A stretch of 44,263 nucleotides of DNA from Gulosibacter macacae (GTDB lineage: Bacteria > Actinomycetota > Actinomycetes > Actinomycetales > Microbacteriaceae): assembly GCF_003865375.1 (NCBI RefSeq), contig NZ_RQVS01000014.1, forward strand, positions 1 through 44,263, read 5' to 3'. Every line of letters starts with the position of its first letter. Positions within the stretch are counted from its first letter, which is position 1. The translations under genes were made by a program, and so were the position numbers. The notes under the pieces are model-generated. The model saw only the letters and a program-made list of their open reading frames with translations, searched no databases and was not told where the DNA came from. Positions 1-44,263 of this stretch are shown here, piece by piece.

Positions 1-35
1 GTCGGGCTGACAGGATTTGAACCTGCGACCCCTTG
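1..35 (-). other. attL: 3' end of a tRNA gene (proline type)
   Basis: Read on the minus strand, this is the variable-to-3' part of a tRNA: a T-arm with GGTTCAAATCC, then an acceptor strand CAGCCCG and the discriminator region. The sequence resembles actinobacterial proline tRNAs. Beyond about position 35 the anticodon arm does not continue, so this is only a 3' fragment. That is what an integrated phage leaves at one end when it uses a tRNA 3' end as attB and restores the tRNA at the other end. The integrase at the far right reads outward, consistent with the intact tRNA lying just beyond the window. Confidence 0.8.
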
Positions 36-192
36 TTATTTTGGGCACGTTTTCCATAAGAACGCACAGGATTGCATGCTTTCGATATTCACCCGACGAT
101 CAGGCGTTTCACCAAGTTTTGGCTTTCCATGCTTTCCGCCGGATTGCATCGAGATGCATTGCCATCATGGACCAATCATGGACGGAACGCGG

Positions 193-411
193 TCACGCCA
201 CCCGACGTCGACGCGCTCGTTCGAGCCGAGTTACGACCTCGGGATACTCGCGACGAGCTTCAATCTCATGGTCCACGAGCACATGCAGCGCCTGGTAATA
301 GCGAGCGACGCTGAGGCCTACCTCGGCGCGGATGACATCGCCCTTGTGTGACGAGTGCACGGGCATGCGCTCCTCGAGGTCGAGGATTGCCTTCTCTTGA
401 TCGGTGAGCAT
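193..411 (-). CDS. DUF3263-family small protein
   Basis: A 72-residue product beginning MLTDQEKAILDLEER and continuing with a helix containing VARYYQALHVLVD. This matches the actinobacterial DUF3263 family, which starts LTDRE..ILDFE and has a conserved RYYQ.L..L.D segment like a helix-turn-helix. The function of the family is not known; a DNA-binding role is inferred from the helix pattern. A GTG at 447 would add 12 residues, but the family begins at the Met chosen here. The gene lies alone next to the attachment site and is divergent from the plus-strand unit at 552. Confidence 0.75.
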   Translation of the reverse strand: MLTDQEKAILDLEERMPVHSSHKGDVIRAEVGLSVARYYQALHVLVDHEIEARREYPEVVTRLERARRRRVA

Positions 412-464
412 GTGTTGAGGGTGGCATGTGCCTACGACATGCGACACGCCCGAGATTCACGAGG

Positions 465-493
465 TTGCGCGGTGTAGTAGTTTCTTCTACACT
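465..493 (+). promoter_or_regulatory. Promoter with overlapping palindromic operator
   Basis: The -35 TTGCGC (465-470), a 17-bp spacer and the -10 TACACT (488-493) form a good sigma70-type promoter for the unit starting at 552. A palindrome GTAG-TTTCTT-CTAC (477-490) fills the spacer and overlaps the -10. A wider arm pair GTGTAG/CTACAC (472-492) is also visible. The same GTAG-N5-TCTAC pattern occurs twice in the promoter at 26277-26314. An operator in this position would let a bound regulator block RNA polymerase. Confidence 0.65.
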
Positions 494-551
494 AGAGGTA
501 TCAGGAAGCACGACCACAAGGGTCACCGCAACCACTCACAAGGAGAAACAA

Positions 552-893
552 ATGGACACCTTCACCACCTTCGAAGCCCTCCACAACCACGTCCTCGCGC
601 AGTTCCCCGACTCGGCAGCCCCCTACATCAACCTCCACGCTGGCATCCGCGCCACCGACCTGGACGACTGGATGTACGACATCGCCACCATCGAGGAGCT
701 CCAGCAGGTGATCGAGATCACCACGGCGGCCCTCGACCCGATGCTCGCGCTCGAAGCCCGGAGCCAGGCGAGCATGCGCGCCGGAGTCGAATCGGTGAAC
801 GGCCAGCTTGTCAGCGGCATCACCCTGCACGACGGCTACAAGGGCGTCGCACGCCACGCCGCTATCGTCCTCGCAGAGCGCACCGCCAACTAA
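552..893 (+). CDS. Small acidic protein of unknown function (anti-CRISPR candidate by context)
   Basis: 113 residues, starting at the ATG that follows AAGGAGA; the open frame extends upstream to 426 but without a ribosome site. The protein is acidic (about 15 Asp/Glu against 6 Lys/Arg), has no signal peptide or membrane segment, and looks mostly helical. I do not recognise a family. It is the first gene of a short unit with its own promoter, is followed by a hairpin, and precedes a helix-turn-helix gene and two CRISPR-repeat-like sequences. Small acidic proteins just upstream of an Aca-type regulator are often anti-CRISPRs, so that is an inference from position, not from sequence. Confidence 0.7.
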   Translation: MDTFTTFEALHNHVLAQFPDSAAPYINLHAGIRATDLDDWMYDIATIEELQQVIEITTAALDPMLALEARSQASMRAGVESVNGQLVSGITLHDGYKGVARHAAIVLAERTAN

Positions 894-900
894 CACCTCA

Positions 901-920
901 GGGGCCGGGAGACCGGCCCC
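901..920 (+). terminator. Intercistronic hairpin
   Basis: A perfect 8-bp stem, GGGGCCGG and CCGGCCCC, with a GAGA tetraloop, followed by TCCCCCTTTA. It sits between the small acidic gene and the helix-turn-helix gene. The weak T-run suggests partial termination or mRNA 3'-end protection, which would make the first gene more abundant than the second. Confidence 0.55.
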
Positions 921-941
921 TCCCCCTTTAGGAGGGCGACA

Positions 942-1589
942 ATGACTAGTCCTGCACACATCCGGGCGGTGCGCGAGCTTTGCGGGCTCACGCACGGTGA
1001 AATGGCCCGCCGCCTCGGCGTGCCCGAGAAGACGCTGATCTCTTGGGAGACGGCGGCACGCCAGCCGCGCGAGTCGATCAAGGACGAGCTGCGCGAGATC
1101 ACCGCCGCTTTCGATGCGCTCATTGACCGGATTGTCGCTAGCGGTGACGATCCGATCATCGTCCCTAAGCAGGCCGAGCAAGACGGGTGGCCTGCCCGCT
1201 CGTGGCGGCACGCCGCCGCCCTCGCGATCGCAGAACGACCGGCTGATATTGCTTTCGAGCTTGACGACTATGTGGACACGAAGACCTCGCAATACTGGCG
1301 GGCGCACGGCGGTGCACCGGGCAAATGGCATGACCTCGCAGAGTGGGGCCGCGCCCATATGCGCGACATGCACGCGGGGGTCTTCGTGACGCAGACGGGT
1401 CGGATCGTCGGCACGGCCTTCCGCACTACAGGTGAGCACTCGACGTGGCACGCCGACCCCGAGACCGCCCGCCGCTACAGCCTCGTCGGCACTGTCGCGG
1501 ATGGCGCCCGCCGCCGGATCGGGCAGGCCGAGGGCGAGGCGGTCATCCTCGTCAAGGCTTGGGAGATCACCACAGGTCAAGGAGGCTAG
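942..1589 (+). CDS. Helix-turn-helix regulator, Aca2/DUF1870-like
   Basis: 215 residues, ATG after AGGAGG. Residues 4-35 form a compact helix-turn-helix (IRAVRELCGLTHGEMARRLG, then TLISWETAARQPRES), where WE plus a Pro a few residues later recalls the YdiL/DUF1870 family to which the anti-CRISPR-associated regulator Aca2 belongs. A second region after residue 85 (DGWPARSWRHAAALA) also recalls the C-terminal part of that family, but the remaining 100 residues are longer than Aca2 and unrecognised. It probably represses its own promoter at 465-493. The assignment to Aca2 is tentative; an ordinary phage HTH protein is the alternative. Confidence 0.65.
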   Translation: MTSPAHIRAVRELCGLTHGEMARRLGVPEKTLISWETAARQPRESIKDELREITAAFDALIDRIVASGDDPIIVPKQAEQDGWPARSWRHAAALAIAERPADIAFELDDYVDTKTSQYWRAHGGAPGKWHDLAEWGRAHMRDMHAGVFVTQTGRIVGTAFRTTGEHSTWHADPETARRYSLVGTVADGARRRIGQAEGEAVILVKAWEITTGQGG

Positions 1590-1594
1590 AGTGT

Positions 1595-1673
1595 GACTGC
1601 CCCGCGCGAGCGGGGATGAGCCCACGTGTGGTTGTGGAGCTACATACTGCCCCGCGTCAGCGGGGATGCGGAA
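1595..1673 (+). CRISPR. Two type I-E-like CRISPR repeats around a 21-nt spacer (repeat-mimic mini-array)
   Basis: Repeat 1 (1595-1623) is GACTG, then CCCCGC-GCGA-GCGGGG, then ATGAGCCC. Repeat 2 (1645-1673) is TACTG, then CCCCGC-GTCA-GCGGGG, then ATGCGGAA. Both have the 5+16+8 layout of a 29-nt type I-E repeat: a 6-bp stem with a 4-nt loop and, after the Cas6e cut, an 8-nt handle. They share ACTGCCCCGCG..AGCGGGGATG, with two differences in the loop. The region between them is 21 nt, against about 32 in a normal I-E array. No cas genes are present. The element lies just after the HTH gene and before a terminator, so it would be transcribed as the 3' end of that mRNA. It may be an RNA anti-CRISPR, a phage-borne mini-array or a pair of plain hairpins. 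Confidence 0.6.
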
Positions 1674-1681
1674 ACGCAAAG

Positions 1682-1724
1682 AAGACCCCCTCACCGGCCC
1701 ATGTAGGGCTAGTGAGGGGGTCTT
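1682..1724. terminator. Bidirectional terminator
   Basis: A perfect 13-bp stem (AAGACCCCCTCAC at 1682-1694 and GTGAGGGGGTCTT at 1712-1724) encloses a second short stem GGCCC/GGGCT. It separates two converging units: the plus-strand unit starting at 493, including the CRISPR-like repeats, and the long minus-strand late operon that ends with the gene at 1751. Confidence 0.8.
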
Positions 1725-1750
1725 AGATTCTCTGCAATGTCTGAGTGGGT

Positions 1751-2110
1751 CTACTTGGTGGGGGCGAGCCAGGGCAGGAACCGGGCCGTGAACTCGATCA
1801 CCGGACTCGCGGCCATGAGCCGTGCGAGGAACGTCGAGACCGCAGTCACCACCGTGAGCGCGCCTGCGAGCCACGCGACAACCTCCGGGCCGATCACCGC
1901 GCCAAGGTGTTCAATCGCGAGCGGGATCGCGACAGCGAGGACAGCGAGGGCGCTCAGGAGCACCTGAATCGCGGTGCGGATCGCGGCCTGCCACGGGAAC
2001 CGCGCCTGCGTCGAAGCCTGCGGTTCCCACGCGGCCATGCGTACATTGTGTGCAGCGGTTTCACGGGCCATTTTGGCGCCCCAATCACCGTGCGTCAGAT
2101 CATCAGTCAT
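1751..2110 (-). CDS. Holin-like membrane protein
   Basis: 119 residues. After a 40-residue hydrophilic N-terminus come two predicted membrane segments (about residues 43-66, AAIRTAIQVLLSALAVLAVAI, and 76-96, VVAWLAGALTVVTAVSTFLA). Size, two membrane spans and position in the lysis cassette, two genes after the endolysin, fit a class II holin that forms membrane lesions and lets the endolysin reach the wall. Family membership was not confirmed. It is the last gene of the late operon and overlaps the preceding gene by 4 bp. Confidence 0.65.
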   Translation of the reverse strand: MTDDLTHGDWGAKMARETAAHNVRMAAWEPQASTQARFPWQAAIRTAIQVLLSALAVLAVAIPLAIEHLGAVIGPEVVAWLAGALTVVTAVSTFLARLMAASPVIEFTARFLPWLAPTK

Positions 2111-2580
2111 TCTGTCTCCTTTGGTCGGTCGTCAATGTGCTCGCCAATCGCGATAGCGCCCGACGACAGCGCCTCAACGTAAAGCTCCGGCCACACGATG
2201 CGAGCCACCTCGGGCGGCACCGGATACGGCACCGTGCCGCCGCCTCGGTAATAGCGGTGTGCACGCGCAATGAATCCGCGTAGCAACTCGGAATCGTCCC
2301 GATGCTGTTCAAGCTCTTCCACGCGCGTCGAGAGGGCACGAAATTCGTCCTTCAAGCCCTTGAATTCGTCGCGCTGTTCTTCATAGAGCGTCTTCCACAC
2401 TTGCGCCGCTTCGGCTGCCGTAGCGGCCTTCGACGCATCAGCGGCGGCGGCGGCGGCGAGCGCTTCGGCAGCGGCCTTCGCGGCCTGCGCCTTGGCGTTA
2501 CCGCGCCCCGTGAGCAGGCCGATAATGCCGACGACAGCCGAGATGACCGCAGTGACAATGACATTCGGGTCAATCGGCAT
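2107..2580 (-). CDS. Membrane-anchored coiled-coil protein (DUF2746-like)
   Basis: 157 residues. An N-terminal membrane segment (about residues 7-24) is followed by an Ala-rich stretch (30-60) and a charged coiled coil (about 62-95). The C-terminus holds a Pro-containing globular part. This plan matches DUF2746-type proteins found in the lysis region of actinobacteriophages. The role is unclear; a second holin or a spanin-like or antiholin partner is possible. Confidence 0.55.
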   Translation of the reverse strand: MPIDPNVIVTAVISAVVGIIGLLTGRGNAKAQAAKAAAEALAAAAAADASKAATAAEAAQVWKTLYEEQRDEFKGLKDEFRALSTRVEELEQHRDDSELLRGFIARAHRYYRGGGTVPYPVPPEVARIVWPELYVEALSSGAIAIGEHIDDRPKETE

Positions 2581-2590
2581 GCGCGGCCCC

Positions 2591-2794
2591 CTACTTTTCG
2601 AGCGCGTCAGCGATACGAGTCAGGAGCGCGTTCTGCTCGCGGATGAGTGCCGACTGCTCACGCGTGAGCTTCAACGACTCAAACGTGCGCTGCTCCACCC
2701 GCGAAAGCACGGGGAGCATGATCTTGTCGCGCGCATACGCATCAAGATCGGACTGCTTCAGCATCCGCTTCTGCTGCTCTTCGGTCAGTGCCAT
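2591..2794 (-). CDS. Possible internal translation product of the endolysin gene
   Basis: An in-frame ATG at 2794 is preceded by AGGAAGG at the right distance, the same sequence that serves the main start at 3253. It would give a 67-residue helical protein (MALTEEQQKRMLKQSDLDAY and onward) identical to the endolysin C-terminus. In some endolysins an internal start makes a separate binding subunit that assembles with the full enzyme. It could instead be the relic of a fused neighbouring gene. Confidence 0.35.
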   Translation of the reverse strand: MALTEEQQKRMLKQSDLDAYARDKIMLPVLSRVEQRTFESLKLTREQSALIREQNALLTRIADALEK

Positions 2795-3253
2795 GAGAAA
2801 ACCTTCCTGAGACTTGATCGCGGGAGTGAGCCCGCTAGAGAGAGTGATTTTGTTTATTCCGTTGTCTACGGACCAGCCGAGATAGGTGAAGCCGGTGCGG
2901 CGTGTGTACTCGCGCACTCCGATGACGCCGAGCCCGTCACCGTGACCGTCATCGACGTGCCCGGACGCCATCCAGACGTCGTTGTCGCCAAGTTCAATAG
3001 CGACATGCCCATACGGTTCCGGCTCCCACCACCAGTGGCAGGCCCCGACCGGAGCGCCTGACGGATCGCGCGAGACGATCTTCGAGGCGCGGTAGGCCGC
3101 TCGCGCATCGGGGTAGGTGGCAATGTCGTGCTGGGGAGTTCCGGTGAGCCAGACGACGTTCCAGACGAGCTGTTGGCAGCGGCCTCGCCAGTCTCGTCCG
3201 GGGTAGGTGGAGCGGAGCTTCCGTGAGAGGCCCGCGGTATCGAGAGAGGTCAT
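2591..3253 (-). CDS. Endolysin, CHAP or NlpC/P60-like cysteine peptidase/amidase
   Basis: 220 residues from the ATG at 3253, placed 7 nt after AGGAAGG; a longer frame to 3544 lacks a ribosome site. The catalytic-type Cys lies near residue 28 (RCQQLVWN) and the His near 80 (YGHVAIELG), the order of CHAP and NlpC/P60 hydrolases. The last 70 residues are a charged helical tail without a recognised wall-binding repeat. It follows the tail genes and precedes the two membrane proteins. It would cleave peptidoglycan once holin opens the membrane. An internal start at 2794 may yield the tail alone. Confidence 0.7.
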   Translation of the reverse strand: MTSLDTAGLSRKLRSTYPGRDWRGRCQQLVWNVVWLTGTPQHDIATYPDARAAYRASKIVSRDPSGAPVGACHWWWEPEPYGHVAIELGDNDVWMASGHVDDGHGDGLGVIGVREYTRRTGFTYLGWSVDNGINKITLSSGLTPAIKSQEGFLMALTEEQQKRMLKQSDLDAYARDKIMLPVLSRVEQRTFESLKLTREQSALIREQNALLTRIADALEK

Positions 3254-3314
3254 TGGTGCCTTCCTTCGGAAACGAACAACGCCCCCAAGTAGGGGCGCTA
3301 GATGAACTCTTGCG

Positions 3315-3773
3315 TTAGGTCTCGACCCAGCCGTAGACGCCGGGAGGCCACACATTCGCGTCGGCAGTGGACCGCCAGGTCTTCCCACCCCGAGTGACAA
3401 CGTCACCGACCTTGTATGCGTCGTGTCCCCCGACTGGCTGCACCCATTCCGGTACAGCCCCGGCAGGCGCGACCTCACGCCACCCCGAGACGCCCGGCGG
3501 GTGAGCATTCCCGGCGACGAGTGACTCCCAGGTCTTGCCGCCATAGGCGACTGTCCATCCTTGCGGGTAGGCGTCGTGAGCCCCAGACGGGGCGACCCAC
3601 GGCGCGCCCATCTCCCGCCCCGACGCGGTGAGCACTTCGATCTGGATATCGATCACCCGTTGCTCGGCGTCCTTGACTGCCGCGCGACGGATGGACTCGA
3701 TGTTGGCGCGATCGATCAAGTCGGCGAGTTCTTCCGCCGTCAGGGACTCGAAATCGATTTCGGGAATTGTCAT
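3315..3773 (-). CDS. Tail-associated protein with two chitin-binding-like repeats
   Basis: 152 residues. A helical N-terminus (1-55) is followed by two copies, about 45 residues each, of a module with the pattern W..P.G.HDAY..G......GKTW.S...N..PPGV.GW (residues 58-102 and 108-152). This is the aromatic-rich pattern of family 5/12 carbohydrate-binding modules. The protein probably sits on the virion tail or modifies wall binding. The two copies suggest an internal tandem duplication. Confidence 0.65.
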   Translation of the reverse strand: MTIPEIDFESLTAEELADLIDRANIESIRRAAVKDAEQRVIDIQIEVLTASGREMGAPWVAPSGAHDAYPQGWTVAYGGKTWESLVAGNAHPPGVSGWREVAPAGAVPEWVQPVGGHDAYKVGDVVTRGGKTWRSTADANVWPPGVYGWVET

Positions 3774-3780
3774 TACATCC

Positions 3781-5739
3781 TCACTTGGTGTAGGTCACGC
3801 GAAGCAGGGCCCTACTCGCGAAATAGCCGTACGACGACAGCTGCCCGACGTTGAACGGCGCGATCAGGATGCCGCCCTTGCCGATCAGCCGCGACAAGTT
3901 GCCTGACGGCACGGTGCGGTTGTGCGAACCCCCCGGCCCGCCCCAGCCCTGCGAGAGGTTCGCGCGCCCCGACAGGCGGTTTGTGGATGCGTCCATGTAG
4001 TAGGCGATCTGCCCGCCTGAGTAGGTCTGGGTGATCGTGAGCTGGACGAGCGCTTCATTGACCGTCGCGCCGTTGAGTCGCGACAGATCGAACGGGTACC
4101 AAATGAACTCAGCCATGTCGCTCCCGAAGGTGTTGTAGGCACCGAGCGTGAGGCGGGAGTCGACTGCGTTCGAGCCATCGGGGCGAATGCCCACGGCGTC
4201 GCCGGACCAGATGTAGTCGGTCTTCGTCACCTTCGAGGGCGGCTGTGGCGTGGTCCCCGAGACCGTTTGAGTCTCGACCACGTACGCGGCCCCGATATCC
4301 TCGATCTTTAGCACGGGTAGCGTGGTGATTTGCCCGCCAACAGCACCGTTGAGGTAGAAGGTGCCCGCGTTCGTCCGGATATAGATCCAGATAACCGTCT
4401 CGCCGTTCGAGAGGTAGGTCGAGTTGGCGAGCAGGTAATCGCCGCTCACGTCGATGTGCGTGACCCCGCTCGCATCGCCCGATACTCCTTGCGCTGCGAG
4501 CATCACCAACTCGGCGAGTCGCCGCGAGGCCGAGCCTGCACCGGACGCCCCCAGGCGCGCCTGCCGGAAGTCGGCTACGAGCAGGTTCTCTGCCGATGCC
4601 GCGCCGCCCCTGAACCCGAAGGTGATGCGGTACATCCGCCCTGGCTCGGGGGTGAACTTCGTCGACAAGTAGGGGCCGTTCGCGGTCGTGGCGTTGATAC
4701 CGTTCGACGGGACAACCGCAGAGAGGACGCCACGGGGACCCTCGGAAATCGCGGTCGCGAAGTCCTGCCCGCCGACGGCGATCGTCTCGAAGTCGCCCGC
4801 GGTGCCATACACGAGACCGCTGGGAGTGATACCGCCGTGCAGTCCGGCGCTATCGCCTACCTGCACCGACGAGGACCCGTCGGGGCGGATCTGGATGAGG
4901 GGGGTGCGGTTCTCCCAGTCGTCGTACGCCTGCCCGGGCTGGGGCGGCGCATAGAACACGAGGCCATTCGAGTCCCAGCGGGCGTTCTCCCCAACGTCGA
5001 GCATCGCGGCCGAGATCTCGTTGGCGCCGACATGGTGCGCTTTGATCGCACCCGTCGCGATCATGTCCTCGGTGATGATCGACGTGAGCGCCTGCAGCTT
5101 GTCGACGACCGCGAGCTTCGCGAACAGCTCGTCAGCGACGAGCGCGTTGATGTTCGCGATGCCCGTGACGGTGAGGTGCTGCATCATCGCGTCGATGAAG
5201 ACGCCTACCGCGGCCGCAACTTCGGAGGCCGCGAGCCGAGAGGTGACGATCTTGCCGACCATCATTGACTCGTGGAAGTCGACTTCGGCCCATTCCGCCG
5301 GATACTCAGCGCCCTGCCACGGTGAAGTCAGCCGATAGGCCGCGATCACGGCACCCTCAGCGTTCAGCCGGTAGTAGGTCGCCTCCCCCACCGTGGTCGA
5401 CGGCGGCATCCCCGTGCCGTAAAGCACCTGCGCTTTCGCACCAATGGCGCCGAGCGCATCATCCGCTACGTCGAAAGCTTCCTGCGCGAGCGCCTGCACG
5501 GTAGTGAGCCGTGCGCCCGCATCGGCGAGTTCCTGCTCCGCTGCAGCGACCGCTGTCGATACCCCGGTGAGTTCGGTCAGCACATCCCGCACGGGAATGA
5601 TCGACTCACCCGCCGGAGCCGCTTCACCCGTCTGCACAGTGAGGCTCGACGAGGCACGAGCGATGCCCTGGCCCGCTTGACGTTGGAGGCCAGCCAGCAC
5701 GCCAGGTAGCGACGGTTGCAGGTTGAGCTTTCTCACCAT
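3781..5739 (-). CDS. Minor tail / tip protein
   Basis: 652 residues. Residues 50-100 are Ala-rich and helical, the middle (about 130-240) contains regular helices typical of tail-tip proteins with a segment like AEVDFHESMMVGKI and TEDMIATGAIKAHHV, and the C-terminal half is beta-rich with many Gly, Ser and Thr, consistent with a receptor-facing domain. The TEDMI..GAI..HHV pattern occurs in minor tail proteins of actinobacterial siphophages. The gene overlaps the one before it by 7 bp and is downstream of the distal-tail genes. Confidence 0.65.
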   Translation of the reverse strand: MVRKLNLQPSLPGVLAGLQRQAGQGIARASSSLTVQTGEAAPAGESIIPVRDVLTELTGVSTAVAAAEQELADAGARLTTVQALAQEAFDVADDALGAIGAKAQVLYGTGMPPSTTVGEATYYRLNAEGAVIAAYRLTSPWQGAEYPAEWAEVDFHESMMVGKIVTSRLAASEVAAAVGVFIDAMMQHLTVTGIANINALVADELFAKLAVVDKLQALTSIITEDMIATGAIKAHHVGANEISAAMLDVGENARWDSNGLVFYAPPQPGQAYDDWENRTPLIQIRPDGSSSVQVGDSAGLHGGITPSGLVYGTAGDFETIAVGGQDFATAISEGPRGVLSAVVPSNGINATTANGPYLSTKFTPEPGRMYRITFGFRGGAASAENLLVADFRQARLGASGAGSASRRLAELVMLAAQGVSGDASGVTHIDVSGDYLLANSTYLSNGETVIWIYIRTNAGTFYLNGAVGGQITTLPVLKIEDIGAAYVVETQTVSGTTPQPPSKVTKTDYIWSGDAVGIRPDGSNAVDSRLTLGAYNTFGSDMAEFIWYPFDLSRLNGATVNEALVQLTITQTYSGGQIAYYMDASTNRLSGRANLSQGWGGPGGSHNRTVPSGNLSRLIGKGGILIAPFNVGQLSSYGYFASRALLRVTYTK

Positions 5740-6887
5740 GCTTTGACCTCCACGGGATCGAAAGTAAGCGTGACGCTCTTCCCCGCGTTCCCCTTCATTC
5801 CGAGGATGCGGAGCAGGTGCGTACCGTCACTGAGTGCCGAATGGCCTTGCACCGAGATCTCGGCGAGCTCGCCCGGCCAGAATGTGCCAAGCGGCGTCGA
5901 GCCGTCGGCGCGCACCTCGAGCGATACCTGCACGAGCGGGAACGGCAAGAGCCGTGCTTCGGCATCACGACGCAGGAGGTGTACGGAGTTGGCTTCAATG
6001 CTCGAGTCAGACACGACCCGCTCAACGAGTGGCCAATCGGTTGGCACGTCAGTGTCGGCTCGCACCACCGGCACGGCGACGTCCTGCCCGCCACCGACGC
6101 CGTAGACGCGATGTGCGACGTACGCGGCCGAGTAAGTGGCGTTGAGCGACTGCGTATCGACGGAACCGACTTCCCAAGAATGGATCGAGGCTTGTCCAAG
6201 CCACGGGTCGTGCTCGGTGCCGGTGAGCATCTGCCAGCCAATGTGCTGCTCGTCGAGGATCACCGGTCGGAAGTCGATATCGGGGCCGCCTTCGACGTTG
6301 GCGATCTTCTCGAGCACGCTCGCGACATCGAGGTTCGCGACATTGAATGCCTGATAGGTGCGCTCTCGCGTACCCGTCCGAGGCTCCTCAAACTGGATCG
6401 GAAGATTGCCGCCGGGCTTCGCGAGCGCGATCTTCACGACCTCCGCCGCAATCGAGCCAAGATCGAGATTCTTGAACGCGATTTGACGGTTCGCCGCGAA
6501 CTCCTCAGGCACGACAAAGCGGCTCTTGAGTAGGTCGGTTGGCCCGTCGACGGTGATCGAGATCTTCTTGGCAGTGAGCTGCACTTGCGGATTGATCGGT
6601 CCCGCCACGATCGGCACTCCGTCCCAGAGCGCGGCGATGCCGTTTCGAACCGGCATCAGCGTCGCGAGCAGGCGCGCCTGCCAATTCGGCTCCGACCGAT
6701 CTATCCACCCAGCGTGTTCGAGCGCCGCCAATGACCACGAGAAAGACGACAGCGACTGCTCCCCGGCGCTCTGCGGGGGCTCAGCCATACGTCCGTCTCT
6801 CACATCGCGTGACCACGAAAACGGCACGCGCGGCAGCTCGCCGAGACGAAGGCCGTCGACCGTACGAAACAGCTCGAGCGACCACAT
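5733..6887 (-). CDS. Minor tail protein, ReqiPepy6 Gp37-like
   Basis: 384 residues, beginning MWSLELFRTVDGLRLGELP. The N-terminal beta-rich part with WSRDVRDGRMAE and the later VGGGQDVAVPVVRA stretch match the Gp37-like minor tail family common in actinobacterial phages. It likely forms part of the baseplate hub. The start ATG directly follows the stop of the upstream gene, so translation is probably coupled. Confidence 0.65.
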   Translation of the reverse strand: MWSLELFRTVDGLRLGELPRVPFSWSRDVRDGRMAEPPQSAGEQSLSSFSWSLAALEHAGWIDRSEPNWQARLLATLMPVRNGIAALWDGVPIVAGPINPQVQLTAKKISITVDGPTDLLKSRFVVPEEFAANRQIAFKNLDLGSIAAEVVKIALAKPGGNLPIQFEEPRTGTRERTYQAFNVANLDVASVLEKIANVEGGPDIDFRPVILDEQHIGWQMLTGTEHDPWLGQASIHSWEVGSVDTQSLNATYSAAYVAHRVYGVGGGQDVAVPVVRADTDVPTDWPLVERVVSDSSIEANSVHLLRRDAEARLLPFPLVQVSLEVRADGSTPLGTFWPGELAEISVQGHSALSDGTHLLRILGMKGNAGKSVTLTFDPVEVKAW

Positions 6888-7787
6888 TTAGGCGGCCCCG
6901 AGGTCGATCACCTGAAATACAGTCCCCTGATAAACCTCACCCTGATACGCACCATACAATCCACGGGCCGATTGACCGTCACGCTTCAACCGCTTGTAGG
7001 CCACTGTGTGCTCACCTGCCGGTACCTCGGCGGTCCAAATGAATGTTTGCGTGCTCGCCCCGTCAACCTGCGCAACAAAAGTTGCACGGTCGATGTCGTC
7101 GAGAGCAGCCCGGAAGAATTGTGCCCCCCGCGCACCGCTAGCAGTAGGCATGAGCGAGGGCATGATCCGAAACTCAAGCGTCCGCGCGGTCGGGAGGACA
7201 AAGCTCCCCGCTCCCACCGTTTCAACCGCATCCGGCAATGCCGAGTTACGCACGTCGCGGAATGAGTGCAGTACGCCGAGCGATGCACCGTAAGGGATCG
7301 CCCGCGGCCCCGGCGTGAGCGTGGTCGCTGAGCCGCGAGTCGCACCCGATGGCACCAGTGCGCGAGCCAGCTCGACCGCGCCGGCAGGCAGCGCCGGAGC
7401 GACCGGCGTCGGAGCCGCATTACCCTGCGTCACACCACTCGTCACAAGGTTGTCAGCATCACCCTTCGACGGGTCATTCTGGCGAGCCCAGATGAGATCG
7501 ATACGAGACCCTGATGCCGGCGCGGCCGTGGTCGTGACGGTCCCGCTCGCAATCGGGAACGTGGTCGCGCCATCGGCGCCGCCCCGCGAGGCGACCGCGA
7601 CCGACACTGGATCAGCCCCGGAGTCGAGCACGTATGCCATCGCCGTTGCAGAGCCGGTCACCCGGCACCCCATCACGATTCCGAGGTTGTGAAACCCCGA
7701 GCGCACAAGCATCCGGTCGTCGAGGGCCGTGCGTCCGACGATATTCCCGCCGACGGTCATTGCGTCGATACCGACACCTGTAGGCAT
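6888..7787 (-). CDS. Minor tail / baseplate protein
   Basis: 299 residues, ATG after AGGAG. The sequence is Ala, Gly, Ser and Thr rich and mostly beta, with IDLIWARQND at about residue 95, a motif seen in phage baseplate upper proteins. No catalytic residues are visible. Position between the distal tail protein and the Gp37-like protein supports a structural role at the tail tip. Confidence 0.6.
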   Translation of the reverse strand: MPTGVGIDAMTVGGNIVGRTALDDRMLVRSGFHNLGIVMGCRVTGSATAMAYVLDSGADPVSVAVASRGGADGATTFPIASGTVTTTAAPASGSRIDLIWARQNDPSKGDADNLVTSGVTQGNAAPTPVAPALPAGAVELARALVPSGATRGSATTLTPGPRAIPYGASLGVLHSFRDVRNSALPDAVETVGAGSFVLPTARTLEFRIMPSLMPTASGARGAQFFRAALDDIDRATFVAQVDGASTQTFIWTAEVPAGEHTVAYKRLKRDGQSARGLYGAYQGEVYQGTVFQVIDLGAA

Positions 7788-7795
7788 GATTGCTC

Positions 7796-8623
7796 CTAAA
7801 TCCAGGCTGAACGGAACTCGACGTCCGCCCAGGAGTCACCGACTTGCGCCGGAATGAACGAGAGAGTGAGGTCGCGCTGCTTCGGCACGTCGAACCAACC
7901 GCGCGCAGTGAGTGCACGGGAGCGGTTCACGCCCTGCACGAGCGCGACGCGACGTCGACAATCGATGACGACCGGCGCTGAGAGCATCACGTCATCGCGA
8001 TAAGTGATCGACCGGCCGAGGGAATCCATGAGCGTAAACCCGCCCAGAATGTTGCCATGCACGGTGATCACCGGCCACGACTCCGCCGACCCACGGTTGT
8101 AGACCGTGCCCGACTGCGACGGCCCCGCCACATTGCCATACACGATCGGATACTTGACCGGGTAAGTGAACCCGCCGGTCGAACCCGCACCGACGAGCTG
8201 CACCCGTTGCGGTGCCGACTCGTACCGGCGAGGGTCAGCCGTATTCACGGTGACCGCAAACTCGCCCGAAGTGCGCCACTTTGGACCAAATTCGACTTCG
8301 ACCCAGCCATCGACCAACGTGTCGTCAACGTCGAGCACCCGCACCGGGATGACCTTGTGCGCGAGCGCGTTGAAGCGCGTGTACACGTCGACCGCGAACT
8401 CGCGTGAATCGCCGACGTACGCGAGGTGCGCCGTCACAGTCCGAGCCGAATACTCGAGATCCGAAGACCGGAGCGGGAAAGCACCATCGGTACCTTCCCT
8501 CTCCTCAACCTTCGACTTCACACCAGGCAGGTCATACCAGCCATCGATGCCCTTCTCGGTGACGATAAGCCCGGCACTCGACGGAGTGTGAAAACCGATC
8601 TCGATGTCGTCGATCCAGATCAT
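7796..8623 (-). CDS. Distal tail protein (Dit-like)
   Basis: 275 residues, ATG after AGGAG. It begins with a beta-strand (IWIDDIEIGFHTPSSAGLIV), has the ARTVTAHLAYVGDSREFAVDVYTRFNAL segment near residue 62 (shown in part), and ends with a beta-sandwich-like region. This is the plan of siphovirus Dit proteins, which join tube and tip. It directly follows the tape measure gene, overlapping it by 4 bp, as Dit genes do. Confidence 0.7.
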   Translation of the reverse strand: MIWIDDIEIGFHTPSSAGLIVTEKGIDGWYDLPGVKSKVEEREGTDGAFPLRSSDLEYSARTVTAHLAYVGDSREFAVDVYTRFNALAHKVIPVRVLDVDDTLVDGWVEVEFGPKWRTSGEFAVTVNTADPRRYESAPQRVQLVGAGSTGGFTYPVKYPIVYGNVAGPSQSGTVYNRGSAESWPVITVHGNILGGFTLMDSLGRSITYRDDVMLSAPVVIDCRRRVALVQGVNRSRALTARGWFDVPKQRDLTLSFIPAQVGDSWADVEFRSAWI

Positions 8624-11600
8624 GCGTCTACTCCTACAAGTCCACGAGCCGCTGCCGCGGCGAGACGATCACCGACGACATTCGCGTCGGTTTGCGGCAT
8701 GTAGTTCGTCTGCTGAATGGTCACCCCACCCTGCATCCGATCCCACTGCTCCGACGTGAGCACCGGCTCGGGCTTCCCCGTGGCGTTGTACGCCATCGTG
8801 AGCCCAGGTTGCAACCAACCGCCCTCGTCGTACAGCTTCGGGCCCGGCCAAATGCCACCCTGATTCGCGACGTGAATGTGATCGTAGTGACCGGCCACCT
8901 GCCAGAGGATCTGACGCCAACCACCCATCGCGATGATCTCGTCAGCAGCTGCGAACATGGCAGCTTGCGAGCCCGCAATGTCGACCGCAGGGTTATCCCA
9001 GTCACCGTGATACGACGTCGGTGACCGACCCAGCGAAGCGTTATAGGCCGGATCGCCATACGTGTCCGTGACGACAAGGCCATGCTTCGCGATGATTGGC
9101 GCGAGCCGAGCAAGCGTCGGACCGCCCCGGTATCCGTCGATGACCGCGGACTGTGCGATGCTCCCCTTGAGGAGATCTTCGAGCCACCCGATCACCATGT
9201 TCGGCACACCGGTGAGTATGTCGCCGAAGATGCCGCCGCCGATGCCGCCAAGCAGGTTACGCACCGGCTCGACGATCAGATTCTTGATCGCGCCGAGCGG
9301 ATCGCTGATGATGTCCATCGCCGCATTCGTCGCCTCAGCGAAGAACCCGAGCGCACCCGAGACGGTCTCACCAATCCAGTCCCACACACCGCCGTCCGCA
9401 AACGCGAACGCCGGCACTCGACCGGCATCACCGCGAGCGGAGTTGACGCGGTCAAGCCAAGCCTTCCCCCCGAGCGCCCGGAGCGCATCCGGTCGGATGA
9501 TGCCCTCCCCACCGGAGAGATGCAGCAGACCACCGGTTGGCGAGTAGAACCTGTGCACGTCACGACCCGGCGTATAGCCGGGAAGGACACCACCGGAAGC
9601 GAGCTTGATCGGCGTCGCCGTCGGCATCCGAATATCGAGGCCGACCGCTTCAGCGATCTGGTCAAACAGCGCCTTGATGCCGTCGTTGTAGACGGTATTG
9701 ATGACGAAGTTGACCGGCCCAACCGCGGCTCTCTTGATTGCGTCCCAGGCTTTGCCGATCGCGTCTTTGAGCGTGTCGAACGCGCCACCGATCTTGCTGG
9801 TCGCCGAATCGAAGGCGGGAACCACGTTCGCAGTGAACCAGTCCGCGACCGGCCGGATCACCGACTGGATGCCATCCCAAACTGGCTTGATGACGTTTTC
9901 GTAGAGCCACGTGAACGCGACACCGAGGGTGTTGCGTACGAAGTCGACGATGCCGCGGAAGATCGCGCCGATCACGCCCCAGGCAATCGCGAGGGCCACT
10001 TGGATCGCGGTCCACACGAACGACACGGTGTTCCAAAATGCCATGAAGACGGGCATAAGGATCGTGTTGAATACGAACGCAATGAGGTCGAATATCGGCG
10101 CCAGGATCGTGTTCCAGACCCAGCCGATGACGCCAGCGACCGCGTTCCAGACGAATGAGTTGACGTTCCACCATGCCTGAATCACTGGCATGAGGATCGT
10201 GCTCAGTACGAACGCAAATAGGTCGAGGATCGGCGCAATGACGGTTTCCCAAGCCCAGGTGAATACGCCGGTGATTCCGTCCCACACGCCTTGGAAGAAC
10301 TCAGTGAGTCCACCCCATACGTCCTGGAACCCTTGCCCGGCTTCCGTGCTCGAGTCGCCGAGGCTCTTGAACCAGTCGGTGACGACTTCGACGCCATCAG
10401 CGACCCATTGCAGTGCCGGCACGACATAGTCGGTGAGGATGCCAGCGAGCCATTCGGCTCCTTCCATGAGGAAGGCTGCGCCGAGGTCGATGAGCGGAGT
10501 GATCAGGTCGAGTACCCACGAGACGAGCCCGATGATCGGGTCGAGGATCGCGACGAGGATTGAGATGACGGGCGTCAAGACCGCTGCGAGCGCGCGAACG
10601 ATCGGCACGAGGATCGGGCCGAGCATCTCGATCAGCGGTGTGAGCGCGACGATGACTTCGCCGAGGAGTCCGCCGAGCGTCCCGAAGATCGGGGCGAGTT
10701 GCGCGAAGAGATCCTGCACGACAGGAGCGAGTGCGGTGAATAGTTCGCCGAGCACGCTACCGATGGCGCCGAACGCGCCGCCGAGGGCTTCGCGCAGTTC
10801 GGGGCTCGCGGCGATCAGTGCGGTGACTAGACCGATCACCATGCCGATCGGGCCGAGGAGAGTAGCGATCTTGCTACCGATCCCGGCGGCACCACCGGCG
10901 GCTGCGCCGCCCGCACCGATGCCGCCAATCGCGGCCGAGAGCGTACCAACCGCGGAGATCGCACCGCCGACGGCGCCGGCGATCTTGCCCAGGAGCAAGA
11001 GCACCGGTCCCGCCGCGACAGCGATACCGGCAACGATCCCGATCGTGCGTTGGATCTGCGGGTCGAGGCCCTGCCACCAGCCGATCAGCGTGCGGATGTG
11101 CTCGACAGCGGTCGCGAGCATTCGGCCGAATGCGATGCCGAGTTCCTCAGCCTTCGGCGTGAGGTCATCGATCATGCCGGTGAATTCGACAAGGAGCGGC
11201 TTGATCTGTGAGAAGAACCCGCCACCCTCGCCGCCAGCGTCGAGGAATGCCGCGCCGGCGCGGCCGATTGCGGCCTTCACGTTGTCCCACGCGGCGACCA
11301 TGGACTCAGCACCCATGATGCCCGCGGCACCACCTACCGCGCCTTCCATGGCTTCCTGGAAGGTCTCGAACGAGATCTTGCCCTCAGAGCCGAGCTTCAT
11401 GACCTCTTCGGTCGTGATGCCGAGGTGCTCCGCGAGCGCAGGGAGGACAGCGACGCCTCGCTCGGACAGCTGCGCGATGACTTCGCCGTTGAGCTTGCCC
11501 GTGGCGGCGACCTTGTTGAAGATCGCGCCCATCTCGTTCATGTCGGTACCGGCGACCGAGGCGGTGTCGGCGACAAGCTTCAGGGTGCGTTCGAGGTCTT

Positions 11601-12081
11601 GGCCCGGCTTGATACCAGCGGCCACAGCTCCCGCGGCAGTCGTTGCGGCTTCACCGAGGCCGAAGGCGGTGCCCTTGACCGATGCGAGGGCGTTCGCCAT
11701 GACCGCGTCGATGTCCTCAGCGGACATCTTGAGCCCCTTGAGCTTCGCCCGTGCCGTGTCGATCGCGACGAGACGGTTCCAGCCAGAGACCGCGAAGATG
11801 CCAGCCACGGCGGTCGCCGCGGCAAGCGCGGGCTTTGTGATCCCGTTAGTGAGCTTCGATCCGACTGCGGTGGCCGCGTCGCCCCACTGCGAGATCTTCG
11901 CGCCGACCGCTTGCAGGTTGAGGCCCTTGCCGATCGCGCCGCTGAGTTCCTGACCGAGCTTCGAGCCAACGCCCTTGACGTCGACGCCTGCGAGCTCGGC
12001 AGTGATCTGGCGACTCGCACCCCGCATCGAGGGGACAATGGAAACCCATGCGGAACCTAGTGTGAACCCGTTCGTGGTCAA
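8620..12081 (-). CDS. Tape measure protein with C-terminal M15-like peptidase domain
   Basis: 1153 residues, the longest gene here. Start is a TTG preceded by GAGGGGG. The N-terminus is the usual tape measure domain (helices with MSAEDIDAVMANAL, LSERGVAVLPALAEHLG). The centre has hydrophobic segments (about 345-570) and aromatic, Trp-rich repeats of the type TVSFVWTAIQ and FVFNTILMPVF. Near 1016-1071 lies a peptidase-like domain with SYHGDWDNPAVD (His and Asp spaced as in SxHxxGxAxD enzymes) and HYDHIHV, the metal-binding pattern of M15-type peptidases. The domain probably opens peptidoglycan during DNA entry. The protein sets tail length, roughly 170 nm by the common ratio. Confidence 0.85.
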   Translation of the reverse strand: MTTNGFTLGSAWVSIVPSMRGASRQITAELAGVDVKGVGSKLGQELSGAIGKGLNLQAVGAKISQWGDAATAVGSKLTNGITKPALAAATAVAGIFAVSGWNRLVAIDTARAKLKGLKMSAEDIDAVMANALASVKGTAFGLGEAATTAAGAVAAGIKPGQDLERTLKLVADTASVAGTDMNEMGAIFNKVAATGKLNGEVIAQLSERGVAVLPALAEHLGITTEEVMKLGSEGKISFETFQEAMEGAVGGAAGIMGAESMVAAWDNVKAAIGRAGAAFLDAGGEGGGFFSQIKPLLVEFTGMIDDLTPKAEELGIAFGRMLATAVEHIRTLIGWWQGLDPQIQRTIGIVAGIAVAAGPVLLLLGKIAGAVGGAISAVGTLSAAIGGIGAGGAAAGGAAGIGSKIATLLGPIGMVIGLVTALIAASPELREALGGAFGAIGSVLGELFTALAPVVQDLFAQLAPIFGTLGGLLGEVIVALTPLIEMLGPILVPIVRALAAVLTPVISILVAILDPIIGLVSWVLDLITPLIDLGAAFLMEGAEWLAGILTDYVVPALQWVADGVEVVTDWFKSLGDSSTEAGQGFQDVWGGLTEFFQGVWDGITGVFTWAWETVIAPILDLFAFVLSTILMPVIQAWWNVNSFVWNAVAGVIGWVWNTILAPIFDLIAFVFNTILMPVFMAFWNTVSFVWTAIQVALAIAWGVIGAIFRGIVDFVRNTLGVAFTWLYENVIKPVWDGIQSVIRPVADWFTANVVPAFDSATSKIGGAFDTLKDAIGKAWDAIKRAAVGPVNFVINTVYNDGIKALFDQIAEAVGLDIRMPTATPIKLASGGVLPGYTPGRDVHRFYSPTGGLLHLSGGEGIIRPDALRALGGKAWLDRVNSARGDAGRVPAFAFADGGVWDWIGETVSGALGFFAEATNAAMDIISDPLGAIKNLIVEPVRNLLGGIGGGIFGDILTGVPNMVIGWLEDLLKGSIAQSAVIDGYRGGPTLARLAPIIAKHGLVVTDTYGDPAYNASLGRSPTSYHGDWDNPAVDIAGSQAAMFAAADEIIAMGGWRQILWQVAGHYDHIHVANQGGIWPGPKLYDEGGWLQPGLTMAYNATGKPEPVLTSEQWDRMQGGVTIQQTNYMPQTDANVVGDRLAAAAARGLVGVDA

Positions 12082-12102
12082 GATCGCCCCCTCGATGTTG
12101 AG

Positions 12103-12815
12103 TTACTTCTTTTGGCGTGCGAGCCACCGCTCGGCCTTCGCCTGAGCACGCCGGTCACGCTCCTGCGCCTCGACCTTCCAGTCGGGCTTCGGCGGTTCGA
12201 CTGGCTTCGGCAGCTGATGCGATTTCGTGCCGAGCGCGGACATGATTCCGGTCACGATGCGGTGGCCCTCGAAATGGATTGCGGCGACCTCGTCAGACCA
12301 GGCCGCTGGCCCACCTCGCGCACGGAGAAGACGCGACCCCGGAGGCAGCTGCGTAACGAGCACCCACGCGCGGCGCCACGAGAGGGTGCCGCGCCAGAGA
12401 TCGAGGAGGTCTACGCCGTATTCACTTTGTAGATCCGCCTCGATCTCATCGGCGTAGTCACGCAGTAGCTTCCGGAGCGCTAGGCGTTTCCCTGGCCACC
12501 CGCCTGGATAACCTCCGTAACGAACACGAGCAGATCGCTGCGCTTGAGCTTGCCGTCGACGCGGAGCGAGTCCTTGATCTCAGCGACGCGCTTCGCGTCG
12601 CCGACGATGACCTGCAACGCGAGGTTCGGGCTTCCGTGCTCGAGCGCGGTCATGAGGTCGTCATCGTCGAGGTCATTCGGGTCGAACTCGAGGTCGAATC
12701 CGCGCACCGTGACCTTGATCAGCTCGCCAGTCGCTTCGGCCTTCGCCGCGTGATCAGCAGGTGCCTTCGCGCCAGCCTCCGCCGCGAGTTCCTTGGTGGT
12801 CTTCTTAGTAGTCAT
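12103..12815 (-). CDS. Tail assembly chaperone GT (product of -1 frameshift)
   Basis: About 237 residues when the ribosome shifts back one base at GGGAAAC (12486-12492) near the end of the upstream G frame. After the shift the frame reads LRKLLRDYADEIEADLQ and later WRGTLSWRRAWVLV, the start of the DUF5361-type extension seen in actinophage chaperones. It ends in a basic helix (ERWLARQKK). The G to GT ratio controls tape measure folding and tail assembly. The second frame has no good start of its own. Confidence 0.8.
12480..12815 (-). CDS. Tail assembly chaperone G
   Basis: 111 residues, ATG after AGGGAGA. The protein is helical with a low-complexity Ala/Lys N-terminus and an acidic centre (NDLDDDDLMTALE). 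It lies between major tail protein and tape measure, the fixed place of lambda G homologues. Its stop codon is only a few bases past a canonical slippery heptamer, allowing the longer GT form. Confidence 0.8.
   Translation of the reverse strand: MTTKKTTKELAAEAGAKAPADHAAKAEATGELIKVTVRGFDLEFDPNDLDDDDLMTALEHGSPNLALQVIVGDAKRVAEIKDSLRVDGKLKRSDLLVFVTEVIQAGGQGNA
12486..12492 (-). other. -1 ribosomal slippery site GGGAAAC
   Basis: In the G frame the codons are GGA AAC preceded by G. This is X XXY YYZ, so both tRNAs re-pair after a one-base slip to GGG AAA. The G stop TAG follows one codon later (12480-12482). Lambda G/GT uses GGGAAAG in the same position. Confidence 0.85.
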
Positions 12816-12852
12816 TGCTCTCCCTGAATGGGTGCTCTCCTGGAAATACAGA

Positions 12853-12892
12853 GCCCCCGCGACGTCGGGAGAGCATCGAGCGTCGCGGGGGC
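12853..12892 (-). terminator. Stem-loop after the major tail protein gene
   Basis: A perfect 12-bp stem GCCCCCGCGACG / CGTCGCGGGGGC with a 16-nt loop lies between the major tail gene and the chaperone gene. No T-run follows. It probably reduces read-through or protects the upstream mRNA, so that the abundant tail-tube protein outnumbers the chaperones. Confidence 0.6.
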
Positions 12893-12905
12893 AGTAGATG
12901 GGCTG

Positions 12906-13511
12906 CTACGGCGTCTCAGGCACCGTCACAGTGCCCGGAATCATCGCCGGGGCATCGGTAAGAAGACGGAAGCCGCCGAGCACCCCGAGCGCGTACTGCC
13001 ACGCCGTGAGTTCCTTCGCCTTCAGGGCAACCGACGAGCGGGCTCCGAGCGTCACGTGAGTAAGGATCAGACGCCACTTCGAACCCGAGCCGGTCGTCTC
13101 GAACGCATCAATCACTGCACAGAGGTTCTTCACTGTGCGCGACGCGGGCGCATTGAACTCGGCATAGTCCTTGCCTGCCGCGGTCTTCTTCTCGACCGTC
13201 GCGTCAAGGTTCCACTTGACGATCTCGAGCTTTGACTCGAGCAAGTTTGCGTTCAGGGTCGTGTCGGAGCTCGACATGAATTCCTTCACGACAGCGTTGC
13301 CCTGGTGACCGCGGATCTTCTCGACCGAGTCGGACAGGTCGAGCGCCATGCCTTCCTCGGAGATCCAGCCGCAGTCGATCATGCCTGCGGGGATCGCGCT
13401 GTTGAAGTCGAGATCGGCGAGCTGCGCAGCGAGCGCGGGAGTGTATTCAGCGAGATAGACCGAGTCGTCATCCGACCCGAACATCAGCGCGTTGAGCGAG
13501 TTGACAGTCAT
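12906..13511 (-). CDS. Major tail tube protein
   Basis: 201 residues starting MTVNSLNALMFGSDDDSVYL. It contains CGWISEEGMALDL and WNLDATVEKKTAAGK, typical of the beta-sandwich tube proteins of actinobacterial siphophages. It is placed between the tail terminator and the chaperones, and is followed by a strong stem-loop, as expected for a highly expressed structural gene. Confidence 0.75.
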   Translation of the reverse strand: MTVNSLNALMFGSDDDSVYLAEYTPALAAQLADLDFNSAIPAGMIDCGWISEEGMALDLSDSVEKIRGHQGNAVVKEFMSSSDTTLNANLLESKLEIVKWNLDATVEKKTAAGKDYAEFNAPASRTVKNLCAVIDAFETTGSGSKWRLILTHVTLGARSSVALKAKELTAWQYALGVLGGFRLLTDAPAMIPGTVTVPETP

Positions 13512-13523
13512 TTTGGTTGCCTC

Positions 13524-13889
13524 CTAGCGGCAAGTAGCGGTGAGTTGGTAGGTCGCCACACTGCGTGGCGAGCCCGTGTCGGGATCGGGGAGTTCTTGCG
13601 GCGTGGTCGCCCACACGATCGATGAGACCGGCGACGCCTGGTCAGAGGGGAGCTTGCGGATGAGCGCGTCCACGTCGGCAGCGAGCGAAGCCGCACGACC
13701 CGTCGACGTGTCGTAGGCCGAGATCGTGAGCTGCACGACCTGCATGATGCGTTCTCGTCGTCCGGGGCCACCCGTGCCGACGACGCGCACGAATCGCTTC
13801 GTGCCGTCGTCAGGCCGGGACGACACCACCCGCACATCGAGGGCGCGGAGCGCAGCCATGACGACGGCTTTGACGTCGGGTGACTTCAT
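13524..13889 (-). CDS. Tail terminator protein
   Basis: 121 residues of alternating strands and helices. MKSPDVKAVVMAALRALD at the start and the central RVVGTGGPGRRERIMQVVQL stretch fit the lambda U / gp6-like tail terminator fold that caps the tail tube. It directly precedes the major tail gene and overlaps the gene before it by 4 bp. Confidence 0.6.
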   Translation of the reverse strand: MKSPDVKAVVMAALRALDVRVVSSRPDDGTKRFVRVVGTGGPGRRERIMQVVQLTISAYDTSTGRAASLAADVDALIRKLPSDQASPVSSIVWATTPQELPDPDTGSPRSVATYQLTATCR

Positions 13890-14122
13890 AAGCCATCGCC
13901 TACAGCGCGCTCGAGCACATGCTCTCGCGCCTGCCGAATCTTCGCTTCATACGTTTCGGCCATCACCGTGGCGCGAGCACGATCAGCACCCACGTTGACT
14001 TGCGAACCGAAGCCGTCGCCTGCACGGCTTGCGATGGTCTCACCGGCTTCGGCAAGCATCGCCTGTACTTGCGCCGACTTGAGGAACGCATCTATTTCGC
14101 GCTTGTTGGGTACGAACTTCAC
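13886..14122 (-). CDS. Neck / head-tail connection protein (HK97 gp10-like place)
   Basis: 78 residues, mainly helical (IDAFLKSAQVQAMLAEAGETI), then a small beta region (VNVGADRARATVMAET). Size, helix pattern and place between the stopper and the tail terminator match HK97 gp10-like neck proteins. Assignment rests mostly on gene order. Confidence 0.5.
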   Translation of the reverse strand: MKFVPNKREIDAFLKSAQVQAMLAEAGETIASRAGDGFGSQVNVGADRARATVMAETYEAKIRQAREHVLERAVGDGL

Positions 14123-14451
14123 GAAGTCTCCTTACGGTGTGCGCCAATGAGCGAGACCGACAGTCCCAGTGGCCAACGTGCCGGTCGGCCGTCGACGCGC
14201 CACTCAGCACCATCGACTTCGAGTCGATCTCCCGACTTGATGTCTGGCCATTGATCAGGCCAGTACAAGGTCGGGCTTGTGACCGTGGCGTCGGTGCCAG
14301 CTTCGATCGGCAGATCGGTTGGCGTCGGCGCGAACAGCGCGTCAGGGAGCGCTACGCGCTCGTCTTCGCCGGGGACCGGCTCGTCGTATTGATCAATTCC
14401 GCCGTCCCCTGCCCGGATGCGAACTACCGTGACCTTCCAGTCATCGAACAT
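14119..14451 (-). CDS. Head closure (stopper) protein
   Basis: 110 residues, beta-rich, ending with DRLEVDGAEWRVDGRPARW before the last 18 residues. The D.I..DG..W.V.G.P..W pattern is shared by head-tail stoppers of the SPP1 gp16 type. It overlaps its neighbours on both sides. Confidence 0.6.
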   Translation of the reverse strand: MFDDWKVTVVRIRAGDGGIDQYDEPVPGEDERVALPDALFAPTPTDLPIEAGTDATVTSPTLYWPDQWPDIKSGDRLEVDGAEWRVDGRPARWPLGLSVSLIGAHRKETS

Positions 14452-14836
14452 CGCCCGGTCCCTTCACCTGCACGGTGAACGCCCGACGTGCCTTCTTGGC
14501 CGTCAGCATCCGGCGATGCTTCGCGGTCAGGAACATGTCGCCGCGCGGGTTCGCGAACTTGAGCGTCTTCTGAAACGGGCCAGCGCCCTGCTGCACAGAC
14601 TCAAGTCCTGGGCCATTACCGGATGCCAGCGCCGACTCGACTATCTCGCACACGACGTCGGCGACCGTGTCCGGGTCAAGTTCCTTGCGCGCGATCCGGT
14701 CATCGATACCTGCAATCTCCGCACGGACTGTACGGGATGCCCGCGCGAGATTGCGGTCGAGCTTGTCGTCTGATGTGCCCGCCGGCGCGATGAACTCGTT
14801 CTCTTTGAAGTAGGTCGAGTCAGCGAACGGCTCCAT
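14441..14836 (-). CDS. Head-tail adaptor, Gp19/Gp15/Gp42-like
   Basis: 131 residues. The helical core (LDRNLARASRTVRAEI), the later VADVVCEIVESAL helix and a C-terminal basic tail resemble the Gp19/Gp15/Gp42 adaptor family that docks on the portal. It follows the capsid genes and precedes the stopper, overlapping it by 11 bp. Confidence 0.65.
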   Translation of the reverse strand: MEPFADSTYFKENEFIAPAGTSDDKLDRNLARASRTVRAEIAGIDDRIARKELDPDTVADVVCEIVESALASGNGPGLESVQQGAGPFQKTLKFANPRGDMFLTAKHRRMLTAKKARRAFTVQVKGPGDVR

Positions 14837-14838
14837 GG

Positions 14839-15183
14839 TTACTTCCGTGCTCGGGTCTTCGGCGCCGCGGCGTACGGTCCAGCCTTGGCCGGTTCAGCCT
14901 TCGTCTCGGTGGCTACCTCGCGCTCGTCATCCTCCGACTCATCGTCTTCGGACTCGTTGCCTTCGTCATCTTGGCTTTCGCCTTCAGGGTCGGCGTCCTG
15001 CTGGTCGTCGCCAGACTGGTCGTCGACCTCGGGTTGTTCGCCAGAATCGAGTTCGTCGGCAATGAGGTGCTCACCAAGCTCGACATCTTCCGGCACGACG
15101 TCGCCAGCGGCGAGCGTGACCACCGAGCCAATGCCGGTCGTGATGATCACGACGCCTTCGAGGTCTTCACGAATCTTGCTCAT
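14839..15183 (-). CDS. Acidic low-complexity protein next to major capsid
   Basis: 114 residues from the ATG after AAAGGAGA (a frame to 15216 exists without support). The first 50 residues form a small beta domain (VVIITTGIGSVVTLAAGDVV). The next 55 are almost all Asp, Glu, Ser, Gln and Gly, ending in a short Lys/Arg tail. No function is recognised. Similar acidic proteins sit after the major capsid gene in many actinophages. A capsid-associated or assembly role is inferred. Confidence 0.65.
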   Translation of the reverse strand: MSKIREDLEGVVIITTGIGSVVTLAAGDVVPEDVELGEHLIADELDSGEQPEVDDQSGDDQQDADPEGESQDDEGNESEDDESEDDEREVATETKAEPAKAGPYAAAPKTRARK

Positions 15184-15245
15184 GATGTTCTCCTTTGAGA
15201 CACGTGTGGGCGGCAACGAACGTCACCGCCCACACGCTTGATCAA

Positions 15246-16265
15246 CTAGGCCGCGACCGTCGCCTTGAGCGACAGGTTCGCGTTCGCGAGCACCGGCATG
15301 GCGATCGCGTCGGAGACGACCTCGGCGAGCATCGGAGGCTTCTCGCCGCGGTAGACGCCCGCGACGATGCCAGGAGCATCGCCCTCGAGCTGGAACTTCG
15401 GGTCCGACGAGGTGAGGGTGCGACCCCAGAACGTCGCGCCGAGCGGCGCGTCTTCCCAAGCGTCGACGTCGACCGGAGCGGGGAGCAGGAGAAGCTCATT
15501 CTCACCAAGGATCAGACCAGCCGACGTGCGACGGGTGTACACCTCGATCGGGGGCAGACCGGCACCCTCGACAAGCGAGTTGATCTCAGCTGCCGATGCC
15601 GGACGCGAGCCGCCACCAACCAGGTTGGTCTTGAACTCATCACCGGCCGCGAGCAGACGGTACGCCTTGCGCGACATGATGATCGCACCGGGCGCGACGC
15701 CGTTCGTCGCCTCGTAGACGTCCGACCATGCCTGAAGGTCAGCGAGGCGCGACACTGTCGAGCCGGTCGACCAAAGGTTCGCCGCGGTCACCGTGTGCGA
15801 TGCCTTACGGCCGAAGTCGTCAGCACTGCCGATCTCGGGGATCGTCGCCTTGCCGGTCGACAGGACGATGCCGCGGAGCCGCTCGATACGGTCCGAGACT
15901 GCCTGCGCGACCTGACGAGTCGTCGACAGCGCTTCGGTGAGGATGTCCTCGTTGTCAGCATTGCGGACGCGCAGCTGGTCGTACTCAGAGATGATCTGAT
16001 TCTGCCCAATTGCGGGGAGCTCCAGCGTGTAGCGCTTGCCGCCCTCGCCCTTGCCGATCTCCGGCTCAGCGTCGAAGGCACGGAACTGCGCCTCCGCGAC
16101 GAGACCAGCTTGGCCAGCCTTGAAGCGCACGACAATGTCGTTCACCGTCCGGTTCGGGAGGAAGTGAGCGAGGCTCGACTTGCGCGCCTCGATATCGGCC
16201 AGAGCCTCGCGGACGTAGCCCGTGAGCTCGGCAGGATCGATCAGTTCGGTCCAGAGAGTTGCCAT
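15246..16265 (-). CDS. Major capsid protein (HK97 fold)
   Basis: 339 residues, ATG after AAAGGAC. The N-terminal WTELIDPAELTGYVREAL, the central helix with ILTEALSTTRQVAQAV, and the ending with FWGRTLTSSDPKFQLEGD belong to the HK97-type capsid proteins of actinobacterial siphophages. The gene follows scaffold and decoration genes, and no protease gene is seen, in line with a separate scaffold. Confidence 0.8.
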   Translation of the reverse strand: MATLWTELIDPAELTGYVREALADIEARKSSLAHFLPNRTVNDIVVRFKAGQAGLVAEAQFRAFDAEPEIGKGEGGKRYTLELPAIGQNQIISEYDQLRVRNADNEDILTEALSTTRQVAQAVSDRIERLRGIVLSTGKATIPEIGSADDFGRKASHTVTAANLWSTGSTVSRLADLQAWSDVYEATNGVAPGAIIMSRKAYRLLAAGDEFKTNLVGGGSRPASAAEINSLVEGAGLPPIEVYTRRTSAGLILGENELLLLPAPVDVDAWEDAPLGATFWGRTLTSSDPKFQLEGDAPGIVAGVYRGEKPPMLAEVVSDAIAMPVLANANLSLKATVAA

Positions 16266-16279
16266 TGAACTAGTCCTTT

Positions 16280-16663
16280 CTAGGCGAAGACGCAGGTCGT
16301 GGCGTTCTTCGCGGCCGCGGGGGCAGCGAAGTCGGCGTACGGCACGTTCGCGACATTGATGCGGCCGTGGTCAAGCACGGGCACACCAAAGTCGGCGTCG
16401 CCGACGACCTTCTGGTCAGTGAGGATGAAGCCAGCGAGAACGCCGGCGTCTGTGGTAGTGCCCACGGCAACCGTGTAGGGCACGACGCGATTGTCGACAA
16501 TCGCGACGGGAGTGCCCGACTTGATGAAGCCGTTGGGGAAGTGCGTGGTCTTCGTGAACGCGGAGACGTCGAGGATCTCGGTGCGCGCATTGCGGATGCC
16601 GTGCGACGAGCCGAGCCAAGTCATGTCACCTGCGCCGAAGGTCTCGGTAGTGAGACGAGGCAT
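16280..16663 (-). CDS. Head decoration protein
   Basis: 127 residues, beta-rich, ATG after AAAGGAG. The core FIKSGTPVAIVDNRVVPYTV and GFILTDQKV resemble lambda gpD-like decoration proteins (G.P........P). It lies directly upstream of the major capsid gene. It would stabilise the expanded head. Confidence 0.7.
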   Translation of the reverse strand: MPRLTTETFGAGDMTWLGSSHGIRNARTEILDVSAFTKTTHFPNGFIKSGTPVAIVDNRVVPYTVAVGTTTDAGVLAGFILTDQKVVGDADFGVPVLDHGRINVANVPYADFAAPAAAKNATTCVFA

Positions 16664-16681
16664 GGGTTACTCCTTTGAGTG

Positions 16682-17236
16682 TTATGAGTTGGTCTTCTTC
16701 TTGTGTCGGTTCTGGAACAGCTCGCGACCCGACTGCACGGAGCCGCCCTTGCGGTCGGCTTCGCGCTGGCCCGAGTCAGGGACGACTTCCGTCGTCCGCT
16801 TGATCTCGGTCGAGTTCGCGGTCACCCATTCGGTGATTGCGTCGACGTCCGCACCGTCGCCCTTGATGAACCGCGACTTATCGAAGTCGAGCAGCGCGTT
16901 CGGTGAGAGTGCACGGCCTGCGAGCGCTGACGTGAACGCGGTGCTCACTCGCTCAGCGGCAAGCACGGCACGAACTTCGGCACGGCCTTCTTCGCGCGCG
17001 GACTCGACGGCATCGGCCGGCGGTTCCTTCGGCAGCTTGTCGAATTGCTCGGCCTTCGCCTTGTAGTCGTTAAAGCCGTCGTACTTCTTGTGCGTGCGTG
17101 CGACCGCGGCGTCAATGATCTTGTCGAGATCTGCCTGCGTGGCCGGAGGCGTGAACGTCGACGCGCTCTCCTGCTGGCCCTGGCTGGCGTCGGACTGCCA
17201 CCACTGCTGCGGTTGCTGTTGCATGAGAATGGGCAT
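16682..17236 (-). CDS. Capsid scaffolding protein
   Basis: 184 residues from an ATG after AAAGGAA (frame open to 17458 without a start signal). A Gln/Trp-rich N-terminus precedes a coiled coil (about 40-115, rich in Lys, Glu and Ala) and a basic C-terminus (FQNRHKKKTNS), as in scaffold proteins whose tail binds the coat protein. It lies between the MuF-like and decoration genes. Confidence 0.75.
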   Translation of the reverse strand: MPILMQQQPQQWWQSDASQGQQESASTFTPPATQADLDKIIDAAVARTHKKYDGFNDYKAKAEQFDKLPKEPPADAVESAREEGRAEVRAVLAAERVSTAFTSALAGRALSPNALLDFDKSRFIKGDGADVDAITEWVTANSTEIKRTTEVVPDSGQREADRKGGSVQSGRELFQNRHKKKTNS

Positions 17237-17302
17237 TCTGTTCCTTTCATGAACACCGATTAGGGCCCGTCGGCCATCACCCCGATGCGCTCGGGTCAGC
17301 GA

Positions 17303-17321
17303 ACCCCGCACGAATGCGGGT
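17303..17321 (-). terminator. Short hairpin between MuF-like and scaffold genes
   Basis: CCCGCA-CGAA-TGCGGG forms a 6-bp stem in the 88-bp gap downstream of the MuF-like gene. It may tune expression of the two units. There is no T-run. It has the same size as the hairpins at 1600-1665 but lacks their flanking repeat sequence. Confidence 0.4.
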
Positions 17322-17324
17322 GGT

Positions 17325-18044
17325 CTAATGCGCCGGGTACGAGTCGGGAAAGAGTTGCCCCATTCGCACCGCGACTGCGGCGTCGTCCACGACCCGGCCC
17401 TCGGCTTCAAGCGATGCTCGTGCCGCCATATATCGGTCGTACATGGCATCCGGGTCATAGCCCTCGATGTGTGCCGTGTCTTGATCCCATTGCGGCACGA
17501 TCATGCAGTCGTCGTTGTCGTGGAACTGTTTGAAGCCACGGTCACCCGCAGTTTCCCGCGAGTGGTAAACCCACCCGCGCGACGCGAGCATGTCGCACCA
17601 CGCGCATGTCTCTCGACCCGAAGGCACACGAGCAAACCGCGGCTTCGCCGGGTCAAGCTCGACATTCCGCGCGATCGTCGCACGAGACGAGTAGAGGATG
17701 TGTCGTTGGATCGCACCGGACAGCGCTTCGACGACTTGCGCGGGATCTTCCTTGAAGAGCGCCTTGACACTTCCGGCGACGGCTTCGGGATCGGTTCCCG
17801 CGGCGGCGACCGCGCTGAATCCACCCATCGGGCGAACTTCTTCGAACCACTCCGCGGACGCGGCGGCGGCAACGTCCCCGTACTCGCGCACGAGCGCCGG
17901 CGCAAGCTCGAGAAGAGCGTCACGAAGCTCGCCCGGCGTCGACGGGTTGAGTACCTCGAGGAGTGCTTTCATATCGCGCAAAGCCATCGCGACCAGCCGG
18001 TCGTTCGCAGATTGCAGCCGGTCCATGTCGCCGCGGGATGTCAT
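17325..18044 (-). CDS. MuF-like minor capsid protein
   Basis: 239 residues. The C-terminal half has ETCAWCDMLASRGWVY and later FHDNDDCMIVP, a Cys/His pattern typical of MuF-like capsid proteins in actinophages (C..C......H......H....C). The N-terminal 120 residues are helical. ATG follows GAGGAGGAG and overlaps the TAA of the shifted portal frame as TAATG, so the two are probably translationally coupled. Confidence 0.65.
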   Translation of the reverse strand: MTSRGDMDRLQSANDRLVAMALRDMKALLEVLNPSTPGELRDALLELAPALVREYGDVAAAASAEWFEEVRPMGGFSAVAAAGTDPEAVAGSVKALFKEDPAQVVEALSGAIQRHILYSSRATIARNVELDPAKPRFARVPSGRETCAWCDMLASRGWVYHSRETAGDRGFKQFHDNDDCMIVPQWDQDTAHIEGYDPDAMYDRYMAARASLEAEGRVVDDAAVAVRMGQLFPDSYPAH

Positions 18045-19596
18045 TACTCCTCCTCGAGCGTCGTGGCCTCCGATTCAGGAAGGCGAAGCGAGACGGGAAC
18101 CGCGCCGGTGAACTTCACACCGTCGAGGCCGAGCATGTCGCCTGCCGCCTCAGGTTCAACGCCCGCGCGGACGGCGAGTCCTAGCGCGTCGAACCGCTCT
18201 CGGAGAGTGGCAGCGTCAGGGGGGTGGTAGTAGCCCCGTCGCGAGCGATGATCCGGTCGAGGAGTCCGCCGCCCGCGTTCCGGCGACGCTCTTCGACCAT
18301 CTGGCGAGCGATGTGTTCGCCGAAGATGATGCGCATCATGATCTCGGACTCTTTCAGCCAGTCGAATGCGGAGACCATCTTGATCGCCCAATCGCCCTCG
18401 GCGCCCTTCGTCGGGGTCGCTGGGTCGCGGAACTCGGCACGGATGCCCCGGAGATCCTTCGACATCTCGGGCGTCCACTCGCCGTGCAGCACCGCGGCGA
18501 CATCACGGGCGAGGTTCGCGCGAGAGTCTCGATACCAGTCGAGCTCGTCTTCAACGATCTGCACGAGGTCACCTTCTGACGCGCGGATCGCGTCGGCCGA
18601 CGGCGGATTCTCCTGCACGATACCGAGGTAATTCAGCGGCAGGCTCGTTTCACTCGACACCATCATCGCGATCGTTTTCAGATGATCAGAATGCGGTTGC
18701 ATCGACGCTTGCGCGAACTGCCCAAGCTCGACACGGCGGAGCTTCTCCTGTTGCTCTTCCTCGATCGGGATGTCAGGCATCGCAAGCATGCCGCCGATCA
18801 GCGCTTCCCAGGCCGCGACAACGCGCCCGCTCTCGTCAGTGAAGTCCTCGGGACGAGCGCCGAGCGCAAAGCGCTGCGGAGTCGAGAAGAACTCGGCGTG
18901 CGTCTCTTGGCGGAGCAGGATGCGCACACCAATGTCGGTGTAGCCGATGAGCGGTCGTGTGATGCGTGAGCGGCCAAATGGCCGGTCGATTGTCTTGCCC
19001 CACGAGTACACCGTGCAGGTCACTCGGTCATGGCCGCGCTCGGTGCGATGCGTGACGATGTTCTTGCCGTTACGTCGCTCGATGCTGATCGTCTTGCCCG
19101 GCAGGTAGAGCACCCAGCCGCCCTCGAAGCGCTCGAGCGCGGCAAGTGTGTTGCCAGTGCGCGGGTCAACGGTCGCCGAGGCATCGAGTGCAGATGCGGC
19201 CGTCAGCAGCACCTCACCGTCGTCGCTGTCGCTCCCCGTCGTGAACACGAACGCGCACGAGTGCTTCAGTGACGATTGGATCGCGAGCTTCTCCACCGCC
19301 ATCGGCCGCGGCTGAGCGAGCGCATTCTGCACCTCCTCAAAGAGGTCAGACCCCTGGCGAATCGAGAACCCATCCGGGCGGATTCGACGCGCAGGCGTAT
19401 CGACTGCCTTTGCGGGCCAACCGAGCACCGTCGCGAACTTCTTCATCGGCGGCGGGATCGTGATCCCGAACTGCTCAACGTTCTTGTGCGCGTCATAGAG
19501 CCGCGTACGCATTCGGTTCCGGTTGCGTTTCTTCTCAATCGTCGAGCGAAGGCGGTTGAACGTGGTGAGTTCGTCCTCGGTGAGGCCGTCAAACAT
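18044..19596 (-). CDS. Portal protein, SPP1 Gp6-like, completed by a -1 frame change
   Basis: The main frame starts at 19596 (ATG after GAGGAG) and codes for 471 residues to a TAG at 18181. It has the usual portal body (VDTPARRIRPDGF, ILLRQETHAEFF, MMVSSETSLPLNYLG). The expected portal C-terminus (LRERFDALGLAVRAGVEPEA and VKFTGAVPVSLRLPE) is present, but in the -1 frame, 18044-18221. The switch is at a run of six C at 18218-18223. Reading back one base there gives TTPPDAATLRERFD. The shifted frame ends exactly at the TAATG of the next gene. Programmed slippage, a real mutation or a sequencing error could explain it; the full product would be about 517 residues. Confidence 0.8.
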
Positions 19597-19600
19597 CGGG

Positions 19601-21118
19601 TTAGCTCCTCACGATGACTCGTCGGGTGCGCTTCGCGCGCGGAATTCGTTTAGTGTTCTGCGACGCCCATAGCGCGACACCGATCGCTTCTACCGGTGTC
19701 TCGTCGCCGTCGTCGGTCGTGGCCCGCCAAGCCCAGCCGCCGGTCTTGCCGCGGAACTCCTTGTCGCTCACTGCGACCGACTTCTCGAGCACGTCGTCTT
19801 CCGGCGCTGCAGGATGCGTGACCTTGCGACCGCTAATCGCCGTCAGTAAGAGCGGACCCGAGGCTAAGTACTCAGCAGCGGAGAGCACGTGAATGAAGTG
19901 TTGCGGCACCTTCTCCTCGAGGAGCGCCTGCACGAGAGATGCGGCACCTGCTTGCCCACAGATCGCGATCATGGCCAGGTCACGCCACCGCTCGGCGAGC
20001 CACTTTGCGAGCGGCTCGACACCTTCTTCGACGGGTCCGAGGTAATTGCCGACCAGCTCGAGATGCGTCGCCTCATCGTGCTTTACGACGCCTGCCACGG
20101 ATTGCTTCTGCCCATCGCGGCTGAACGTGATCGCGATCGAGCGAACACCCTCGGGCGGAGACGTCGAGACCGCAGTCGCCTTCCATGCAGGAGCGGGGAT
20201 CGCGCGAGACCCGGCACGGATCTCTTCGTCCCAGATCCCAAGACCTTCACGCGCGAACGAAGCTTCGTCACCGAGTAGCTCACGAAGCCGGAGGATTGAC
20301 TCTTCCGGCGTCCGATCGGGATACGAGGGATTGCCGCGCTTCCACTGCTCACGGTCGTCAAGGTCGGCGCCGTGATCTGCACCGATCTCGATGTAGAGCT
20401 GGTTCGACTCGACCACCTCGCCGTTGGCGCGGGCCTCTTTCACCGCAAGCGCCTTCTTCCGATAGCCCTTGAAGACCTCGCTCGGGTCTTTCGGGTCCGG
20501 TGGCGTGCCCATGAACAGGATGAGCGGGTTCTTGATGGTGTTCGCGGCCGGGATCATGTCGTTGAGCGCGGATTGCTTCAGGATCTGCGCTTCGTCGAAA
20601 ACTACGATGCTGACGCCGGGGATACCGCGGCCGAAGCCGTGCTCGCGAGCACCGAAGAGGATACGCGAGCCGTTCTTGAAGATGATCGCCTGCTGGCCGT
20701 TGCCGAGGCGAATCTTCTCGACATAGGGCGCGATTTGAGGCCGCTTCGCGAGGCTTGCCAGCGACTCGAACGTCTCGTCAGAAGTCTTCGAGTGGTGTGC
20801 GGTCCACAGCGCTATTCGCCGAGGCTGCAAGATGCACAGCGCGAAGATAATCGTGCCGAACGTGAACGTCTTACCCACCTGACGGCAAGTCGAGAGCACG
20901 ACACCGCCGACGCCGGCCGCGTAGAGCCCCTTCTCGCGCTTCGCGAGCACAGCACGTCCGAGACCCCGCTGCCAATCATCGTGCACGACGCCCATACGCT
21001 TGCACTGCGCCGCGACGGCCGGATAGCCGCTCGATTTGATCCCCGACGGCAGAACGAGATGTTTCGCTACTTCAGATAGACGCCTCGTCCCAGGTTTCGT
21101 CGTCGACAGCTTCGGCAT
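19601..21118 (-). CDS. terL: Terminase large subunit
   Basis: 505 residues, start after GAGGAAC. The ATPase has a Walker A-like TCRQVGKT (about 77-84) and a Walker B VVFDEAQ (about 170). The C-terminal half carries the RNase H-like nuclease region with VAGVVKHDEATHLELV. It packages DNA into the prohead with ATP. It overlaps the small subunit gene by 47 bp, and a 4-bp gap separates it from the portal gene. Confidence 0.9.
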   Translation of the reverse strand: MPKLSTTKPGTRRLSEVAKHLVLPSGIKSSGYPAVAAQCKRMGVVHDDWQRGLGRAVLAKREKGLYAAGVGGVVLSTCRQVGKTFTFGTIIFALCILQPRRIALWTAHHSKTSDETFESLASLAKRPQIAPYVEKIRLGNGQQAIIFKNGSRILFGAREHGFGRGIPGVSIVVFDEAQILKQSALNDMIPAANTIKNPLILFMGTPPDPKDPSEVFKGYRKKALAVKEARANGEVVESNQLYIEIGADHGADLDDREQWKRGNPSYPDRTPEESILRLRELLGDEASFAREGLGIWDEEIRAGSRAIPAPAWKATAVSTSPPEGVRSIAITFSRDGQKQSVAGVVKHDEATHLELVGNYLGPVEEGVEPLAKWLAERWRDLAMIAICGQAGAASLVQALLEEKVPQHFIHVLSAAEYLASGPLLLTAISGRKVTHPAAPEDDVLEKSVAVSDKEFRGKTGGWAWRATTDDGDETPVEAIGVALWASQNTKRIPRAKRTRRVIVRS

Positions 21119-21458
21119 CGGCGAGTTCCTCCTTGAGACGCAGGCGCTCGGCAGCGATCTGCTTACGCAGCTCCTCGAGGCGGCGAGTGAGCGCGGCGAG
21201 ATCCCGCGGCGGACAGTTCGGATCGGCCACCGTTTCAGCGACCCGATCTCGCATCGCCATGAGGAGCTCGAGGTCGCTTCCGTCGCGTGCTGCTTCGTCG
21301 ACAGCGAGAGTGCGCGGTTCCAGTGCCGAGGGCGGCTCGTCTGGTTCGACGGCTCGAAGGTGACGGTGCTTGCCCTTGTTGTCGCGACACTTTGCCGAGC
21401 AATACCGGCGACGTCGGTCGCTACTGTTCAGGGGCTTCCCGCATGTGGAGCACTTCAC
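21072..21458 (-). CDS. Terminase small subunit with N-terminal zinc finger
   Basis: 128 residues from GTG at 21458, 5 nt after AAAGGAG; a GTG at 21473 overlapping the previous stop is the alternative. Residues 3-24 form a Cys4 finger, C-x2-C-x13-C-x3-C. The helical part (LELLMAMRDRVAETV, LAALTRRLEELRKQI) matches small terminase proteins of actinophages. It would bind the packaging start and bring in the large subunit. The finger has the same spacing as in the neighbouring primase-like protein. Confidence 0.7.
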   Translation of the reverse strand: MKCSTCGKPLNSSDRRRRYCSAKCRDNKGKHRHLRAVEPDEPPSALEPRTLAVDEAARDGSDLELLMAMRDRVAETVADPNCPPRDLAALTRRLEELRKQIAAERLRLKEELADAEAVDDETWDEASI

Positions 21459-21469
21459 GACGGCTCCTT

Positions 21470-22003
21470 TCACTGCTGGAACTTGACTCCCGTCATCGTC
21501 ATGTATCGGCCTCGCGTGTAGAACTCAACTTTGATGCCGTCGATGTCTCGCACCCATCCGGCTTGCGAGTCGGCGTAAACCCAGACATGCAAGCCCTTGC
21601 CGCTCGGCGAGATCTCGACAAGCCAGCTCTCATGCTCGTCGAGGAACTTTCGGGCCGCCGGCAGAAGGTCACCGTCGACCAAGACGTCATCAAGGTCGAA
21701 ACAGCCGAAGCCGTCACCGTCGAGCACGAACCCGAGCCCGTCACCGACTTTCGCGCGAGAGGCTTCCCGGTAGCTCGACCACGTACCGGAATCGGTCGAA
21801 GATGCGTACCGTCCTGAGACTTGCAGCGGAACCTTTCGGCCATCGATGAGCTGCCATCGCACCCAACGGTCAATACCGATCATGTCCGCCGGATATGCCG
21901 GCATTCTCGACAGCTTCTTTCGGCAATTCGCACCACAAGTCCGAGCGTCAACGCGCCGAAGGTTGATCGGCGACTTACAGACGATGCAGGTGCGGTGCTC
22001 CAT
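21470..22003 (-). CDS. Primase/polymerase-like protein (NrS-1 / bifunctional primase N-domain type)
   Basis: 177 residues from ATG at 22003; a GTG at 22027 would lie inside the promoter. A Cys4 finger (C6, C9, C23, C27) is followed by a primase-like domain with WVRWQLIDGRKVPLQVSG, DGLGFVLDGDGFGCFDLDD and SPSGKGLHVWVYA. These are the K.P, D.D and G.H motifs of archaeo-eukaryotic-type primase-polymerase N-domains. No helicase follows, so it is either a short primase or a packaging accessory. It is the first gene of the late operon and probably leaderless. Confidence 0.65.
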   Translation of the reverse strand: MEHRTCIVCKSPINLRRVDARTCGANCRKKLSRMPAYPADMIGIDRWVRWQLIDGRKVPLQVSGRYASSTDSGTWSSYREASRAKVGDGLGFVLDGDGFGCFDLDDVLVDGDLLPAARKFLDEHESWLVEISPSGKGLHVWVYADSQAGWVRDIDGIKVEFYTRGRYMTMTGVKFQQ

Positions 22004-22016
22004 GCTCTCAATTCTA
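22004..22016 (-). promoter_or_regulatory. -10 element of a leaderless late promoter
   Basis: On the minus strand TAGAAT (22016-22011) stands 7 nt before the ATG at 22003, so transcription would start at or next to the start codon. A clear -35 is not visible, which suggests an activator or an extended -10. If correct, this is the promoter of the whole 20-kb late operon. Confidence 0.45.
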
Positions 22017-22019
22017 ACG

Positions 22020-22304
22020 CATGTCACACATAAATGGCTTAGTTATGCGGTAGACGCAAGTGCACGATTTCGCACACCAGAACCACGGCACAGAATCAAG
22101 CGAGCCTCAATGAGTGAAGGATCGAGTCCAATTGAGCCTCAGCGACAATGCCGAAGCCCGCTCTAGTGAGGTTTATTGCACCGCGGTGCCGTGTGGAAAA
22201 ACTTCGGGGAGAGATCGGCCCTATGCCTCCGGGGCGGCCCTGCCGGGATGGGGGCGGGGGTGGTGCCCCCTACCTCGAAGTCGGCAGACCGTGGCTTGAG
22301 CCGG
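22020..22304. other. Non-coding gap, candidate cos / packaging region
   Basis: About 285 bp with no convincing gene. The part at 22225-22270 is very G-rich on the plus strand (GGGATGGGGGCGGGGGTGG). The gap lies between the HNH endonuclease and terminase genes, where cos sites of actinophages usually are. The exact cut site cannot be read from the sequence. Confidence 0.4.
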
Positions 22305-22685
22305 TCACCATTCGACGAGGTTCGTGATCACAGCCGCGCTCTGCGCAGTGGTGCCTGCGCGTCGAGCGAGTTCTTCCTCGATCGTGCGCGTGCCCTTCTC
22401 CTGATTGCAGGACCTGTGCATGAGTGCCACGTTCGCGCGTTCAAGCGGTGAACCACCACGAGCGCGCGGTAGATCCTCGTCCACCTCGCCGCGCATCGGA
22501 TGCGGAACACAACCAGCGCACTCAGGCTTCGCGCAGCGAGGTCCGTGCTCGCCCGCGATCATGCCAAGGGATTTGTCGACAATCCCACCGCAGAGTGCGC
22601 AGTAGTCTTCCTCCGCCTTGACCCGAGCGACGAGCTGTCGGCGACGGTGACCGTTCGCGTTAGTCGGCCCGGCGTGCACGCTCAT
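22305..22685 (-). CDS. HNH endonuclease
   Basis: 126 residues from ATG at 22685 (GAGG upstream). The domain has CALCGG (29-34), GEHGPRC, a Cys pair, and then DEDLPRARGG and NVALMHRSCNQEKG, the HNH beta-beta-alpha-metal core. Next to terminase genes such enzymes cut cos sites with the terminase during packaging, so this role is likely. Confidence 0.75.
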   Translation of the reverse strand: MSVHAGPTNANGHRRRQLVARVKAEEDYCALCGGIVDKSLGMIAGEHGPRCAKPECAGCVPHPMRGEVDEDLPRARGGSPLERANVALMHRSCNQEKGTRTIEEELARRAGTTAQSAAVITNLVEW

Positions 22686-22764
22686 GACGAGCCTCACAAT
22701 CTCTCGCTAGACCAGGCACGACATATGCCTTGCCGCAATCGCTACACAAGTACGGGTCGGTCAT
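22660..22764 (-). CDS. Mini zinc-finger protein
   Basis: 34 residues, too short for most gene finders. ATG at 22764 follows GGGGAGGAACGACA. The product has C7-x2-C10-x12-C23-x3-H27 (CSDCGKAYV and CEARHERA), a classical one-finger layout. It overlaps the HNH start by 26 bp, so the two are probably co-translated. Confidence 0.6.
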   Translation of the reverse strand: MTDPYLCSDCGKAYVVPGLARDCEARHERARRAD

Positions 22765-22851
22765 TGTCGTTCCTCCCCTGGCCGGGCCTGGTAGTTCTAT
22801 GTGCCCGGATAGGATCGCGACAGGACTGTCCCTGTGTCGATGGAGAACACA

Positions 22852-23640
22852 ATGCTGCGATTCAACCCCGCCCCCGGCTGGCCTCCTGCCCCCGAGGGGT
22901 GGCTCCCTCCCGAAGGCTGGCTACCGGACCCGTCATGGCCACCAGCACCGGATGGCTGGCAGGTCGTCGTCGTCGATGACGGTGCGGTCGCGGTTCATGA
23001 CCCTGGAGTACAGCAGGAGCCCGGCGGATTCCGCGCTCGACTCTCCGGTCTGCAAGGCGTCTCCGACCGCCTACCGAAGCTCCCTACTGGGATGGTGCGG
23101 CGTGCCTCCGGCGAAAGCGTGCAGCACGACACCGCAGGCTCGAGTGACGATGTGCTCTGGGAAGGTACCTCGAAGACCATGACCGGTGTCGGTGGCGGGA
23201 AGTTCCGGCTCACGCGACGCTTCGTCATCTTCGAGCGCGGCATGCTGACTTCGCAGTCGCAGCAGATTCCGCTCGAATCCGTCAAGGATGTCGATGTGAA
23301 GCAGTCGCTTGCACAGCGCACCCGTGGAGTGTCCGACATCGTCTTGCATTGCGAGCCCCACGGCGACCGTGCCGAAAAGGTGTTGCTCGAATCGATCAGC
23401 GATGCGCAACGAGTGCGTGACCTCATCAACGACGCGGTCCGCGCTCGCCTGCACGAGATTCAAGACCGCGAGCGCCGCATCGCCATGCCGCAAGTCACCG
23501 TTGCCGCCGCGGCACCAGCCGCCGCCAGTGGAGGCGACGACGTACTCGCCCAGCTCGAACGACTCGGCGCGCTCCGTGCTGCAGGCGTTCTCACCGACGA
23601 CGAGTTCGCAACGGCGAAGGCAACCCTGCTCGGGCGATAG
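22852..23640 (+). CDS. PH-domain and SHOCT protein (moron)
   Basis: 262 residues from the ATG after GGAG at 22842. The N-terminus has repeated PGW/GW-Pro motifs (residues 7-37). The centre (about 95-190) is a bacterial PH (bPH_2, YdbS-like) domain with FRLTRRFVIFERGMLTSQ and the strand IPLESVKDVDVKQS. The C-terminus is a SHOCT helix pair (LAQLERLGALRAAGVLTDDE). It reads against its neighbours and has its own candidate promoter (-10 TAGGAT at 22810) and terminator, the marks of a moron gene. SHOCT modules often act as oligomerisation parts; its job is unknown. Confidence 0.7.
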   Translation: MLRFNPAPGWPPAPEGWLPPEGWLPDPSWPPAPDGWQVVVVDDGAVAVHDPGVQQEPGGFRARLSGLQGVSDRLPKLPTGMVRRASGESVQHDTAGSSDDVLWEGTSKTMTGVGGGKFRLTRRFVIFERGMLTSQSQQIPLESVKDVDVKQSLAQRTRGVSDIVLHCEPHGDRAEKVLLESISDAQRVRDLINDAVRARLHEIQDRERRIAMPQVTVAAAAPAAASGGDDVLAQLERLGALRAAGVLTDDEFATAKATLLGR

Positions 23641-23653
23641 TCTTCCGAAACGG

Positions 23654-23689
23654 CGTGTGCCCCGGCCAGTCATCTGGTCGGGGCACACG
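23654..23689. terminator. Bidirectional terminator
   Basis: A 16-bp stem (CGTGTGCCCCGGCCAG / CTGGTCGGGGCACACG, one G-T pair) with loop TCAT lies between the PH/SHOCT gene and the convergent minus-strand gene at 23703. No T-run follows on the plus strand. Confidence 0.7.
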
Positions 23690-23702
23690 TATCTCGCAGG
23701 GC

Positions 23703-24545
23703 TCACCCTACTACAGGACTGTGAAGTTCGGGCAAAACAATCTCCCAATCTCCGGATTCAGTTTCGACGGCTTCCACCTCCGGCCGGTACTTGGCTTTCA
23801 GTCGCAGGTTCCGTCGTCGCTTGGCTTCGAGGTAGTCGCGCCACTCCTCACACTCGCCAAGCTCGACATGCCGCTTGCCGTTGCGCTTGATACAGGTGAC
23901 ACCGCCGACTGAGATCCATTCCTCAAGCGAGCGGCGAGATCTGCCTAGCTCTGTCGCGGCCTGTGCGACCGGGCGCCACCGCTCGGCGCGACGCTCCCAC
24001 CGACAGGTGTCGCAACGCACACCGTCGAGCTGCAGATCTGCCCAGACCTCGGCACCGCACTCCGGACACTTCCGAGGGCGTTGAGCCACCGGGGCACGAC
24101 CTTCGAGCGGCCACTGCCGCATCGGGCGGATCGCCCACACGTCCATGAGGTCTCGGTAGATCGGCCAAGCAGAATGCGCGACGACGTCAGGCCACCAAGC
24201 GCGGAGCCTCCCGGTGAGGTTGATCGTCCACGTGCGAAGTGTGTCTGGGTCATCGGTGACGACGAGCTGCACACCAACCTCTTCACCATTCACGGCACGG
24301 CGCACCATGTGCTCGGTACTCGCGAAGTTGTGCCGGTTCAAGACCTCCCGGAAGTAGCTCTCCATCTTCCACAGCTCAGCAAAGCTGAAGTCCACTTGAT
24401 CGAGCGGACCCAAGCGCACCGGTGCCGGCGTCAAATCCCGCGAGCGCGGTTGTCCATCACCAAGATGCGCGCCCGGCATCACGATGTGCGCGAGATGCTC
24501 GAGCAGATCCGGCAACTCGACAAGCGCGTCAAGGTACTTATCCAC
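23703..24545 (-). CDS. Zinc-ribbon and helix-turn-helix protein
   Basis: 280 residues, GTG start with a purine-rich sequence upstream. Residues 1-150 are helical (FAELWKMESYFREVL). A zinc ribbon CPEC...CDTC lies near 160-181. Then comes an HTH (about 190-230, QAATELGRSRRSLEEWISVG) like that of small phage DNA-binding proteins. A transcription role is likely; the target is unknown. It is the last gene of this minus-strand block. Confidence 0.6.
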   Translation of the reverse strand: MDKYLDALVELPDLLEHLAHIVMPGAHLGDGQPRSRDLTPAPVRLGPLDQVDFSFAELWKMESYFREVLNRHNFASTEHMVRRAVNGEEVGVQLVVTDDPDTLRTWTINLTGRLRAWWPDVVAHSAWPIYRDLMDVWAIRPMRQWPLEGRAPVAQRPRKCPECGAEVWADLQLDGVRCDTCRWERRAERWRPVAQAATELGRSRRSLEEWISVGGVTCIKRNGKRHVELGECEEWRDYLEAKRRRNLRLKAKYRPEVEAVETESGDWEIVLPELHSPVVG

Positions 24546-24696
24546 GATCTCTCCATCCGCCAGCGAGCCAATCGAACATTCCAGTAATCAGGTGCGGGAT
24601 CGTCTCCGGCTTCCGGTTCCACTCGATGGAGAGAATCACGGCAACGAATGCGGCGTGCATGACCAAGACCCATCCGAGGTACTCCCAGAACGGCAT
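24538..24696 (-). CDS. Small membrane protein
   Basis: 52 residues from ATG at 24696; the open frame extends to 24801 without a start signal. One clear membrane helix (residues 5-24, YLGWVLVMHAAFVAVILSI), then a Trp- and Arg-containing tail. It overlaps the next gene by 8 bp and the previous stop by one base. Function unknown. Confidence 0.55.
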   Translation of the reverse strand: MPFWEYLGWVLVMHAAFVAVILSIEWNRKPETIPHLITGMFDWLAGGWRDRG

Positions 24697-25094
24697 CACA
24701 AGCCACCACCCTCTTCCGGCAAGTGCCGCCGGACGAACTCGCTTGTCTGAGCAATCTTCACCAACGTGACCACATCCACCGGTGCGACGCCCGCAGCCCA
24801 AAGTGCGATCCCTGAATCAATGACCCCGGCAACACCCTTCGGATCAGTAACGCCGAGCGCGCGCAGCTTGGCTAGCGACTCATCTACGGCGATCGCCGCG
24901 TGCAATGTAATGCCCGTACATAGCTCGGCTTCCTGTAACCCACGCGGCTTGTGCTGCTCGGCTTGCCATTCCGCGCCCGCCACGAACGCTCCGCGCATCA
25001 TCGTCACGACAGCCTCTCGCGGATACGAGTACCCCGCTCCGTGTTCCATCGCGTACCGGCGTTCAGCCTCGGCCCGTGCCTCGTCACTGCTCAT
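24696..25094 (-). CDS. Hypothetical protein with GA-W-QAE motif
   Basis: 132 residues from an ATG after AGGGAGGTG. It begins MSSDEARAEAERRY and contains FVAGAEWQAEQ (residues 38-48). The same kind of motif occurs in the protein at 25860 and is common in small actinophage early proteins. No enzymatic motif is seen. The start region is part of the duplicated block shared with 27360-27478. Confidence 0.6.
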   Translation of the reverse strand: MSSDEARAEAERRYAMEHGAGYSYPREAVVTMMRGAFVAGAEWQAEQHKPRGLQEAELCTGITLHAAIAVDESLAKLRALGVTDPKGVAGVIDSGIALWAAGVAPVDVVTLVKIAQTSEFVRRHLPEEGGGL

Positions 25095-25196
25095 CGCCCT
25101 GCACCTCCCTGAATGCTTGTCGTTGGCGCTTGTCTCGTCGCGCCTGCTCCCTCGCGGCCTTCCGGTGGGCACGTCGCTCCGACCGATAGAGGACCG
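25078..25196 (-). repeat. Direct repeat, copy 1 (pair at 27360-27478)
   Basis: 119 bp, 117 identical to copy 2, 2282 bp away. It covers the end of the gene at 25084 and the start of the gene at 24696. Weaker similarity continues towards 25390, so the ancestral duplicated unit was longer. Confidence 0.9.
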
Positions 25197-25374
25197 CCGT
25201 GAAGCACCACGCGCGGTCCAGGGGCACAGCCGATACCCACACTCGTCTGGGCGGTTCGCCGTTCCAGCACATCGTGCGATCGCTGTAAAGGCGCGTCCCG
25301 CCCAATAGCGTCGGCTGATACGCCTTCTCGCCGTCGGCGTTCTCGAACACGGTCACAAGCCGGTCACTGCTCAT
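25084..25374 (-). CDS. Small basic protein, paralog of 27366
   Basis: 96 residues, MSSDRLVTVFENADGEKAYQ at the start and a Lys/Arg-rich C-terminus (RSERRAHRKAAREQARRDKR). The copy at 27366 has the same ends and a divergent middle. ATG follows GAGAGGACGAAGACG, a ribosome site repeated at 27653 and 27969. Function unknown; the basic tail may bind nucleic acid. Confidence 0.6.
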   Translation of the reverse strand: MSSDRLVTVFENADGEKAYQPTLLGGTRLYSDRTMCWNGEPPRRVWVSAVPLDRAWCFTAVLYRSERRAHRKAAREQARRDKRQRQAFREVQGDEQ

Positions 25375-25492
25375 CGTCTTCGTCCTCTCGCTCGCAGTCC
25401 GGGCAGGTGGTAACGGACCACAGCACCGTGGGCTTATCGGTGTGCATCTCTCGACCGCAACCACCGTCGCACTTGATCGTCCAAATGCTCAT
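25364..25492 (-). CDS. Zinc-ribbon micro-protein
   Basis: 42 residues, below usual size limits. ATG at 25492 is preceded by GAGGGAG. The product has C8-x3-C12 and C30-x2-C33 (KCDGGCGREM and TTCPDCE), a zinc ribbon, then an acidic tail. It overlaps the next gene's start as GATGAGCAGTGA. A protein-protein or nucleic-acid-binding role is possible. Confidence 0.6.
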   Translation of the reverse strand: MSIWTIKCDGGCGREMHTDKPTVLWSVTTCPDCEREDEDDEQ

Positions 25493-25545
25493 GACTCCCT
25501 CGCTTCCCGCGCGATCTCCTCGCGCACCTGCTCTCTACTGGTCAT
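25489..25545 (-). CDS. Possible 18-codon micro-ORF
   Basis: MTSREQVREEIAREARES, encoded from an ATG overlapping the stop of the gene before it and ending in a TGA overlapping the ATG of the zinc ribbon gene. It may act only to couple translation of its neighbours. Confidence 0.3.
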   Translation of the reverse strand: MTSREQVREEIAREARES

Positions 25546-25867
25546 CGTCTTCCCCCCAGTCAGAGCCGGGAGCGATCCGGGACACGATCACCGTGGGGCT
25601 GTCCCGTAGCGCTGGCACGCGACGTCGTGCGTTATCCGCCTGCTCCCATGTCGGGAACGTCGCCCCGACGATCAGCGTGTACCGCTCCCGGCCACTCATG
25701 TCCGGCATGGAAGCCGGGCGGGCGACCGCGTATTCGCGCCGATCCAGCATGGCGTAGTACCGCTCCAGGGCATGCACGGCCTCAGCGAGGGTGTCCGCCC
25801 AGTAGTGCTCTTGGTGGCTCCGGTACGTATCTCGCTGATCTACCAGCCTCTCGATCAGGTCACTCAT
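25535..25867 (-). CDS. Hypothetical protein
   Basis: 110 residues. The first half is helical (LIERLVDQRDTYRSHQEHYW), the second half contains YTLIVGATFPTWEQADNARR, which looks like a small beta-alpha fold. ATG overlaps the previous stop (GATGAGTGA). Not recognised. Confidence 0.55.
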   Translation of the reverse strand: MSDLIERLVDQRDTYRSHQEHYWADTLAEAVHALERYYAMLDRREYAVARPASMPDMSGRERYTLIVGATFPTWEQADNARRRVPALRDSPTVIVSRIAPGSDWGEDDDQ

Positions 25868-26219
25868 CGCCGATCACCTCCCACGGGCCGACCGTTCGCT
25901 TCTCCACGACGATCCGCTCGTCCTCGATCACGAACGGGTACTCAGCGTGAGCCTCGTACAAGGCGTTGACGGCAGCCCCAGCGTTGATCCGCGATTCCCC
26001 GACCACTTCACCATTCGGGAACCGGGCTCGAAACTCCGCCTCACGCTCCCGCTCCGCCTGCCACTTCGCCCCTTGGACGAAGTGGGCTCGGTCGCGCTCC
26101 GTGTCATAGTTCTGCCACTGGGCATCGAGTTCGCTGTAGTCCTCTCGGTCGATTTCGTAATCGCCAGTCGGGAGCCACAGTGGGTAGCGCCGCTCGGCCT
26201 CACGCTCAGCCGCGTTCAT
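25860..26219 (-). CDS. Hypothetical protein with GA-W-QAE motif
   Basis: 119 residues, ATG after AGAGGAAGG. It has EAERRYPLW at the start, FVQGAKWQAEREREAEF in the middle and an end rich in Val and Glu. The motif links it with the protein at 24696. It is the first gene left of the divergent promoter at 26277-26314. Confidence 0.6.
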   Translation of the reverse strand: MNAAEREAERRYPLWLPTGDYEIDREDYSELDAQWQNYDTERDRAHFVQGAKWQAEREREAEFRARFPNGEVVGESRINAGAAVNALYEAHAEYPFVIEDERIVVEKRTVGPWEVIGDE

Positions 26220-26276
26220 GCTTCTGCCTTCCTCTTAACGGGGCGGAAAATTGAAGATTCCGCGCCTAAATGATCT

Positions 26277-26314
26277 GTAGACAACTCTACCGATATTGGT
26301 GTAGAGTGATCTAC
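26277..26314. promoter_or_regulatory. Symmetric divergent promoter with two operators
   Basis: Two palindromes GTAGA-CAAC-TCTAC (26277-26290) and GTAGA-GTGA-TCTAC (26301-26314) lie 24 bp apart. On the plus strand TAGACA (26278-26283), 18 bp and TAGAGT (26302-26307) form a promoter whose start falls on the ATG at 26315. On the minus strand TAGATC, 18 bp and TAGAGT mirror it exactly. Each palindrome holds a -10 for one direction and a -35 for the other, so one dimer on either site would affect both. The same palindrome type occurs at 477-490. Confidence 0.65.
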
Positions 26315-26557
26315 ATGAACAGCAAGCGCATCGCCACCGCCACCACCGCAGACAACGCAACCCAGATCAACATCTGGCAGGAAACCTCCTACACGGGCAA
26401 GACCATCTACATCGTTGACTTCGTACACCTGCTCCGCCGCGCCTCTGACCGCCGCTCGATGACCTGGGCAACCAAGTTCACCGAGAAAGCCGCCCGCGAA
26501 GCCGCTAACGCCTGCTGGGCGCGCTGGAACGGCAACCGTGGAATGATCGCAGCATGA
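26315..26557 (+). CDS. Small protein, first gene of a micro-operon
   Basis: 80 residues. ATG at 26315 sits right after the operator, 7 nt past the -10, so the mRNA is probably leaderless. The protein has a short polar N-terminus (NSKRIATATTADNATQINIW), then helices with basic residues (FVHLLRRASDRRSM). Not recognised. Pairing with a small HTH gene resembles toxin-antitoxin or acr-aca units. Confidence 0.6.
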   Translation: MNSKRIATATTADNATQINIWQETSYTGKTIYIVDFVHLLRRASDRRSMTWATKFTEKAAREAANACWARWNGNRGMIAA

Positions 26558-26739
26558 CCACCGACCTAGAGCGCGCCGGGGCAAAACTCCGGCGCGCCCG
26601 CGCCGCCCTCGCCAAAGCGACCGAGGAAGCACAGGCTGCCGCCCTGCAAGCCCTCGCCGAGGGCCACGCCGAGGCAGCGGTAGCGCGCGACCTCGGTGTA
26701 GACCGAATGACTGTGCGCAAATGGGCGGGGAAACGGTAG
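26554..26739 (+). CDS. Small helix-turn-helix protein
   Basis: 61 residues, ATGA overlap with the gene before it. An Ala-rich helix (1-38) precedes a Hin/resolvase-like HTH (VARDLGVDRMTVRKWAGKR, 43-61). It is a candidate for the dimeric regulator that binds the GTAG-N5-TCTAC sites here and at 477. Confidence 0.65.
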   Translation: MTTDLERAGAKLRRARAALAKATEEAQAAALQALAEGHAEAAVARDLGVDRMTVRKWAGKR

Positions 26740-26757
26740 ACGCCAGGTCTATGTTCT

Positions 26758-26883
26758 TCATTGCTCTGCCTTCCCGTAGACGGCTTCGAGCACAGCACGC
26801 GCCTCAGCCCGGTAGAAATCCCGGCGATCTTCCGGTAGTAGACGCTCCGTGTCTTCCAGGCGGTCATGTCTCGTCACCCCCAT
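26758..26883 (-). CDS. Micro-protein, hypothetical
   Basis: 41 residues from ATG at 26883 (or 39 from GTG at 26877). The sequence is charged and helical (LEDTERLLPEDRRDFYRAEA). It overlaps the end of the previous gene by 20 bp. Typical filler-size early phage protein, function unknown. Confidence 0.45.
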   Translation of the reverse strand: MGVTRHDRLEDTERLLPEDRRDFYRAEARAVLEAVYGKAEQ

Positions 26884-27376
26884 CGAGCAAGGCGAGGACA
26901 CGACGCAGTTCCTGGATGCCGTATGCGAACGGGTCGTCGGGCATGCCCTCGGTGTTCTCGATGCAGTACGCCCGCACCTCGGCGAGCTTCGCCTCAGCAT
27001 CCTCAGCACGCGCGGTCTGCTCGGCGTAGGTCAAAGCGAATCCGGGGTCGATGCTGGTGACCTTCTCATCGAGCTTCCCGTCGATCACGTACGAGAGGAT
27101 GCGCAGCGGCACCACGGCCTCGCCGTAGTCGCCCCAGGCTCCGCCGACCCACCAGCCCTCGTCCTCGCCGACCTCGGCGTCACGACGCTTGATGCCCTCG
27201 ATCTCGGCTTCCAGCTCCGCGATCCGCACGGCGTCACGATTCGCCTGCCACTCGATGCGCTGCTGCAAACGGCAGTCGACCCATGCCCGATGCGAGAACC
27301 CCTGCTCGGGGATCTCCTGGAACTCTCGCCACTCCTCATCCGTGATCCGCCACCCGAACGCCTCGTCACTGCTCAT
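26864..27376 (-). CDS. Hypothetical coiled-coil protein, paralog of 28482
   Basis: 170 residues. After WRITDEEWREFQEIPEQGF come a coiled coil (about 50-72, IAELEAEIEGIKRR) and a C-terminus AEDAEAKLAEVRAYCIENTE, FAYGIQELRRVLALLDG. The gene at 28482 has the same end, so the two descend from one ancestor. Function unknown. Confidence 0.6.
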   Translation of the reverse strand: MSSDEAFGWRITDEEWREFQEIPEQGFSHRAWVDCRLQQRIEWQANRDAVRIAELEAEIEGIKRRDAEVGEDEGWWVGGAWGDYGEAVVPLRILSYVIDGKLDEKVTSIDPGFALTYAEQTARAEDAEAKLAEVRAYCIENTEGMPDDPFAYGIQELRRVLALLDGGDET

Positions 27377-27478
27377 CGCCCGGCACCTCCCTGAATGCTT
27401 GTCGTTGGCGCTTGTCTCGTCGCGCCTGCTCCCTCGCGGCCTTCCGGTGGGCACGTCGCTCGGACCGATAGAGGACCG
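27360..27478 (-). repeat. Direct repeat, copy 2 (pair at 25078-25196)
   Basis: Matches copy 1 at 117 of 119 positions and lies in the same place relative to the paralogous genes. High identity with divergent flanks points to a recent duplication or to gene conversion. Confidence 0.9.
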
Positions 27479-27653
27479 GGCGTTGAGATGGCACGAGGAC
27501 CGGGCCGATCTTGGTCCAAACCGGGTCCGGAGGCTCTCCAGCCCACGACGCCGAGTAGTCGTAGACGAGCCTTGTCCCGTCCGGGAGCGTCGGCTGATAC
27601 GCCTTCTCGCCGTAGTCGTTCTCGTACACGGTCACGAGTCGGTCAATACTCAT
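27366..27653 (-). CDS. Small basic protein, paralog of 25084
   Basis: 95 residues, MSIDRLVTVYENDYGEKAYQ and a basic C-terminus almost identical to the paralog. The middle (residues 33-60) differs, with WAGEPPDPVWTKIGPVLV in place of WNGEPPRRVWVSAVPLD. Start uses the same GAGAGGACGAAGACG leader. Confidence 0.6.
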   Translation of the reverse strand: MSIDRLVTVYENDYGEKAYQPTLPDGTRLVYDYSASWAGEPPDPVWTKIGPVLVPSQRPVLYRSERRAHRKAAREQARRDKRQRQAFREVPGDEQ

Positions 27654-27969
27654 CGTCTTCGTCCTCTCGATATCGCTCGCACCATGAGCACTCGCACTCC
27701 TCGTAACTGCTGGAATGCAGCCACGTCGTTTCAGCCACCGACACGGACGGATAGCCGTACACGTCCATGTGGACCTGCACCAGGTACTCGCCGTCGCACC
27801 ACGTGGCGGAAAACCCGTGGCCCCGACCGGGCCGAGATTCCTCAGCCCAGGTCACCTGCCACGCGTAGTGATCAATGTCCAGCGGAATCGTGCTCGTCTC
27901 GACGTACCGCCTGGCCTCGGCAATTGCTTCCGGCCACGCCGCCGCTTGGCGCTCAGTGAACTCAGGCAT
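27643..27969 (-). CDS. Hypothetical protein with C-terminal Cys motif
   Basis: 108 residues from ATG at 27969 (GAGAGGACGAAGACG upstream; 27990 is an alternative). It is Trp-rich and ends ECECSWCERYREDED, a C-x-C-x2-C motif. The acidic C-terminus overlaps the next gene. No family recognised. Confidence 0.55.
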   Translation of the reverse strand: MPEFTERQAAAWPEAIAEARRYVETSTIPLDIDHYAWQVTWAEESRPGRGHGFSATWCDGEYLVQVHMDVYGYPSVSVAETTWLHSSSYEECECSWCERYREDEDDEY

Positions 27970-27986
27970 CGTCTTCGTCCTCTCGC

Positions 27987-28172
27987 TCATCGTGTCCTCC
28001 TGAGCTTCGGTAGGGCCTTCGTCAGGTCCATCGACGCGCGCTTGACCGCCGCCGCCTCCGGCCCGTACAGGTAGGGGTAGTCCGGGTCATGGTCGGCGCT
28101 CAGCGCCCGCTCCGCGCGGTCCAGGAACCGCCTCGCTTCTGCCACTGCCTCTTCCAGGTCACTGCGCCGCAT
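27987..28172 (-). CDS. Small helical protein
   Basis: 61 residues from the ATG after AAGGAG at 28172; the longer open frame to 28367 is out of register with a real gene. It reads RRSDLEEAVAEARRFLDRAE and then DPDYPYLYGPEA. Unknown. Confidence 0.5.
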   Translation of the reverse strand: MRRSDLEEAVAEARRFLDRAERALSADHDPDYPYLYGPEAAAVKRASMDLTKALPKLRRTR

Positions 28173-28485
28173 TGGGTGTCTCCTTCGTCTTGATCCCGAG
28201 CACCGCAGCGATCTCGGGGCGCATCTCGGGGTGCTCGTCGTCGGGGCCGTGTGGCACCCACCGAACGAGCCGGTCCATCGCGTCTGCGCGCAGCTTGTCC
28301 CCGTCCGTGTCCACGTCGGTGAGCGTCGCCAACGCGATGAGCGTCGCGATGCGCTGTTGCTCGGCAATCGCTAGCAAAGCGTGCGCAATAGCGTTCTGGC
28401 TCGCGTCCGTAGCGAAGTTGCGCCCGTCTCCGCTCCCTCCCAACGCCTCCCGCGCTTCCGCGGCGTGGTCGATTCGTTCCGTCAT
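28159..28485 (-). CDS. Hypothetical helical protein
   Basis: 108 residues, ATG after AAGGAG. Helices from 20 to 70 (NAIAHALLAIAEQQRIATLI) and a C-terminus KTKETPNAAQ. Similar helical small proteins occur in actinophage early regions. Function unknown. Confidence 0.55.
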   Translation of the reverse strand: MTERIDHAAEAREALGGSGDGRNFATDASQNAIAHALLAIAEQQRIATLIALATLTDVDTDGDKLRADAMDRLVRWVPHGPDDEHPEMRPEIAAVLGIKTKETPNAAQ

Positions 28486-29024
28486 GTCGTCTCCTTCCCG
28501 TCGAGCACCGCGAGGACATTCAGCGCGAACTGCAAGACGTAGTCGAACGGGTCGTCCGCATAGCCCTCAGTGCGCTCCAAGCAGAACTCCCGCACGGCGT
28601 CGATCTTCGCCTCGGCAGCCTCAGCCCGCTCATGCGCCGCTCGGCCCATCTCGTGCTCCTCGTGTAGCAGGCGCCATAGGTCGGTCGGGCGCCGACCATG
28701 CGCGGAACAATCCTCCTGTGGTCCGTCGCCGTATGAGCACCCGCCGTCGCAAGGCGGGACTTGCGCCCGCAGGTGCTCGACCTCGGCTTCCAGCTCCGCG
28801 ATCCGCTCGGCGTCACGCTCCGCCAACCGCGCCCGCTGCGCACTACCGAGCACGGCAGACAGAACCGCATCCGCCTGCCGGTAGTAGTCATCGACCAGAT
28901 GCGGGTAGTCGGGATAGGGGCGGTTCTTGCCGCCCTCAAGAAGCGCGTCCCAAGTCCAGGCCCATTCGCGCTTATCGCTCTCGTAGATAGCCCGCGCGAT
29001 ACGGTCACGAACCGACTCACTCAT
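28482..29024 (-). CDS. Hypothetical coiled-coil protein, paralog of 26864
   Basis: 180 residues. It begins with SVRDRIARAIYESDKREWAW, has a coiled coil (IAELEAEVEHLRAQV, about 73-90), a Cys-rich bit (CDGGCSYGDGPQEDC) and an end AEAKIDAVREFCLERTEGYA like the protein at 26864. ATG after GAGGAG. Confidence 0.6.
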   Translation of the reverse strand: MSESVRDRIARAIYESDKREWAWTWDALLEGGKNRPYPDYPHLVDDYYRQADAVLSAVLGSAQRARLAERDAERIAELEAEVEHLRAQVPPCDGGCSYGDGPQEDCSAHGRRPTDLWRLLHEEHEMGRAAHERAEAAEAKIDAVREFCLERTEGYADDPFDYVLQFALNVLAVLDGKETT

Positions 29025-29121
29025 CGGAATACTCCTCGTCTAGAAAGTCACAATCACTGATCACGCACACGTGCATGCGCGCATAAAGCGTCGGAATCGT
29101 CGTCACAGTCGCATCACTCAC
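29017..29121 (-). CDS. Micro-protein, hypothetical
   Basis: 34 residues from GTG at 29121, 9 nt after AAGGAG. Sequence MSDATVTTIPTLYARMHVCV, then an acidic tail. It overlaps the next start. Missed by simple length cut-offs. Confidence 0.45.
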   Translation of the reverse strand: MSDATVTTIPTLYARMHVCVISDCDFLDEEYSDE

Positions 29122-29134
29122 TGCTCTGCACTCC

Positions 29135-29626
29135 TTAAAACGGTGGCTCGTCTTGGAAACCAAGATCCGTAGGCGGCGAACCCCACCCAGACGACGGCGA
29201 ATCAGCACGGTCCTGCACCGACCGCGACCACGCCTCATGCGACTGCCCCGCGCCACCCCGTCCCGACGTGCGCGTCACCTGCGCAGTCGCATACCGCAGC
29301 GACGGACCGATCTCTTCAACGTCGAGCTCAAAGGTCGTACGCTTCTCGCCCTCGCGAGTCTCATACGAACGCTGCTTGAGCTTGCCCTGCGCGATCACGC
29401 GCTGGCCCTTCGTCATCGACGAAGCAACGTGCTCGGCGAATTCGCGCCACACCGAAGCGCGGAGGAACAGCACTTCGCCGTCCTTCCACTCGTTCGACTG
29501 ACGGTCGAAGATGCGAGGAGTCGAGGCGATCGTGAAGTTCGCGACCGCAAGACCGTTCGGGGTATACCGCAGTTCAGGATCAGCCGTCAGGTTGCCCACC
29601 ACAGTGATCAGAGTCTCGCCAGCCAT
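29135..29626 (-). CDS. ssb: Single-stranded DNA-binding protein
   Basis: 163 residues from ATG at 29626. The OB fold begins [19 protein letters not shown], with [17 protein letters not shown] and [10 protein letters not shown] following, then a Gly/Ser linker and the acidic tip DEPPF that recruits partners. It coats single-stranded DNA in replication and recombination. It overlaps the preceding gene by one base. Confidence 0.9.
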
Positions 29627-29838
29627 TACTCGTCGACCTCCACCGGCTCGAGATCCCGAACCGACCGCTCCCACAACGCCTTCACCGCATCAATGTCGAT
29701 CACCCCGAGCGTGATCAACGCCTCAGCGATCTTCACCGACGTCAGCACCTCCATCCGCGGATGCTCACGCTTGATCAACTCCGCCACCCGAGCCCGCAAC
29801 TGAAGCCACTCGGCAGCCGTCATCTTCTTCTCGTCCAT
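29626..29838 (-). CDS. Small helical protein
   Basis: 70 residues, [20 protein letters not shown] at the start and an acidic C-terminus ([11 protein letters not shown]). Directly upstream of ssb and coupled to it by a shared base. Not recognised; a loader or replication accessory is possible by place only. Confidence 0.5.
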
Positions 29839-29850
29839 GTGTCCTGCTCC

Positions 29851-30192
29851 CTAAATCTGTCCATGACCGCGACCGGGTGGGCACGGCTTCATTCCTGCTT
29901 CGTGACGCCACTGCGCAACCATGCGCAACGGCACACCGAGTTGCTCGGCGATGGTCCAGTCGTCCCACCCGCCAGCAACCGCATCAAGCGCCCGACGCTG
30001 CGCCTCAGTGAACGTCGCCGGACGCCCGACATACACGAGCCCACGAATCGCATCCGCGATCACGTCAGCGACCCGAGCATCGGCACGATCCGCAACAACC
30101 GCGAGCTTCGCCCACACATCAGTCGGCATCGTCACCGGCACCGTCGTAGACCCGTCAAAATGGTTCTTCGTCGTAATAGTCCGCTTGCTCAT
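29851..30192 (-). CDS. Helix-turn-helix protein
   Basis: 113 residues, ATG after AAGGAGG. The N-terminal strand (VPVTMPTDVWAKLAVVADR) resembles a ribbon-helix-helix, and the C-terminus has an HTH (WTIAEQLGVPLRMVAQWRHE, 79-98). DNA-binding regulator, target unknown. Overlaps the end of the replication protein by 38 bp. Confidence 0.6.
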   Translation of the reverse strand: MSKRTITTKNHFDGSTTVPVTMPTDVWAKLAVVADRADARVADVIADAIRGLVYVGRPATFTEAQRRALDAVAGGWDDWTIAEQLGVPLRMVAQWRHEAGMKPCPPGRGHGQI

Positions 30193-30808
30193 CAGTCACC
30201 CTCCTTGATCTCTCGTACTCGTCGACCTGCTGCGAATAACGCGCTGTAGCCAGCCATGCGGAATGCCGGCGGCGAGCCGTACCGCAAGGCCCGCAATCGG
30301 CGAACCGTCCGTTCGGATGATCGGGACACCCAATCGGCGGAGCATCCAGCAGCAGCGGCCTGACCGGCGGTGCGGCCCCACGCTCCTGCGCGGCCTCCCA
30401 CTCGGCCCACTCCGCCGACGCCTCGACCCGCTCCCGCAACACCCGCCCACTCCCCACAGCCGCGAATCCTCGCGAGCGTTCCCGAGGCGGCTCCGGGATG
30501 CGTGACTTCGTCGGCCGATCCACCCGCGTCGGATGCAGGAGCTGCAACAGATCCCGACCCTCCGACGTGTACAGGCGCAAGAAGCCGACGTCGTCGAGTT
30601 CCAGCAGATGCTCCTCCACGAGACTCGTCGTCACCGACTCGTCCTCCGGGTAGAGCGCCGCCCTGATCAGCGCCGGACGTGCTTCCGCCCGCCCGTGATC
30701 GTCCGCAAACAGGTGCAGGCCAAGGCCCGTCATCCGCGCCAACGTCGACGCCCTCGCCAGGTTCGCGTTCGTCCAGTCCTCCGGTCTCAACGACCTCAAT
30801 CGGTTCAT
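30155..30808 (-). CDS. Replication initiation / helicase-loader-like protein
   Basis: About 217 residues, start MNRLRSLRPEDWTNANLARA; upstream starts at 30820 and 30829 (TTG with GGAAG) are possible. The first 90 residues form a winged-helix-like domain (LFADDHGRAEARPALIRAAL, LLELDDVGFLRLY), as in DnaD- or RepA-like phage proteins. A Cys-His cluster (GCPDHPNGRFADCGPCG) near residue 160 may bind zinc. Overlapped in another frame by the gene at 31136. Confidence 0.6.
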   Translation of the reverse strand: MNRLRSLRPEDWTNANLARASTLARMTGLGLHLFADDHGRAEARPALIRAALYPEDESVTTSLVEEHLLELDDVGFLRLYTSEGRDLLQLLHPTRVDRPTKSRIPEPPRERSRGFAAVGSGRVLRERVEASAEWAEWEAAQERGAAPPVRPLLLDAPPIGCPDHPNGRFADCGPCGTARRRHSAWLATARYSQQVDEYERSRRVTDEQADYYDEEPF

Positions 30809-31136
30809 CGCCACGCGCATACCCCGCAATCACCGCTTCCAGAGCAAGATTCAGCAGCGCCTCAGGGACGTGGAAGCATTCCGTCCACCCGCGCCCGCGC
30901 CAGAGAATGCCGAAGGCGTCCTCCCAACGCTCGAAAGCCTTCGGGAACGAGTACGACAACTCCTCGAGCGCGAACCGCTCCCAATTCGCCGGCGTACCAC
31001 GAGCCACCGACACAATCACCGCACCCGAACGAGTCAGCAGATCAATCCGCGACCACTTCCAGGCACGACCAACCTTGAGCACCTCATGCTCCGGCCAATA
31101 GGCGATATAGGTCATCGCGTACTCAGGCATGCTCAT
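30192..31136 (-). CDS. Hypothetical protein whose frame runs through the replication gene
   Basis: ATG at 31136 after GGAGGT, overlapping the methyltransferase stop as ATGA. The first about 110 residues (MTYIAYWPEHEVLKVGRAWK, FAIGILWRGRGW-like middle with W..CFHVPEALL) look like a real domain, perhaps distantly GIY-YIG/T5orf172-like (Y.A.....LKVGR). No stop occurs in this frame until 30192, so the remaining 200 codons overlap the replication gene in another frame. The natural C-terminus may be lost, or the long overlap may be chance in high-GC DNA. Confidence 0.45.
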   Translation of the reverse strand: MSMPEYAMTYIAYWPEHEVLKVGRAWKWSRIDLLTRSGAVIVSVARGTPANWERFALEELSYSFPKAFERWEDAFGILWRGRGWTECFHVPEALLNLALEAVIAGYARGDEPIEVVETGGLDEREPGEGVDVGADDGPWPAPVCGRSRAGGSTSGADQGGALPGGRVGDDESRGGASAGTRRRRLLAPVHVGGSGSVAAPASDAGGSADEVTHPGAASGTLARIRGCGEWAGVAGAGRGVGGVGRVGGRAGAWGRTAGQAAAAGCSADWVSRSSERTVRRLRALRYGSPPAFRMAGYSALFAAGRRVREIKEGD

Positions 31137-32518
31137 GCCGCCACCTCCGACCACGCGCGCGCCAACAGCGCGAGCACCGCGGCGGCCGCCTGCTGCGGAA
31201 CGACACCGTTCCCGAGCGCACGGAGTTCCTGCACGCGAGTCAAGCCATGACCGACAACGTGCCCCTTGGGCACGCCCATCATCCACTCGACAAACGCCGA
31301 CGACAGGCGGGCACCCCCCTTCGGACCTACCTCAGTAGGCGACGGCGCCTGACGACCAATCACGCCCGACCACCGCTCAACCGCAAGCGCATACTCGCCA
31401 AAGTCCCGGTAAGCGATGCGAGTAGCGAGATGCGTAGACATTTCCGGCGGTCGCCCCGAGGTGCGAGGCGTGCCAAAGTCCGCATCGCCTGCCTTCGGCG
31501 TAGGCAACATCGCGACCGCCGACGTAATCGTGAGCGAACCCGACCCATACCGCTGGCCCGGCCCACCCTTGTCCCCCGCCGAAGCCGTCGGCGTCGGCAA
31601 CACATGCACCGCATCCGCGAGCGACACCGAATGCCCACCCTCACGACGCCGCACAGGATCCTGCGCACCACCACGCACACCAAGCGCAGCCTCCGGAGTC
31701 GGCAACAAATTGCCCGCCTCCACCTCTTCCAACACCTGATCAGACAGCCGCATCGTCGCACCCTCACGATCCGGATTCCGGCGCCCACCCTCAGCCTCAG
31801 CAGCGCACGGCGTACGGAACAGGCTTACAAACCCAGTTCCTCCACCAGAATCCGCAAATCCGTCACCTTCTTGCGACCCGGTTTCTTCCGCAAATGCTCT
31901 TCGGGCGAGTTCCCTGAATAGGTCGCCGTCAGAGTCGGCAGGCCAGGCGACGATGAATACCCGCTCCCGGCGATGCGGCGCCCCAACGGCGGACGCGGCG
32001 AGCAGACCCCATTCCGCATCGAACCCGAGCTCGGCCAAGTCTCCGAGAACCGCTCCGAGTGCCCGCAAATCTGAACCGTCGCCGTCTCCCACACAGATAG
32101 GGCAATATTCCAAATCAGCATCGTGAGCCTTCCCTGCCCGCGCGGACAACAACCCGCGCACGTTCTCAATCACGACAAGCCCCGGACGAAGCTCGTCAAT
32201 CGCACGCGCGAACTCAGACCACAAGCCCGAGCGCGTACCGGCACCCATGCCAGCGCGACGACCCGCAAGCGACACGTCCTGACAAGGGAACCCACCCGTG
32301 AGCACGTCCACGCGCTCAACCTTCGTGAAGTCCACCTTGGTCACATCACCCAGGTTCGGCGCGTCCGGCCAGTGCTGCGCCAGCAACTTCGACGGCGCTT
32401 CATCGAACTCGCACACCCACGCCGTCTCAACCTCAACGCCAAGCCGGCTCAGTGCCGCGTGCGTGCCCATGCCGAGCCCGCCGTAGCCTGCAAATAGCTC
32501 GCCCATCTTGAGGTTCAT
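31133..32518 (-). CDS. DNA cytosine-5 methyltransferase
   Basis: 461 residues, ATG after GAGGGGCGA. Motif I FAGYGGLGMG (9-18), motif IV GGFPCQDVS with the catalytic Cys (about 80), motif VI VIENVRG (about 118) and motif VIII-like PHRRERVFIV (about 185) are present. The C-terminal region carries the target recognition domain and motif X. It methylates C5 of a cytosine, likely shielding phage DNA. No restriction nuclease is beside it; two HNH proteins are nearby. Confidence 0.85.
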   Translation of the reverse strand: MNLKMGELFAGYGGLGMGTHAALSRLGVEVETAWVCEFDEAPSKLLAQHWPDAPNLGDVTKVDFTKVERVDVLTGGFPCQDVSLAGRRAGMGAGTRSGLWSEFARAIDELRPGLVVIENVRGLLSARAGKAHDADLEYCPICVGDGDGSDLRALGAVLGDLAELGFDAEWGLLAASAVGAPHRRERVFIVAWPADSDGDLFRELARRAFAEETGSQEGDGFADSGGGTGFVSLFRTPCAAEAEGGRRNPDREGATMRLSDQVLEEVEAGNLLPTPEAALGVRGGAQDPVRRREGGHSVSLADAVHVLPTPTASAGDKGGPGQRYGSGSLTITSAVAMLPTPKAGDADFGTPRTSGRPPEMSTHLATRIAYRDFGEYALAVERWSGVIGRQAPSPTEVGPKGGARLSSAFVEWMMGVPKGHVVGHGLTRVQELRALGNGVVPQQAAAAVLALLARAWSEVAA

Positions 32519-32913
32519 CGTTCGCCCCTCTCGCTCGTCGCAACCGACCTCAAGCACGGCGTCCTACCGCCCGCAGAATCGAGTTGCCACCACGTACCAT
32601 CCGGGTACTCGACCGGCACCAGACGGGCACGAGTAAGCACCTGCGCCGAACGTTGCCCGCGACGCAGCACGCGCACACCACGACGGATGAGATCCTGAAG
32701 CCACTCCCCGGTCGCGTCTTCCTTGTTGCCGTTGCACACGCCGCATGCGGCGATGAGGTTCGCGGCATCGTCGAGCGCCCGAGATCCGCCAGCGCCGCGA
32801 TTCGCGCGATGATCGGGCACGGTTGCCCAACCCCCGCACCGTGGCCCGGCGATCACGCACAGGTGGTTATCGCGCGCGAGCACCAGCGCGGTCAACCGCT
32901 TGTCGACAGCCAT
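32515..32913 (-). CDS. HNH endonuclease-like protein
   Basis: 132 residues. HLCVIAGPRCGGW, PDHRANRGAGG and NLIAACGVCNGNKED form the HNH fold (Cys, Asp-His, Asn and Cys pairs). It sits between the two methyltransferase genes with 4- and 1-bp overlaps. A homing, packaging or restriction role are all possible. Confidence 0.7.
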   Translation of the reverse strand: MAVDKRLTALVLARDNHLCVIAGPRCGGWATVPDHRANRGAGGSRALDDAANLIAACGVCNGNKEDATGEWLQDLIRRGVRVLRRGQRSAQVLTRARLVPVEYPDGTWWQLDSAGGRTPCLRSVATSERGER

Positions 32914-35489
32914 CACGCCACCTCATCGAACAAATCGAACAGTGTCGGCACGGCTTGCGCTTCGTCCATCTCGCGCTGATACATGACCGCATCGCGGTAC
33001 GAGGTCGGATTGAGTTCCGACGCCCGCCCCTGCCGTCCGAGCTTCCGAGCCCGCAGTGGCACCGTGCCCAACCCCCCGAATGGATCGAATACCAGTTCCC
33101 CGACATTCGAATACCGCTCGATCAGCCGATCGACGATGTCGAACTGCAGCGGGCAGATGTGGAACTCGAGCGCACGTCGAGATTGCTCACCGTTCAGCGT
33201 GAGCATGCGATTGACGTCATCCCACACGTCGGGCCGCCACGACCCCGGATCGAGGCTCTTGAACGTTGAAGGCAGCGCCTTCTTCGACTCGAGCGCTTCA
33301 CCCAACTCGACATGTGCCCCGAAGTCGTAGATGTTCTCTCGCCACTGACGTTTGAACAGACGCGAACGTTGCTCTGGGGGTAACGCTGCGAGTTCATCTA
33401 CAGCAAGCAGCCGGTCCCCTGACGACCGCCAGTCCGCGGCAGCGTCGATCTGCCAACGCGCGAGCGAGTAACCGTCGACGTCTTTCGTGATCCGCTCGTC
33501 CGCGTAGCCCTTCGCACGGTTGGTCTGTGGCTTGTGGAACAACAAGATGTACTCCGGCGAACCGACACCCATCTTCGACCCGTCCTTGCGCATCTCCGAA
33601 TATCCGAGCCGGTACGACTGGTTGTTCTCGCGAACCACGTCGGTAGTCACCGTGATCATGCCCATGTAGTCGAACCCCCACTTGAGCCCGTGCGCGAGCG
33701 CCTCAGCGTGGAACGGTGACACCGTCGGGATTCCAGCACCCGTGACGGCACCGAATTGAATGCGGTCCTTCACGTGGCAGGCGTAGATTCGGCCCGGCCG
33801 CAGCACTCGCAATAGCTCGGGAGTGAGGTAATCCATCTGCGCCCAGAAGTGCGCGTTGTCATCGGTGTGCCCGAAGTCGTTGTAGCTCGGCGTGTACTCG
33901 TAGTGGTTGCTGAACGGGATCGAGGTCACGATGAGATCGACCGAGTTGTCGGCCATGTGATCACGCGTTTCGAGCACGCAATCGTTCAGCGCGATCGTCC
34001 ACTCATCACCATGCTCTTCGACACGCTCGACCCCCATCGTGCGAGTGAGCTCGCGCGAGATCGCATCCGAGTTCAAACCGAACTCTCGGATCACATCCGA
34101 CATCGTTTCAGTCAGGTCGTCGTGCTCCACCCACTTCGCCGCGAGCTCGTCCCGGATCTCCGCTTCGGTCTCCGCGTAGATGAGATGCACCGTGCAGGCG
34201 TGTTCTTGACCGAACCGCTGAATACGGTGAACGGCCTGGATGGTGTCATTGAACTTGTACGTCACACCTACAAAGACAGCAACGTGAGACTGCTGCAGGT
34301 TCATGCCCTGCCCAAGCATCACCGGCTTGCCGATGAGTGCCACAGTCTCGCGATCGCGCCATGCGTCAAGCCGACGCTCGTTCTCTTCGTCATCCAGCCC
34401 GCCGTGCACGGACGAGAACGTGATCTCATTAGCCTTCAACGCGCGCTCGATCGCATCTTGTTCAGCATTTAGGTCGCACCAAAGGACGACCTGCCCGGCA
34501 CCATCTTCAAGATGTGCGCGAACGATGCGCATCAGCTCATCGACGCGCTGGCCAATCGAATCGCGCTTCTCCCGCGCCGCGTCCGCGAGCGAACGAGCAC
34601 CAGAACGAACGAGTACCGCCTGCCCATCTCGCTCAACCTCGCCCGACATGAGGTCGACCTCGACAGGACGCCAATCGACAGTGAGATCCGGCAAGTCATA
34701 GCCAGCGTCGGAGTGCCCAAGATCGGAAGGTCGCTGCACGAAACATGCCCAAGTATTGAGCCACAGCCAGAACTCGCGTTCCTTGTGCGGGTACAACGTG
34801 AGGTTGCCGGCCTTGGTCGAGTCGCGCTGGAAGAAGCGCGTCAGCGCCTGGCCAGTGTCCATGATTCCCAAGAACCCGGCGTAGTGGATCAGTTCCTTGT
34901 GTCGGTTCGGTGACGGCGTGGCAGTTGCCACAAATCGGAACGAGACCCGATCGAACAATGGCAGGAACTCTTGGTACGTCTTCGACCCGAACGAGCGCAG
35001 CACGCTCGCTTCGTCGAGCGACACCGCCGCGAATTCGTCGGGGTCGAGCTTGCCGTCGCGCACGCTCTCGTAGTTGGTGACGTAGATGCCGCTCCATGCC
35101 GTGTCGATCTCTTCGGTTCGGCGGATGAACCGCACCTCGAGGTCGAGCAGTTCGTGTCCGTCGCGAATGAACTCGCCGCGCACGCCGAGCGGCGCAACAA
35201 TGAGCGCCCGCCCTCCGTAGACCGGTGACCGGTGATGACCGATCACCAACCGCAGAGCCTCGAGCTGCATGACGCTCTTGCCGAGCCCGAACCGCGCGAA
35301 GATCGCGCGACGCCCACCAGCTACCGCCCACTTCACGATGTCCCGCTGGTGAGGCTTCAGTGTCGGCGAAATCTCGGTGTCGTCAACTTCGAACCCGAAG
35401 GATCGGTCAAAGGCAACCTTGTCGCGAATGAACTGCTCGTACGGAACCGACGGACGTGCGAAGAATTGGTTGTTGAGTATCGCGCTCAT
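32913..35489 (-). CDS. Helicase and DNA methyltransferase fusion
   Basis: 858 residues. The N-terminal half is an SF2 (SNF2-like) helicase: RFGLGKSV (Walker A), VSLDEASVL (DEAx-like), FRFVATATPSPN (motif III) and a C-terminal helicase lobe with VHRIQRFGQEH (motif VI). The second half is an amino-methyltransferase with VTSIPFSNHYEYTPSY (motif IV, SIPF in place of the usual DPPY/SPPY) and DPFGGLGT (motif I, FxGxG). Phage proteins with both parts, such as P1 DarB, protect phage DNA from restriction. Target base and site are not known. Confidence 0.75.
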   Translation of the reverse strand: MSAILNNQFFARPSVPYEQFIRDKVAFDRSFGFEVDDTEISPTLKPHQRDIVKWAVAGGRRAIFARFGLGKSVMQLEALRLVIGHHRSPVYGGRALIVAPLGVRGEFIRDGHELLDLEVRFIRRTEEIDTAWSGIYVTNYESVRDGKLDPDEFAAVSLDEASVLRSFGSKTYQEFLPLFDRVSFRFVATATPSPNRHKELIHYAGFLGIMDTGQALTRFFQRDSTKAGNLTLYPHKEREFWLWLNTWACFVQRPSDLGHSDAGYDLPDLTVDWRPVEVDLMSGEVERDGQAVLVRSGARSLADAAREKRDSIGQRVDELMRIVRAHLEDGAGQVVLWCDLNAEQDAIERALKANEITFSSVHGGLDDEENERRLDAWRDRETVALIGKPVMLGQGMNLQQSHVAVFVGVTYKFNDTIQAVHRIQRFGQEHACTVHLIYAETEAEIRDELAAKWVEHDDLTETMSDVIREFGLNSDAISRELTRTMGVERVEEHGDEWTIALNDCVLETRDHMADNSVDLIVTSIPFSNHYEYTPSYNDFGHTDDNAHFWAQMDYLTPELLRVLRPGRIYACHVKDRIQFGAVTGAGIPTVSPFHAEALAHGLKWGFDYMGMITVTTDVVRENNQSYRLGYSEMRKDGSKMGVGSPEYILLFHKPQTNRAKGYADERITKDVDGYSLARWQIDAAADWRSSGDRLLAVDELAALPPEQRSRLFKRQWRENIYDFGAHVELGEALESKKALPSTFKSLDPGSWRPDVWDDVNRMLTLNGEQSRRALEFHICPLQFDIVDRLIERYSNVGELVFDPFGGLGTVPLRARKLGRQGRASELNPTSYRDAVMYQREMDEAQAVPTLFDLFDEVA

Positions 35490-35941
35490 GACTTGTGCTC
35501 CGCTCGCACGTTCGCGTTGATCGACCGCAACAGGTCAATATCCGCCGCGATAGCTTTCGCCCAGTCCTGCGCGTACTCGAACAACAGCCACGCCGTGTCG
35601 CGCGCATCAAGCGCTTCCTGCACCGCGTCGCTGACGGTTGCGAGCTCGCGAAGCTCCGTCAACGTCGCCTTCGACCATTCCTCACGGAGACGCTTCAGTT
35701 CGACCGCTTTCGCGAGCGACAGATCACGCTCCGCGGCACGCAACGCACGCCGATACTTATCGAGACCCGCCGGCACGCGCGCATTCAACGACCGCGCCTT
35801 CTGCAACGCCGCATACGCCTGCTGCGGAGTCGCGAGCGCCGCCGCCAACTCATCCTCCGACAACGCCGACAGATTCAGCGGCACAAGCCCCAATGGAGCA
35901 TCGATCACTTCGCCCGTCTCCGGGTCAATGTGCTCAGCCAT
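35486..35941 (-). CDS. Helical protein between RecT-like and helicase genes
   Basis: 151 residues starting MAEHIDPETGEVIDAPLGLV. Helical with basic stretch (LDKYRRALRAAERDLSLAKA). The HIDPETGEV.. N-terminus is common in phage recombination regions. Function unknown. Starts with a TGATG overlap. Confidence 0.55.
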   Translation of the reverse strand: MAEHIDPETGEVIDAPLGLVPLNLSALSEDELAAALATPQQAYAALQKARSLNARVPAGLDKYRRALRAAERDLSLAKAVELKRLREEWSKATLTELRELATVSDAVQEALDARDTAWLLFEYAQDWAKAIAADIDLLRSINANVRAEHKS

Positions 35942-36639
35942 CACGCACCCCGCTTCTTGTCGAGCACGCGAGGAGTCGGCCGCGAATGCCGCGCCGCCTC
36001 ATCCGCCACGACCTGCTCTTGAAGAGCAGTCATGCTCTTGTTCAAGTCGCCCGCAGGCTTGCGGCGACGCTTCCGAGACGGCTTCGCCGAAGTAACCTGC
36101 TCAACCGCGGCGGGAGCCTCAAGTTCACGTCGACGTGCCCGCCATTCGCGATCCAGCACCGTCGTGAACGCGCGCACGCGCTTCGCCTCGGCCCCGATCT
36201 GCATGACCTCGTCGAGCGTGCTGGCTTCCTTGATCCGTGCCGACCAATCGATCTCTTCGACAGGTTCGGCAGGCTCGCCATCGCCTTCAGCGGCGTTCGG
36301 GAGGATCTCGACCAAGTCGCGGAACGCTCGACGGTATGCAGCGCGGATCGCGGCCGACCCGAACAACGCCATCGGGTTACGGTTCCACTTCGCACGCCAT
36401 TCCTCGTCGAGCGGCACCGCTTCGGCCCACGAGATCGTCACCCGTGTCGGCGCGGATACGCCCTTGCGGTGCACCGTGGCCCGCGCGAACGCGGTCGGGT
36501 CAGTCTCTTCCGGTACAAACACCGTCGACCACGTACTGCCGTCGACCGAGAACTCGACCTCTTCGATGCCGTCCCACTCGCCCGAGGCGAGAACGATGCG
36601 CTCAATCTCCGCGATCGTTGACGCAGTCTGTGCGCTCAC
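35941..36639 (-). CDS. RecT-like ssDNA annealing protein
   Basis: 232 residues, GTG start overlapping the exonuclease stop. The centre has a RecT/Bet-like pattern (EEWRAKWNRNPMALFGSAAI, then AAYRRAFRDLVE), followed by a basic C-terminus (PSRKRRRKPAGD). Placement next to a YqaJ-type exonuclease supports a two-part annealing system. The N-terminus is shorter than in classical RecT. Confidence 0.6.
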   Translation of the reverse strand: MSAQTASTIAEIERIVLASGEWDGIEEVEFSVDGSTWSTVFVPEETDPTAFARATVHRKGVSAPTRVTISWAEAVPLDEEWRAKWNRNPMALFGSAAIRAAYRRAFRDLVEILPNAAEGDGEPAEPVEEIDWSARIKEASTLDEVMQIGAEAKRVRAFTTVLDREWRARRRELEAPAAVEQVTSAKPSRKRRRKPAGDLNKSMTALQEQVVADEAARHSRPTPRVLDKKRGA

Positions 36640-37607
36640 TTCGCACCCCCGATAAGGCGGAGCGACTGCGACCCCGACGGCGAATCCACGCCATACTCGC
36701 GCAGCAGATCGTCCTCAAGGTTCTTGAGCGCCGTGTTCGCGCGATCGGCCCGTGCACGAAGCTCGGTACGCGCATCAAGCAAGCTCTTCGGCACACGGGA
36801 CTCGTCGAGCGACCGCGACCACGACGCACCCGTCAACACCGCGCCACCGCCGTCGGTGAGGAACTGCACACCGAACTTCGACCCCTGACGCGCCTTCATC
36901 GCCGCCGTCAGCTTCCGCTTCGCCGCCGCCTCCGACTTCTCGACCGGGGTCAGCTTCGCCTTCTCAGCAAGCCACACCTTGAGCAGCTCCTCGTCGTCGC
37001 CTGAGATTGAGGCGACCACTGTCATGTCGTCGTCCCACCAGTCGAGGAACGCGACCGCGCGACCGACCAGGTAGGCGATGTACTCGTCATCGCGGTGAAT
37101 CCACTGCCAGTCCGGGTCATCGAGCGCGCCGAGCCCGTCTTCGTCCATCACTTCGCGCACGTAGAGCGCGCGCGTGGCGCCGGTGACGAGCATCTGCCAC
37201 TGCATCTGCGCCCGATGCTCCGGCGGCACGCCAGCAAGCTTGTGCCCATGAGCATGCGACTTCACCTCAGCGACCGTGCCGTCACCAATGCCGTCAGGAG
37301 TGCCACGGAAACGTCCGTCGAGCGCGGCAGCCCAAAGCGCCCCGTTCGGCTCAATCGTCGGATCGATCGTCGCCGCGAAATCCAGCAAGAGCGCCTCACG
37401 CTCATTCCCCCGGCGAGTGTGCGCATTGCCCTGGAATCGCGACCCGTTGAGCTTCTGCTCGAGGATGCGCTCCCACACTTTGAGGTCGCCCGAAGCGATC
37501 TCGTGAATCTCCGACGCCGTCACGCCCTCGGCGCGAGCATCGAGCCACACCAGCCGTGGCGCGTCCGCGTCCACAACAACAACGCCCTTCTCGTACTGCT
37601 TACTCAT
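36636..37607 (-). CDS. YqaJ-type exonuclease
   Basis: 323 residues from ATG at 37607 after AGGAGGTGTG. The PD-(D/E)XK core is seen as FRGTPDGIGDGTVAEVKSHA (D..G...AE.K), with RGNERE before it and HRAQMQWQMLVTG after it. It would resect DNA ends 5' to 3' for annealing by the neighbouring RecT-like protein. C-terminal helices follow. Confidence 0.75.
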   Translation of the reverse strand: MSKQYEKGVVVVDADAPRLVWLDARAEGVTASEIHEIASGDLKVWERILEQKLNGSRFQGNAHTRRGNEREALLLDFAATIDPTIEPNGALWAAALDGRFRGTPDGIGDGTVAEVKSHAHGHKLAGVPPEHRAQMQWQMLVTGATRALYVREVMDEDGLGALDDPDWQWIHRDDEYIAYLVGRAVAFLDWWDDDMTVVASISGDDEELLKVWLAEKAKLTPVEKSEAAAKRKLTAAMKARQGSKFGVQFLTDGGGAVLTGASWSRSLDESRVPKSLLDARTELRARADRANTALKNLEDDLLREYGVDSPSGSQSLRLIGGAK

Positions 37608-37933
37608 GAGCACACCTCCTGTACCTCGGCCTCCCGGCCACGAATTGGGATCACGGACGCGATGTGTCCGTCGAGTTCGATAGCGCGACTCGCACATGCC
37701 GCCGGTGACGGCACCTCTGCGAGCGAAAGCCACTGCATTGCCTTGAGCGCCGGATGATGCGGAGCCTCGTTGACGAGATCGGCCAACCACTTCGCCTTCG
37801 CCTCGTCACCGACCCACGCGCGAGACGCGATGATCTCCGTGCGACCACGAAGATGTTTCGTCAGCGTCAGTTCGACGCACCACCAGGTCAGTCCCGCCGA
37901 TGCACGTTCGACGATCTCGATGCGGTTAGACAC
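37604..37933 (-). CDS. Hypothetical protein
   Basis: 109 residues from GTG at 37933 (GGGGGTGG upstream). It reads SNRIEIVERASAGLTWWCVE at the start and ends with a polar region. No family known. Overlaps both neighbours. Confidence 0.55.
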   Translation of the reverse strand: MSNRIEIVERASAGLTWWCVELTLTKHLRGRTEIIASRAWVGDEAKAKWLADLVNEAPHHPALKAMQWLSLAEVPSPAACASRAIELDGHIASVIPIRGREAEVQEVCS

Positions 37934-38294
37934 GGACCACCCCCGGCTTGAACCGGAGCGCATCCCGCAGACCCCACATGGTGAGGTGCGAGCGTTGCGC
38001 GCGCTTGAGGTCGTCGAACACGCTCGCCGCCGATTCCGCCTCGACGTCGAGACGCTCGTCACAGACCGGGCACGTGAGAATCCAGCGGCCGCCCGCACTG
38101 ATGACGATGTGCCCGCCCATCTCATCGAGGTCGTTCACCGGACACCAGATCGGCTCGACGTCATGGCCGCCGGCGAGCACGAACACCCCGACCGCGAGAT
38201 CTCCGCCGTCATGCCCGCACTTCACGAACATGTTCGGCTCGATCGGGAACCGCTTCCGCAGCTCACGGAACGCCGCCTGCACGCCGCGGGTCAT
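37926..38294 (-). CDS. Zinc-ribbon-like protein
   Basis: 122 residues, ATG after GGGGGCGGAAGC. It has CGHDGGD, then WILTCPVCDERLD (C-x2-C, about residues 77-80). The fold is probably a small zinc-stabilised domain. Function unknown. Confidence 0.55.
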   Translation of the reverse strand: MTRGVQAAFRELRKRFPIEPNMFVKCGHDGGDLAVGVFVLAGGHDVEPIWCPVNDLDEMGGHIVISAGGRWILTCPVCDERLDVEAESAASVFDDLKRAQRSHLTMWGLRDALRFKPGVVRV

Positions 38295-38455
38295 GCTTCC
38301 GCCCCCGACGAGAGAATCAACGCCGCGGCGGTAATTCCGCCAGCGACGATCAGAATGCCGCCGAACGCGGCCGCAGGCGCGACCCACGCCTGCGCAATCG
38401 CGAGCGCGAAGGCGCCAGCCACGACGAGCCCAGCCAAAATGGCACGCTTACTCAT
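38291..38455 (-). CDS. Small two-helix membrane protein
   Basis: 54 residues, missed by length filters. Start ATG at 38455 (shares bases with the neighbouring stop); the stop overlaps the next ATG. It has two hydrophobic helices (about 6-24 and 30-49, AILAGLVVAGAFALAI, FGGILIVAGGITAAAL). Role unknown. Confidence 0.6.
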   Translation of the reverse strand: MSKRAILAGLVVAGAFALAIAQAWVAPAAAFGGILIVAGGITAAALILSSGAEA

Positions 38456-38664
38456 CGGTTGCTCACCGTCCCTGCGACCATCTCGAGGTCGTCCGCCGCG
38501 TCACGCCACAAGCGCACCGACTCCATGTCGCCGCGCTCGTACATCTCGGTAGCGAGCGCGTTGAACCCGGCAATCACCCGCTGCGCATCGGCATCGGTGC
38601 GGCAGTGAATTTCCGTGACGACTCGACCATCCGATCGGTCACCTGATTTGATTGAGATAGACAC
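38452..38664 (-). CDS. Hypothetical protein
   Basis: 70 residues, GTG after TAGGAGG. It reads SISIKSGDRSDGRVVTEIHC, then a helical acidic part. Not recognised. Confidence 0.55.
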   Translation of the reverse strand: MSISIKSGDRSDGRVVTEIHCRTDADAQRVIAGFNALATEMYERGDMESVRLWRDAADDLEMVAGTVSNR

Positions 38665-38728
38665 CGGCCCTCCTACAGGCTTGTTGTCGACCGGCCCCGC
38701 GAGCTACGACCTCGACGGGGCCATCTGT

Positions 38729-39523
38729 TTACTTCGAGATCTCGGCGGCCATGAGGCCGATGCGCGCGGCGATGCGCGGCATAGATGCGGCGAGCACGTA
38801 CAGCGTCTGCCGCACCTGGCCGTTGTGGTGACGGGGCGCGTTGTGCTGAGCCCGCAAACTGAACTCGTGCGAGTGCTCGGCATAGGCGCGCCACTCGTAC
38901 TCGTCGACGATGCGGCCCTGCTTACCGCTCCACCGCTGGCCGATCAGCTTCCGGTAGATGAACCGGCGCTCGCTCAACCGCTGACGCAGATCGCCCTCGC
39001 CGATGCCGTAGTGCGCGGCCATGTCGCGCAAGAGCACGACGTCGTCGCCCGCGGCAACATGCCGGTCGACGTACTCGACCTTCGGCGCGTCCTCGGCGAC
39101 CTTCGCTTCGATCTCAGCGATGTGCGCGTCCTTCGCGGCGATCATCGACTGTGCTTCGAGCACCGCGAGCGCTAGCAATTCAGAACCAGTCGGCGCGGCC
39201 ACTGCATACGACCCCGACTTGCGGATCGACGGCAGCACCTCACTCGTAATCCAGCGACGGAACGCCACGGCCTCCGGCTTGTCCGACCGGATGACCACTT
39301 CGTACATGCCAGCTTCGCTGACGACGGTCATCTCTTGCGCACCGCCTGCGGTCGGAAGGGTGTGCGTCTGACGCACACCCTCGTCGAGCCGAGCAGCGAG
39401 GCGTGAGGTGCTCGCAAGATCAAGAACGCGAGCAAGATCAGCAAGCACGAACCACGGTTCGTCGTCGATCACGACGACACGCACCTCCGCGCCCTCGAAC
39501 TGGAACAACTCGAGCGCGCTCAT
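38729..39523 (-). CDS. BRO-N and KilAC antirepressor
   Basis: 264 residues from ATG at 39523. The BRO-N domain (1-105) has FEGAEVRVVVIDDEPWFVLA and MYEVVIRSDKPEAVAFRRW. The KilAC/ANT C-terminus (150-264) has VLLRDMAAHYGIGEGDLRQR. Proteins of this type act on the repressor to allow lytic growth. It lies in the early operon next to excisionase and Cro-like genes. Confidence 0.8.
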   Translation of the reverse strand: MSALELFQFEGAEVRVVVIDDEPWFVLADLARVLDLASTSRLAARLDEGVRQTHTLPTAGGAQEMTVVSEAGMYEVVIRSDKPEAVAFRRWITSEVLPSIRKSGSYAVAAPTGSELLALAVLEAQSMIAAKDAHIAEIEAKVAEDAPKVEYVDRHVAAGDDVVLLRDMAAHYGIGEGDLRQRLSERRFIYRKLIGQRWSGKQGRIVDEYEWRAYAEHSHEFSLRAQHNAPRHHNGQVRQTLYVLAASMPRIAARIGLMAAEISK

Positions 39524-39810
39524 GAGGTCACCGCCCGAAGTTCGGCTCGCGCTTCGCGTGCGGCGACAGCATCCTTGGCGCTCTCCTCGATGAATGCACG
39601 GACGTCGGCTTCGCGATAGCGGATCGTCGATCCAGCAAGGCGCAGACGCACCGGCCCGACGCCGTCGGCATCCCAACGGTGCAACGTCGACTGAGCGACA
39701 CCGGCAAGAGCGGCAAATTCGCTCGCCCGCATCAGCCGAATGTCATCGAGCTCGGGATCGTCCGCCGAGATCTCAAGCGAACCGATAGGCGTGACTGGCG
39801 CAATACTCAT
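39520..39810 (-). CDS. Excisionase / MerR-like HTH protein
   Basis: 96 residues. The HTH_17-type core is FAALAGVAQSTLHRWDADGV, then IRYREADVRAFIEE, as in excisionase and AlpA/MerR-like factors. It is a candidate recombination directionality factor for the integrase at the right end. Confidence 0.7.
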   Translation of the reverse strand: MSIAPVTPIGSLEISADDPELDDIRLMRASEFAALAGVAQSTLHRWDADGVGPVRLRLAGSTIRYREADVRAFIEESAKDAVAAREARAELRAVTS

Positions 39811-40061
39811 GATTCCGCCCGCCGCTCCTGCATCGCTTCCTCAACGAGCGAAATCAAGCAGTAGCAGTCAGCATCGACCGCGTGATGGTTCCCGACGCAA
39901 CGGTCATCCGGGCAACCGCAGTAGTCGCCACGCCACATGCCATCAGCGTCATCGTGACGCTTCGCCCACTCTTCAGGAGTGAAGCCAGCACCCTCGAGAT
40001 AAGCGACAGCATCGTCGGTCAGGCCGACTCCTGGACGAGGGATAGAGATGAGCGTGATCAC
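39807..40061 (-). CDS. Small Cys-rich protein
   Basis: 84 residues, GTG start. It has YCGCPDDRCVGNHHAVDADC, a possible zinc site (Cys and His), between a helical N- and C-terminus. Not recognised. Confidence 0.5.
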   Translation of the reverse strand: MITLISIPRPGVGLTDDAVAYLEGAGFTPEEWAKRHDDADGMWRGDYCGCPDDRCVGNHHAVDADCYCLISLVEEAMQERRAES

Positions 40062-40327
40062 GAGGCCACCCCCGCCATTTCAGAGGGCGTTGCGTCGTAC
40101 GGCTCAACGACTTCACCGGCTGAATAGCCGTAGTGGAGGCAAAGTGTTGCGACAACCTCCGATGCAGGCTGTGCACCTGCGTTGAGCCGATAGAGCGTCG
40201 AGCGACCGATACCAAGCTCGTCTGCCTGTTCATCGATAGAGGTCTGGCCGCGTTCGCGGCGACGATTGGCGAGGAAGCCCTCACGAACCCGAAGTTTAGG
40301 TGTCACTGGTGCGACCTTTCGTCTCAT
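40058..40327 (-). CDS. Cro-like HTH regulator
   Basis: 89 residues. An XRE-type HTH (SIDEQADELGIGRSTLYRLN, 30-49) is followed by helices (VVATLCLHYGYSAGEVVE). It is the first gene of the leftward early operon and divergent from the repressor. A Cro function is inferred from position. Confidence 0.75.
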   Translation of the reverse strand: MRRKVAPVTPKLRVREGFLANRRRERGQTSIDEQADELGIGRSTLYRLNAGAQPASEVVATLCLHYGYSAGEVVEPYDATPSEMAGVAS

Positions 40328-40359
40328 TTGTGCGACTACACAATGAGAGTAACACCACA

Positions 40360-40472
40360 GTCCCGAGTTCGAACACTTGTTTCGAATATATGTCCCAGCA
40401 TTGGGACTTATCTACAAGTCTGCGAACCGCCTGTGACCTTTATTCGTCTCGCAAGTGGGACAGAATGGGGAC
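40360..40472. promoter_or_regulatory. Immunity switch: operators and promoters
   Basis: GTCCC or GGGAC half-sites occur at 40360, 40392, 40403, 40457 and 40468. The pair at 40392-40407 is an inverted repeat GTCCCA-GCAT-TGGGAC. Two TTCGAA sites (40368 and 40381) lie 13 bp apart. A -10-like CAGAAT (40461-40466) stands 6 nt before the repressor ATG at 40473, so that mRNA is probably leaderless. The leftward early promoter must lie between these and 40327, but I cannot pick it firmly. Confidence 0.55.
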
Positions 40473-40961
40473 ATGGCACGAACCGAGTACACCGACTTCG
40501 AGACATTCGTGCTCGCACGAACCGATCTCACGAGCGTCGAAGCAATCGGACAGGCTGCGGGCGTGTCTCGATCCACCTACTACCGACACCGACTTCCCCG
40601 CCTGCCGATCCACCTCGTGGTGGCCGCGCTCGAAACGCTCGACCTGCCGATGCTTGAAGGCCTAATCGCCGCCGGCTGGATCGATCAGGCCGAAGTCAAC
40701 CACCTCGCGACACCGGCACAGCTCGAGCTACTCCCCGATTCCAAGTTGCTCGGTCATCTCCTGCATCGCGCAACGCTTCGCGAAGAGGCTGCCCTCGAGA
40801 ACGTCACGGATCTCGACCAGATGCGCACCGCCCGGACTGCGCGAAACGAACCCGTCACCGCACCCAAAGACCTGCTCGACGACTTCGACCACGAGGAACA
40901 GTCCGCCGCAACCAAACGAGGCGTCCACTCCGTCGAAGACATTTACCACGAGGAGCCGTAG
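40473..40961 (+). CDS. Immunity repressor (HTH)
   Basis: 162 residues from ATG at 40473. The HTH is TSVEAIGQAAGVSRSTYYRH (18-37), the rest helical and acidic (LLDDFDHEEQS). It is the first rightward gene, opposite the Cro-like gene, and carries operator half-sites at its start, fitting a CI-like role. An ImmA/IrrE-type protease lies four genes on, a usual partner. Confidence 0.7.
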   Translation: MARTEYTDFETFVLARTDLTSVEAIGQAAGVSRSTYYRHRLPRLPIHLVVAALETLDLPMLEGLIAAGWIDQAEVNHLATPAQLELLPDSKLLGHLLHRATLREEAALENVTDLDQMRTARTARNEPVTAPKDLLDDFDHEEQSAATKRGVHSVEDIYHEEP

Positions 40962-40963
40962 GC

Positions 40964-41851
40964 ATGGAATGGATGAAGAAGCTGTCGATCCTGCAATGGG
41001 CTTGGATCTCGACCGCCTGCACATTTCTATTCGGTTGGCTTCCGCCCGTCGGCGCGCTGTTCCTCATCGCCGCAATCACACTCTGGATCATCTACGCACG
41101 CCGCCGTAGCCAGCCGAAGCGAGAAGCCAAACGCGCTGCTCTCCTGGCCGAGCAGGCTTACCGGGCCAACCTCGCGTCCGCGATCCCCGAACACGGGCCA
41201 GGCAAGCCCCTCATCGTCCGCGTCGCCTACCGCGACGTCAACGAACTCATGCCCGATGGCACAGACCCTGACACCGGCTACAGCTTTTACTGGCGACTCC
41301 GCGAACCGGCACTCGTCGGCCAACGAGTCATCGTGGACGGGTTTGAAGGCCCAAGCCCAGCCGTCGTCATCGGCTACGGGCGTGGCGCCGGAGCCGTCGG
41401 CCTTCGACTCAAAGACGTCACCAGCATCATCCAAGGAGCACCGCTCGCCGTTCTCGAACCGAGCCACCACGACGAGATGGTCGCCCGAGTCATCGACGCC
41501 CGCACACTCCTCGGCATGCCACCCCACCCGACCCTGCAACGCCGGCACGATATCGCAGGCAGCGTCTTCCCACCTGTCGATGGACCAGCCGACCCACACT
41601 CAGCCGACCTCTACGGACGCAAATGGTGGGGCGTCTACAAGAACGCCGAACAACTCAACCTCGACCAGGGCGAACTCGCCGAGATCAAAGCCATCGCCAA
41701 CTACTGGTTCGCAATTCGCGACGGCAAAGCAACTCCACCTCATACACTCAACAGCCCTCCCGGCAGACCAGCATTCCGACCTACCAATGAATCATCTGGT
41801 TCAAAGACCGGCGAGCACTCACGGGACACCGTCGACCCGGAGACCACATGA
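40964..41851 (+). CDS. Membrane protein in the lysogeny operon
   Basis: 295 residues, start 3 bp after the repressor stop. One or two N-terminal membrane helices (about 8-46, WAWISTACTFLFGWL, VGALFLIAAITLWII), then a Lys/Arg-rich stretch and a large soluble part (about 70-295) with YSFYWRLREPALVGQR and KWWGVYKNAEQLNL. No family recognised. Expressed in lysogens, it could be a superinfection exclusion or membrane defence protein; this is by position only. Confidence 0.6.
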   Translation: MEWMKKLSILQWAWISTACTFLFGWLPPVGALFLIAAITLWIIYARRRSQPKREAKRAALLAEQAYRANLASAIPEHGPGKPLIVRVAYRDVNELMPDGTDPDTGYSFYWRLREPALVGQRVIVDGFEGPSPAVVIGYGRGAGAVGLRLKDVTSIIQGAPLAVLEPSHHDEMVARVIDARTLLGMPPHPTLQRRHDIAGSVFPPVDGPADPHSADLYGRKWWGVYKNAEQLNLDQGELAEIKAIANYWFAIRDGKATPPHTLNSPPGRPAFRPTNESSGSKTGEHSRDTVDPETT

Positions 41852-42708
41852 CTCGGAAGATCACCTCAATCTCTGGCACGCGCGCATCGTGGTTTGGAAT
41901 CCTGGACGGATATCCCAGGGGAGTCGCGGTCAGAACGCTCGTTGCTCCACTTCACGTAGCTACTGACTCTGGTGCCGGTTGTTTTTTCGGACTTCTCGAC
42001 GATGGCTCCGAAGTCTGGGTCAAGTTGCCTGGCAACCCGCAAGGCACCCAGGTACTCGTCAATGAGACAGTCATCGGAGGGTTTTCAACTCTTATTGCTG
42101 GCCCGACACCTCATAGAGAATTAGTCAACGTTGACGCCGACCTAATTAACAGCTGGTCTGGCAGGCCACTTTGGGGAGACCGATATATGCATCTCGATGG
42201 GCCTGTCATCGGCCATGCGTCAACCCACATCGAGCTTGTAACCGAGCATCCTGCCGAGGCCTTCCAATATCCCAAGCGCGATGATAATGAGCGCCGACAA
42301 GCACACCTGGCTGCTCTCTGGGATCTGTTCCTTGGAGGCGACCCTCAATGGCTCTATCAACACCCACGTGACCACTCGATTTGGAGCCACGACCACGGCT
42401 TTTGGATGTACACCCAGGAGAGCGACTGGACTGAATGTGATCTATTCCAATTGGTTGGCGTCGACAATCAGTGGGCCGACCTAAGCGCCCTTGACCCGGA
42501 TTCGCTCGAGACTGCGGCGCTCGAGTTGGAATCAATCACACACAAGCAAGTCCTAGACGTCATTGCACAGGTACCTGCTTGCTGGGGTACTCCAAATCGT
42601 GACCTCGAAGCCTTAGGCTGGTTCATCACCACCCGGATCCCCGACGTCGCGTCACGTCTCAGAAACGGCGCTACTCACGCAAGTCGCCAAGTACACGGAA
42701 GGAAGTGA
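41848..42708 (+). CDS. HipA-like kinase family protein
   Basis: 286 residues, ATGA overlap with the previous gene. It has VWVKLPGNPQGTQVLVNE (beta3 Lys and helix-C Glu positions), a loop with LWDLFLGGDPQWLYQ (in the place of the D.W.GN.DR loop) and SHDHGFWM (DFG-like metal Asp as DHG). These are the features of the HipA_2 (HipA-like kinase) family, often paired with DUF3037. The next gene is DUF3037-like. The gene is clearly AT-richer than its neighbours, suggesting recent gain. Confidence 0.65.
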   Translation: MTRKITSISGTRASWFGILDGYPRGVAVRTLVAPLHVATDSGAGCFFGLLDDGSEVWVKLPGNPQGTQVLVNETVIGGFSTLIAGPTPHRELVNVDADLINSWSGRPLWGDRYMHLDGPVIGHASTHIELVTEHPAEAFQYPKRDDNERRQAHLAALWDLFLGGDPQWLYQHPRDHSIWSHDHGFWMYTQESDWTECDLFQLVGVDNQWADLSALDPDSLETAALELESITHKQVLDVIAQVPACWGTPNRDLEALGWFITTRIPDVASRLRNGATHASRQVHGRK

Positions 42709-42714
42709 CTGGCA

Positions 42715-43551
42715 ATGATCTACCAAACTTGGCTACTACGCCAGGTTCCCGACGTGGCACGTGGCGAATTTCGTAACGTCGGTGTCGTTGCCGGTGCCGA
42801 CGGTGGCGACTGGGCGGCCAAGATCTTACCCGGCAGTTCGCAACGCGATGGCGCACGGGTCTCTGACATCGGTGATGCCCTACGCGATCTCGAACGTCGA
42901 GTCTCGGATCAGCAAGGATGGCTCGCTTCCGTTGACGATGCAATCTCCGAGCGATACATGCACCTCCTCGCGGAGCTCGGTAATAACTCATTCCGAGTTG
43001 CTGACCCAAGGCCAGTACTCGCCGAGTCAGCTACCGCTGCCGCTGAGATGCTCTTCTCTCACTTGGTTCAACGGGAACAACAAGATCGGTCGCAGGCTCG
43101 CACGCTCCTACGCAAGCTAATCCACGAGAAGCTGGCACAGTCGCTATCAAGCCTTTCAAGTGTCGAGTTCTTCGAGCACGTAAGCGCATCGCCAAGCGTC
43201 GAGAATGCATTCCCACTGAGCTTTGACTTCGCAGTCGAACAAGGTTCCAGTCTGGAGCTGGCCCACGCGTGGTCATTCGACATGATGAACCTCGACAACC
43301 TCATGGAAAAGATCCAAGCCTGGCTACTCGGCGTATCAATCATTCGAGAGCACGGAGCAACGGTACGTCTTGACAGTGAACAGCACGAATTGCGCGATGA
43401 CACCCCGATCACTGTCGTCTATGACACTGTTTGGCGAGGCCCAGCGGAGGAGCGGAATAGCTTGCTGCGCAACACGCTCAGCTTGTTTGAGCACTACGAG
43501 ATTGACGCAACCCCCATCTCGAGTTTCGAACCGGAGATGCTCCTACGCTGA
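42715..43551 (+). CDS. DUF3037-like protein
   Basis: 278 residues. It begins IYQTWLLRQVPDVARGEFRN, like the DUF3037 opening (Y..R.VP.VERGEFVNVGVV), with NVGVVAGADGG following. The rest is helical and beta mixed. Its pairing with the HipA-like kinase 6 bp upstream is a widespread two-gene unit of unproven role, likely toxin-antitoxin or defence. AT-rich as its partner. Confidence 0.7.
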   Translation: MIYQTWLLRQVPDVARGEFRNVGVVAGADGGDWAAKILPGSSQRDGARVSDIGDALRDLERRVSDQQGWLASVDDAISERYMHLLAELGNNSFRVADPRPVLAESATAAAEMLFSHLVQREQQDRSQARTLLRKLIHEKLAQSLSSLSSVEFFEHVSASPSVENAFPLSFDFAVEQGSSLELAHAWSFDMMNLDNLMEKIQAWLLGVSIIREHGATVRLDSEQHELRDDTPITVVYDTVWRGPAEERNSLLRNTLSLFEHYEIDATPISSFEPEMLLR

Positions 43552-43593
43552 CCAAAAGTTCGTTCCGTCGGAGGCTAGTGGCATGCTCGCGAC

Positions 43594-43980
43594 ATGTTTG
43601 ACCCGCACGCCTACGTCGCCCTCAACGACATCGACGTCGAGTACCGACACGACCTCCCCGATGATGGCCGCTATTACCCCGGTAGCGACCGCATCCTCAT
43701 CCGAACCGGCCTAACACCGATCGAGGAACGGTCGGTGCTCACGCACGAACTCGGCCACCGGCACTATGGCCACTACTGCTCGAGCCCGCGCGCCGAACTA
43801 CTCGCCGACCGATGGGCAGCACGTCGCCTCATCGACCCCGCCGAACTCGAGCGAGTCGCACGCCTCTACCCCGACAACCCCGGCGCCTGGTGCCTGCACC
43901 TGCAAGTCTCCCCGCGCCTGCTCGAGGTACACCTCGCACAACAGCAAGTCGCCCGTCCACCAATCGCCAGGAGAGCATGA
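43594..43980 (+). CDS. ImmA/IrrE-type metalloprotease
   Basis: 128 residues. HELGH (51-55) with following YGH is the Zn-binding motif of the ImmA/IrrE (COG2856) family, and LADRWAARRLID is the usual downstream helix. It would cleave or otherwise inactivate the phage repressor, favouring induction. Gene order repressor-to-integrase with ImmA in between is common in actinobacterial prophages. Confidence 0.8.
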   Translation: MFDPHAYVALNDIDVEYRHDLPDDGRYYPGSDRILIRTGLTPIEERSVLTHELGHRHYGHYCSSPRAELLADRWAARRLIDPAELERVARLYPDNPGAWCLHLQVSPRLLEVHLAQQQVARPPIARRA

Positions 43981-44263
43981 TGGCCGCCACATGGATCGTC
44001 GATCTCTGGGTCAAGGACGCCGAAGTGATCATGCCCGACGGGTCACTGCGCCGCATCCCACCGACAGCTGCACAACTGCGCGCACTGAACAAACTCCCCG
44101 ATGAGTTCCGCACCTCGAAGTTTCAACGCGGCAAGAGATGGCGCGTCGTCTGGCACGAACACCACGACGGCAAACGCCGCGAGCGCGGCCGTAGCTTCAC
44201 CGTGAAGCTCGATGCCGAGGCGTATGCCGCGGCAATGGAAGAGGACATTCGCGTAGGTCGATA
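43977..44263 (+). CDS. Integrase (tyrosine recombinase type), N-terminal part, cut by window edge
   Basis: First 95 residues only; the C-terminal catalytic domain lies outside. The start is ATG at 43977 (CAGGAG upstream), overlapping the ImmA stop. WRVVWHEHHDGKRRERGRSF followed by AEAYAAAMEED looks like the arm-binding, AP2-like N-domain of phage tyrosine integrases (conserved KG.RWRV.W......G). It faces the missing att site. Confidence 0.75.
   Translation, partial: MMAATWIVDLWVKDAEVIMPDGSLRRIPPTAAQLRALNKLPDEFRTSKFQRGKRWRVVWHEHHDGKRRERGRSFTVKLDAEAYAAAMEEDIRVGR

Follow-up and report, generated by a model that had tools for sequence, protein, structure and literature searches.

Among described systems, the closest to the element analyzed here is CreR (Liu 2023, 10.1016/j.chom.2023.08.005), which reviews, in the text available, present as a cas-regulating crRNA-like RNA, encoded by the host beside cas, with two diverged repeats and a partial match to a cas promoter (PMC12737573, PMC13131331). 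CreA, the RNA of CreTA, is described in the accessible parts of the corresponding papers as the product of two degenerate repeats, with an 8-nt 5' handle, a 3' handle and a short seed match to a promoter through which it represses a toxin, and as linked to a CRISPR-Cas locus (PMC8501985, PMC9458426). Phage-encoded Racrs are solitary repeats according to the available portion of the survey that defined them, which treated full matches lying within 100 bp as arrays and excluded them, reported the type I-E candidates RacrIE1 and RacrIE2 to be active, and found the product of RacrIF1 to be without a 5' handle (PMC10651486). Finally, virus-borne mini-CRISPR arrays are characterized, as far as the available text goes, by host-identical repeats and by spacers directed against related viruses (PMC6858448, PMC11656645).

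The window studied here, that is, the whole stretch of DNA analyzed, is an entire contig of 44,263 bases that is also present in IMG/VR and encodes portal, terminase, capsid, tape-measure, helicase and methyltransferase genes. What appears to be the 3' part of a minus-strand tRNA gene lies at the contig start (1-35) and is a possible attachment site, although ARAGORN reports no whole tRNA there; two nearby copies of a segment of about 120-140 nt, 77-98% identical, are found within the phage genome at 25078-27669. An earlier note had described two mimics of type I-E repeats with a 21-nt spacer and a period of 50, a description that held in full, with no other copy in the host assembly. The first repeat, R1 (1595..1623, plus strand), is composed of GACTG, the stem-loop CCCCGC-GCGA-GCGGGG and an intact handle, ATGAGCCC; the second, R2 (1645..1673, plus strand), starts 50 nt after the first and is composed of TACTG, the stem-loop CCCCGC-GTCA-GCGGGG and a degenerated tag, ATGCGGAA. 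The spacer occupies 1624..1644 on the same strand. The pattern CCCCGCNNNAGCGGGGATG has two matches in the 2.82-Mb host assembly, which are R1 and R2 themselves, and its reversed control has none. At 25 of 29 positions, and at 24 of the 25 outside the loop, R1 equals the array repeat of a genome of the same family (G051), such that an intergenic element within a mobile element matches a CRISPR repeat of the host group, while R1 and R2 differ both from each other and from that array repeat. The cas locus of G051 also holds, about 10 kb from its Cas6e gene (region L330:4274), two diverged repeats in opposite orientation with the stem CCCTGC/GCAGGG, possibly a one-repeat regulatory RNA.

By analogy with type I-E biology, Cas6e would cut the transcript to a product spanning 1616..1665 (plus strand), consisting of the 8-nt handle of R1, the spacer and the 3' repeat hairpin. 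This product alone folds with a z-score of -2.65 (4 of 200 shuffles as good), and all eight handle bases are paired in the prediction, handle with spacer. The longer RNA from 1590 to 1730 folds far better than its shuffles (z -7.98, 0 of 200 as good), and a terminal hairpin contributes to that score. This strong hairpin, at 1682..1724, is seen both as a 19-nt inverted repeat and in the fold, and is probably a terminator shared with the convergent genes; a terminator test demanding a T-run left it unscored, and a second scan scored it on the minus strand only. No Rfam family scored above its threshold for the element.

Upstream of the element lies what may be an operon on the same strand. It is preceded by an operator-like inverted repeat at 472..492 (GTGTAGTAG-TTT-CTTCTACAC; 9-nt arms, 89% complementary), which is followed by a candidate operon gene of 113 aa at 552..893 (plus strand), for which no family match was found below E 0.2, and by a plus-strand ORF of 215 aa at 942..1589 that stops 5 nt before R1 and encodes an N-terminal helix-turn-helix (HTH) domain (Pfam HTH_31 at 3.4e-5, below the curated cut-off; phrog_955 at 5.4e-7). 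R1 and R2, the hairpin and the convergent genes complete the order. No sigma-70-type promoter was detected within 300-2200. HTH proteins known as Aca repress anti-CRISPR operons. The HTH protein of the window had no match in phages and no close relative outside its own genome, with weak partial matches in 18 other genomes among 299 (best 3.9e-6). At another locus, L063, an HTH ORF 68 nt upstream of the element shares 33% identity over 91 aa with that of the window, and in a prophage discussed below (L390) an HTH ORF (12454-12897) comes first, then a small ORF and the element, and after these a hairpin and convergent genes. Upstream HTH genes are not a general feature, having been noticed among crudely called upstream proteins at the window, at L063 and perhaps at L107, and by HMM at L390.

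Set against the known systems, the window element most resembles CreR, as it too would take its handle from a first repeat, followed by a spacer and a hairpin from a second, diverged repeat. The likeness extends to its relatives: elements found within cas loci in this study also have spacers of about 20-21 nt, and those of two prophages (L288/L390 and L190) partly match sites beside the cognate cas operon. Unlike CreR, which is host-encoded beside cas in the descriptions available, the element lies on a phage contig in a host in which no Cas6e was found, and we therefore file it as CreR-like rather than as CreR, since it stands outside a host cas locus. With CreA, as described in the parts of the literature cited, it shares two degenerate repeats, an 8-nt 5' handle, a 3' handle and a putative short seed, but CreA acts by repressing a toxin and has a CRISPR-Cas locus linked to it, whereas no toxin was identified at the window element. 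Like the Racrs, it is a phage-encoded mimic of host repeats with a probable counter-CRISPR role, but it has two repeats 50 nt apart, an intact handle and a short spacer, whereas Racrs are solitary in the available text. With virus-borne mini-arrays it has in common phage repeats and one spacer with no cas genes found adjoining; it differs in that its repeats are diverged rather than host-identical, its short spacer has no phage match and its own host lacks such repeats. The earlier note's broader picture, of phage-borne type I-E mimics with a spacer too short for normal interference, is supported; the mimics lie behind an HTH gene, and their role is probably counter-CRISPR. Its narrower proposal of Racr-type jamming is not supported in the form given: Racrs are described as solitary (PMC10651486, in the part available), and two prophage relatives have spacers that fit sites next to cas genes of the host, which favors guided repression over jamming of Cas6.

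The element is genuine and belongs to a class for which no description, whether as phage-borne CreR mimics or as clustered short-spacer Racrs, was found among the open-licence PMC papers listed. A scan of IMG/VR for type I-E-like repeats with a second stem start at a short distance, for which spacings near 61 were largely beyond reach, returned 89 stretches, compared with 5 for a reversed-pattern control, and a scan of GTDB genomes returned at least 117. Before class members were counted, the set was cleared of duplicates, true arrays, pairs containing N and REP-type palindromes, which have AT on either side of the stem. Among the 72 filtered intervals of 40-58 nt on viral contigs, a set that still includes the REP-like pairs L112, L115 and L122, 41 measure 49 or 50 nt. 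A period of 43, which would fit three Cas7 subunits, occurs in only 4 intervals, and a claim of 6-nt period steps based on it was dropped as resting on too rare a form. A pattern variant with ATA in place of ATG gave 11 stretches, few of them belonging to the class. The 206 stretches from both scans and two later loci together yielded at least 49 loci with an interval of 47-51 nt, four of them inside cas regions (L143, L196, L207 and L218). These loci represent 47 distinct chains, each with 2 to 6 canonical repeats, and only 5 of the chains have identical stem-loops throughout. In the remainder of the stem listing most rows are register-shifted readings of canonical stems, but at L057, L062 (the same as L169), L116, L288, L297 and, with a G-U pair, L111, the stem has changed on both sides with all six pairs kept; L214 has a broken stem, and L068 and L116 have an unpaired end. 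A terminator-like hairpin with a T-run lies 3' of the last repeat at 19 of 44 loci compared with 2 of 250 random places, a test that the window itself fails.

Two further settings in which such repeats occur were noted in passing. Phages of Corynebacterium xerosis (12 records under 7 names) carry a related three-repeat form with a spacing of 62; in the Samwavirus phages Stiles (L265:2502-2641) and Dina (L266) this mini-array is bordered by the lysis genes on one side and by a convergent ORF on the other, the integrase/repressor side. The array is nearly identical in all 12 records, its spacers appearing fixed rather than variable, and compared with Stiles, Dina has a paired C-G to A-T change in one stem, while another of its stems is broken at one pair. 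In a MAG of Buchananella hordeovulneris (L215), five repeats with a spacing of 49-51 form a minus-strand chain from position 4319 that adjoins an ORF with weak similarity to DUF2746, and the same MAG has a long type I-E array with similar repeats.

The handles of the class follow a rule. No pattern with which the class was collected specified the CC at handle positions 6-7. Among the loci listed, this CC occurs in 82 of 85 internal repeats compared with 9 of 35 last repeats, the latter count leaving out 11 chains with a variant stem after them and one cut-off end. The window conforms, with the intact handle in R1 and the degenerated one in R2. Since the handle is kept in internal repeats and mostly lost in last ones, the product kept is likely to be a handle-spacer-hairpin unit, unlike that of RacrIF1. 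Handles are also complementary to the spacers that follow them: across 54 non-redundant units from 42 loci, pairing of handles with their own spacers is 0.540, compared with 0.436 when handles are swapped (sd 0.021; reached by 0 of 500 swaps), and the effect persists when the window is left out (0.533 vs 0.441, 0 of 500). In true arrays trimmed to equal length, no clear pairing effect emerged in three draws (28, 60 and 32 of 300 swaps reach the native value; for folding energy, 173, 131 and 4). The extra pairing falls mainly at spacer positions 6-14 and 17-18 and leaves positions 1-5 free, although the latter is best ascribed to geometry because these positions stay free after handle swapping too.

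Spacers of this length have counterparts in other CRISPR types. In type I-F, spacer length follows L = 6N-4, such that a 20-nt spacer corresponds to four Cas7 subunits, and truncated complexes bind without triggering Cas2/3, while type I-B shows repression without interference at spacer lengths of 20-24 nt (PMC7296934 and PMC10989794, respectively, in the text available). The period of 49 seen in the class corresponds to a 20-nt spacer. We are cautious about supposing that short-spacer Cascade of type I-E does not cleave, because Kuznedelov and colleagues reportedly found in 2016 that type I-E complexes with shortened spacers can be capable of interference and priming.

Some members of the class have spacers that fit sites beside the cas genes of their own hosts. 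In Cascade every sixth base is flipped out, and every sixth position was therefore left unscored in counting seeds. Genome G273, from the same family as the host of the window, has a complete type I-E operon and, on a different contig, a prophage (L288/L390) with integrase, primase, endolysin and head protein genes and an element with three spacers. Spacer 3 (GTTTGACACAG...) has a 13-nt fit with the PAM AAC and mismatches at the unscored positions 6 and 12. Its site is found 15-35 nt upstream of a cse1 ATG preceded by GGAGG, inside the longest reading of the ORF. A psi-repeat element of the host between cas3 and cse1 shares the first 11 spacer nucleotides and the site with it. Spacer 1 has a 14-nt fit, again with AAC and with position 6 as its sole mismatch. 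This site immediately precedes a second psi-repeat element, located between cas1 and an aspartate-tRNA ligase-like gene, and spacer 1 fits the site better than the guide of that element does. Neither fit was reached by any of 3000 shuffles. Spacer 2 has no site (best 8 nt, reached by 18 of 300 shuffles). The spacer of the second psi-repeat element (L320:5311-5430) itself partly fits the adjoining upstream site, with mismatches at 6, 9 and 12, which resembles self-repressing crRNA-like genes. In Pantoea sp. BAV 3049, a lambdoid prophage (L190; Q, O, DnaB-like, CII and repressor genes) carries a spacer that matches 16 exact nt with the PAM AAG in the cas3-cse1 intergenic stretch of the host's type I-E locus (0 of 5000 shuffles), a stretch to which a 21-nt guide of the host itself is also directed, mismatched at 9, 12 and 20. 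The position of these sites in both genomes suggests that they are promoters. The four elements within cas regions have periods of 49-50 and seeds of 12-14 nt nearby and are host CreR-like genes.

When 132 spacer starts were set against 70 stretches, nearly all of which surround Cas6e matches, 7 seeds reached at least 13 nt, compared with 1.09 in shuffles; five of them are to the own host and the other two (L091 and L215) are at chance level. Spacer 3 of the G273 prophage does not enter this count because its site falls under the ORF mask. A host cas stretch was available for seven elements outside cas regions, and 3 of their 16 spacers match, all in L288/L390 and L190. The other five, not all of which are shown to be prophages, have no fit to the host cas stretch: L158 is a real miss despite matching array repeats and an operon-sized ORF set with its upstream end on the contig. 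The remaining four are poor test cases: L215 lies in a genome whose cas operon appears to start off the contig, and the hosts of L147, L208 and L297 have arrays of another repeat type. A match of L297 to its own host was dismissed, as it lies in a spacer of such an array.

Cas6e was found in 11 of 15 genomes with a kept element (L153 excluded), compared with 42 of 197 genomes in a sample, presumably of the class Actinomycetes, that includes the host of the window. Without the four hosts whose element lies in a cas region the figure is 7 of 11 (one-sided p 0.004), with non-actinobacteria among the 11, and for actinobacteria alone it is 6 of 9 (p 0.006). Similarity between element repeats and host arrays was seen in SID5910, G273 and Buchananella, as well as in Bordetella, whose element is a cas-locus one. 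The host of the window, in a search that covered Cas6e only among cas genes, has no match anywhere in its genome. The earlier note held that a genus lacking type I-E would tell against its reading; this is nearly so for the genus, where 1 of 11 genomes has a low-scoring Cas6e match (1.1e-10), but not for the family, where 13 of 199 genomes have one.

For the spacer of the window, no other match was found in its own genome at up to 3 mismatches, and 19 stretches from same-family genomes, 18 of which surround Cas6e matches, gave no fit longer than 8 nt at AAN/ATN PAMs. When any PAM was allowed, one 13-nt fit appeared, with GGA in front of it (L335), about what so many trials would give. With no target found for this spacer, we infer its role as a guide from its relatives.

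Based on those relatives, we think the odds about even that the window element encodes a short RNA, crRNA-like and with the architecture of CreR, through which the phage would direct host Cascade to repress CRISPR genes. Read-through from the upstream HTH operon would yield the RNA, and a host's Cas6e would cut at R1 and R2 to release one 50-nt molecule with an 8-nt handle, the 21-nt spacer and a 3' hairpin. A truncated Cascade with about four Cas7 subunits would then take up this RNA and, guided by the 5' part of the spacer, could bind DNA but not trigger its cleavage. Host Cascade would in this way act as a repressor of CRISPR genes, and Cas proteins would be consumed as well; further along the spacer, pairing with the handle would perhaps tune loading. 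A repressor role is the likeliest because the 5' part of the spacer fits cas-adjacent sites of the own host in two prophage relatives. To the wider proposition, a widespread class of phage CreR mimics that aim Cascade at the start regions of host cas genes with spacers made of a seed and a handle-masking part, and of which the window is a member, we assign a chance slightly short of even.

The best-surviving alternative, although we consider it somewhat unlikely, is a Racr-like decoy whose RNA titrates Cas6e or the whole of Cascade into dud complexes, the sequence of the spacer being irrelevant. The masked handle could serve such a decoy equally well, by blocking Cas5/Cas8 or by leaving a useless short Cascade, and indeed the entire handle is paired in the predicted product of the window. 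RacrIF1 lowers interference, as does a non-targeting crRNA (PMC10651486, in the part available), and the spacers of L158 fit nothing in the cas operon of its own host. However, a pure Cas6e decoy would not need a handle that is kept only where a spacer follows, and the cas-locus fits of L288/L390 and L190 go far beyond those of shuffles.

Less probable still, and in our view improbable, is that the element is a functionless by-product, a decayed type I-E mini-array acquired from a host. The present host lacks a Cas6e match, and the last repeats of ordinary arrays also decay, as they do here, but decay would not be expected to produce a period of 49-50 across the class, paired changes in stems, complementarity of handle and spacer, or terminator-like hairpins downstream at so many more loci than random places. 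A virus-borne mini-array with a spacer against a competing phage, as the earlier note also suggested, is very improbable: such arrays are described in viruses, but with host-identical repeats in the available text (PMC11656645), from which the stem-loops of the window differ, and the spacer is about 11 nt short and has no match in 50,697 phage records (E up to 10) or 72,556 plasmid records.

If guided repression is the correct interpretation, phages would suppress CRISPR immunity by supplying a guide with which the host effector shuts off its own cas genes. This would turn the bacterium's CRISPR self-control circuit into an anti-CRISPR and would add to proteins and solitary repeat decoys as phage means of countering CRISPR; phage proteins that exploit the autorepression of Cas9 have reportedly been described. 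With two prophages and their predicted cas-adjacent sites named, the idea is directly testable. Because the published Racr finder, as far as its available description goes, discards clustered repeats, members of the class with two close full matches would have been passed over, and many phages may therefore hold unrecognized counter-CRISPR RNAs.
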